Assembly (NCBI GenBank): GCA_902592985.1
Contig: CACJGR010000006.1
Span: forward strand, 1 to 41,627
Direction of reading: 5' to 3'
Source: an uncultured Pelagibacteraceae bacterium
GTDB taxonomy: Bacteria; Pseudomonadota; Alphaproteobacteria; Pelagibacterales; Pelagibacteraceae
Length of the DNA stretch: 41,627 bases
Part shown: one piece after another, positions 1 through 41,627 of the stretch
Numbering within the stretch: the first letter of the stretch is position 1
Layout: each line of letters opens with the position of its first letter
Program-made: the position numbers and the translations under genes
The notes under the pieces: generated by a model
What the model was told of the DNA's origin: nothing
Databases searched by the model: none
Seen by the model: the letters and a program-made list of their open reading frames with translations, nothing else

Positions 1-371
1 TATTAAAAAAATTTGCAAAGAAAAGATATCAGATTTCTTTGCCTGTAATTAAAAAAAAATTTGACATGGATTTTTACAAGTGGTCTTTTAATGACTCTCT
101 AAAAATTAACCAATTTGGAATTCCTGAACCGAGTTCTAAAAAATTAATTTATCCAGATATAATTCTAATACCATTAGTTGCTTTTGATAATAATTTAAAC
201 CGTTTGGGTTATGGAGGAGGTTATTATGATCGTTTCATTAAAAAATTAACAAAGAAAAAAAAAATTTTAAAAATTGGTTTAGCCTTTTCAGTTCAAAAAA
301 TTAATAATGTACCTGTAACAAAATATGATAAAAAACTAGATTATATTGTAACGGATAAATATATTTTATAA
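1..371 (+). CDS. 5-formyltetrahydrofolate cyclo-ligase, 5' end missing
   Basis: This is the C-terminal part of a methenyl-THF synthetase, which uses ATP to turn 5-formyl-THF into 5,10-methenyl-THF in the cytoplasmic folate pool. The frame is open from base 3, the left edge of the window, so the true start lies outside. The TTG at 39 sits mid-domain and is not a start. The visible part has the family's LPV strand, then the signature glycine loop YGGGYYDRF (around codons 70-78 of the visible part), then the final strand ending in DYIVTD. The stop overlaps the ATG of the next gene by one base, so the two are probably co-transcribed. The identification rests on the YGGGYYDR motif and is firm. Confidence 0.9.
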   Translation, partial: LKKFAKKRYQISLPVIKKKFDMDFYKWSFNDSLKINQFGIPEPSSKKLIYPDIILIPLVAFDNNLNRLGYGGGYYDRFIKKLTKKKKILKIGLAFSVQKINNVPVTKYDKKLDYIVTDKYIL

Positions 372-1177
372 TGAGGATACTTTTTTTAGGTGATGTAGTT
401 GGAAAATCTGGCTGTTTAGCTGTAACCCAAAATTTGCCAGACCTAATAAAAAAGAGAAAAATAGATTTTGTAATTATAAATGGAGAAAATGCTGCCGATC
501 AAGGAGTAGGCATCACAGAAGAAATCAGCAATAATCTTTTTAATTGTGGAGCTGACGTAATAACTACCGGTAATCATGTTTGGGATCAAAAAGAGGCATT
601 AAGTTATATTAGTAAGGAAAATAGACTTTTGAGACCTGAAAATTTAATTAAACCATCTCCAGGAAAGGGATTTGAAATATTTAAAACAAAAAACAATTTT
701 AAAGTTGGTGTTCTTAATTTAATGGGAAACATATATATGAAAAAATGTGACGATGTATTTGAATCATCAAAAGAATTTATAAAAAAAAATAATTTAAAAG
801 AAGATTATGATTTTTTAGTAGTTGATTTTCACGGCGAAATTACAAGTGAAAAAATGGCAATGGGACATTTTTTTGATGGAAAAGCAACTTTAGTTGTTGG
901 TACTCACACCCATGTTCCTACCAATGATGCTAGAATTTTAGAAAATGGCACTGCATATCTAACAGATGCTGGCATGTGTGGAGATTATAATTCAGTAATT
1001 GGAATGAATAAAAATAATTCTTTAAATAAATTTTTAAAAAAAGAATATAAAAAACATTTTCCAGCAATAGGTAAAGCTACTTTGAGCGGTGTAATTGTTG
1101 AAGCTGATACAAAAAATGGGTTGGCAAAAGGTATTGAAAATTTTATATACGGAGGAGATTTAAAAAATTCTGATTAA
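371..1177 (+). CDS. YmdB-family metallophosphoesterase (TIGR00282 type)
   Basis: This 268-residue cytoplasmic protein belongs to the calcineurin-like family of Bacillus YmdB, a 2',3'-cyclic-nucleotide phosphodiesterase. Metal-site motifs are visible in order: GDVVG (residues 7-11), NGENAADQGVG (around 37-47), GNHVWDQ (around 67-73), DFHGE (around 152-156) and GTHTHVPTND (around 177-186). The length is normal for the family. The ATG overlaps the stop of the cyclo-ligase gene in a TAATG junction, and yebC starts 3 bases after its stop, so this is the second gene of an operon. In Alphaproteobacteria this gene is commonly found between the cyclo-ligase and yebC. Its physiological substrate in this lineage is not established. 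Confidence 0.88.
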   Translation: MRILFLGDVVGKSGCLAVTQNLPDLIKKRKIDFVIINGENAADQGVGITEEISNNLFNCGADVITTGNHVWDQKEALSYISKENRLLRPENLIKPSPGKGFEIFKTKNNFKVGVLNLMGNIYMKKCDDVFESSKEFIKKNNLKEDYDFLVVDFHGEITSEKMAMGHFFDGKATLVVGTHTHVPTNDARILENGTAYLTDAGMCGDYNSVIGMNKNNSLNKFLKKEYKKHFPAIGKATLSGVIVEADTKNGLAKGIENFIYGGDLKNSD

Positions 1178-1179
1178 TT

Positions 1180-1905
1180 ATGGCAGGTCATTCACATTGG
1201 GCAGGAATTAAGCATAAAAAGGGTAAAGCTGATAAAAAAAAATCAAATATATTTTCAAAATTATCAAGAGAAATTATAGTTGCAGCAAAACTAGGTGATA
1301 AAGATCCAGATATGAATGCAAGATTAAGATCAGCAATCCAGGCGGCACGATCAGCAAATATGCCTAAAGGAAATATTGAAAGAGCTATCAATAAATCTTC
1401 AACAAGTATTGGTTCAAATTTTGAAAATTTAAGATATGAAGGATTTGGTCCAGATAAAATAGCAGTAGTTGTTGAAACATTAACAGATAATAAAAATAGA
1501 ACAGCATCAAGTATTAGGACTATTTTTCAAAAAAGTGGTGGTAGTCTTGGAACCCAAGGTTCGGCAACTCATAATTTTAGTCAACTTGGAGTTATTAAAA
1601 TTGATAAAAAAGAGATATCCGATGAAAATATTTTAGAGCTTGCAATTGATTCTGGTGCCGATGAATGTATATCAAGTAATGATTTTCATGAAATTCATTG
1701 TGAAATGAGTAAAGTTTATAGTGTAAAAAAAAAATTAGAATCTACAATTCAAAATTTCATTTTTGCAGGAATAGAATGGAAACCCTTAAATTGCGTGGAA
1801 ATCAGTAAAGACAAATTAGAAGCAACGACTGAATTTTTAGAAACTCTAGAAGACAATGATGATGTTCAAAGTGTTTATACCAACCTAAAATTAACAAATA
1901 ATTAA
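1180..1905 (+). CDS. yebC: YebC/PmpR/TACO1 family protein
   Basis: A 241-residue YebC-family protein with the diagnostic N-terminus MAGHSHWAGIKHKKGKAD. The whole length matches the usual three-domain form of about 240-250 residues, including the LRYEGFGP strand and the TDNKNRT helix start. Family members were first called DNA-binding regulators (PmpR). More recent work on YebC and its mitochondrial relative TACO1 points to a role in translation, easing stalls on difficult peptide stretches, so the name transcriptional regulator should be held loosely. The stop TAA overlaps the ATG of the resolvase gene by one base, consistent with translational coupling. Confidence 0.93.
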   Translation: MAGHSHWAGIKHKKGKADKKKSNIFSKLSREIIVAAKLGDKDPDMNARLRSAIQAARSANMPKGNIERAINKSSTSIGSNFENLRYEGFGPDKIAVVVETLTDNKNRTASSIRTIFQKSGGSLGTQGSATHNFSQLGVIKIDKKEISDENILELAIDSGADECISSNDFHEIHCEMSKVYSVKKKLESTIQNFIFAGIEWKPLNCVEISKDKLEATTEFLETLEDNDDVQSVYTNLKLTNN

Positions 1906-2399
1906 TGCTTATAATTGGAATTGATCCAGGCATTTCAGGTTCAATATGTTTCTTTGAAGATGGAAAAATAATTGATCTTGTTGAAATGCCTAGCATGGCT
2001 GAAGGAAAAAAAAATAAAAAACAAGTTAATGCTGCTCAAATTTATAATGAAATTAATAAAAGGATTAAAAATCTTGAAAAAAAAAATATTAAAGTTGTTA
2101 TTGAGCAAGTATCTGCAATGCCAGGTCAAGGTGTAACTAGTATGTTTAATTTTGGTCAATCATTTGGAGTTTTAAAAGGGGTTTGTTCAGCTATGCAACT
2201 TTCAATGTATCTTGTAAGACCAGCAAAATGGAAAAAGTATTTTAATCTTATTAATTCAGAAAAAGATGCTAGTAGAACCAAAGCAATTCAAATTTTTCCT
2301 TATATTTCAGCACAATTATCTAGAAAAAAAGACGCAAATAAAGCGGATGCCATTCTAATAGCCAGTTTTTTCTACGAAACTTATCAATCTGAAGAGTAG
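1905..2399 (+). CDS. RuvC-fold Holliday junction resolvase, phage type
   Basis: A 164-residue RNase H-fold nuclease expected to cut Holliday junctions. Likely catalytic acids are D7 in GIDPGISG, E67 in VVIEQV, and D143 and D148 in KKDANKADAILIA. It sits exactly where ruvC lies in many proteobacteria, after yebC, but differs from ordinary RuvC. The segment AMPGQGVTSMFNFGQS (71-86), the following WK and the terminal D-x4-AD spacing resemble the RuvC-like resolvases of tailed phages and some bacteria, as I recall those families. In E. coli RuvC the last two aspartates are three residues apart; here they are five apart. No ruvA, ruvB or ybgC follows; tolQ comes next. It may be the housekeeping resolvase here or an ancient replacement. 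Confidence 0.78.
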   Translation: MLIIGIDPGISGSICFFEDGKIIDLVEMPSMAEGKKNKKQVNAAQIYNEINKRIKNLEKKNIKVVIEQVSAMPGQGVTSMFNFGQSFGVLKGVCSAMQLSMYLVRPAKWKKYFNLINSEKDASRTKAIQIFPYISAQLSRKKDANKADAILIASFFYETYQSEE

Positions 2400-2452
2400 T
2401 TATTTATTATTATAGACAAATTCATGACACATTTTAGTGTGAGATCTTAGCT

Positions 2453-3127
2453 ATGGAAGCAGACATAACATCTCAAGCAGTTGGTTTAGCAAGCAATACA
2501 GATTTTTCTATAATGACATTGTTTATTAGAGCTGACATAATTGTAAAGTCAGTAATATTACTATTGATAGCTAGCTCAATCTATTCATGGGCAATTATTT
2601 TTGAAAAAATTAAATTATTTAAAAAAATTAATACAAGCACTGATGACTTTGAGAACAAATTTTGGAAATCAAAATCTGCAGAAACTTTTTATAATAGTCT
2701 TCCAATAAACATAGACGATCCTATGGCAAACGTTTTTAAAGATTCAATGCAAGTATTGTTAAAATCTAAACGTAGCTCCAATCTAAATGAAAAAATGTCT
2801 AGAATGTTAGAGATAAATATTTATCGGCAAATGGAAAAGATTGAAAAAAGCTATACGTTTCTTGCAACAGTAGGATCTACTGCGCCATTTATAGGGTTAT
2901 TTGGAACAGTATGGGGAATTATGAATTCATTCCAGTCAATTGCAATTTCTAGAAATACAAGTTTAGCAATTGTTGCCCCAGGCATTGCTGAAGCTTTGTT
3001 TGCAACAGCTTTAGGATTACTAGCAGCAATTCCAGCTGTAGTAGCTTTTAATAAATTTAGCAATGATTCTAGAAAATATTTACAAAAATTGGAAAATTTT
3101 TCAAAAAGACTTTTATCAATAATTTAA
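2453..3127 (+). CDS. tolQ: TolQ, proton-channel subunit of Tol-Pal
   Basis: A 224-residue inner-membrane protein of the MotA/TolQ/ExbB family. With TolR it forms the proton-driven motor that energises TolA and pulls the outer membrane inwards during division. A first membrane segment lies at about 31-49 (VKSVILLLIASSIYSWAII). A cytoplasmic loop follows, then the family signature STAPFIGLFGTVWGI (around 141-155) leading into the second segment, and a third, Ala-rich segment at about 180-200 (EALFATALGLLAAIPAV). The 53 bases upstream contain no other gene. tolR begins 3 bases after the stop. The product is slightly shorter than E. coli TolQ but complete. Confidence 0.95.
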   Translation: MEADITSQAVGLASNTDFSIMTLFIRADIIVKSVILLLIASSIYSWAIIFEKIKLFKKINTSTDDFENKFWKSKSAETFYNSLPINIDDPMANVFKDSMQVLLKSKRSSNLNEKMSRMLEINIYRQMEKIEKSYTFLATVGSTAPFIGLFGTVWGIMNSFQSIAISRNTSLAIVAPGIAEALFATALGLLAAIPAVVAFNKFSNDSRKYLQKLENFSKRLLSII

Positions 3128-3129
3128 TA

Positions 3130-3546
3130 ATGGCATTTAAATTAAAACGTTCATCTCGAGAACCAATGAGCGAAATAAATGTTACTCCATTCGTTGATGT
3201 AATGTTGGTATTGTTAATTATTTTTATGGTAACAGCTCCATTATTAACTGTTGGAGTTCAAGTTGATTTGCCCGAAAGTTCAGCAGACTCACTTCCAGAA
3301 GAGCAAGAACCTTTAACATTAACTATTAATTCTAAAGGTGAAATTTTTATTCAAGAGGCTAAAGTTGAGTATGAAAAAATTATTGCAAAAATATTAGCAA
3401 TTTCAAAAAATAGAACTGATACAAGGATTTACGTAAGAGGAGACAAAACAATTAATTATGGAAGAGTTTTAGAAATAATGGGCATGCTTTCAGGGTCAGG
3501 TTTTACTAAAGTTGCATTAATTTCAGAGCCTTATAAAGAAAGGTAA
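3130..3546 (+). CDS. tolR: TolR, ExbD-type motor subunit
   Basis: A 138-residue ExbD/TolR protein: a short cytoplasmic N-terminus, one membrane helix, and a periplasmic domain that can bind peptidoglycan. The segment INVTPFVDVMLVLLIIFMV (about 17-35) carries the helix and the conserved membrane aspartate, D24, which takes part in proton flow in this family. The periplasmic part runs from the DLPES motif to the end and has the usual length. It sits between tolQ (2 intergenic bases) and tolA (4 intergenic bases), inside one transcription unit. Confidence 0.95.
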   Translation: MAFKLKRSSREPMSEINVTPFVDVMLVLLIIFMVTAPLLTVGVQVDLPESSADSLPEEQEPLTLTINSKGEIFIQEAKVEYEKIIAKILAISKNRTDTRIYVRGDKTINYGRVLEIMGMLSGSGFTKVALISEPYKER

Positions 3547-3550
3547 AGTC

Positions 3551-4357
3551 GTGATTAGAAATATTGTTATTTCTTCAACTTTTCATTTGTCTATAATTTT
3601 AATTGCATCAATGAGTTTGCCATTTTTATTAAAAAAACCGATTGATCTTCCGCCAATTATTTCAATCGAACTTATTCAAATTACTGATAAAACTAATATT
3701 CCTTTTGCTCCAAAGGCAAAAAAAATAATTGAAAAAGTGAAGAAAAAAGAAAAACTAGTCTCTGAGCAAGCTCCACCTAAAATTATAAAAAAAGAAAAAC
3801 CTGAATCAATTCCCTTACCAGATGAGAAGATTAAAAAAGTAGAAAAATTAGAAGATAAAAAACAAAATCCAGAACAAATAGATAATGAAGTTAAACAAGT
3901 TTCAGAGTTTGAAAAAGAAGAATTGTTTGACCCGAACAATATTGCAGCACTTATTGACAAATCTAAAGAAGAAGCTGCAGAAACTAATATAAAAACAAAT
4001 AAAATTAGTCAAGACCAAGATAAAAGTATTGATGTGACAGGTTTATCACTAAGTGAAGAAGATGCTTTAAAAGCACAAATCTTTACGTGTTGGAGCATAC
4101 CGCTAGGATTACCTTATAATGAAAATTTATTAGTTAGAATAAAGTTAAAGTTAAAACCAGATGGATCTGTTATAAGATCGGAAGTTTTAGATCATGCAAG
4201 AATGAATAAACCTGGGCAAGGATTTTATAAAGTATTAGCCGAAAGTGCATTAAGAGCAATTAAATTATGTCAACCATTAAGAGTTCCAACTACAGGCTAT
4301 GAAAGATGGAAAGATTTACAATTAAACTTTGATGCGAGAGAGATGTTAGAAGGTTAA
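3551..4357 (+). CDS. tolA: TolA, trans-periplasmic linker of Tol-Pal
   Basis: A 268-residue TolA, anchored in the inner membrane and crossing the periplasm to contact TolB and Pal. An N-terminal membrane helix covers about residues 5-26. A Lys/Glu/Pro-rich region of about 110 residues follows (around 55-165, runs such as [10 protein letters not shown]), shorter than the long helical domain of E. coli TolA. The C-terminal domain (about 170-268) has the family features of one Cys in FTCWSIP and a second in KLCQPL. The start codon is GTG, 4 bases after tolR. Low sequence identity is normal for TolA; position and domain plan make the call secure. Confidence 0.9.
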
Positions 4358-4359
4358 AA

Positions 4360-5706
4360 ATGTTATTTAGATACTTATTTTTTATATTAATAATTTTTTT
4401 ACCTATTAAAACTTTTGCTTTAATAGAAGTTGATATCACAAGAGGAAATCTAAGTCCTTTACCGATAGCAGTATCCCCTTTATCTATAGATAAAAAATCT
4501 AAAGAAAGTTTTAACGAAATATTAAAAAATGAGAAAGATATTGGTGCAGAGATTTCAATGATTGTTGAAAACAATTTAAAACAATCAGGTTTATTTAATC
4601 CTTTAAATAAAAATGCATTTCTGCAAAAACCAGATATTGCACATTTAAAACCTCGATTTGAAGATTGGGCACTAATTAAAGCTCAAGCTTTAATTACAGG
4701 GAAAGTAACTTTTATTAATGAAAAATTGAGAGTTGAATTTCGACTGTGGGATGTTTTAGCTGCAAAAGAAATGATGGCTTTAGCTTTTACAACTGTACCA
4801 AATAATTGGAGACGAGTAGGTCATATAATTACAGATAAAGTTTATGAACGGTTAACTGGAGAAAAAGGTTATTTTGATACTAGAATTATTTATGTTGCTG
4901 AAGAAGGAAAAAAAACAAATAGAATTAAAAAATTGGCAATTATGGACCAGGATGGTTTTAATACAAAATATTTAACTTTAGGAAATGAATTGGTGCTAAC
5001 ACCCAGATTTAACCCAACCAATCAGATGGTAACTTATTTATCTTATTTTAGAAATTTGCCTAGAGTTTATTTACTTGATATAGAAACTGGAATTCAAGAA
5101 GTTGTAGGTGATTTTCCAGGCATGACATTTGCACCAAGATTTTCACCAGATGGAAAAAAAATAATAATGAGTTTTGCTATGGATGGCAATTCAGATATTT
5201 ATACGATGGATCTTGAAAATAGAATTGTTGAAAGAATTACAAACCATCCATCAATTGACACATCTCCGTCTTATTCGCCCAATAGTAAATATATTTGTTT
5301 TAATTCTGACAGAAGTGGTTACCAGCAAATTTATGTAATGAGAAGCGATGGCAGTAATGTTAAAAGAATTTCATTTGGTAAAGGTTTGTATGGAACTCCG
5401 GTTTGGTCACCGAGAGGTGATTTAATTGCTTTTACAAAATTACATAAAGGTAAATTTTATATTGGAGTTATGAGAACCGACGGCTCAGGTGAAAGATTGT
5501 TAACTGAAAATTTTTACCAAGAAGCCCCATCATGGTCGCCAAATGGAAGAGTTTTGATATTTTATAGAGAAACGAAAACTGATGAAAAAGGAGAAGGATT
5601 TTCAGCTAAATTATGGTCTATAGATTTAACAGGCTATAATGAGAGGTTAGTAGAGACAGAAACAGACGCTTCAGACCCATCCTGGTCATCTTTATTGAGT
5701 AATTAA
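4360..5706 (+). CDS. tolB: TolB, periplasmic beta-propeller of Tol-Pal
   Basis: A 448-residue periplasmic protein. A signal peptide occupies about 1-20 (hydrophobic [10 protein letters not shown]), and the mature N-terminus carries the TolA-binding TolB box region ([11 protein letters not shown]). An N-terminal alpha/beta domain (to about 160) is followed by a six-bladed propeller with repeated motifs of the type [33 protein letters not shown] and [10 protein letters not shown]. The length is close to the family's usual 430-450. It begins 2 bases after tolA. Pal follows after a 76-base gap, the largest inside the block. Confidence 0.96.
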
Positions 5707-5772
5707 TAGTAAATGGTTGATTTTTAACTTGAAACATTTAAATAGTTATGAAAAAGTTACATATTCAATATA

Positions 5773-5778
5773 AGGAGC
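5773..5778 (+). promoter_or_regulatory. strong ribosome binding site of pal
   Basis: An AAGGAG sequence lies about five bases before the ATG of pal. Most genes in this window have no recognisable Shine-Dalgarno sequence, so this one stands out. It fits the high copy number that Pal has in other Gram-negative cells, which is general knowledge and not measured here. The 76-base tolB-pal gap gives room for a separate promoter, but I could not identify convincing -35 and -10 boxes in it. Confidence 0.7.
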
Positions 5779-5782
5779 AGTA

Positions 5783-6268
5783 ATGGACTTAGGCAAAATT
5801 TTTAAAAATACATTTCTAGTTATAGTAGCATGCATAGCTTTATCAGCTTGTGCAACTCAAAAGAAAGTAGACAGCACCGGCCAAATGCAGGGTGATGTGT
5901 ACACTGGAACAGATACAGTTAAGTATTTAGCATCAGGAGTACCGGATAGAGTTTTCTTTGCAACAAATGAATCAGTACTAACAACTAAATCAAGAGATAC
6001 TTTAAGAAAACAAGCTGCATGGATGAGAAAAAATAGTGAACTAACTTTTGTGATTGAAGGACATGCAGACGAAAGAGGAACAAGAGAATATAACTTAGCC
6101 TTAGGTGAGCGAAGAGCAAATGCAGCTAAGGATTACCTAATGACTTATGGAGTGGCTGGAAATAGATTGCAAGTGATTAGTTATGGAAAAGAAAGACCTG
6201 TTGATTCAGGATCTAATCCATTATCTTGGTCAAAAAACAGAAGATCAGTTACAGTAAAAGCTAATTAG
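5783..6268 (+). CDS. pal: Pal, peptidoglycan-associated lipoprotein
   Basis: A 161-residue outer-membrane lipoprotein that holds the outer membrane to peptidoglycan and is the outer partner of the Tol machine. The signal sequence ends in the lipobox LSAC, with the lipidated Cys at residue 23. A short linker leads to an OmpA-like domain (about 48-160) with FFATNESVL, the peptidoglycan-binding signature GHADERGTREYNLALGERRA (around 93-112) and a closing RRSVTV. All the hallmark residues are present. An intrinsic terminator lies directly after the stop, so pal is probably the last gene of the main tol transcript. Confidence 0.97.
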   Translation: MDLGKIFKNTFLVIVACIALSACATQKKVDSTGQMQGDVYTGTDTVKYLASGVPDRVFFATNESVLTTKSRDTLRKQAAWMRKNSELTFVIEGHADERGTREYNLALGERRANAAKDYLMTYGVAGNRLQVISYGKERPVDSGSNPLSWSKNRRSVTVKAN

Positions 6269-6280
6269 TTAAATTAATTT

Positions 6281-6319
6281 TAAAAGACCCTGTTATGAAA
6301 TATACAGGGTCTTTTTTTT
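6281..6319 (+). terminator. rho-independent terminator between pal and cpoB
   Basis: An eleven-base perfect inverted repeat, AAAAGACCCTG and CAGGGTCTTTT, surrounds a loop of about 13 bases and runs into eight T residues. The six-base GACCCT core is G+C-rich in a very A+T-rich surrounding. It is the clearest intrinsic terminator in the window. It begins about 13 bases after the pal stop and ends about 28 bases before cpoB. Confidence 0.9.
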
Positions 6320-6346
6320 GCCATTATTATAATTACAAATCAATGG

Positions 6347-7339
6347 ATGATTAAGTTAAAAAATTTTATTGTTATAAATTTATTTATAATAATTATCCTA
6401 GTAAGTACAAAATCTTTTTCAGAAAATCATAATATATTGGAAATATTAGAGCTAATACAAAAAGATCTTAAGACACTGGAAAAGGCAGTTTATTCAGGTT
6501 CATTAAATGATAGTGTAAATAATTCAACCTCTTCAAGCTCTATTGATCAAAATACTGAAGATGTTTTAACTAGACATTTATTAAAATTGTCAGACATTGA
6601 AAAACAATTTCAAGAGTTAACAAACAAATTCGAAGAGATTAATTTTAAAATTGATAAATTATCGAATAGATTATCAAAAGTACAGGCAGATAATCAAATT
6701 AGATTTCAAGAACTAGAAAATAATTCAATTATTTCAGATGATGAAAGTAGGAAAATAACATCATTACCAAAAGAAGAAACAAAAAAAATTTTACCAGGAT
6801 CTTCAGAACCTCAAGATTTAGGTTCAATATCTTATAAAGACACAGAAACCAATTTATTAACACAGCAAACTCAGTCTATAGAGTCTACTGGAACAATATT
6901 AACGGAAACTTTTGAATCTGAAGAAAAATTATTACCTGATGAAAGTCCTGAAAAACAATATGAGTTTGCGATAAGTTTTTTAAAAGTAGGAGATTACAAC
7001 ACAGCCGAAAGGGCGTTTAAAGAATTTATTGATACTAATACCGAACATAAGTTAGCTGGAAATGCACAATACTGGTATGCCGAAACGTTTAGAATTAGAC
7101 AGTTGTATACAGATGCAGCCTCAGCTTATCTTGAAGGTTATCAGAAATATCCTAAAAGTGATAAGGCTCCTATAAATTTATTAAAACTTGGTGTATCATT
7201 AGTTCAAATAGGAGAAAAAGATCAAGGTTGTTTGATGATCACTGGTGTAGAGAAACAATATCCAAAAGCAAACCAATCTGTTCTTCAAAAAGCCAAATAT
7301 GAAGAAAAAAAGTTTGACTGCAAAAAAGAAAATTCATAA
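6347..7339 (+). CDS. cpoB: CpoB (YbgF), Tol-associated periplasmic protein
   Basis: A 330-residue periplasmic protein that in E. coli coordinates Tol-driven outer-membrane constriction with septal peptidoglycan synthesis. A signal peptide covers about 1-25 (hydrophobic VINLFIIIILVSTKSFS). A coiled-coil region lies around 75-125 (LSDIEKQFQELTNKFEEINF). A Ser/Thr/Glu-rich linker follows, then TPR-like repeats from about 203 to the end (QYEFAISFLKVGDYNTAERAF, YWYAETFRI). It lies downstream of the pal terminator, so it needs read-through or its own promoter. An overlapping ATG at 6343 is in another frame; the ATG at 6347 opens this gene. Confidence 0.88.
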   Translation: MIKLKNFIVINLFIIIILVSTKSFSENHNILEILELIQKDLKTLEKAVYSGSLNDSVNNSTSSSSIDQNTEDVLTRHLLKLSDIEKQFQELTNKFEEINFKIDKLSNRLSKVQADNQIRFQELENNSIISDDESRKITSLPKEETKKILPGSSEPQDLGSISYKDTETNLLTQQTQSIESTGTILTETFESEEKLLPDESPEKQYEFAISFLKVGDYNTAERAFKEFIDTNTEHKLAGNAQYWYAETFRIRQLYTDAASAYLEGYQKYPKSDKAPINLLKLGVSLVQIGEKDQGCLMITGVEKQYPKANQSVLQKAKYEEKKFDCKKENS

Positions 7340-8348
7340 TTCAATTCTCAAACATTTAATTAATCAAAGGGTATTAAGGATTTATAAAGAGTTTAAAAAT
7401 TCTTTAAATATAAACAATGATTTTGCTGTAGCAGTATCGGGAGGACCAGACAGTTTATCCTTAGCATTTTTAGCAAAATGTTTTTCATTGATTAATCAAA
7501 GAGATGTAAAATTTTACATAGTTGATCACAAACTACGTAAAAATTCATCATCTGAGGCTAAATTAGTATCTTTAACATTAAAAAAATTTGACATTAATTG
7601 CAAAATATTGACTTGGTACGGAAAAAAGCCATTAACTAATATCCAGGCGTTAGCAAGAGATCATAGGTATTCTCTTTTAACAAACCAATGTAAAAAAAAT
7701 AAGGTCAATTATCTTTTACTAGGACACCATATAGATGATCTGTATGAAAATTTTTTAATTAGGCTTCTTAGAGGAAGTGGATTAAAAGGTTTAACATCTT
7801 TTGGAAAAACTGCAGAATACCAAAGAAATGGTATTAAAATTTTAAGACCACTAATTAATTTAGAAAAAAAGGAGTTAATTTATTTATCAAACAAGGTATT
7901 TAATTTCTTTATTAAAGATCCTTCTAATTTAAATGAAAATTTCAAAAGAATTAGAATTAGAAATTTAATGGAAAATTTTAAAAAAGAAGGTCTAGACAAA
8001 AAAAAACTTAAATTAACTATTAGAAATTTGAAAGATTCGAATCAATCAATAAATTTTTATGTTAAAAAAAACATAGATAAAAATACAAAATTTTTTAATA
8101 AAAAAAATACTTTTATATTAAACGAATTTTTTTTTGATCAATCTCATGAAGTGATTTTTAGATCTTTATTATTTTTGATGAAAACAATTAGTGGAAAACA
8201 TTATGCTGCGAGAGGAAAGAGAGTTAATGATTTAATTGAAAAAATTAAGTTAAACAAAATTAGTACAAAAGTAACACTTGGTGGATGTTTTGTTGAAAAA
8301 TTTAACAAAACTATATTAATTTCAAGAGAAAAATCCTCTAAAACTTAG
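7299..8348 (+). CDS. tilS: tRNA(Ile)-lysidine synthase
   Basis: A 349-residue N-type ATP pyrophosphatase that puts lysine on C34 of the tRNA-Ile read as AUA, changing both its charging and its decoding. The P-loop SGGPDS is at 47-52. HKLRKNSS, RDHRYSLL and GHHIDDLYENFLIRLLRGSGLKGL are family blocks of the catalytic domain; the rest is Lys-rich and poorly conserved. The ATG lies inside the last 41 bases of cpoB in another frame. There is no in-frame ATG, GTG or TTG between it and the P-loop that would leave a normal N-terminus, so I keep the overlapping start. tilS directly before ftsH is a common proteobacterial arrangement. The low-G+C genome makes AUA decoding a heavy demand. Confidence 0.9.
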   Translation: MKKKSLTAKKKIHNSILKHLINQRVLRIYKEFKNSLNINNDFAVAVSGGPDSLSLAFLAKCFSLINQRDVKFYIVDHKLRKNSSSEAKLVSLTLKKFDINCKILTWYGKKPLTNIQALARDHRYSLLTNQCKKNKVNYLLLGHHIDDLYENFLIRLLRGSGLKGLTSFGKTAEYQRNGIKILRPLINLEKKELIYLSNKVFNFFIKDPSNLNENFKRIRIRNLMENFKKEGLDKKKLKLTIRNLKDSNQSINFYVKKNIDKNTKFFNKKNTFILNEFFFDQSHEVIFRSLLFLMKTISGKHYAARGKRVNDLIEKIKLNKISTKVTLGGCFVEKFNKTILISREKSSKT

Positions 8349-8402
8349 TTTTTATAACAAATTGGCACTTGTTTAATTTATAATAATTCTTATCTTACTC
8401 TT

Positions 8403-10295
8403 ATGAATCTAAAGAATTTAGCAATGTGGGCCGTAATAGTTTTTTTAACTATTGGCCTTTATAATATGTTCAAAAACCCTCAAGGCTCTATAGCGACAAA
8501 AAATACAATTATATTTTCAGAATTTTTATCAGAAGTGGATAATGGAAGAGTTGTAAAAGTAGAAATAAAAGGAAATAACATTAAGGGAATTTTATCTGAT
8601 GGAGGTGTTTTTACTACTTATGCGCCTGATGATCCAAACTTAATTGAAAAATTATCAAATAAAGGTGTGAGCATTTCAGCTGTTCCTCTTGAAGAAAAAA
8701 TGCCTTCAATTTTAGGTGTATTACTATCTTGGTTTCCAATGTTGTTACTGATTGCTGTTTGGATTTTCTTTATGAGACAAATGCAAGGTGGAAGAGGTGG
8801 AGCAATGGGTTTTGGACGCTCTAAAGCAAAAATGATGAATGAATTAAAAGGAAAAGTAACATTTAATGATGTTGCGGGAATTGAAGAAGCTAAAGAAGAA
8901 GTTGAAGAAGTTGTGGAGTTTCTAAAAGATCCAAAAAAATTTAGTAGACTTGGTGGTAAAATACCGAGAGGATGTTTATTGGTTGGTCCACCAGGAACAG
9001 GTAAAACTTTATTAGCAAGAGCAATTGCTGGAGAAGCAAACGTTCCTTTTTTCACTATATCTGGATCGGATTTTGTTGAAATGTTTGTCGGTGTTGGAGC
9101 ATCAAGAGTAAGAGATATGTTTGAACAGGGAAAAAAACATTCACCATGTATTATTTTTATTGACGAAATAGATGCAGTTGGAAGAAGCAGAGGCGCAGGT
9201 TTAGGTGGCGGTAATGATGAAAGAGAACAAACTTTAAACCAACTTTTAGTTGAAATGGATGGATTTGATACTAATGAAGGGGTAATAATAATAGCAGCAA
9301 CTAACAGACCGGATGTTTTAGACCCTGCACTTTTAAGACCAGGAAGATTTGATAGACAGGTAGTTGTATCTTTACCTGATATTATTGGTAGAGAAAAAAT
9401 TCTTAAAGTTCATGCGAAAAAAATATCAATGACACCAGATATTAATTTAAGAACAGTAGCAAGAGGAACACCAGGTTTTTCAGGAGCAGATTTAGCTAAC
9501 TTGGTTAATGAAGCGGCTTTACTAGCAGCGAGGAAAAATAAAAGAGTTGTAACTTACGCTGAATTTGAAGAATCTAAAGATAAAGTTATGATGGGTGCTG
9601 AAAGAAGATCTATGGTAATGACTGAAGATGAAAAGAAACTAACAGCTTATCATGAAGCAGGTCATGCGATTGTGACTATTAATGAAAAAGCTGCACACCC
9701 AATTCATAAAGCAACCATAATACCAAGAGGAAGAGCTTTAGGGATGGTAATGCAATTACCAGAAAGGGATGAATTGTCACAAACTAGAGAACAACTTAAT
9801 TCCCAGATGGCTATTGCTATGGGAGGTAGAGTAGCAGAAGAAATTATTTTTGGTGATGAAAAAGTAACAACTGGAGCAGCAAGCGATATTGAACAAGCAA
9901 CAAAGAGAGCAAGAGCGATGGTTATGAAGGCTGGTTTAAGCAAAGAATTAGGCCCTGTAGCATATGGAGAAAATGAAGAAGAAGTTTTTTTAGGCAGATC
10001 TGTAGCAAGACATCAACATATGTCAGAGGAAACTTCTAGAAAAGTAGATGCAGAAATAAGAAAATTAGTTGAAAAAGGTTATGAAAGAGCAAAAAAAGTT
10101 TTAAATGAAAAAATTGATGATCTACATAAACTTGCAAAAGCTCTTTTAACATATGAAACTTTAACTGGAGCAGAAATTGAAGATTTAATCAATAAAAACG
10201 TCTTTCCAGCCAACAAAGAAGACTTAAAAGCTGAAGATGAAGAAAAAGGATCAGCTCTAGGATCGATTGGATTAAAGCCAAAAATAGTTCATTAA
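8403..10295 (+). CDS. ftsH: FtsH, membrane AAA+ zinc protease
   Basis: A 630-residue inner-membrane protease that degrades misassembled membrane proteins and some soluble regulators; in E. coli it removes sigma-32 and LpxC. Two membrane helices (about 6-22 and 105-125) flank a periplasmic loop. The AAA+ domain has Walker A GPPGTGKT at 195-202, Walker [12 protein letters not shown] and the second region of homology [19 protein letters not shown]. The zinc site is HEAGH at 417-421. The length is normal. It stands 54 bases after tilS and 6 bases before folP. Its regulators hflK and hflC, and the sigma-32 gene, are also in this window. Confidence 0.97.
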
Positions 10296-10301
10296 TATAT
10301 A

Positions 10302-11354
10302 ATGAAAAAATATTACACTAGAGCGTGTAATTTTTACTACGGAAATATATCAAAAAAATTAGTTAAACAAAAAAAAACATTACCTTTAAATGGTAATGTG
10401 GAAATTTCATTTGATCATATAGAAATTTTATCAAGAAACTTTAAAAAAAAAATTCATATTAAAAAAATAAAAAAATTATCTAAATTAATAAAAAACAAGG
10501 TTAATAAAGATATTAAAATAATTATTCAAAAAAATAAAAATTTTTCTAATTTTAATTTTAAAAATATTCCAAATATCATGGGCATATTAAATTTAACTCC
10601 TGATAGTTTTTCAGACGGTGGAAAATATAAAAAAAAAAATTCAGGTTATAAACAGGCAGCTTTGCTATTTAAACAGGGAGCTAACATTGTTGATATTGGA
10701 GGTGAATCTACCCGACCAGGATCAAAAACAATTAAAACTAAAGTTGAATGGAATAGAATTAATTCAACAATTAAAAAATTTAAAAAAAAAATTGTCTTAT
10801 CTTTAGATACAAGAAAATCAGAAATTATGGAAAAAGGAATTAAAATCGGTGTTAAATTAATTAACGACATTTCAGGATTAAAACATGACAAAAAATCTGT
10901 TAATGTTTTAAAAAAGTATAATATACCTTTTGTAATTCATCATATTCAAGGTGTTCCAACCACTATGCAAATTAACCCAAAATATAAAAATGTATTATTT
11001 GATGTTTATGATTTCTTTGAAGAGAGAATTAAATATGCAAGACTTAATGGAATAAAACATAACAATATTATAATTGACCCAGGTATAGGGTTTGGAAAAA
11101 ATTTGAAACATAATATGAAGTTGATTAGTAATATTTCTATTTTTCATAGCCTTGGTTTTCCTATATTGCTTGGAGTATCTAGAAAAAGATTTATTAAAGA
11201 TATTTCTGGAAAGAATGATAGTGAACAAAGATTAGGCGGAACTGTTAGCGCATCTTTATTTTCTATGATGCAGGGTGTACAGATTTTAAGAGTTCATGAT
11301 GTTAATGATATTATTCAAAGTATTAAAATTTTTAAAAAATTAATTAAAAGTTAA
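10302..11354 (+). CDS. folP: dihydropteroate synthase with N-terminal extension
   Basis: A 350-residue enzyme joining p-aminobenzoate to hydroxymethyl-dihydropterin diphosphate in folate synthesis. The TIM-barrel core begins near residue 88 with the pterin-binding GILNLTPDSFSDGG and then DIGGESTRPGS, followed by the conserved LSLDTRK, DPGIGFGK and GVSRKRF. About 85 residues precede the core, starting MKKYYTRACNFYYG and including LPLNGNVEISFDHIEIL; the usual enzyme is near 280 residues. From memory, other alphaproteobacterial enzymes carry a related leader, so this is probably a lineage feature and not a misplaced start. The stop overlaps the ATG of glmM, the classic folP-glmM pair. Confidence 0.93.
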   Translation: MKKYYTRACNFYYGNISKKLVKQKKTLPLNGNVEISFDHIEILSRNFKKKIHIKKIKKLSKLIKNKVNKDIKIIIQKNKNFSNFNFKNIPNIMGILNLTPDSFSDGGKYKKKNSGYKQAALLFKQGANIVDIGGESTRPGSKTIKTKVEWNRINSTIKKFKKKIVLSLDTRKSEIMEKGIKIGVKLINDISGLKHDKKSVNVLKKYNIPFVIHHIQGVPTTMQINPKYKNVLFDVYDFFEERIKYARLNGIKHNNIIIDPGIGFGKNLKHNMKLISNISIFHSLGFPILLGVSRKRFIKDISGKNDSEQRLGGTVSASLFSMMQGVQILRVHDVNDIIQSIKIFKKLIKS

Positions 11355-12682
11355 TGACAAAGAAGTATTTTGGGACTGATGGAATAAGAGGCAAAGTTAA
11401 TCAAGGCAATATTAATGGTAATATGTTTTTTAAGTTTGGTCTGGCGGCAGGAACATATTTTAAAAATCAAAAAAAATTTAAACAAACTGCAATAATTGCG
11501 AAAGATACAAGATTATCTGGTTATACTTTGGAGCCTGCACTGGTATCTGGCTTGGCTTCTGCAGGCATGCATGTTTTTACACTAGGACCATTGCCAACAA
11601 ATGGTCTCGCAATGTTAACAAAATTAATGAAGGCAAATATGGGAATTATGATTACTGCTTCTCATAATCCTTATTATGATAATGGATTAAAGCTATTTGG
11701 CCCAGATGGGTTAAAATTATCAGATAGAATTGAAAAAAAAATTGAAGATTTGATTGATAAAAAAATAGATGCTCAATTATCTAAACCAAAAATACTTGGA
11801 AGAGTAAAAAGATTGGAAAATGGCAATGAGGAATATATTAAAATTCTTAAAAAAAACTTTCCAAAAAATTTTAGTTTAAAAGGAACTAGAATTGTAATTG
11901 ACTGTGCAAATGGTGCTGGATATAAATCTGGTCCAAAGTTATTTAAATCTTTAGGCGCTAAAGTAATTTCGATTGGAATAAATCCAAATGGATTAAACAT
12001 CAATGAAAAATGTGGATCAACATTTCCAAAAAAAATTCAAATATCAGTAAAAAAGCATAGAGCACATCTAGGCATTTCTTTAGATGGGGATGCAGATCGA
12101 ATCATTATGTGTGATGAGAAAGGCACTATAATTAATGGAGATCAAATAATTGCTGCTTTAGCAAAAAGATGGAAAAATAAAAAAATGTTAAAGGGTGGTG
12201 TAATCGGAACTTTAATGTCTAATTACGGTCTGGAAAAATTTTTAAAAAAAAACAGAATAAAATTTTTAAGAGCAAAAGTTGGAGATCGATATGTAAAAGA
12301 AAAAATGCAAAAAAATAATTTTAATTTGGGCGGTGAACAATCTGGACACATTATTTTAGGAAAATTTGCAACAACAGGTGATGGTTTGTTGGTGGCCTTA
12401 GAGATTTTATTTTCACTAAGAAAAGGAAAAAAAGCGAGTAAATTTTTGAATATGTTTGATCAAACTCCTCAAATTTTAGAAAATGTAGTCGTTAAGGATA
12501 AAAATATTATAAATAGTTTAAATTGCAAAAAAGCAATTAATAAAGCAAATAATTTAATTAAAGGGCAGGGAAGGATGCTTGTTAGAAAATCTGGCACTGA
12601 ACCTAAAATTAGGATTATGGGAGAATCTAATAATATAAAATTACTTGAGAAGTGCATTAAAATAGTTAAAAAGTCTATTTGA
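11354..12682 (+). CDS. glmM: phosphoglucosamine mutase
   Basis: A 442-residue cytoplasmic alpha-D-phosphohexomutase that turns glucosamine-6-phosphate into glucosamine-1-phosphate, on the path to UDP-GlcNAc for peptidoglycan and lipid A. The N-terminal FGTDGIRG is diagnostic. The phosphoserine loop TASHNPYYDNG has its Ser at 103. The metal-binding loop is SLDGDADRI, the sugar-binding loop GGEQSGHI, and the C-terminal phosphate-binding loop VRKSGTEPKIRIM. It starts within the folP stop (TAATG), and thiD follows after 4 bases. Confidence 0.96.
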   Translation: MTKKYFGTDGIRGKVNQGNINGNMFFKFGLAAGTYFKNQKKFKQTAIIAKDTRLSGYTLEPALVSGLASAGMHVFTLGPLPTNGLAMLTKLMKANMGIMITASHNPYYDNGLKLFGPDGLKLSDRIEKKIEDLIDKKIDAQLSKPKILGRVKRLENGNEEYIKILKKNFPKNFSLKGTRIVIDCANGAGYKSGPKLFKSLGAKVISIGINPNGLNINEKCGSTFPKKIQISVKKHRAHLGISLDGDADRIIMCDEKGTIINGDQIIAALAKRWKNKKMLKGGVIGTLMSNYGLEKFLKKNRIKFLRAKVGDRYVKEKMQKNNFNLGGEQSGHIILGKFATTGDGLLVALEILFSLRKGKKASKFLNMFDQTPQILENVVVKDKNIINSLNCKKAINKANNLIKGQGRMLVRKSGTEPKIRIMGESNNIKLLEKCIKIVKKSI

Positions 12683-12686
12683 TAAA

Positions 12687-13499
12687 TTGAAACCAAAATC
12701 AAAAATATTAATAATTGCTGGATCAGACTCTTCTGGTGGCGCAGGTATTCAAGCAGATATTAAAACTGTAACATCATTAGGTTCGTTCGCAATGACTGCT
12801 GTTACAGCTATTACATCTCAAAACACCACAGGAGTTAAATCTATAGTTTCAGTTAATCCTAAAGAAATAAAAAAACAAATTGTATTTACTTGTAAAGATA
12901 TTAAGCCGGATGCAATAAAGATAGGCATGTTACACTCACCCAGTGTTATAAAATCTGTAATTACCTCAATTAATAAAATCAAAGTAAAAAAAATAATTTT
13001 AGACCCTGTAATGGTTGCAAAAAGCGGAACAAAATTAATTAATCATAAAGCAATACAAATTTTAAAAAATAAACTAATTAAAAAAACTACTTTAATTACA
13101 CCAAATATTCCAGAAGCTGAGACATTGACTAAAACTAAAATAAAAAGTGTTGAGGATATGATTTATGCAGGAAAAATTTTGTTAAATTTTGGAGCTCAAA
13201 ATGTTTTAGTAAAAGGTGGGCACTTAAATACTAGAATTATTCAAAATGTTTTTGTAAATAAAAAAGAAATAAAGATTTTTAAAAATAAAAAAATTACAAC
13301 TAAAAATACACATGGAACTGGCTGCACTTTATCAAGCGCTATAACAACATTCTTTTCGTGTGGAAAACCTTTAAAGAAATCTTGTGAGCTAGGTATTAAG
13401 TATGTAAGTAATGCCATAGGATCTAAACTTAATTATGGAAAAGGCCGTGGTCCAATAAACCACTTAAACTCAATTATAGTAAATAAAAAATTTATATAA
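12687..13499 (+). CDS. thiD: HMP/HMP-P kinase of thiamine synthesis
   Basis: A 270-residue ribokinase-fold enzyme that phosphorylates the thiamine pyrimidine (HMP, then HMP-P). Near the N-terminus it has [17 protein letters not shown], then [21 protein letters not shown], and the catalytic anion-hole block [10 protein letters not shown]. The length is typical for a single-domain ThiD with no ThiE fusion. The start is TTG, 4 bases after glmM; no in-frame ATG precedes the conserved first strand. The stop overlaps the ATG of purA. Cultured SAR11 strains have been reported to need external HMP because they lack thiC, in which case this kinase would serve salvage; thiC cannot be judged from this window. 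Confidence 0.93.
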
Positions 13500-14791
13500 T
13501 GAAAAATATTGTAGTAGTAGGTTCGCAATGGGGTGATGAGGGTAAGGGTAAAATTGTTGATTGGTTATCAGACCAAGCTGACATTGTAATTCGATTCCAA
13601 GGAGGCCACAATGCTGGTCATACATTAGTTATTGATGGTGTAACTTACAAATTAAGATTGCTACCATCGGGGATAGTTAGAAAAGGCAAAATATCAATTA
13701 TTGGTAATGGTGTTGTAGTTGATCCTTGGGCATTATTAGAAGAGATTAAAGAAATAAAAAAAAAAGGCGTTGATGTAAATAAAGATAATTTTTTAATTTC
13801 AGAATCAGCAAATTTAATTTTGCCATTTCACAGGGAAATGGATGAAATTAGAGAAAATTCAGCCGGTAAAAGTAAAATAGGAACGACACGTAGAGGAATA
13901 GGCCCAGCTTATGAAGATAAAGTTGGAAGACGATCAATTCGCGTAATGGATTTGAGATCTGAAAGTAATTTAGATCACAGACTAGAAACAGTTTTACTTC
14001 ATCACAATGCTATTAGAAAAGGTTTGGGCAAAAAAATCTATAAAAAAAATCAACTTAAAAAAGACTTATTAAAAATAGCACCAGAAATTCTAAAATTTTC
14101 ACAACCTGTATGGCTTAAAATTAATGAATTTAAAAAGAAAAAAAAGAAAATATTATTTGAAGGTGCACAAGGTATTTTGTTAGATGTGGATCATGGAACT
14201 TATCCATTTGTAACGTCTTCTAACACAGTTGCCGCAAGCGCTGCTACAGGTACAGGCTGTGGACCTAATTCTATTCATTATGTTTTAGGAATTACAAAAG
14301 CTTACACAACTAGAGTTGGAGAAGGTCCTTTTCCAACTGAACTTACAGATAAAACTGGAAAATTACTCGGTAAACGAGGAAAAGAATTTGGAACTGTTAC
14401 AAGTAGAAAAAGAAGATGCGGTTGGTTTGATGGTGTGCTAGTTCGTCAGACAATTAAAATTTCAGGAATTGATGGAATTGCATTAACAAAATTAGATGTT
14501 TTGGATGAATTAGATGAAATAAAAATGTGTGTTCAGTATGAGCTTGATGGAAAAAAACTTAATTATCTTCCCGCAGCTTTTGAGGATCAATTAAAAATCA
14601 AGCCTGTTTATAAAACCTTTACGGGGTGGAAATCTTCTACTAGCGGGATAAAAAATATTGATGCATTGCCTGAAAATGCAAAAAAATATATTTTTTCAAT
14701 TGAAGATTTTATTGGAGCAAAAATCTCAAGTATTTCCACAAGTCCTAAACGGGAAGATACAATTCTTATAGAAAATCCGTTTGATGTATAA
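13499..14791 (+). CDS. purA: adenylosuccinate synthetase
   Basis: A 430-residue enzyme making adenylosuccinate from IMP, GTP and aspartate, the first committed step to AMP. The N-terminal [16 protein letters not shown] carries the catalytic Asp and the GTP loop, followed by GGHNAGHT with the catalytic His. Further blocks are [46 protein letters not shown] and [11 protein letters not shown]. The length is normal. It is the last gene of the + strand run that begins at the left edge. rpoH approaches from the other strand and ends 6 bases away, with no visible terminator. Confidence 0.97.
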
Positions 14792-14797
14792 CTAAAA

Positions 14798-15691
14798 TTA
14801 ATTAGCTGGCAAAAGGTTTTTTGATTTAGCGGAGTTCAGCATATGTTTTTGAAGTTTTTCAAATGCTTTGTTTTCAATTTGTCTTATTCTTTCTCTGCTA
14901 ATTTTGTATTTTTTACTCAAATCTTCAAGTGTAATTGGATTGTCATTTAATCTTCTTGCGTAAAGAATTTCTCTTTCTCTATCATTTAGAATTTTAATAG
15001 AATCTAATAACAAATCTTTTCTTTGCTCCATTTCTTCTTGTTGAGCAAATTTTAGATCATGATCTAGTTCTTTATCTACAAGCCAATCTTGCCATTCATC
15101 TCCATCTTCACCAATTGGAGAATTTAAAGAAAATTCTTTTCCAGATAATCTTCTATTCATTGAAACTACTTCATCTTTGCTGACGTCAAGTTTATCAGCA
15201 ATTTCCGCTACATGTTCATCTCTCAAATCACCTTCTGATTTAGGTGCTATTTGGTTTTTTATTTTTTTAAGATTAAAAAATAATTTTTTTTGTGCAGTAG
15301 TGGTTCCAATTTTAACCAAGCTCCAAGATCTTAAAATATATTCTTGGATTGAAGCTTTAATCCACCACATAGCATAAGTTGCCAGTCTAAAACCTTTTTC
15401 TGGTTTAAATTTTTTAACAGCTTGCATTAGGCCTACGTTTCCTTCAGAAATCATTTCATTTACTGGAAGACCATATCCTTTATAGCCCATAGCAATTTTT
15501 GCAACTAATCTTAAATGACTTGTTACAAGTTTTTCAGCTGATTTAATGTTTCCTGTAGTTTTCCAGTTTTTAGCCAACATATATTCTTCCTCAGCAGCTA
15601 ACATTGGAAATTTTTTAATTTGAGCAAGATAAGCTGATAGCCCTCCTTCATTTGAAAGAGCAGGCAGATTATAGTTTGTTGTAGCACTCAT
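14798..15691 (-). CDS. rpoH: RNA polymerase sigma-32 factor
   Basis: A 297-residue heat-shock sigma factor. Region 2 shows NEMISEGNVGLMQAVKKFKPEKGFRLATYAMWWIKASIQEYILRSWSLVK, cited here by its core EGNVGLMQA and YAMWWI. The RpoH box QKKLFFNLKK separates this family from the housekeeping sigma. Region 4 ends in the helix-turn-helix YKISRERIRQIENKAFEKL. In E. coli FtsH degrades this protein; FtsH and HflKC are in the same window. The gene converges on purA. Upstream, 42 bases separate it from rluD, which reads in the same direction. Confidence 0.94.
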   Translation of the reverse strand: MSATTNYNLPALSNEGGLSAYLAQIKKFPMLAAEEEYMLAKNWKTTGNIKSAEKLVTSHLRLVAKIAMGYKGYGLPVNEMISEGNVGLMQAVKKFKPEKGFRLATYAMWWIKASIQEYILRSWSLVKIGTTTAQKKLFFNLKKIKNQIAPKSEGDLRDEHVAEIADKLDVSKDEVVSMNRRLSGKEFSLNSPIGEDGDEWQDWLVDKELDHDLKFAQQEEMEQRKDLLLDSIKILNDREREILYARRLNDNPITLEDLSKKYKISRERIRQIENKAFEKLQKHMLNSAKSKNLLPAN

Positions 15692-15733
15692 AGCAGATAC
15701 TTATTTAATAAATTTTTTTATTATTACAATTGT

Positions 15734-16714
15734 TTATTTATTAATGTTTCTTAGCATTTTTAATATATTTTCAAGATCTTGTGGCAAAATTGAGGAAAAT
15801 TCTAATTCTTTACCTGTTTTAGGATGAATAAATCCTAATGTTTTAGCATGAAGAAATTGTCTATTTAATCTATATAAAGATTTTTCTAAATCCATATCAA
15901 TATTTTTAAATTTCTTAAATTTTTTTTTATATTTGTTATCTCCTAAGATGTTATTTCCTTTATAGCTCATATGAACCCTAATTTGGTGAGTTCGTCCTGT
16001 TTCAAGTTTACACTCAACTAAACTTAAGGTTGGTGTTTTATCATTTTCAAAAACTTCTAAAGTTTTATAATTGGTTATTGCTTTTTTTCCTTTTGTAATT
16101 CCCACTTCCATTAATTGTCTATTTTTAGAACTCCTAGTTATTAAGGTTTCGATTTTTCCTGATTGAGGTCTAAGTTTTCCCCAAATCATTAATTGATAAA
16201 TTCTATTTATGGTATGTTTGTTAAATTGATTTGATAAATTTTCGTGTGTTTCATTATTTTTTGCGACAACTAATAAACCCGAAGTATCTTTATCTATTCT
16301 GTGCACTATACCAGGTCTTAATTCATCACCAATATTAGATAAATTTCCTTTGCAATAATGCATTAAAGCATTAACGATTGTTTTATCATAATTTCCTGCT
16401 CCCGGATGCATAATTATACCTGCAGGCTTATTGATGATTAATAAACTATCGTCCTCATAAATAATATTTAATTTAAAATCAAAAGGTTTTATTGAAGCTT
16501 TTTTTGGTTCCGGAATTTCTAAATTTATTTTATCTCCATTAAATACTTTACGAGCAGGGCTATTAATCACTTTACCATTTAATTTTAATTTTTTATTTAA
16601 AATTAAATTCTTAATTCTAGTTCTGCTTAATGAGCTTTCTTTTTTATTAACAAACACATCCACTCTTAGATTATTGTCTTCTAATTGAGTTATTAAATTA
16701 ATGATTTTTTTCAT
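15734..16714 (-). CDS. RluA/RluD-family 23S rRNA pseudouridine synthase
   Basis: A 326-residue pseudouridine synthase with an N-terminal S4-like RNA-binding domain (about 17-70) and the RluA catalytic domain. The active-site block HRIDKDTSGLLVVAKN places the nucleophilic Asp at 141; KPAGIIMHPG and ETGRTHQIRVHM are further family blocks. The combination of S4 domain and length is closest to RluD, which modifies helix 69 of 23S rRNA, but RluA, RluC and RluD are hard to separate by eye. It is divergent from tRNA-Arg, with only 23 bases between them. Confidence 0.88.
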   Translation of the reverse strand: MKKIINLITQLEDNNLRVDVFVNKKESSLSRTRIKNLILNKKLKLNGKVINSPARKVFNGDKINLEIPEPKKASIKPFDFKLNIIYEDDSLLIINKPAGIIMHPGAGNYDKTIVNALMHYCKGNLSNIGDELRPGIVHRIDKDTSGLLVVAKNNETHENLSNQFNKHTINRIYQLMIWGKLRPQSGKIETLITRSSKNRQLMEVGITKGKKAITNYKTLEVFENDKTPTLSLVECKLETGRTHQIRVHMSYKGNNILGDNKYKKKFKKFKNIDMDLEKSLYRLNRQFLHAKTLGFIHPKTGKELEFSSILPQDLENILKMLRNINK

Positions 16715-16737
16715 AAACTATATTAATAATATTGTAT

Positions 16738-16814
16738 GCGCTTGTAGCTCAATTGGATAGAGCGCCTGACTTCGGATCAGGAGGTTGAGGGTTCAAATCC
16801 TTCCGGGCGCACCA
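16738..16814 (+). tRNA. tRNA-Arg, anticodon TCG
   Basis: A 77-base cloverleaf. The acceptor strands GCGCTTG and CGGGCGC pair with two G-U wobbles. The D arm begins GCTC. The anticodon stem CCTGA/TCAGG holds the loop CTTCGGA with anticodon TCG, reading CGN arginine codons. The T arm is GAGGG-TTCAAAT-CCTTC. The discriminator A and a genome-encoded CCA follow. It lies between the divergent rluD and the convergent ABC permease gene, whose stop is 10 bases past the CCA. No clear -35 box was found for it; A+T-rich -10-like sequence lies just upstream. Confidence 0.97.
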
Positions 16815-16824
16815 ACACATTAAA

Positions 16825-17616
16825 CTATTCACCAATATTAACCAAAGTACCTTTTTTCCGTGCTCCGTGAAAAGCTAAATAAAAAACAATAATAGCACCT
16901 ACAAAATACAGTAAATTTAATGTTAGTGCAGTCATAATATTTTTATAATTTACTACATTGTTCACTAAAATAAATCTTGCTTCCTCAAATATATAAACCA
17001 ATGGCAAACCTTTGGCTAATATTTGTAACCATTCTGGTAAAATTGATAGTGGATAATAAACACAGCCTAGCGGAGCTAAAAGAAAAAGAGATGACCATGC
17101 TGTATTTTCAAAAGCAGGGCCATATCTTAAAAGTCCAGAGGTAACCAGCAAGCCTAACGTAGTTCCAAAAAGATATAAACTTAAAAAAAGCAAAAATAGT
17201 GGTGGCCCCATTTTAAATAATGAAACTCCAAATAGTGGACTCATAAGGATTATTGCGGGAATTATTCCTATTAATGTTCTTAGTAAAGCTGTAGATGTTA
17301 GTGCAATTATAATTTCATTCAACTTTAGTGGAGCAACAAATAGGTTTGTAAAATTTCTACTCCATATTTCTTCTAGAAATAACATATTGAAGCTTATGCT
17401 AGATCGAAATAAAAAATCATAAAGGATAGCACAGCTTAAAATAACACCAATGGTGTTATTATAATAATCACTATACATTGTAAAAAATTGTGAAATAAAT
17501 CCCCAGAGAATTATTTGAATTGTTGGCCAATAGATTAAATCTAAGATTCTTGGAAAAGAACCTTTAATTAAATAAAGGTGACGAATAGACAAAGCATAAA
17601 TTCTGTGAAATTTCAT
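16825..17616 (-). CDS. ABC-2 type transporter permease
   Basis: A 263-residue integral membrane protein with about six hydrophobic segments: around 25-45, 55-80 (IGVILSCAILYDFLF), 105-140 (LRTLIGIIPAIILMSPLFGV), 140-165, 170-200 and 230-252. The ATG lies one base past the stop of the ATPase gene upstream, so the two form an exporter. ABC-2 permeases of this kind export drugs, polysaccharides or lipids; the substrate cannot be read from sequence. The hydrophilic tail HGARKKGTLVNIGE is cytoplasmic by prediction. The family is clear, the specific function unknown. Confidence 0.85.
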   Translation of the reverse strand: MKFHRIYALSIRHLYLIKGSFPRILDLIYWPTIQIILWGFISQFFTMYSDYYNNTIGVILSCAILYDFLFRSSISFNMLFLEEIWSRNFTNLFVAPLKLNEIIIALTSTALLRTLIGIIPAIILMSPLFGVSLFKMGPPLFLLFLSLYLFGTTLGLLVTSGLLRYGPAFENTAWSSLFLLAPLGCVYYPLSILPEWLQILAKGLPLVYIFEEARFILVNNVVNYKNIMTALTLNLLYFVGAIIVFYLAFHGARKKGTLVNIGE

Positions 17617-17617
17617 A

Positions 17618-18340
17618 TTATTCCCTAACTATTTTTAAGAAAGTTTCTTCTAAATTTTTTCTTCCATGTTTATTTATTAAACTGTTGCATGTACCTTTAT
17701 CTATTATTCTACCATTCTTCATCATCATTACTTCATTACAGAGTCTTTCCACTTCATTCATGTTGTGTGAAGCCAATAGAATAGTTGTACCTTTATTTGA
17801 TGCAAAACTTTCTATGTAGGCTCTAATATAATCACCTACATCAGGATCAAGACTAGCCGTTGGTTCGTCTAAAAGAAGTATTTCGGGCTCATTAATTAAC
17901 GCTTTGGCCAGAGAAACTCTATTTTTTTGTCCAGAAGAAAGTTCACCTGTTTTTCTTTTTTTAAATTCAAATAAATTTAACTGTCCCATTAAATCTGAAA
18001 TTTTGTCTTGTAAATTATTTACACCGTATAATTTTCCATAAACTTTAAGATTTTCTTCAACAGTAAGTTTTTTTGGCAGCTCAACATAAGGAGAAATAAA
18101 ATTTACTTTTTCTAATATTTTTGTTCTATTGTTTTCATTTTCAATATTTTCACCGTTAATAAAAACAGTACCAGAAGTAGGCTTAATTAATCCTAACATC
18201 ATACCTATTGTTGTTGTTTTTCCACAACCATTTGGACCTAAAAGACCAACTATCGAACCTTTGTTAATTGTAAAATTTACATCTTTAACTGCCAAAATAT
18301 TATTATATTCTTTGTTTAAATTTTTTATTTCAATTGTCAT
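17618..18340 (-). CDS. ABC transporter ATP-binding protein (ABC-2 exporter type)
   Basis: A 240-residue ATPase with Walker A GPNGCGKT at 35-42, a Q-loop region around 80-90, the signature LSSGQKNRVSLAKAL, Walker B ILLLDEPTASLDP and the switch His in LLASHNMNEVE. It closely precedes the ABC-2 permease gene and overlaps the end of the upstream tsaC gene by 4 bases, so all three are probably one transcript. The class (DrrA/CcmA/NatA-like) drives export. The cargo is not evident and no accessory gene hints at it. Confidence 0.88.
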   Translation of the reverse strand: MTIEIKNLNKEYNNILAVKDVNFTINKGSIVGLLGPNGCGKTTTIGMMLGLIKPTSGTVFINGENIENENNRTKILEKVNFISPYVELPKKLTVEENLKVYGKLYGVNNLQDKISDLMGQLNLFEFKKRKTGELSSGQKNRVSLAKALINEPEILLLDEPTASLDPDVGDYIRAYIESFASNKGTTILLASHNMNEVERLCNEVMMMKNGRIIDKGTCNSLINKHGRKNLEETFLKIVRE

Positions 18341-19269
18341 TTATTTGATGCTCTGTAAAGACGATCATTAATAGTTTTTCCCATCCCAATATTTTTAATT
18401 TTTTGCACTGCAATTGATTTATATCCTTTATTTTTAATTTTTCTTAAACAAGAATATAAGTTTTTTGCAGCTTCTTTGAGGTTTTTATTTTTACATAAAT
18501 AATAATAATTAGGAGACTTGTCTGTTCTTTTTTTTATAAGAATGAATGCTTCGTCTTTTTTTGGTTTAATAATATTCATTCTAATAGGAATTCCAGGAGA
18601 ATAGTGTAATTTTGATTGACCAGGAGCAATATTTTTTAGTGGATTTATATCAATTTTAATTTTTTGATTTAAAACTTTTTCTATTTTTGAGACTTCAAGT
18701 CCACCTAGTCTTAATATTTTTGGAAAATTAACCAAACTAAGAATTGAAGATTCTATGCCTACTTTTGATTTACCACCATCTAAGATGTAACTTATTTTGT
18801 TTCCAAATTCTTCTTTAACGTCTTCAGCCTTTACAGAGCTTAATCTAGTTGATACATTTGCACTAGGCGCTGCAAGTGGGTAGTTTAAGATCTTCAATAA
18901 ATTTTTCAAAATTTTATGTTTAGGAAATCTAATAGCCAGTGTTTTATTATTGCTGGTAACAATTTTTGATATTTTTGAATTTTTTTTTAGTTTTAATACA
19001 AATGTGATTGGTCCTGGACAAAATTTTTTATAAAGTTTTTGAAATTTATCATTTATTAAACAATCTTTTTTTAAATTTGAAAGCTTAGAATAATGTACAA
19101 TTAAAGGGTTTGATTTAGGTCTTTTTTTTAATTTAAAGATTTTTTTTACAGCAGTAGTAGAATAAGCGTTTGCAGCCAATCCATAAACAGTTTCTGTAGG
19201 TACTGCTATACATTTGTTTTGATCAAGGTATTTTTTGGCTTTTTTGATATTTGAATGATTAAATTTCAT
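18337..19269 (-). CDS. L-threonylcarbamoyladenylate synthase, long Sua5 form
   Basis: A 310-residue enzyme making threonylcarbamoyl-AMP from threonine, bicarbonate and ATP, the first step of t6A37 modification of tRNAs that read ANN codons. The YrdC domain (about 5-190) has VPTETVYGLAANA and the substrate-binding KKRPKSNPL, then SANVSTRLSS. A linker with APGQSKLHYSPGIPIR joins it to a C-terminal Sua5 domain (about 225-310), which the shorter E. coli TsaC lacks. The gene is divergent from xseB with only 20 bases between the two start codons. Confidence 0.92.
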   Translation of the reverse strand: MKFNHSNIKKAKKYLDQNKCIAVPTETVYGLAANAYSTTAVKKIFKLKKRPKSNPLIVHYSKLSNLKKDCLINDKFQKLYKKFCPGPITFVLKLKKNSKISKIVTSNNKTLAIRFPKHKILKNLLKILNYPLAAPSANVSTRLSSVKAEDVKEEFGNKISYILDGGKSKVGIESSILSLVNFPKILRLGGLEVSKIEKVLNQKIKIDINPLKNIAPGQSKLHYSPGIPIRMNIIKPKKDEAFILIKKRTDKSPNYYYLCKNKNLKEAAKNLYSCLRKIKNKGYKSIAVQKIKNIGMGKTINDRLYRASNK

Positions 19270-19289
19270 GTATTAATACTTACTATTAT

Positions 19290-19541
19290 ATGAAAGATAA
19301 AAATTTACCAGACGATAATAATTCACAAACTCTTGATGAATTGACTAAAGATATAAATCAAATTATTGAACAGCTAGAAAAAGAAAAAAATCTCGAAAAT
19401 TCATTAAATAATTATCAAAAATTAATTAAGCTAAATAATATTATTGTAAAAAAATTTCAAAAAAAATCAAAGCATATAAATGAAATTACCCAGCAAAAAA
19501 TAAAAAATATAATCAATAAAAAAAATGCAAAAAAAACTTAA
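19290..19541 (+). CDS. xseB: exodeoxyribonuclease VII small subunit
   Basis: An 83-residue, helix-rich and very Lys/Asn-rich protein. The pattern LDELTKDINQIIEQLEKEKNLENSL, cited here by its LEKEKNLENSL part, and the following NYQKLIKLNN match the short, mostly helical XseB family. XseB binds the large subunit XseA to form a single-strand exonuclease; xseA is not in this window. The order xseB-ispA-dxs is common in proteobacteria and supports the call. The last 17 bases overlap ispA in another frame. Confidence 0.8.
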   Translation: MKDKNLPDDNNSQTLDELTKDINQIIEQLEKEKNLENSLNNYQKLIKLNNIIVKKFQKKSKHINEITQQKIKNIINKKNAKKT

Positions 19542-20397
19542 AAAAATTATAGTTGATACTAATATTTTTTTAAAAAATTTTATTAAACATCAAAAAAAAA
19601 CAGACTTAATTTTTCCAATGCAATATGGATTATTTCCAGGAGGTAAAAAAATTAGATCAAAAGTTTTAATAGATATAGGTTCATTATTTAGTGTAAATTA
19701 TAAAACACTAATTAAGGTCGGAGCCGCTATAGAATGTATTCATGCTTATTCTTTAATTCATGATGACCTTCCTTGTATGGACAATGATAGGTTTAGGAGA
19801 GGAAAGTTATCAACACATATAAAATATAACGAGTCAACAGCAGTATTGGCTGGAAATTCTCTTTTGACAATGGCCTTCGAAATTTTAAGTGATAAAAAAC
19901 TAATTATATCAGATAACATAAAAATTAATTTAATTAAAAAATTATCTGAATGTTCGGGTCACACAGGAATTGCTGGTGGACAATTCTTAGATTTAAGTTT
20001 TGAAAATAAAAAAATTTCTAAAAAAAAAATTATAGATATGGCAACAAAGAAAACTGGTAGATTATTTTCTTTTAGCTGTATGGTGCCTGCAATTATAAAA
20101 GGCAAAGATATAAATGTTATAAAATTTTTTGAAAAAATTGGTGCAGAAATTGGTTTACTTTTTCAAATTGCAGATGATTTAATTGATTATAGAGGCAAAA
20201 CTATAAAAGTTGGGAAAAAAACAAAAAAAGATCAAAAGCTAGGGAAAGCGACACTTATTAGTTTGCTAGGATACCAAAATACTATTATATATGGCGAAAA
20301 AATAAAATCTAAAATTATTAATAATTTAAAAAAATATGGATCAAAATCTAAAAATATTAACGAAACATTAAATTATATTTTAAAAAGAAATAAATGA
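19525..20397 (+). CDS. ispA: short-chain polyprenyl diphosphate synthase (FPP/GPP type)
   Basis: A 290-residue trans-prenyltransferase joining IPP units to allylic diphosphates. The first Asp-rich motif is in [17 protein letters not shown] and the second in [22 protein letters not shown] near residue 40 is the IPP-binding block. The two extra residues in DDLPCMDND are typical of bacterial farnesyl diphosphate synthases, which together with the xseB-ispA-dxs order supports IspA over geranylgeranyl synthases; the product length is inferred. The start lies within xseB, and the stop overlaps dxs in an ATGA junction. Confidence 0.9.
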
Positions 20398-22307
20398 ATA
20401 AAGATTATAAATATTTAAAAAACATAAATTTTCCTTCAGATATTAAAAAGTTATCAGCATCAGAACTTCAAAATTTAGCAGATGAAGTTAGAGAAGAATT
20501 AATTAGTGTCGTGTCTGAAACAGGGGGACACTTAGGAGCGGGTCTTGGTGTTATTGAACTTACAGTTGCGCTGCATTATATTTTTGATACACCAAATGAT
20601 AAGTTAATTTGGGATGTAGGACACCAAAGTTATCCTCACAAAATTTTAACAGGAAGAAAAGATAAAATTAGAACTTTAAGACAAGGTAATGGCTTATCTG
20701 GTTTTACAAAAAGATCAGAAAGTGAGTATGATCCATTTGGTGCAGCTCATAGCTCTACATCAATCTCATCTGCGCTTGGAATAGCTATGGCCAATAAACT
20801 TTCCAATAGATCAAATAACGTAATTGCCGTTATTGGAGATGGTGCAATTAGTGCTGGGATGGCATATGAAGCAATGAATAACGCGGGAACCTCAAATACA
20901 AAAATGATTGTTATTTTAAATGATAATGATATGTCAATTGCAAAACCAGTAGGGGCAATGAGATCCTACTTAGCAAAATTATTTTCAGGAAAAGTTTATT
21001 TTAGCTTAAGAGAAATTTTTAAATTAATTATTTCTTCCTTCTCAAAAAGATTTAGTGATAAAGCAGGTAAAGCTGAAGACTTTTTAAGATCAGCAGTTAC
21101 TGGAGGAACTCTTTTTAACTCGTTGGGCTTTCATTATATTGGACCAATAAATGGTCATGATCTAAACGTTTTGATACCAATTTTAAAAAATGCAAAGAAT
21201 TCTAAGCACGAAGGTCCAATTATGATTCATATAAAAACTCAAAAAGGAAAAGGTTATTCATATGCTGAAAAGGCAAATGATCATTATCATGGAGTTTCAA
21301 AATTTAATGTTCAAACTGGAGTACAAGAAAAATCCAAAACTAATATTCCAGCTTATACAAAAGTATTTGCTAATACTCTAATTAAACATGCTGAAAGGGA
21401 TAGCAAAATAATTGGTATTACAGCAGCAATGCCATCTGGAACCGGATTAGATACTTTTGGGGAAAAATTTCCAAAAAGAATGTTTGACGTTGGAATAGCT
21501 GAACAACATGCTGTTACTTTTGCCGCAGGTTTGGCCACAGAAGGATTAAAACCTTATGTAGCAATTTATTCAACATTTTTACAAAGAGCATATGATCAAG
21601 TTGTTCATGATGTAGCAATTCAAAAACTTCCCGTTAGATTTGCGATTGATAGGGCAGGGTTGGTTGGAGCAGATGGACCTACTCATGCTGGTTCATTTGA
21701 TATTACTTATTTATCTACATTGCCAAATTTTATTGTTATGGCCGCAAGCAACGAAGCAGAACTTGTTAGAATGATTAATACATCTGTTGAGATTAATGAT
21801 AGACCAACTGCTTTTAGGTATCCTAGAGGAGCTGGCATAGGTATAGAATTGCCATCTATTGATGAAAAATTAGAAATTGGCAAAGGAAAAATAATATTAG
21901 AAGGTAAAAAATTAGCAGTCCTGAGTTTTGGTGCGAGGCTAAATGAATGTATAAATGCAGCGGAAAATTTAAAAAAAAAGGGTATTAATGTTACAGTTGT
22001 TGATGCAAGATTCGCCAAACCTTTGGATGAAAATTTAATATGGCAACTTGCAACCGACCATGATGCAATTCTTACAATTGAAGAGGGTTCTATAGGAGGA
22101 TTTGGATCTCATGTAACTCAATTTTTATCAGAAAAAAATTTATTAGATAAAGATTTAAAATTTAGATCAATGATATTTCCGGATAAATTTATTGATCAAG
22201 ATAAACCGGATGTTATGTATAAAATAGTTGGACTAGATTCAAATTCAATTGAAGAGAAAATTTTAGACACTCTTGATTCAAATATTGTGTTACAAAAACA
22301 AAAATAA
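20394..22307 (+). CDS. dxs: 1-deoxy-D-xylulose-5-phosphate synthase
   Basis: A 637-residue thiamine-diphosphate enzyme that condenses pyruvate and glyceraldehyde-3-phosphate, the entry step of the MEP isoprenoid route. The ThDP site is [18 protein letters not shown] with the later [31 protein letters not shown] is the N-terminal signature, cited by its GHLGAGLG core. The transketolase middle domain has [17 protein letters not shown] and the Glu that activates the cofactor; [14 protein letters not shown] follows. The length is normal. It overlaps ispA by 4 bases and converges on aroC with a 4-base gap. Confidence 0.97.
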
Positions 22308-22311
22308 ATTT

Positions 22312-23394
22312 TTAACTACACTGCGCTTTATTCATTAGATAATGGTCTAGTAGTACACAGTTTAACATAGCCTCACCAACTGGTACAGCACGTATTCCAA
22401 CACAAGGATCGTGTCTTCCTTTAACTGATATTGATGTATTTTTGCCAAATTTATCAATTGTCTTTCTGCTTTTTAAAATTGATGAAGTAGGTTTAACGGC
22501 AAAAGAAACTATGATCTCTTGACCAGTTGAAATTCCTCCAAGAATTCCACCAGCATTATTTGAATTAAATTTTATTTTTTTTCCTTTTTGAGAAATCTCA
22601 TCAGAATTTTGTTCACCAGTTAATTGAGCAGAGTTCATGCCAGATCCAATGTTAACTCCTTTGACAGCATTAATGCTCATCATAGCTGATGCTATATCCA
22701 TATCTAACTTAGAGTAAATTGGAGCACCCAAACCAATAGGCAGCCCTCTAGCTCTTACTTGAATTATTGCTCCACAAGATGAGCCTGATTTTCTTATACT
22801 TAATAAATATTTTTTCCACAGTTTTACTATTGACTTATCTGGGCAAAAGAATGAATTTTTTCTGATTTCCTTGTCATTCCATTTTTTTATATCACATCCA
22901 AGAATTCCTAATTGAGTGACGGCACCAATAACTTTAAATTTTTTTCCAATTTTATTTTCTAGAACTTTTTTTGCTATAGCACCTGCAGCAACTCTACTAG
23001 CCGTTTCTCTAGCAGATTGCCTTCCACCTCCACGATAATCTCTAATTCCATATTTTTTAAGATATGTAAAATCTGCATGACCAGGTCTAAACTTATTTTT
23101 AATTGTCTCGTAATCTCTTGATCTCATATCTTTATTGTAAATTATTAAAGAAATAGGAGTTCCAGTTGTTTTTCCTTCAAATATACCTGATAGAATTTGA
23201 ACTTTATCATCCTCTTTACGTTGACTAGTAAATTTTGATTGACCAGGTTTTCTTTTATTTAATTCAGATTGGATATCTTGTTCTTTTATATTAATATTTG
23301 GTGGACATCCATCAACTATACAGCCTATTGCAGGCCCATGGGATTCTCCCCATGTTGTGAAACGAAATATCTTTCCAAAAGTGTTAAATGACAT
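22312..23394 (-). CDS. aroC: chorismate synthase
   Basis: A 360-residue enzyme that removes phosphate from EPSP to give chorismate, needing reduced FMN. Family blocks are [17 protein letters not shown] near the N-terminus (with TTWGESHG), [27 protein letters not shown] (cited by its [13 protein letters not shown] part), and [14 protein letters not shown] near the C-terminus. The length is typical. It is divergent from pdxH, with 33 bases between the start codons. Confidence 0.97.
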
Positions 23395-23427
23395 TAATTA
23401 TATTATATAGATTATTTTGTTAAAATT

Positions 23428-24051
23428 ATGAATCAAAAAAACTCATTAGGCCTTAATAGTTGTTTTTTAGATCTAAATGATCCAATTCAATTGTTTAATG
23501 TCTGGATGAATGAGGCAAAAAAAACTGAACCAAATGACCCTAATGCTCTTTCTTTGGCAACAGCAGATAAAAACGGAACACCTTCTGTTAGAATCGTTTT
23601 ACTAAAAGATTTTAGCAAAGATGGTTTTACTTTTTATACAAACCTAGATAGTCCAAAAAGTTTAGATATTGAAGACAATCCAAGAGCCGAAATGTGTTTT
23701 CACTGGAAAAGTTTACAGCGTCAAGTTAGAGTTTTTGGATCACTTAATAAAACGTCTGATGAGGTAGCTGATAAATATTTTAGTTCTAGAGATTATGATA
23801 GTAAAATAGGAGCATGGGCATCCGAACAATCTAAAACTTTACAAAATAGAAGTGATCTATTTAAAAGAGTTGATGGATTTAAAAAAACTTATCCTGAAAC
23901 TGGAAATGTGCCAAGACCAGAAAATTGGTCTGGATGGATTTTAGAACCAACAATAATTGAATTTTGGTTAGAAGGACCAAATAGAATTCATGAAAGAATG
24001 AGATATTATAAAGAATTAAATAATTGGATAAAAAAATTACTTAATCCCTAA
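23428..24051 (+). CDS. pdxH: pyridoxamine/pyridoxine 5'-phosphate oxidase
   Basis: A 207-residue FMN enzyme that oxidises PNP or PMP to the active cofactor PLP. Recognisable blocks are NALSLATADKNGTPSVRIVLLKDF (cited by its ATADKNGTPSVR part), GFTFYTNLDSPK, FHWKSLQRQVRVFGS, and the C-terminal EFWLEGPNRIHERMRY, the usual site of the conserved Arg and His that bind substrate. The length is close to the usual 210-220. The end overlaps the convergent polyprenyl synthase gene by 4 bases, sharing the CTAA that stops both. Confidence 0.95.
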   Translation: MNQKNSLGLNSCFLDLNDPIQLFNVWMNEAKKTEPNDPNALSLATADKNGTPSVRIVLLKDFSKDGFTFYTNLDSPKSLDIEDNPRAEMCFHWKSLQRQVRVFGSLNKTSDEVADKYFSSRDYDSKIGAWASEQSKTLQNRSDLFKRVDGFKKTYPETGNVPRPENWSGWILEPTIIEFWLEGPNRIHERMRYYKELNNWIKKLLNP

Positions 24052-25061
24052 AAAGATCTTTCTAAACTAAAAGTAGTTAAATTTTCTAGAACTCTTTTTT
24101 CTTCTGAGTCTGGAAATATACTTAGTGAATTTGAAGCAAGATTAATAAAATGTTCTGCTTTTTTATAACATTGGTTCGTTATATTGTATTTTACAATTAA
24201 GTTTAATGTGAATTTTAAATCATTTTCTGATTTTGTATTTTTTTTAAATATATCTTTTAAATTTTGTTTTTCCACATTGTTGATTTGTTGAAATAACAAA
24301 ATTATAGGTAAAGTAATTTTACCTTCATAAAAATCATTTCCTATTCTTTTACCAAAAAGTTTTATTTCAGAATTATAATCCAAAGTATCATCCGCAATTT
24401 GAAACGTGAGTCCTAAATTTTTTCCATAAAATTCTAATGCATCTTTTTCTTTATTTTTTTTATTAGCCAAAATTGCACCTACTTTAGTGGATGCAGAAAA
24501 AAGAACTGCTGTTTTTGTGGAAATTATTTTTAAGTAAGTTTCTTCAAGCATATCAATCTCACCTTTGTGTTGTAATTGAAGAATTTCACCTTGAGCAATT
24601 TTTGAAGATGTAGATGATAATAATTTTAATATTTCTAAACTTCCATCTTCAACCATCATTTCAAAACAACGACTTAACAAATAATCACCAACTAAAATTG
24701 ACGATTGATTACCCCAAATTGAATTTATTGTTTTTTTTCCTCTCCTAACATTGCTAACATCTATTACATCATCGTGCATTAGAGTTGCTGCGTGTATTAA
24801 TTCAACACATGCCGCCAAATTTATATCTCGACTACCTTTTGAATAACTACATAGTTTTGCAGAACCAAGAGTTAAAAGAGCTCGCAATCTTTTTCCTCCA
24901 GTTTTAATATGGTAGTTAGTCATTTTTTGGACTAGGGCCACATCACTATTAAGTTTAGTTTTAATTTTTTCTTCAACTAAAACTAATTTATCCTCAACAG
25001 AATTCTTAAGGTCGAAATAAGAATTATTTATTTGATTTTTAAGTTGAACTACAGTTCCCAT
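24048..25061 (-). CDS. long-chain polyprenyl diphosphate synthase (IspB type)
   Basis: A 337-residue trans-prenyltransferase, longer than the IspA of this window. It has the first Asp-rich motif in MHDDVIDVSNVRRG, GGKRLRALLTLGSA upstream, and FQIADDTLDYNSE as the second motif. The absence of a two-residue insert in the first motif and the small residues before it fit enzymes making side chains of eight to ten isoprenes for ubiquinone. Chain length cannot be fixed by eye. It reads towards pdxH and is divergent from the S49 peptidase gene. Confidence 0.9.
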   Translation of the reverse strand: MGTVVQLKNQINNSYFDLKNSVEDKLVLVEEKIKTKLNSDVALVQKMTNYHIKTGGKRLRALLTLGSAKLCSYSKGSRDINLAACVELIHAATLMHDDVIDVSNVRRGKKTINSIWGNQSSILVGDYLLSRCFEMMVEDGSLEILKLLSSTSSKIAQGEILQLQHKGEIDMLEETYLKIISTKTAVLFSASTKVGAILANKKNKEKDALEFYGKNLGLTFQIADDTLDYNSEIKLFGKRIGNDFYEGKITLPIILLFQQINNVEKQNLKDIFKKNTKSENDLKFTLNLIVKYNITNQCYKKAEHFINLASNSLSIFPDSEEKRVLENLTTFSLERSF

Positions 25062-25104
25062 AAATTTAAGTTAATATAATTAAGCGTTATTTATTACTTA
25101 TCAA

Positions 25105-25132
25105 TTGACGCACCTTAATCTTCAACTATAAG
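25105..25132 (+). promoter_or_regulatory. probable promoter of the S49 peptidase-glyQS run
   Basis: TTGACG and TATAAG are separated by 16 bases, close to the sigma-70 consensus (TTGACA, TATAAT). The start point would fall near 25139, giving a leader of about 34 bases with TAAGGA before the ATG at 25173. No alternative gene start lies nearby on this strand. Confidence 0.6.
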
Positions 25133-25172
25133 TAGACTTTATATTAAATCAAAAATTCTATAAGGATTGTTA

Positions 25173-25982
25173 ATGTTTTCATTTTTTAAAAAGAAAAAAA
25201 TCATCGCTCATTTGAGACTAAGCGGGGTAATCGGAAATGTTGGTAAATTTAAACAAGGAATGGACTTTTCTGGACAAGAAGAAATTATAAAAAAGGCTTT
25301 TTCTTTAAAAAAAGCAATTGCAATTGCTGTAACAATCAATTCTCCTGGTGGTTCACCAGTTCAATCACATTTAATTTACAAATATATTAGAAGATTAGCA
25401 AAAAAAAATAAAAAAAAAGTATTAGTATTTGCCGAAGATGTTGCGGCTTCAGGAGGCTATTTGATAGCCTGCGCTGGTGATGAAATATATGCAAATTCCA
25501 GCTCGATCATTGGATCAATTGGAGTAATTTATTCTTCATTTGGTTTTAAAGAATTAATAAAAAAAATTGGCGTAGAAAGAAGAGTGCACACAGCTGGAAA
25601 AAATAAAAGCACTTTAGACCCATTTCTTGAAGAAAAAAGCGAAGATATTGAAAGGCTTAAAAATATTCAATTAGATCTCCATAAAGATTTTATAAAAGTA
25701 GTTGAAGATAGTAGAGGATCTAAACTTAATAAAAGTAATGACATCGAATTATTTTCAGGTGAATTTTGGTCGGGCACTAAAGCAAAAGAACTAGGTTTAA
25801 TTGATGGAATTGGAAATGCTGATCAAATTTTAAGAGAAAAATTTGGAGAAGATGTAGTAATTAAAAAATTTGAAAAAACTAAAGGTTGGTTAAGTAAAAA
25901 ACTTTCATCTTCAGGAGATCAAATGGATCAACTTGCAAATGTCTTAGAAGAAAGATCTATCTGGCAAAGATATGGTTTCTAA
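25173..25982 (+). CDS. S49 family serine peptidase (SppA/SohB-like)
   Basis: A 269-residue peptidase of the signal-peptide-peptidase A family. The catalytic Ser is in [17 protein letters not shown] (S93) and the likely general-base Lys in [11 protein letters not shown] (K145); [10 protein letters not shown] marks the substrate-binding strand. No N-terminal membrane helix or signal peptide is present ([14 protein letters not shown]), unlike E. coli SohB or SppA, so it may be cytoplasmic or peripherally bound. I choose the ATG at 25173 because AAGGA lies six bases before it; the in-frame TTG at 25167 abuts that site and is unlikely. The stop overlaps glyQ by 11 bases. Confidence 0.88.
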
Positions 25983-26856
25983 AAAAAAAAATAAAAAACC
26001 TAAATTTCAAACATTTCAAGATACAATCTTGAATCTTCAAAAATATTGGAGCAAACAAGGATGTGTTATTTTACAACCTTATGACATGGAGATTGGTGCT
26101 GGAACTTTTCATCCTGCTACTACACTAAGATCATTAGGACCAAATTCATGGAAAACCGCTTATGTACAACCATCTAGAAGACCAACAGATGGAAGATATG
26201 GTGACAATCCTAATAGACTTCAGCATTATTATCAATTTCAGGTATTAATAAAACCTTCACCAAAAGATATAAAAAAATTGTATTTAAATAGTTTAAAAGT
26301 CGTAGGAATAAACCATAAAGAGCATGACATAAGATTTGTTGAGGATGATTGGGAGAGCCCTACGCTTGGAGCGGCAGGCCTTGGCTGGGAAGTTTGGTGT
26401 GATGGAATGGAAATAACCCAATTTACATATTTTCAACAGATGGCAGGAATAGAATGTAAACCAGTTTCTGTAGAACTTACGTATGGTCTTGAAAGAATTT
26501 GCATGTTTACGCAGCAAAAAAAAAATGTATTTGATTTATCTTGGAATGACGAAGGTGTAAAATATAGAAATGTATTTTATCAAGCTGAAAAAGAATTTTC
26601 AGCATATAATTTTGAACATGCAAATACAGATAATTTATTTAAAATATTTGATATGTTGGAACAAGAAAGTAAGTCATTATTAGAAAAAAATTTATCATTG
26701 CCAGCTTACGACCAATGTTTAAAAGCAAGCCATGTATTTAATATACTTGATGCAAGAGGAGTAATTAGCGTTGCTCAAAGGACAGAGTACATTTCTAGAA
26801 TAAGAGAAGCCACAAAAGGCGCTGGTGAAATTTGGTTAAAAAGCCAAACAAAATAA
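25972..26856 (+). CDS. glyQ: glycyl-tRNA synthetase alpha subunit
   Basis: A 294-residue class II catalytic subunit of the bacterial alpha2-beta2 glycyl-tRNA synthetase. It has the signature opening [24 protein letters not shown] (cited by [13 protein letters not shown]), [40 protein letters not shown] (motif 2 region, cited by [12 protein letters not shown]) and [12 protein letters not shown]. The length is typical. The ATG lies inside the peptidase gene's last codons, and the stop overlaps the glyS ATG in a TAATG junction, helping balanced synthesis of the two subunits. Confidence 0.97.
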
Positions 26857-28925
26857 TGTCAGAGTTTTTTTTAGAGCTTTTCAGCGAAGAAATACCAGTA
26901 AATTTGCAAAAAAATACTAGAGAAATACTTTTGAAAAATTTTAAAGATTTTTTTGAAAAAGAAAATATTATTTTTTCTGGAAAAAGTCTGTCCTTTTCTA
27001 CACCAAATAGACTTTTAATTTTATTTAATAGAATAAACAAAGAAGTAATTCAAAAAGCTGAAGAAATAAGAGGTCCCAATATTAATTCACCAGAACAAGC
27101 TTTAGAAGGTTTTTTAAGGTCCAACAACATAACGAAAGAAAAAATTTTTAAAAAAAATACGGATAAAGGAGAATTTTATTTTTATAAAAAGCTAGAAAAA
27201 AAAATTAATACAGTTGATTTATTAGAGGAAAATATTCCACAAATACTTAATAAAATATCCTGGAAAAAATCAATGAAATGGGGCGATTTTGATCTTAATT
27301 GGGCAAGACCATTAAAATCAATATTAGCAATATTTGATAATAAAAGTCTAGAATTTGATTACCATCATCTTAAAAGCTCTAATTCAACATATATTGATAA
27401 AGAATTTGAAGACAAAAAAAAAACTTTTAAAAATTTTAAATCTTATAAAAACTATTTCAAGAAGTCAGGAATCATCATTGATCAAAACTTAAGGAAACAA
27501 TTTATTGAGAAAAAGCTTCGAAAAAACGCAAAAATAAAAAACCTTGTTTTAGAAATTGATAACAAACTATTGGATATTGTTACAAATTTAGTTGAAAAAC
27601 CTAATATTTTAATTTGTAAATTTGATTCAAAATTTTTGAATATACCAAAAGAAATATTAATCATTACAATGAAGCATCATCAGAGATATTTTCATACTTT
27701 TGATAATAAGGGAAATATTACTAATCAATTTTTGGTTGTAGCAAACAATAAAGATCTAAAAGGTTTTATTAAATCTGGCAATGAAAGAGTCGTTGAAGCG
27801 AGATTAAATGATGCTCAATTTTTTTGGAAAAAAAATAAATCACAAAATTTAGTTAAGCAAATTATAAAGCTTAAAATGATGAATTATTTTAAGGGACTTG
27901 GTTCTTATTTCGATAAAGTTCAAAGAATGAGAAAACTTGGAGGAACTATTTCTGATGAATTATTGATAAGTAAAGAAAAAGTTGAAGTATCAAGTTCTAT
28001 TTGTAAAGTTGATTTAATGTCTGATTTAGTTAGTGAATATCCTGAGCTTCAAGGAATTATGGGTGGATATTTCGCTGAAGCTCAAGGTTTTGATAAAGAT
28101 ATCTCTTTAGCAGTTAAAGAACATTACTTGCCCATTGGTCTTGATAGCAATACACCTAAAAAACCATTCAGTATTGCATTAGCTTTATCAGATAAACTAG
28201 ATACATTAGTTGGATTTTTTGGAATTGATCATAAACCAACGAGCTCAAAAGATCCTTACGCATTACGAAGAGCAGCTCTTGGATTAATTAGATTGTTAAT
28301 CGAGAACAATAAAGAATTTAAAATAAAAGATTTAATAAACTACTCCATAAAACTTTATGAAGAACAATCTTTTAAATTTACAAACAAACTAATTCAAAAA
28401 GATTTAGCAGAGTTTTTGTTGGAACGTTTAAGATATTATATGAGAGAAAAAAATATTCGATCAGATATTATTGATGCCAGTTTAAATTCTTTTGGTATAA
28501 ATCAAATAACAAAAATATATAAAAAATCTATTGTATTAAATAAATTTATAAATAAGGAAATTGGAAATAATATTATTTCAAGTTATAAGAGGGCATCTAA
28601 TATTTTGACATATGAATTAAATAATAAAGAATTAAAAATTTATAATTCTGTAGATCCTGTGCTTTTTAAAAGTGAATACGAAAAAAATTTATATAAAAAA
28701 ATACATGAATTAAGAAAATATTTTACAAGCATAAATAGAGATGAAAATTTTGAGTTAACGCTAAAAAATTTAGCTGAGTCAAAAAAAGTTATTTTTGAAT
28801 TTTTTGATAATGTAAAAGTAAATGATGAAGATAAGGCAATTCAAAAAAATCGATTGGAACTTTTAAATATGTTATGCAAAACATTTGACAATTTTATAAT
28901 TTTTTCAAGTATTGAAAGTTTGTAG
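26856..28925 (+). CDS. glyS: glycyl-tRNA synthetase beta subunit
   Basis: A 689-residue beta subunit that binds tRNA-Gly and is required with GlyQ for charging. It starts [15 protein letters not shown], the usual opening of the family, from the ATG that overlaps the glyQ stop. An in-frame TTG at 26832 would add eight residues from inside glyQ and is rejected. Conserved blocks include WKKSMKWGDFDLNWARP, TMKHHQRYF, EARLNDAQFFW, DLVSEYPELQGIMGGYFAE, and SKDPYALRRAALG. The length fits the family (about 690). The ppdK start codon overlaps its stop. Confidence 0.96.
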   Translation: MSEFFLELFSEEIPVNLQKNTREILLKNFKDFFEKENIIFSGKSLSFSTPNRLLILFNRINKEVIQKAEEIRGPNINSPEQALEGFLRSNNITKEKIFKKNTDKGEFYFYKKLEKKINTVDLLEENIPQILNKISWKKSMKWGDFDLNWARPLKSILAIFDNKSLEFDYHHLKSSNSTYIDKEFEDKKKTFKNFKSYKNYFKKSGIIIDQNLRKQFIEKKLRKNAKIKNLVLEIDNKLLDIVTNLVEKPNILICKFDSKFLNIPKEILIITMKHHQRYFHTFDNKGNITNQFLVVANNKDLKGFIKSGNERVVEARLNDAQFFWKKNKSQNLVKQIIKLKMMNYFKGLGSYFDKVQRMRKLGGTISDELLISKEKVEVSSSICKVDLMSDLVSEYPELQGIMGGYFAEAQGFDKDISLAVKEHYLPIGLDSNTPKKPFSIALALSDKLDTLVGFFGIDHKPTSSKDPYALRRAALGLIRLLIENNKEFKIKDLINYSIKLYEEQSFKFTNKLIQKDLAEFLLERLRYYMREKNIRSDIIDASLNSFGINQITKIYKKSIVLNKFINKEIGNNIISSYKRASNILTYELNNKELKIYNSVDPVLFKSEYEKNLYKKIHELRKYFTSINRDENFELTLKNLAESKKVIFEFFDNVKVNDEDKAIQKNRLELLNMLCKTFDNFIIFSSIESL

Positions 28926-31588
28926 TGAACAAATTAATTTTTAATTTTAAATCTAAAGAATCTAAAAAGATTAAAAATTCTAAAACTTTTTTAGGTGGAA
29001 AAGGCTCTAATCTCTCAGAAATGGGAAAAATAGGACTTCCAGTTCCTCCTGGATTTACAATTTCTACAAAAGTATGTGATTTATTTTATAAAAATAAAAA
29101 AAAATTAAACTTAAAAATAGTTCAAGATATTAAGGCGGAACTTAAAGTTATTGAAAAAGAAACTGGTAAAAAGTTTGGTGATTTAAAAAATCCTCTTTTA
29201 GTTTCCGTTAGATCTGGTGCAAGAGTATCAATGCCCGGAATGATGGATACAATTTTAAATCTCGGTCTTAATGATAAAACAGTTTTAGCTTTAGCTAATA
29301 AAACTTCCAATATGAAATTTGCCAAAGATAGCTATAGAAGATTTATTCAAATGTATAGCAGCGTAGTTATGGGAGTTAAAGGTTATCATTTTGAAGAATT
29401 AATTGAAAATTATAAACTTACCAAGGGAGTTTTATTGGATACTGAACTAGATGAAAATGATTGGGATGGATTAATAAAAGATTTTAAAAGAGTAATTAAA
29501 GAAAAAACAAATAAAGAATTTCCTGAAAATGTCTTTGATCAATTATTTGGCTCTATTAGTGCAGTATTTTTATCTTGGGAAAGCAATAGAGCTAAAGTTT
29601 ATAGAAAACTAAATCAAATTCCTTCAGAATGGGGAACAGCAGTTAATGTCCAATCAATGGTTTTTGGAAATATGGGAAATGACAGCGCAACTGGAGTAGT
29701 TTTTACAAGAAATCCATCAGATGGAACGAATGAAATTTATGGAGAGTATTTGGTTAATGCTCAAGGAGAAGATGTTGTGGCCGGAACAAGAACACCCCAA
29801 AATATTACTAAAAAATTAAGAAAAAATTCTAGAACAAAAGAAAAATCAATGGAAGAGTTTATGCCAAAACTTTTTATTCAATTAAAAAAAAATCTACGTA
29901 CTTTAGAAAAACACTATAGAGATATGCAAGATGTTGAATTTACTATAGAGAATAAAAAACTTTGGATGTTGCAGACGCGATCTGGAAAAAGAACTGCTAA
30001 ATCTTCAGTAAAAATTGCAGTAGATATGGTTAAAGAAAAGTTAATTTCAAAAAAAGAAGCGATACTAAGAATAGACCCAAATTTATTGGATACTTTACTT
30101 CATCCAACACTTGATGAAAAAAGTTATATTAAAGTAATTGCTAAAGGCTTGCCTGCCTCTCCTGGAGCAGTGAGCGGAAAAGTAGTTTTTTCATCTGATG
30201 AAGCAGAACGACTTAATGGAATGATGCAAGATACTATTTTAGTAAGAGTTGAAACTTCTCCAGAAGATATTCATGGCATGCACGCATCGAAAGGAATTTT
30301 AACAGCAAGAGGCGGCATGACAAGTCATGCTGCTGTGGTTGCGAGAGGCATGGGTAGACCGTGTGTTTCAGGTTCTAGTGAAATTGATATTAATTATGAA
30401 AATAAAACTTTTAAAACAACTAATGCAGAAGTTAAAGAGGGTGATTTAATTACAATTGATGGCTCAACTGGTAGAATTATTTTAGGCGAAGTAGGAACAG
30501 TCAAGCCCGAGATATCAGGAAATTTTTCTAAATTAATGAGCTGGGTGGACAGTTTTAGAAAACTAAAAGTTAGAACAAATTCTGAAACTCCTTTAGATGC
30601 AAAAACAGCTAGAGATTTTGGTGCTGAAGGCATAGGTTTATGCAGGACAGAACACATGTTTTTTGATGAAGAAAGAATTCTATCTGTTAGAGAAATGATT
30701 TTATCAAAGACAAAGGAAGATAGAAATAAAGCCTTAGCAAAACTTTTACCACATCAAAAAAAAGATTTTGTAAAAATATTTAAAATAATGAAAGGTTTGC
30801 CCGTTACAGTAAGACTTCTTGATCCACCTCTTCATGAATTTTTGCCTAAAAATGAAAAAGAAATTCAAGACTTGTCAAGTTCTCTAGAATTATCAGTTAA
30901 AGAAATTGAGCTTAGAATTAACGAATTACACGAGCACAATCCTATGCTTGGTCATAGAGGTTGTAGACTAGGAATTTCTTTTCCTGAAATATATGAAATG
31001 CAATGTAGAGCAATTTTTGAGGCATTAATTGAATGTAAAAACAAAAAGTATAAATCAATAATTCCTGAAATAATGATTCCATTGGTTTCAACAGAAGCTG
31101 AAATTAAAATTATGAAAGATTTAGTAACTCGTGTTGCCAATAAAGTGCAAAAAAAGAATAAAGTAAAAATTAAATATTTAGTAGGAACAATGATTGAGCT
31201 GCCAAGAGCAGCACTAAAAGCAAAAGATATTGCAAAGCATGCGGATTTTTTTAGTTTTGGAACGAATGATTTAACGCAAACTACATTTGGTATAAGCAGA
31301 GACGATTCTGGAAAATTTTTAAATGATTATATTGAAAACAAAATTTTTGATATTGATCCGTTTATTTCAATCGATAAAGTTGTTGGTGAGTTAATAGAGA
31401 TAGCCACAATTAAAGGAAAAAAACAAAATAAAAATATCAAACTTGGAATTTGTGGAGAACATGGGGGTGATCCAAAAAGTATATATTTCTGTGCTAAAAT
31501 AGGATTAAATTATGTTTCTTGTTCTCCATACAGAGTACCTGTTGCAAAACTGGCTGCAGCACAAGCTCAACTTGGTGAAAAAAATTAA
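28925..31588 (+). CDS. ppdK: pyruvate, phosphate dikinase
   Basis: An 887-residue enzyme that converts pyruvate, ATP and phosphate to PEP, AMP and PPi, reversibly. The N-terminal ATP-grasp part shows LGGKGSNLSEM, VSVRSGARVSMPGMMDTILNLG (cited by VRSGARVSMPGMMDT) and VVFTRNPSDG. The swivelling domain carries the phosphohistidine in GGMTSHAAVVARGMGRP (H468). The C-terminal PEP domain has GLCRTEHMFF, FSFGTNDLTQTTFG and CGEHGGDP. The start is GTG, overlapping the TAG of glyS. In organisms without a full glycolytic pyruvate kinase step, this enzyme feeds gluconeogenesis. It meets nadC tail to tail, sharing a TTAA stop. Confidence 0.96.
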   Translation: MNKLIFNFKSKESKKIKNSKTFLGGKGSNLSEMGKIGLPVPPGFTISTKVCDLFYKNKKKLNLKIVQDIKAELKVIEKETGKKFGDLKNPLLVSVRSGARVSMPGMMDTILNLGLNDKTVLALANKTSNMKFAKDSYRRFIQMYSSVVMGVKGYHFEELIENYKLTKGVLLDTELDENDWDGLIKDFKRVIKEKTNKEFPENVFDQLFGSISAVFLSWESNRAKVYRKLNQIPSEWGTAVNVQSMVFGNMGNDSATGVVFTRNPSDGTNEIYGEYLVNAQGEDVVAGTRTPQNITKKLRKNSRTKEKSMEEFMPKLFIQLKKNLRTLEKHYRDMQDVEFTIENKKLWMLQTRSGKRTAKSSVKIAVDMVKEKLISKKEAILRIDPNLLDTLLHPTLDEKSYIKVIAKGLPASPGAVSGKVVFSSDEAERLNGMMQDTILVRVETSPEDIHGMHASKGILTARGGMTSHAAVVARGMGRPCVSGSSEIDINYENKTFKTTNAEVKEGDLITIDGSTGRIILGEVGTVKPEISGNFSKLMSWVDSFRKLKVRTNSETPLDAKTARDFGAEGIGLCRTEHMFFDEERILSVREMILSKTKEDRNKALAKLLPHQKKDFVKIFKIMKGLPVTVRLLDPPLHEFLPKNEKEIQDLSSSLELSVKEIELRINELHEHNPMLGHRGCRLGISFPEIYEMQCRAIFEALIECKNKKYKSIIPEIMIPLVSTEAEIKIMKDLVTRVANKVQKKNKVKIKYLVGTMIELPRAALKAKDIAKHADFFSFGTNDLTQTTFGISRDDSGKFLNDYIENKIFDIDPFISIDKVVGELIEIATIKGKKQNKNIKLGICGEHGGDPKSIYFCAKIGLNYVSCSPYRVPVAKLAAAQAQLGEKN

Positions 31589-32418
31589 ATTTCTAATTTT
31601 AAATCCACAGCAGGAGCGCTATGAGTTATGCTGCCAATAGAAATTCTATCAACACCTGTTGCAGCTACTTTTTTAATAGATTTTAAGTTAATATTTCCAG
31701 AAGCTTCAGTTACATAATATTTTTTAGCTAATTTAACTCCAGCTTTAAGATCTTTAATGTTCATATTATCAAAAAGAACAGTATTAAATTTTAAACCCAA
31801 TATCTTTTTTAATTGGTTTAGATTGTCTACTTCAATTGTAATTTTTTTACCCTTTTTGTTTTTGATAGCTAATAAAACTAAAGTTTTTATATCTGAACTT
31901 ACTATATGATTGTCTTTAATTAGATATTCGTCGCTAAGATTAAACCTGTGGTTCATTCCTCCTCCTAATTTAACAGCATATTTTTGAATTACTCTAAAGT
32001 TTGGAATTGTCTTTCTGGTACAGCAAATTTTACATTTTTTTCCAACTCTTTTTACAAATTGATTTGTCATTGTGGCTATTCCAGAAATATGAGATAGAAA
32101 ATTTAAAGCAACTCTTTCACCTATTAAAATATTTTTTATATTACCCTCTATCACTGCTATTAAATCTCCTTTTTTAATTGCAGAACCCTCTTTTTTTTTT
32201 AATTTAAATTTAATTTTTTTATCTATCAATTTAAAAGTTTGAATAGCAAACTTTAATCCAGCAATAACTCCATTTTGATTAGCAATTAACTTTATTCTTT
32301 TTTTTATATTATTTTTTATGAGATTTGATGTTATGTCACCTGATGGATAAAGATCTTCGTTTAAAGCTAGTTTACAAACGTTTCTTATAAAGTTGTTGCT
32401 TAAAACTATTTTTGACAC
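31585..32418 (-). CDS. nadC: nicotinate-nucleotide diphosphorylase (carboxylating)
   Basis: A 277-residue quinolinate phosphoribosyltransferase that makes nicotinate mononucleotide, releasing CO2 and PPi. Typical blocks are LNEDLYPSGDITSNL, GERVALNFLSHISGIAT, CTRKTIPNFRVIQKYAVKLGGGMNHRFNLSDEYLIKDNH (cited by TRKTIPNFR and GGGMNHRFNL), and EASGNINLKSI at the phosphate-binding end. The length is normal. It follows nadA by 5 bases on the same strand, forming a nadAC unit. Confidence 0.96.
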   Translation of the reverse strand: MSKIVLSNNFIRNVCKLALNEDLYPSGDITSNLIKNNIKKRIKLIANQNGVIAGLKFAIQTFKLIDKKIKFKLKKKEGSAIKKGDLIAVIEGNIKNILIGERVALNFLSHISGIATMTNQFVKRVGKKCKICCTRKTIPNFRVIQKYAVKLGGGMNHRFNLSDEYLIKDNHIVSSDIKTLVLLAIKNKKGKKITIEVDNLNQLKKILGLKFNTVLFDNMNIKDLKAGVKLAKKYYVTEASGNINLKSIKKVAATGVDRISIGSITHSAPAVDLKLEI

Positions 32419-32423
32419 TAAAG

Positions 32424-33407
32424 TTATCTGCCAATCGCAGTCATTCTTTGAACAGACTTCCTTGCCATAGCAGCAATATTATGACTAATTTTAATTTCGT
32501 TACTTTCATTTTTTAAACAATCATAAATTTTTTGAAGAGTAATTTTATTCATATAAGGGCAGAGATTACATGGTTTTATGAATTGGACATTTGGATTTTC
32601 CACTTGAACATTATCGCTCATAGTACACTCAGTTACCAATAATACTTTTTTGGGTTGGTTGTCTTTTACATATTTTACCATAGTTGATGTAGAACCAGCA
32701 AAATCAGATGCGCTTATAACATCAGGAGGACACTCTGGATGAGCAATAATTTTTATATCTGGGTTTTCTTTTCTAATATTTTCAACTTCTTTTCCTGTAA
32801 ATTTTTCATGAACAATGCAAGTTCCTTGCCAAGATATAATTTTAACTTTCGTATTTTTTTGAACATAATTTGCTAGATAGTGGTCTGGAAGAAAAATTAC
32901 TTTATTAACGCCAAGTGACTCGACTACTTTTACTGCGTTTGCAGATGTACAACATATGTCAGTTTCAGCTTTGACTTCTGCTGAAGTATTTACATATGAG
33001 ACCACAGGTACTCCAGGATATTTTTCTTTAAGCATTCTAACATCTTCTCCTGTTATTGATGATGCTAATGAACATCCAGCGCTCATATCAGGTATTAAAA
33101 CTTTCTTTTTTGGGTTCATTAATTTTGCAGTTTCTGCCATAAAGTGTACCCCGCAAAGAACAATTATATCTGCAGAAGTTTTTGATGCTTCTACAGCTAA
33201 AGCAAGAGAGTCTGCAGAGATATCAGCAACACCATGATAAATTTCTGGAGTTTGATAATTGTGAGCGAGTATCACTGCATTTTTATCTTTTTTTAATTTG
33301 TTAATTTTTTCTATTAATGGAGCATGAACCTTCCATTCAATCTCTGGGATAACAGATGATATTTTTTTATAAATCTCGTTTAATGTATTTTTTTGTAAAC
33401 TTTCCAT
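32424..33407 (-). CDS. nadA: quinolinate synthase
   Basis: A 327-residue enzyme that condenses iminoaspartate with dihydroxyacetone phosphate to quinolinate on a [4Fe-4S] cluster. Likely cluster ligands are C85 in VLCGVHFMAETAK, C197 in GTCIVHE, and C280 or C283 in KPCNLCPYMN. AHNYQTPEIYHGVADISADSLALA is the N-terminal signature, cited by AHNYQTPEI. nadC follows. No nadB (aspartate oxidase) lies beside it, so iminoaspartate must come from a gene elsewhere, either nadB or an aspartate dehydrogenase. Confidence 0.96.
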   Translation of the reverse strand: MESLQKNTLNEIYKKISSVIPEIEWKVHAPLIEKINKLKKDKNAVILAHNYQTPEIYHGVADISADSLALAVEASKTSADIIVLCGVHFMAETAKLMNPKKKVLIPDMSAGCSLASSITGEDVRMLKEKYPGVPVVSYVNTSAEVKAETDICCTSANAVKVVESLGVNKVIFLPDHYLANYVQKNTKVKIISWQGTCIVHEKFTGKEVENIRKENPDIKIIAHPECPPDVISASDFAGSTSTMVKYVKDNQPKKVLLVTECTMSDNVQVENPNVQFIKPCNLCPYMNKITLQKIYDCLKNESNEIKISHNIAAMARKSVQRMTAIGR

Positions 33408-33419
33408 TGTTATAAAAAT

Positions 33420-33448
33420 AATTTACCAACTTGAAATGAAGTTGTCAT
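33420..33448 (-). promoter_or_regulatory. possible promoter of nadA
   Basis: On the minus strand ATGACA and TAAATT are separated by 17 bases, a fair sigma-70 match. The start point would fall about 5-10 bases before the nadA ATG, giving a very short leader. The -35 box is the same DNA as the -35 box proposed for tRNA-Leu on the other strand. Confidence 0.4.
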
Positions 33449-33471
33449 TAATTTAATCTGTCGCATATTTT
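33442..33471 (+). promoter_or_regulatory. probable promoter of tRNA-Leu
   Basis: TTGTCA and TATTTT are separated by 18 bases. The -10 box ends seven bases before the first base of the tRNA, so transcription should start at or next to the mature 5' end. The stretch between is CCGCGC, a G+C-rich discriminator in otherwise A+T-rich DNA. Such discriminators are known from stable-RNA promoters under stringent control. Confidence 0.5.
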
Positions 33472-33477
33472 CCGCGC

Positions 33478-33564
33478 GCGGCCATGCTGAAATTGGTAGA
33501 CAGGCTTGGTTGAGGGCCAAGTGGGAGTTTTCCCATGAGAGTTCGAGTCTCTCTGGCCGCACCA
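33478..33564 (+). tRNA. tRNA-Leu, anticodon GAG
   Basis: An 87-base tRNA with a long variable arm. The acceptor strands GCGGCCA and TGGCCGC pair perfectly. The anticodon stem CTTGG/CCAAG holds the loop TTGAGGG with anticodon GAG, reading CUU and CUC. The variable arm TGGGA-GTTT-TCCCA and the T arm GAGAG-TTCGAGT-CTCTC are intact, followed by A and an encoded CCA. It is divergent from nadA and converges on selO. Confidence 0.97.
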
Positions 33565-33608
33565 ATAATTGAGATTTATTAACAAATTTTTTTTAAAAAG
33601 TTAAATTT

Positions 33609-35084
33609 TTAAGTACCACAAAAAGTCTGATACTTTTTTTCACTTGATGGAGCTGGAAATTGGTAGTTATTAGTTTTGGTTTGTTTTTCGTAAGGTTTCT
33701 CCAAAACTTTTAGAAAATCATTAAAGGGATCTAGATCTCCATTATTGGCTTTTTTTAAAACTTCTTCCACTTTGTAATTTCTTGGAATAACTAATGGATT
33801 AGCCTGACGCATTAATTTTAAAGATTTTTCTGGCGAATTATGGTGTAGTTTCAAACGTTCTTGCCATTGCCGCTTCCAACTAATAAATCCTTGATTCTCA
33901 TAAACTTTATTTACTTGAATATTTTCATTCATTAAAAAACAAAAAGTATTTGTATAATCAACTTTGTTTTGATGCATCCATGATAATAAATCTAAAATTA
34001 AATTTTCATCTTTTGGGTTTTCTCCTAGCAAACCTAATTTTTTATGCATCATTTTAAACCAGCTTTTTTTATATTTTTCAGCAAAACTATTTATAATTTC
34101 GGTTGCCATTTCAATTGCTTTATCTTTATTGTTATCAATTAAAGGGATTAAGGATTCTGCAAATCTTTCTAAATTCCATCTAGCAATACTAGGTTGATTA
34201 AAGTAAGCATAACGCCCTTGGTGGTCTATTGAACTAAATACAGTTTTTGGATCATATGTGTCCATGAAAGCACAAGGACCATAATCAATTGTTTCACCTG
34301 ATATTGCCATATTATCAGTATTCATCACACCATGAATAAAACCAACTCTCATCCAATCAGTAATTAGTTGAATTTGTTTTTCCATTACAGTTTTTAATAA
34401 ATCAATTGCTGGATTTTTTGAATTTTTTATATGTGGATAATGGCGCTCAATAGTATAATCAAAAAAAGTTTTTAAATTACTTTTATCTTTAGAAAAAACA
34501 GCATACTGAAATGTTCCAACACGAATATGACTTGAAGCAACACGAGTTAAAATTGCACCGTCTAAAGGAGTTTCACGCATTACAGCTTCTCCAGTTTTAA
34601 CAACAGCTAAACTTCTTGTCGTTGGAATTTCAAGATTATGCATAGCTTCACTTATAATATATTCTCTTAACATTGGTCCTAAAACAGCTCTTCCATCACC
34701 ATTTCTTGAATATGGAGTTTTACCAGATCCTTTAAACTGAATATCGAAGCGTTTATTATTTTTAGAAATATGTTCACCAACAACAATTGCCCGTCCATCA
34801 CCCAACATAGTAAAGTGTCCGAATTGATGACCAGCATAAGCTTGTGCGATTGTATCTGATCCTTTAGGCAATAAATTTCCTGAAAAAATTAAAGCTAAAT
34901 CTTCATTGCTTGTATTAGAAAAATCTAATCCAATTTTACTTGATAAAGAATGATTAAAAATAACAACCTTGGGTGCCTTTACTGGTATTGGGCCCAACTT
35001 TGAAAACATATTATCTGGTAATTTTGAGTACGTATTATCAAATTGCCAACCAATTTTATCAATATGCGAGTGTGACTTATTCAT
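33609..35084 (-). CDS. selO: SelO (YdiU) family protein AMPylase
   Basis: A 491-residue pseudokinase-fold enzyme. Members transfer AMP from ATP to Ser, Thr or Tyr of proteins and in E. coli act in the oxidative stress response. Visible blocks are YAGHQFGHFTMLGDGRA, KGSGKTPYSRNGDGRAVLGPMLREY (cited by GSGKTPYSRNGDGRAV), MRETPLDGAILTRVA, the catalytic HGVMNTDNM (D257) and DYGPCAFMD. The protein ends FCGT: C489 stands where eukaryotic SelO has selenocysteine near the C-terminus, and C271 lies in DYGPC. This pair fits the redox-regulating disulfide described for the bacterial enzyme. It is transcribed alone. Confidence 0.94.
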   Translation of the reverse strand: MNKSHSHIDKIGWQFDNTYSKLPDNMFSKLGPIPVKAPKVVIFNHSLSSKIGLDFSNTSNEDLALIFSGNLLPKGSDTIAQAYAGHQFGHFTMLGDGRAIVVGEHISKNNKRFDIQFKGSGKTPYSRNGDGRAVLGPMLREYIISEAMHNLEIPTTRSLAVVKTGEAVMRETPLDGAILTRVASSHIRVGTFQYAVFSKDKSNLKTFFDYTIERHYPHIKNSKNPAIDLLKTVMEKQIQLITDWMRVGFIHGVMNTDNMAISGETIDYGPCAFMDTYDPKTVFSSIDHQGRYAYFNQPSIARWNLERFAESLIPLIDNNKDKAIEMATEIINSFAEKYKKSWFKMMHKKLGLLGENPKDENLILDLLSWMHQNKVDYTNTFCFLMNENIQVNKVYENQGFISWKRQWQERLKLHHNSPEKSLKLMRQANPLVIPRNYKVEEVLKKANNGDLDPFNDFLKVLEKPYEKQTKTNNYQFPAPSSEKKYQTFCGT

Positions 35085-35122
35085 TAAAAATATTTAGGTA
35101 ATAAGGACCTTACTTTTTATAA

Positions 35123-35150
35123 ATTATATCTTTTAATAACAAATTTACAA
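35123..35150 (-). promoter_or_regulatory. probable promoter of selO
   Basis: On the minus strand TTGTAA and a perfect TATAAT are separated by 16 bases, 38 bases before the selO ATG. The expected start point is near 35116, giving a leader of about 30 bases. I saw no hairpin or operator-like repeat of note in that leader. Confidence 0.6.
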
Positions 35151-35217
35151 CCTAGCTTAAAAACCAATAAAAAAAAGGAGAAAAACTTTTCAATAATCTA
35201 ATAAATTCTTGGCAATT

Positions 35218-35691
35218 ATGATAAACTTAAAGATTATGAAACAACTTTTAGTGACTTTGGTTCTGAGTTTGTTGTGGTACAATATATCTTTAGCAAATAA
35301 TCTTAAGGTTGTTGATGGCGATACAATAATTCTTAATGGTGAAAAGATAAGATTTTCAGGTATAGATACTCCCGAATTAAAGCAAATATGTATGAAGGAT
35401 GATCAGAAAATATTTTGTGGTATTTCTGCAAAGATGCTTTTGATTAAAAAAATAGGCAATAAAATACCTAAATGTATTAGCGAAGGCAAGGATGTTTACA
35501 AGAGAACTTTAGCGGAGTGTTTTATTGACGGTGAAAGTTTATCAAGTTTTTTAGTAAAGAGTGGTTATGCATTTGCTTACAAAAAATACTCAAAAAAATT
35601 TATTAAAGATGAAGAGTTTGCTAAAGCAAATAAATTAGGATTATGGTCTATGAAATTTCAATATCCATGGGATTTTAGGAAAAAATCATGA
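35218..35691 (+). CDS. secreted thermonuclease-like (SNase fold) protein
   Basis: A small staphylococcal-nuclease-fold protein of about 150-158 residues with a signal peptide (core LLVTLVLSLLWYNISLA). Visible family features are VVDGDTIILNGEKIRFSGIDTPE with the metal-site Asp and the first catalytic Arg (cited by RFSGIDTPE), the YKRTLAEC strand with a second Arg, then LVKSGYAFAYKKYS and ANKLGLW. It has several Cys pairs likely oxidised in the periplasm. The start is uncertain: ATG at 35218 or, more classically for the signal peptide, ATG at 35236; the TTG at 35209 is less likely. Nuclease activity is inferred from fold only. Confidence 0.8.
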   Translation: MINLKIMKQLLVTLVLSLLWYNISLANNLKVVDGDTIILNGEKIRFSGIDTPELKQICMKDDQKIFCGISAKMLLIKKIGNKIPKCISEGKDVYKRTLAECFIDGESLSSFLVKSGYAFAYKKYSKKFIKDEEFAKANKLGLWSMKFQYPWDFRKKS

Positions 35692-35797
35692 AACTGCAAG
35701 TGAAGTAAAAATTGCGGCATGCTTTGATGGAGAATCACTACCATTATTCAATACAGTAATTGTAGAATAATAATTATTCCAAATTATAAGATGCTAA
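35692..35797. other. short stretch between the nuclease gene and the tmRNA gene, no gene identified
   Basis: This is the left part of the largest gap in the window. It contains one short open stretch in a different frame from the nuclease gene, reading TASEVKIAACFDGESLPLF and ending at 35770. It has no start codon of its own and is not recognised. A weak A+T-only inverted repeat, GAATAA/TTATTC, lies at about 35766-35780. It may be spacer, the 3' trailer of the tmRNA precursor, or the remnant of a lost coding tail. Confidence 0.4.
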
Positions 35798-36057
35798 GGG
35801 GCGTTCTGTTACCCGGTGCCCCAGACCGTGCTTTTATAATTAACCTAAGTTAATTATGCAGCAAGTGCGTAACTTTCGTTAGCATTTATAATTTAGCCCA
35901 TTACGGCGGAACAATACCGAACGAAAGAATAACCTTTAGACACTCGTCGATTCTGGTTCACCCCCGCAAGTTGTAAATGGTGGAGGTGGTGGGTACTGCC
36001 CCCACGTCCGCAATGCTTATTACGAAATTCGTTTATCGTCGTAGTTGGAAAACCAAC
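35798..36057 (-). ncRNA. ssrA: tmRNA, circularly permuted two-piece form
   Basis: This RNA rescues stalled ribosomes by acting first as alanine tRNA and then as a short message. Reading the minus strand, the acceptor half comes first: a GTTGG-TTTT-CCAAC hairpin (36057-36044), a T arm GTGGG-GGCAGTA-CCCAC (36005-35989), the acceptor 3' strand CACCTCC, then A and CCA (ending 35978). After 12 bases (35977-35966) the other half begins with GGGGGTG at 35965, which pairs with CACCTCC and gives a G3-U70 wobble, the alanine identity mark. AACCAGAATCGACGAG follows, then the tag frame, then a GGGGC...GCCCC pairing near 35798. The mature ends are estimates. This permuted order is known from Alphaproteobacteria. 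Confidence 0.9.
35854..35883 (-). other. tmRNA proteolysis-tag reading frame
   Basis: The minus strand reads GCT AAC GAA AGT TAC GCA CTT GCT GCA TAA, encoding ANESYALAA and a stop. With the alanine brought by the charged tmRNA the tag would be AANESYALAA. The YALAA ending is the signal recognised by ClpXP and related proteases in other bacteria. The resume codon GCT is preceded by TAAAT. Confidence 0.93.
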
Positions 36058-36071
36058 ATTAATAATATAAA
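36045..36071 (+). promoter_or_regulatory. possible promoter of thyX
   Basis: TTGGAA is followed after 15 bases by TATAAA, or after 17 bases by TAAAAG, about 30 bases before the thyX ATG. The match is weak. The -35 box would lie inside the tmRNA gene and the -10 box overlaps that of the tmRNA promoter on the other strand, so the two could not be bound by polymerase at the same time. Confidence 0.3.
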
Positions 36072-36091
36072 AGTTAAACCGATATATTCAA
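36064..36091 (-). promoter_or_regulatory. probable promoter of the tmRNA gene
   Basis: On the minus strand TTGAAT and TATATT are separated by 16 bases. The predicted start, about seven bases further on, falls at 36057, exactly where the GTTGG hairpin of the acceptor piece begins. That agreement between promoter and RNA structure supports both calls. Confidence 0.6.
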
Positions 36092-36101
36092 TAGATAAAT
36101 C

Positions 36102-37049
36102 ATGAAATTAACTAAGGAACAGGCGCAAGAAATAAAAGATCAACAATCTCAACAAAATAAAACAAAAAGAGTAACGGCACCTGAGCTTGAAAAAATTCTT
36201 TATGAAGCAATACCAGTCCTTGATCATGGTTTTGTTAGAGTGGTTGATTACATGGGAGACGACACATCTATCGTTCAATCAGCAAGGGTTTCGTATGGTA
36301 AAGGAACTAAGAAAGTATCAACGGATAGTGGCTTGATAAAATATTTGATGCGCCATTGGCATACTACTCCTTTTGAGATGTGTGAAATAAAATATCATGT
36401 AAAACTTCCAATATTTATTGCCCGTCAATGGATTAGACACAGAACTGCAAATGTAAATGAATATTCAGCAAGATACTCTATTTTAGATAAAGAATTTTAT
36501 TTACCTTCTCCAGACAATCTTGCTGCTCAATCCAAAAGTAACAGACAAGGAAGAGGAGAAGTGCTTGAAGGTAATCAAGCTAAAGAGGTTTTAGATTTAT
36601 TAAAAAATGATGCTGAAAAAACTTATAAAGATTATGAAATGATGCTTAACGAACGATTTGATGGAACAACAATAGATGAAAATAAAAAAGGATTAGCAAG
36701 AGAATTAGCCAGAATGAATTTAACTTTAAACACTTATACTCAATGGTACTGGAAAACTGACTTATTAAATCTAATGAATTTTTTAAGATTAAGAGCCGAT
36801 GATCATGCGCAATATGAAATAAGAGCATATGCAGATACTATGTTAGATACTTTAAAAAAATGGGTGCCAACTACATATGAAGCTTTTATGGATTATAGAG
36901 TTGGAGGAACAGAAGTATCTGCAAAAGGAAAATTGATAATTCAGAAATTAATAAAAGGTGAAAATGTTAATTCTGAAGACTCAGGTTTATCCAAAAGAGA
37001 ATGGAATGAATTGATGATTGCTTTTGGTCTTAAAGATAAGTTGATTTAA
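36102..37049 (+). CDS. thyX: FAD-dependent thymidylate synthase
   Basis: A 315-residue flavin enzyme that methylates dUMP to dTMP using methylene-THF and NAD(P)H, yielding THF where the classical ThyA yields DHF. The signature [15 protein letters not shown] gives RHR at 112-114 and, seven residues on, the conserved Ser 122. [19 protein letters not shown] and RIxLP-type context around the flavin site are present. The N-terminal 30 residues are Gln/Lys-rich and variable. The gene is divergent from the tmRNA gene, and its last 20 bases overlap mrp tail to tail. Confidence 0.95.
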
Positions 37050-37854
37050 TTTTATTAGCAAACTCTAAATAAATTTTTGAAATTTCATGATCAGGCAAAG
37101 CTTCAACAATCGGTTTTCCTTGATCTCCAAATTTTCCAACCTCTGGATTGATTGGAATTTCACCTAAAAATTCTTTATTAAATTCTTCTGCAGTTTTTTT
37201 AACTCCACCTTCACCAAAAATTTTGTATTTCTTTCCATCATCTCCAATAAAATAACTCATGTTATCTACTAATCCTAAAATCTTAACTCCTAATTTGTCA
37301 AACATTTTAATTCCTCTTTTTACATCTAATAATGCTACTTCTTGAGGAGTTGACACGATTATTGCACCATCCATTTTTATTTCTTGTGAAAAAGTTAATT
37401 GTGTATCTCCAGTTCCAGGTGGCATATCAACAATGATAAAATCTAAATCTTTCCATAATACTTTTTGTGTAAAAGTTTTAATCGCACTAGTCACCATTGG
37501 ACCACGCCAAATCATTGGTGTTTGTTGATCAGCAAGAAAACCAATCGACATACACTGAATATCATATTTTATAATTGGGCTTAAAGTTTGACCATCACTT
37601 TGTGGTTTTTCATTAATATCAAACATTTTTGGAATTGATGGACCGTAAATATCTGCATCAAGTAAACCAACTTTGCACCCAACTTTTTTTAACGCTAAAA
37701 CCAAATTGGTTGCAAATGTAGACTTTCCAACACCTCCTTTTGCACTCGATATAGCGATAGTATATTTTGTTCCTTGAATTGGGTTTTTTATAATGGTTTT
37801 ACCGCCCAGTTTTTTCTTCATTGCGTCACTTAATTCTGGTTTTTCCTTTGGCAT
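37030..37854 (-). CDS. Mrp/ApbC/NBP35-type P-loop ATPase, short form
   Basis: A 274-residue MinD-like ATPase of the Mrp family, which in other bacteria carries or helps insert iron-sulfur clusters. It has the deviant Walker [10 protein letters not shown] (39-46 core), [15 protein letters not shown], and [13 protein letters not shown]. Two things are unusual. The N-terminal MIP18/DUF59 domain found in most bacterial Mrp proteins (about 350 residues) is absent. The place where a CxxC pair normally binds the cluster reads [17 protein letters not shown] (198-214), without cysteines; the only Cys residues are C60 and C101. It is divergent from hflK by 49 bases. Confidence 0.9.
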
Positions 37855-37868
37855 ATGTTTATCTTAAC

Positions 37869-37896
37869 TTGTTTTTCCCAGTAAAGACATTATATA
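37869..37896 (+). promoter_or_regulatory. probable promoter of hflK
   Basis: TTGTTT and TATATA are separated by 16 bases. The -10 box ends seven bases before the hflK ATG at 37904, so transcription would begin at or within a base or two of the start codon, making a leaderless message. Confidence 0.5.
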
Positions 37897-37903
37897 GATT
37901 GTC

Positions 37904-39007
37904 ATGGTTGATGATTTTCGAGGTAGAGGTGGCAGCCCTTGGGGTTCACCCTCAGGAGGAGGAGGAGGCAATGGTTCAGGAAGAGGACCAACTCCACCGG
38001 ACATTGATGAGATTGTAAGAAAGATTCAAGATACTATAAAAAAATTTTTACCTGGTGGAAGTAAATTAGGCGGTAAACCAATTATTTTAGGTCTAATTAT
38101 TTTGGGATTTATTTGGTTGGCTAGTGGTCTTTATAGAGTGTTACCAGATGAGCAGGGTGTAGTTTTAAGATTTGGAAAATTTGTAAAAACAACTCAACCT
38201 GGATTAAATTATCACATCCCCTTTCCAGTTGAATCAGTACTTACTCCTAAAGTAACTAAAGTAAATAGAATGGATATAGGATTTAGAGCTGAAAGGGACA
38301 GTGGATTCGGATCATCTGGAGTTGCAGACGTGCCTGAAGAAAGTTTAATGCTAACAGGAGATGAAAATATTGTTAATATCGACTTTTCTGTTTTTTGGGT
38401 TATTAAAGATGCAGGTAGCTTTTTATTTAAAATACAAGATCCCTCAACAATTGTAAAAGCTGCATCAGAAACAGCAATGAGGGAAGTTATAGCAAAAAGC
38501 AATATCCAATCTATTTTAACTGAAGGAAGATCTAATATAGAAAATGAAACACAAGAAATTATTCAAAGCATATTAGATGAATATGAATCTGGAATTCAAA
38601 TTACCCAAGTACAAACTCAAAAAGCTGATCCACCAGATCAAGTAATAGATGCATTTAGAGATGTACAAGCTGCAAGGGCTGATATGGAAAGATCAAAAAA
38701 TGAAGCAGAAGCCTATGCAAACGATGTTATTCCAAGAGCTAGAGGAGAGGCACAAAAAATTTTACAAGCTGCCGAGGCATATAAAAAACAAGTTGTTGCC
38801 AAAGCTGAAGGTGAAGCAAGTAGATTTATTGCAATATATAATGAATATGCACAAGCAAAAACTGTTACCCAAGAAAGAATGTTTTTAGAAACAATGGAGA
38901 AAGTTTTGGCCGATATTAATAAAATAATTATTGATAAAAATTCAGGCTCAGGGGTTGTTCCTTATTTGCCACTACAAGAATTAAATCAAAAGAAAGCACA
39001 AAATTAA
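37904..39007 (+). CDS. hflK: HflK, SPFH-family modulator of FtsH
   Basis: A 367-residue membrane protein. With HflC it builds a large cage around FtsH and limits its access to membrane substrates. It has a Gly/Ser/Pro-rich cytoplasmic N-terminus (GGSPWGSPSGGGGGNGSG region), a membrane helix at about 58-76 (PIILGLIILGFIWLASGLY), and an SPFH domain beginning DEQGVVLRFGKFVKTTQPGLNYHIPFPVE (cited by EQGVVLRFGKF). A long helical region rich in Ala/Glu follows (EAEAYANDVIPRARGEAQKI). The stop overlaps the hflC ATG. The HflK opening with glycines is typical. Confidence 0.95.
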   Translation: MVDDFRGRGGSPWGSPSGGGGGNGSGRGPTPPDIDEIVRKIQDTIKKFLPGGSKLGGKPIILGLIILGFIWLASGLYRVLPDEQGVVLRFGKFVKTTQPGLNYHIPFPVESVLTPKVTKVNRMDIGFRAERDSGFGSSGVADVPEESLMLTGDENIVNIDFSVFWVIKDAGSFLFKIQDPSTIVKAASETAMREVIAKSNIQSILTEGRSNIENETQEIIQSILDEYESGIQITQVQTQKADPPDQVIDAFRDVQAARADMERSKNEAEAYANDVIPRARGEAQKILQAAEAYKKQVVAKAEGEASRFIAIYNEYAQAKTVTQERMFLETMEKVLADINKIIIDKNSGSGVVPYLPLQELNQKKAQN

Positions 39008-39876
39008 TGAAAATAGAAAAAATTTTATTACCAGTAATTATAATAATAGCTGTATTGTCTTTTTTTTCTATATTTATAGTTAAAGAAATTAACCAAGCAA
39101 TAGTACTTCAGTTTGGTGACCCAAAAAAAATTATATCTAAACCTGGATTAAATTTTAAAATACCTTTTATTCAAAATGTAGTTTTTCTTGATAAAAGAAT
39201 ATTAAACTTAGACACTCCACCAGAAGAAGTAATTGCATCTGATCAAAAACGTCTAATTGTTGATGCTATTGCAAGATTTAAAATTATAGATCCACTAAAG
39301 TTTTATATTTCAGTTGGAAATGAAAGAGTTGCAAGATCAAGATTGGCAACAATTATAAATTCAAGACTGAGAAACGTCTTAGGTAAACAAGAACTTCAAA
39401 CATTGTTATCAAAAGACAGAACTAAACAAATGACTTTAATACAAGAAGGTGTGAATGCTGAAGCTGAAAATTTTGGAATTAAAATTGTGGACGTAAGAAT
39501 AAAAAGAGCAGATCTTCCGCAAGCAAATAGTGAGGCAATTTATAGAAGAATGCAGACAGAAAGAGAAAGAGAAGCAAAAGAATTTAGAGCAAGAGGAGCA
39601 GAAATGGCAGTAACAATTACATCAAAGGCTGATAAAGAAGTCACTGTAATTTTAGCAAATGCTGAAAAACGATCAGAAATCATGAAAGGTGAAGGCGATG
39701 GTTTAAGAAATAAAATATTTGCAGATGCTTTTGGAAGGGATCCAGAATTCTTTGCTTTTTATCGATCTATGCAAGCATATGAAAGAGCTCTAATTGGTGG
39801 CGAAACGTCTTTAATTTTATCACCTGACAGTGAGTTTTTTAAATTTTTTGGAAATATAAAAGCAAAATCAGAATAA
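39007..39876 (+). CDS. hflC: HflC, SPFH-family modulator of FtsH
   Basis: A 289-residue partner of HflK. An N-terminal membrane helix (about 6-26) is followed by the SPFH domain starting QAIVLQFGDPKKIISKPGLNFKIPFIQNV (cited by AIVLQFGDPKKI), LRNVLGKQELQTLLS, VDVRIKRADLPQ and the helical arm RMQTEREREAKEFRARGAE, ending DSEFFKFFG as in other HflC proteins. The ATG overlaps the hflK stop in a TAATG junction, which suits the equal subunit ratio of the HflKC cage. Confidence 0.96.
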   Translation: MKIEKILLPVIIIIAVLSFFSIFIVKEINQAIVLQFGDPKKIISKPGLNFKIPFIQNVVFLDKRILNLDTPPEEVIASDQKRLIVDAIARFKIIDPLKFYISVGNERVARSRLATIINSRLRNVLGKQELQTLLSKDRTKQMTLIQEGVNAEAENFGIKIVDVRIKRADLPQANSEAIYRRMQTEREREAKEFRARGAEMAVTITSKADKEVTVILANAEKRSEIMKGEGDGLRNKIFADAFGRDPEFFAFYRSMQAYERALIGGETSLILSPDSEFFKFFGNIKAKSE

Positions 39877-39890
39877 ATTAAGATAGGTTT

Positions 39891-40076
39891 ATGAAAGAGC
39901 TAATCATTGCGTTTGGTCTTTTTCTTTTCATTGAAGGAATTATATATGCCTTATTTCCATCAAAAATGAAAAATATGTTAAAAAAGATGGAAACAATAAA
40001 AGATTCACAACTACGAGTTGGTGGATTATTTTTTGCTATTATTGGCTTTATTATTATTTGGTCTATTAAGAATTAA
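39891..40076 (+). CDS. small membrane protein of the DUF2065 (YjeT-like) family
   Basis: A 61-residue protein with two hydrophobic helices, about 4-22 (LIIAFGLFLFIEGIIYALF) and 43-58 (VGGLFFAIIGFIIIWSI), joined by a short basic loop. The pattern FIEGIIYALFP and LRVGGLFFAIIG is that of DUF2065 proteins, commonly encoded directly after hflC. Function is unknown; the position suggests a link to the HflKC-FtsH complex, which is inference. It ends 1 base before the degP start codon. Confidence 0.85.
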   Translation: MKELIIAFGLFLFIEGIIYALFPSKMKNMLKKMETIKDSQLRVGGLFFAIIGFIIIWSIKN

Positions 40077-40077
40077 A

Positions 40078-41481
40078 ATGAAAAAGATTAAAATATTATG
40101 TGTAGCTTTATTAGTATTCAATTTTTCTATTTCCGCTAATGCCAAAAATACACCGGAGTCCTTTGCTGAGTTGGCTGAAAAATTGATGCCTTCTGTTGTA
40201 AACATTTCAACAACCCAAACAGTCATTACTAACGTAAATCCTTTTCCTTTTGAATTTCCCCCAGGGTCGCCATTTGAAGATATGTTTAAAGAATTCAGCA
40301 CTCCTCAAAAAAGAAAAGCTAGTGCTTTAGGTTCTGGATTTATAATTGATGCTAAAGGAATAGTTATTACAAATAATCATGTTATTAAAGGTGCGGAAGA
40401 TATTTTAGTAAGAGTTAATGGAGAAAAAGAGTATAAAGCAAAAATAATTGGATCTGATCCTTTATCTGATCTTGCAGTTTTGGAAATACAGTCAAAAGAT
40501 AAATTTATTCCTGTAAAATTTGGAGATTCTGACAAAGCAAGAATTGGTGATTGGGTTATAGCAATTGGAAATCCTTTTGGACTAGGCGGTACAGTTACAT
40601 CAGGAATTATTTCAGCAAGAAACAGATTTCTTGGTTTATCAAGATATGAAGATTTTATTCAAACTGATGCATCTATAAATCAAGGTAATTCTGGTGGACC
40701 TTTATTTGATATGAATGGTGATGTAATTGGAATCAATACAGCAATTCTAGGTCAGTCAGGTTCAATTGGAATTGGTTTTGCAATTCCATCTAACAGTGCC
40801 AAAAAAGTTATCAATCAATTAATTGAATTTGGAGAAACAAAAAGAGGATGGCTAGGTGTAAGAATTCAAAATGTCACTAAAGAAATTGCTGATGTAGAAA
40901 AATTGGATAAACCTCGAGGAGCATTGGTAGCAAGCGTTGCTAAAAATAGTCCATCAGATAAAGCTGGGATTAAAGCTGGAGACATCATTTTAGAATTTGA
41001 TGGTACTTTAATTAAAGAAATGAGAGAGCTTCCAAGAATTGTAGCTCAGACCGAAGTTGGTAAAACTGTTGAAGTAAAAGTTTGGAGAAATGAAAAAGAA
41101 TTAACCAAAAAAATTAAACTAGGAAGATTAGAAACCTCAGAAGACTTTAAAGCAGAAAAAGAAGAAGGAACTGACCCAAATATTTTAGAAATTAAAACTT
41201 TAAAAATATCAGTAAGAGTTTTAAGCGCAGAAGATATTCAAGACAGAAAGCTTCCCAAGGATACTTCAGGCTTAGTTATAACAAATATTCAAAATGACAG
41301 TCCTATTAATTATCTTAAAGTCAATAATATTATTATTGAAGCTCAAAAGAAAAAAATTAAATCAGTTAAAGACTTTCAGATAATAATTAACAACGTGCTT
41401 AAATCTAGTGAAAAAACTATGCTTATTGCAATCTACAATAATCAAAACCAAAGAAGATATATTGGTGTTAAACTAGATTAA
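40078..41481 (+). CDS. DegP/DegQ (HtrA) periplasmic serine protease
   Basis: A 467-residue HtrA-family protease and chaperone. A signal peptide covers about 1-21 ([14 protein letters not shown]). The trypsin-like domain has the catalytic triad H101 (TNNHVIKGA), D131 (SDLAVLE) and S205 (GNSGGP). PDZ1 begins near 258 ([12 protein letters not shown]) with [15 protein letters not shown]; a weaker second PDZ covers about 375-467. I take the ATG at 40078, which gives a clean signal peptide. An upstream TTG at 40018 in the same frame would add a hydrophobic stretch that is only an out-of-frame reading of the DUF2065 gene. Two PDZ domains fit DegP, DegQ or Do-like enzymes. Confidence 0.93.
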
Positions 41482-41483
41482 TA

Positions 41484-41627
41484 ATGGACAATCAGTCCAA
41501 GATCATTTTAATTGCAGGACCAACAGCATCTGGTAAATCAAACTTTGCAGCAAGACTTGCTAAAAAGATTGATGGAGAAATAATCAATGCAGATAGCATG
41601 CAGGTTTATAAACAATTAAAAATTTTA
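41484..41627 (+). CDS. miaA: tRNA dimethylallyltransferase, 3' end missing
   Basis: The first 48 codons of MiaA, which adds a dimethylallyl group to A37 of tRNAs reading UNN codons, using DMAPP from the isoprenoid route. The P-loop GPTASGKS (residues 12-19) and the following [14 protein letters not shown] match the family's start. The gene continues past the right edge. It begins 2 bases after the protease stop. E. coli also has miaA near hflKC, with hfq and hflX between them; neither lies between these genes here. Confidence 0.93.

Follow-up and report, generated by a model that had tools for sequence, protein, structure and literature searches.

RuvABC is regarded as near-universal bacterial machinery that has undergone little horizontal transfer (PMC1193525), and in a survey of 1549 bacteria every RuvC-bearing genome reportedly also had RuvA and RuvB (PMC3403352). 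The active site of canonical RuvC is formed by D7, E66, D138, and D141 (E. coli numbering). In Firmicutes, the non-orthologous resolvase RecU stands in for RuvC (PMC1193525; PMC3403352); these bacteria retain RuvAB, and recU mostly lies away from ruvAB. The RuvC of Lactococcus phage bIL67 (PDB 4ktw) brings back UV resistance in an E. coli ∆ruvABC strain (PMC3864405). The chloroplast resolvase MOC1 (6kvo, 6is8, 8kfv) cleaves junctions in vitro, and in NtMOC1 residues D116, D118, E175, and E258 were named catalytic and D253 dispensable (PMC7078210). MOC1 acts in chloroplasts without RuvAB. SAR11 is among the ocean's most abundant lineages, and one of its core gene clusters has been tabulated as 'putative Holliday junction resolvase', type unspecified (PMC3686209). 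A 2025 paper argued that SAR11 recombination is promiscuous and reported that the deep-sea subclades Ic and IIa.A lack RecBCD, MutS, and MutL, and that Pelagibacter ubique and Ic lack the RecF pathway (PMC12374537); its text has no word starting with 'ruv'. In the open-access literature searched, no paper described the SAR11 replacement analyzed below in its title or the start of its abstract; most subscription papers lay outside this scope.

The window, the whole stretch of 41,627 nucleotides that was analyzed, comes from the family Pelagibacteraceae (SAR11; f1 below, with f2 its sister family; G and L numbers are genome and locus labels). It carries the following features.

371..1177, + strand: ymdB-like gene upstream of yebC, in the conserved neighbourhood (PF13277, 1.2e-97; synteny)
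1180..1905, + strand: yebC, the left edge of the slot (PF01709, 4.7e-50; PF20772, 6.7e-30)
1905..2399, + strand: gene for a MOC1-type/phage-type RuvC-fold Holliday junction resolvase of 164 amino acids (phrog_1770, 9.1e-36; no PF02075)
1923..1925, + strand: codon of catalytic Asp7, which aligns to the first Asp in both MOC1 and E. coli RuvC
2103..2105, + strand: codon of catalytic Glu67, aligned with NtMOC1 E175
2106..2132, + strand: base-recognition loop (residues 68-76, QVSAMPGQG), longer than that of canonical RuvC by a two-residue insertion
2331..2348, + strand: C-terminal acidic pair Asp143 and Asp148 (D-x4-D), D253/E258 in NtMOC1
2453..3127, + strand: tolQ, the right edge of the slot (PF01618, 7.9e-38), at the same place in the fetched f1 loci
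3130..6268, + strand: tolR, tolA, tolB, and pal, the conserved downstream block (Pfam matches for TolR, TolB, and the OmpA-family Pal; tolA by position and synteny)

The gene order is thus ymdB-yebC-resolvase-tolQ-tolR-tolA-tolB-pal. The resolvase ATG overlaps the yebC stop codon (TAATG at 1903-1907), a stop-start coupling, and 53 bases separate the resolvase stop from the tolQ start. No ORF for ruvA, ruvB, or ybgC was present in the yebC-tolQ interval of the window. An earlier sequence-only reading had given the length and position of the gene after yebC, the 53-base gap, and the absence of ruvA, ruvB, and ybgC from the interval, and these held; its final 'D-x4-AD' spacing was one residue off, the actual D143/D148 pair being D-x4-D (D-x3-AD). 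Residues 71-86 of the resolvase are AMPGQGVTSMFNFGQS. The closest named relative among genome records is from the uncultured Pelagibacteraceae isolate AG-435-N15 (92% identity), and the resolvase of 'Candidatus Pelagibacter ubique' HTCC9565 is 86% identical to the window protein.

The protein was not recognized as canonical RuvC: it had no PF02075 match in Pfam, and it scored 20.6 bits with the NCBIfam RuvC model NF000711, below the cut-off of 163. In PHROGs it matched phrog_1770, 'Holliday junction resolvase', with the E-value listed above. A single canonical alphaproteobacterial RuvC used as a control gave 4.8e-41 with PF02075 (140.6 bits against a cut-off of 22.2) and just 4.5e-7 with phrog_1770. 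When a profile of 20 SAR11 proteins (A1) was searched against the PDB, MOC1 chains were matched at 5.7e-22 to 8.1e-13, and the best canonical RuvC at 0.028. Similarly, the AlphaFold2 model (pLDDT 92.7) was nearest to MOC1-junction complexes (Z 23.6, rmsd 1.6, 159 residues aligned); among other RuvC folds, canonical RuvC reached Z 17.1 at best (E. coli RuvC 16.9) and bIL67 RuvC 15.3. These profile and structure-model matches support the earlier phage-type assignment, and MOC1-type/phrog_1770 is a more exact label than generic phage RuvC.

Relatives were found by tblastn in 82 of 50,697 phage records, including Salmonella phage epsilon15 and Planktothrix phage PaV-LD, each at less than 60% identity. 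IMG/VR contigs yielded at least 588 confirmed relatives, the best 80 at 37-48% identity. Of these 80 loci, picked as the best relatives, 44 were used in the alignment and tree. The window protein was 36-48% identical to these 44 viral proteins, 26-31% to MOC1, 20% to bIL67 RuvC, and 15-23% to 11 canonical RuvC proteins.

We then compared the active sites. D7, E67, D143, and D148 were invariant in 130/130 sequences, and alignments place them at the first Asp, E175, D253, and E258 of NtMOC1. The 130 sequences comprise 129 of 130 loci (112 distinct proteins), L054 being left out as a broken copy, together with the window, which is counted twice because L005 is the window itself. Selection of the proteins relied on a motif around residues 71-77, which includes Q75, so that invariance of the loop is partly built in; the four acidic residues lie outside this motif, as does G9. 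NtMOC1 D118 is replaced by G9, its cytosine-reading D183 by Q75, and Y180 by M72. Because of the D118 and D183 changes, we filed the window protein as MOC1-type and not as a MOC1 orthologue, and the sequence preference of MOC1 cannot be transferred to it. The two proteins share a full-length RuvC/RNase H fold, an extended loop, and an acidic D...E...D-x4-(D/E) series, but unlike MOC1 the SAR11 protein is bacterial and lies in the ruvC operon slot.

In canonical RuvC (E. coli, Alphaproteobacteria; 1hjr), which has the same chromosomal slot and presumed task, acidic equivalents of D7, E67, and D148 were present in 11/11 rows; D143 had none, and an Asp stood at column 145 in 9/11. The two-residue loop insertion after the catalytic Glu was found in 20/20 SAR11 rows, 44/44 viral rows, MOC1, and the alphaproteobacterial proteins of G313, G505, and G440, whereas it was absent from all 11 canonical RuvC rows and also from bIL67 RuvC, which belongs to a different branch despite its RuvC fold. 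Because the viral and genome-contig loci were gathered with the peptides AMPGQGV, TSMFNFG, and similar ones, the viral insertion is not independent evidence; MOC1 and the profile-found rows (G313, G505, and G440) are. The SAR11 proteins share the AMPGQGV loop with the phrog_1770 phage resolvases. These are phage genes in phage genomes, whereas the SAR11 copies form a group of their own. N145 and K146 were present in 20/20 SAR11 rows, and no viral row shared residue 145.

The median dN/dS was 0.088 (NG86; the window gene was set against 110 of 129 proteins, and 108 of these pairs were usable), showing strong purifying selection, with the reservation that dS was often near 1. Members of the family retain the open frame, at 56-92% identity, except for a broken copy in G137 and a copy cut by a contig end in G142. 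The conserved frame and the low dN/dS indicate that the ORF is not a chance one.

To analyze RuvABC in the order, 197 genomes were searched. Canonical RuvC was above cut-off in 0/197 genomes, RuvA in 0/197, and RuvB (TIGR00635, E<=1e-20 and over cut-off) in 0/197, the window's genome included; in the latter genome there was also no canonical RuvC match. Since that genome (1.14 Mb, 44 contigs) is only 82.9% complete and is weak evidence alone, the absence of RuvAB rests on the order-wide searches. Of the 197 genomes, 149 were at least 90% complete with at most 5% contamination, and several were single-contig; RuvB was found in 0/149. In 14 well-known control genomes, RuvC, RuvB, and RuvA were matched in 8, 10, and 12 (over cut-off in 8, 10, and 10), and in Caulobacter every time. 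Four weak RuvB_N (PF05496) matches in the window's genome, two of them over cut-off, were read as other AAA+ proteins, as TIGR00635 finds no RuvB there. Separately, the RuvA model TIGR00084 gave sub-threshold matches in 27/197 genomes, spanning about 30 positions and mostly in ORFs of about 200 amino acids (e.g., L093-L095); these may be another helix-hairpin-helix protein, although this is a guess.

The MOC1-type gene was present in 136/197 genomes, all f1, and nearly always as a single match per genome. Its neighbours in the fetched f1 loci were the same as in the window. Eight listed f1 genomes without the gene also lacked a TolQ match, although the same TolQ query matched 12/12 f2 genomes; a further replacement in these eight was considered and dropped, since the locus is evidently missing from the assemblies. 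In G134, a weak PF02075 match (20.4 bits, under the cut-off of 22.2) was located at its MOC1-type gene. A 4HBT thioesterase gene (ybgC by position) lay between the resolvase gene and tolQ in the two loci examined closely, which belong to genera g3 and g4. The resolvase-tolQ gap was 478-518 bases in the other four g2-g4 loci versus 51-90 in the fetched g1, g5, and g6 loci. Because the thioesterase gene persists in g3 and g4, ybgC left the locus separately from ruvAB; the earlier claim that ybgC is missing held for the yebC-tolQ interval of the window.

In the sister family f2, the same slot held a different nuclease. In 5/5 loci read (L068-L072), a PD-(D/E)xK protein of 123-127 amino acids lay between yebC and tolQ; all five proteins matched PDDEXK_15 (PF24608; 30.4-33.7 bits against a cut-off of 27) and phrog_244 (8.2e-20 to 2.7e-21), and E14, D50, and E60-x-K62 were invariant in them. 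The f2-type gene was found in 43/197 genomes, every one from f2; each of the 12 f2 genomes with at least 90% completeness had it. Among the 197, the MOC1-type and the f2-type proteins were never matched together in one genome, and 10/197, outside f1 by listing order, matched neither. Relatives of the f2 protein were found on viral contigs and in Roseobacter phage CRP-810 (47.5%). PF01870 (Hjc) stayed below its cut-off of 21.1 in 3/3 f2 proteins (14.4-17.3 bits). In a model of a viral relative, not of an f2 protein itself, archaeal Hjc ranked first, weakly (Foldseek E 0.02; Z 7.7, rmsd 2.8 over 89). A PDB search with A2 returned designed proteins only, which were judged spurious. The f2 nuclease, newly described here in this slot, belongs to another superfamily and is not homologous to the window's RuvC-fold protein. 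A change of slot content between f1 and f2 is therefore certain.

We next examined the slot in other Alphaproteobacteria. In 15 RuvB-bearing loci, hand-chosen around RuvB matches, ruvC-ruvA-ruvB occurred in this order in 12, of which 10 had yebC upstream; in the remaining three (L380, L382, and L386), ruvC was not seen in the stretch taken. The usual order in RuvB-bearing relatives was yebC-ruvC-ruvA-ruvB-(ybgC)-tolQ. In a survey of the class, RuvB was found at E<=1e-30 in 346/385 genomes. Five of the 39 RuvB-less genomes were f1, and the other 34 were searched for YebC, which was present in 29. A phage-type resolvase lay right after yebC in 12 of these 29, all of them profiled; canonical ruvC still followed yebC in eight (G314, G303, G567, G517, G344, G280, G415, and G240), several at contig edges, and neither type did in nine (G329, G298, G495, G406, G393, G442, G213, G366, and G268).

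The slot fillers in these 12 genomes were of several types. In G313 (family f119, no RuvB match), a more distant MOC1/phrog_1770 protein (7.7e-22) was encoded at L375 8805-9305, followed by ybgC-tolQ. Families f25 (4 genomes), f32 (3), and f142 (1) had phrog_2002 proteins of about 97-108 amino acids before tolQ (2.5e-10 to 2.1e-6), between yebC and tolQ at L431, L433-L435, L437, L439, L440, and L442; three of these tested against Pfam gave no match. In f51 (3 genomes; L426, L428, and L429), a 168-amino-acid PDDEXK_15/phrog_244 protein followed yebC, 45% identical to Pseudomonas jumbo phage proteins, e.g., of PA5oct, and PP-loop (tilS-like) and ftsH genes lay downstream in place of tol. Comparison of the f2 with the f25/f32 nucleases gave an hhalign probability of 1.1; with blastp, f25 reached 2e-5 to 4e-5 against a very small set, and phrog_2002 weakly matched f2 proteins. 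G505, G389, and G440, class genomes with an A1 match, had no yebC or tol gene within the 6-16 kb examined, and their resolvase genes are possibly mobile or relocated copies. In two single-contig genomes of 1.5 Mb from f108 (L436 and L438, about 1240-3400), a stretch of about 2 kb between yebC and ybgC had no detectable ruv homology.

The history of the slot was traced on a tree of the neighbouring genes yebC, tolQ, tolR, tolB, and ymdB (31 rows, 7 under half filled). In this tree f1 and f2 were sisters (100/100), f32 grouped with f142 (100/99) and f25 with f119 (85/79), and f51 fell among canonical lineages (87/97). Slot type required five changes. We regard this count as provisional, because AT-rich composition may draw lineages together.

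In the resolvase tree, canonical RuvC split off at 100/100 and the SAR11 group (93/95; 70/96 in the first tree) lay among viral proteins. The final tree was built without G440 and without bIL67 RuvC, whose branch in the first tree was extremely long (9 changes per column); G389 was never included, and for the final tree the program issued a warning that long branches were meeting. In AU tests, holding SAR11 with canonical RuvC was not rejected (p-AU 0.678; its log-likelihood exceeded that of the free tree by 6.1), and neither was joining G313 with SAR11 (p 0.156). Since that joining was not rejected, the independence of the f119 event rests solely on the neighbour-gene tree, at a node that was not starred. 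A transfer from phage to SAR11 is likely, and is favoured by the identities to viral and canonical proteins and by the contents of the other slots, not by the resolvase tree; its direction is unresolved.

Taken together, the data show the type of the protein, its intact active site, the strong purifying selection on it, its synteny, the absence of RuvABC across the order, and a different resolvase in the f2 slot. The explanation that we consider likely is that canonical RuvC was replaced in place by a phage-type housekeeping resolvase independent of a motor, with loss of RuvAB; catalysis, independence from RuvAB, and the order of events are inferred. The sequence-only reading had proposed such a replacement, and neither outcome that would have overturned it, a profile assignment to canonical RuvC or a genome retaining ruvA and ruvB, was observed in the searches described above. 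The replacement is supported by the slot order in relatives outside the order, but it is old and family-wide, not specific to this genome, and its phage donor is likely without being demonstrated by the tree. In contrast to the RecU case, RuvAB is missing here and the proposed replacement occupies the ruvC slot itself.

In the proposed scheme, a nuclease of the MOC1/phrog_1770 type would have displaced canonical ruvC from its position between yebC and (ybgC-)tolQ in the Pelagibacteraceae ancestor, and ruvA and ruvB would have been lost. The window gene would then encode the cell's own housekeeping Holliday junction resolvase. By analogy with MOC1 and bIL67 RuvC, the protein, probably a homodimer, would bind the junction and insert its base-recognition loop (AMPGQG) into the crossover, opening it. 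Two symmetric nicks would be made by D7, E67, and D148, with D143 nearby, around metal ions; cutting of junctions was not assayed, and no biochemical or genetic test of the window protein was found in the open-access literature searched. RuvAB would not be needed to hold or scan the junction, and branch migration is proposed to be spontaneous or to depend on another enzyme such as RecG, which was not searched for. The earlier reading also stated that phage-type resolvases act without RuvAB. The literature case, bIL67 RuvC (PMC3864405), concerns a distant relative on another branch; it suggests that a stand-alone phage RuvC can suffice for the job, and for the window protein such independence is only inferred.

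One rival, which we consider very unlikely, is that the gene descends vertically from canonical ruvC and has diverged fast, freed of its RuvAB contacts after RuvAB was lost and merely phage-like. In its favour, the gene occupies the ruvC slot, both proteins are RuvC folds, and the clade of SAR11 with canonical RuvC was not rejected. Against it stand the higher identity to viral than to canonical proteins (the viral rows being picked best relatives), the loop insertion common to MOC1, G313, G505, and G440 and missing from every canonical row, the slow evolution (dN/dS about 0.09), and the f2 nuclease of another superfamily, which cannot be obtained by divergence. A second rival, which we also consider very improbable, is that the protein serves branched phage or plasmid DNA or defence, with chromosomal junctions left to RuvX/YqgF or to RecG with a topoisomerase; neither RuvX/YqgF nor RecG was searched for. 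The closest relatives found outside SAR11 are indeed from phages and viral contigs, but the gene gives about one match per genome within a housekeeping block, is absent in listed f1 genomes only where that block is unassembled, and is under strong purifying selection, and in other lineages the slot is occupied by other junction resolvases, not by defence genes. That the loss of RuvAB is an assembly or search artefact, as the fragmentary state of the window's own genome might suggest, is all but excluded by the absence of RuvB from all 149 good genomes and of RuvC and RuvA over cut-off from all 197, several single-contig, with positive controls.

In-place replacement remains the preferred reading. 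SAR11 lacks the whole RuvABC set and carries a small nuclease, probably independent of a motor, whose kind has its other known members in phages and chloroplasts. Simplification of the junction step would fit with the reported losses of recombination genes in SAR11 (PMC12374537). A bolder reading, towards which we lean without firm commitment, is that the slot between yebC and tolQ serves as a cassette site for resolvases, refilled repeatedly and independently when streamlined alphaproteobacteria lose RuvAB: by MOC1-type RuvC in Pelagibacteraceae and f119, by PD-(D/E)xK phrog_244 proteins in f2 and f51, and by phrog_2002 proteins in f25, f32, and f142. If it is true, free-living, highly recombining bacteria carry out homologous recombination without any RuvABC motor. 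Repeated refilling of one slot by unrelated phage-type resolvases would make the dispensability of RuvAB in the presence of an autonomous resolvase directly testable.

In L054 (G137), at about 5986-9269, the resolvase gene was broken by several stops, and the tolQ, tolR, and tolB matches were also truncated. Frameshifts in the assembly are the likelier cause of this breakage than loss of the gene.
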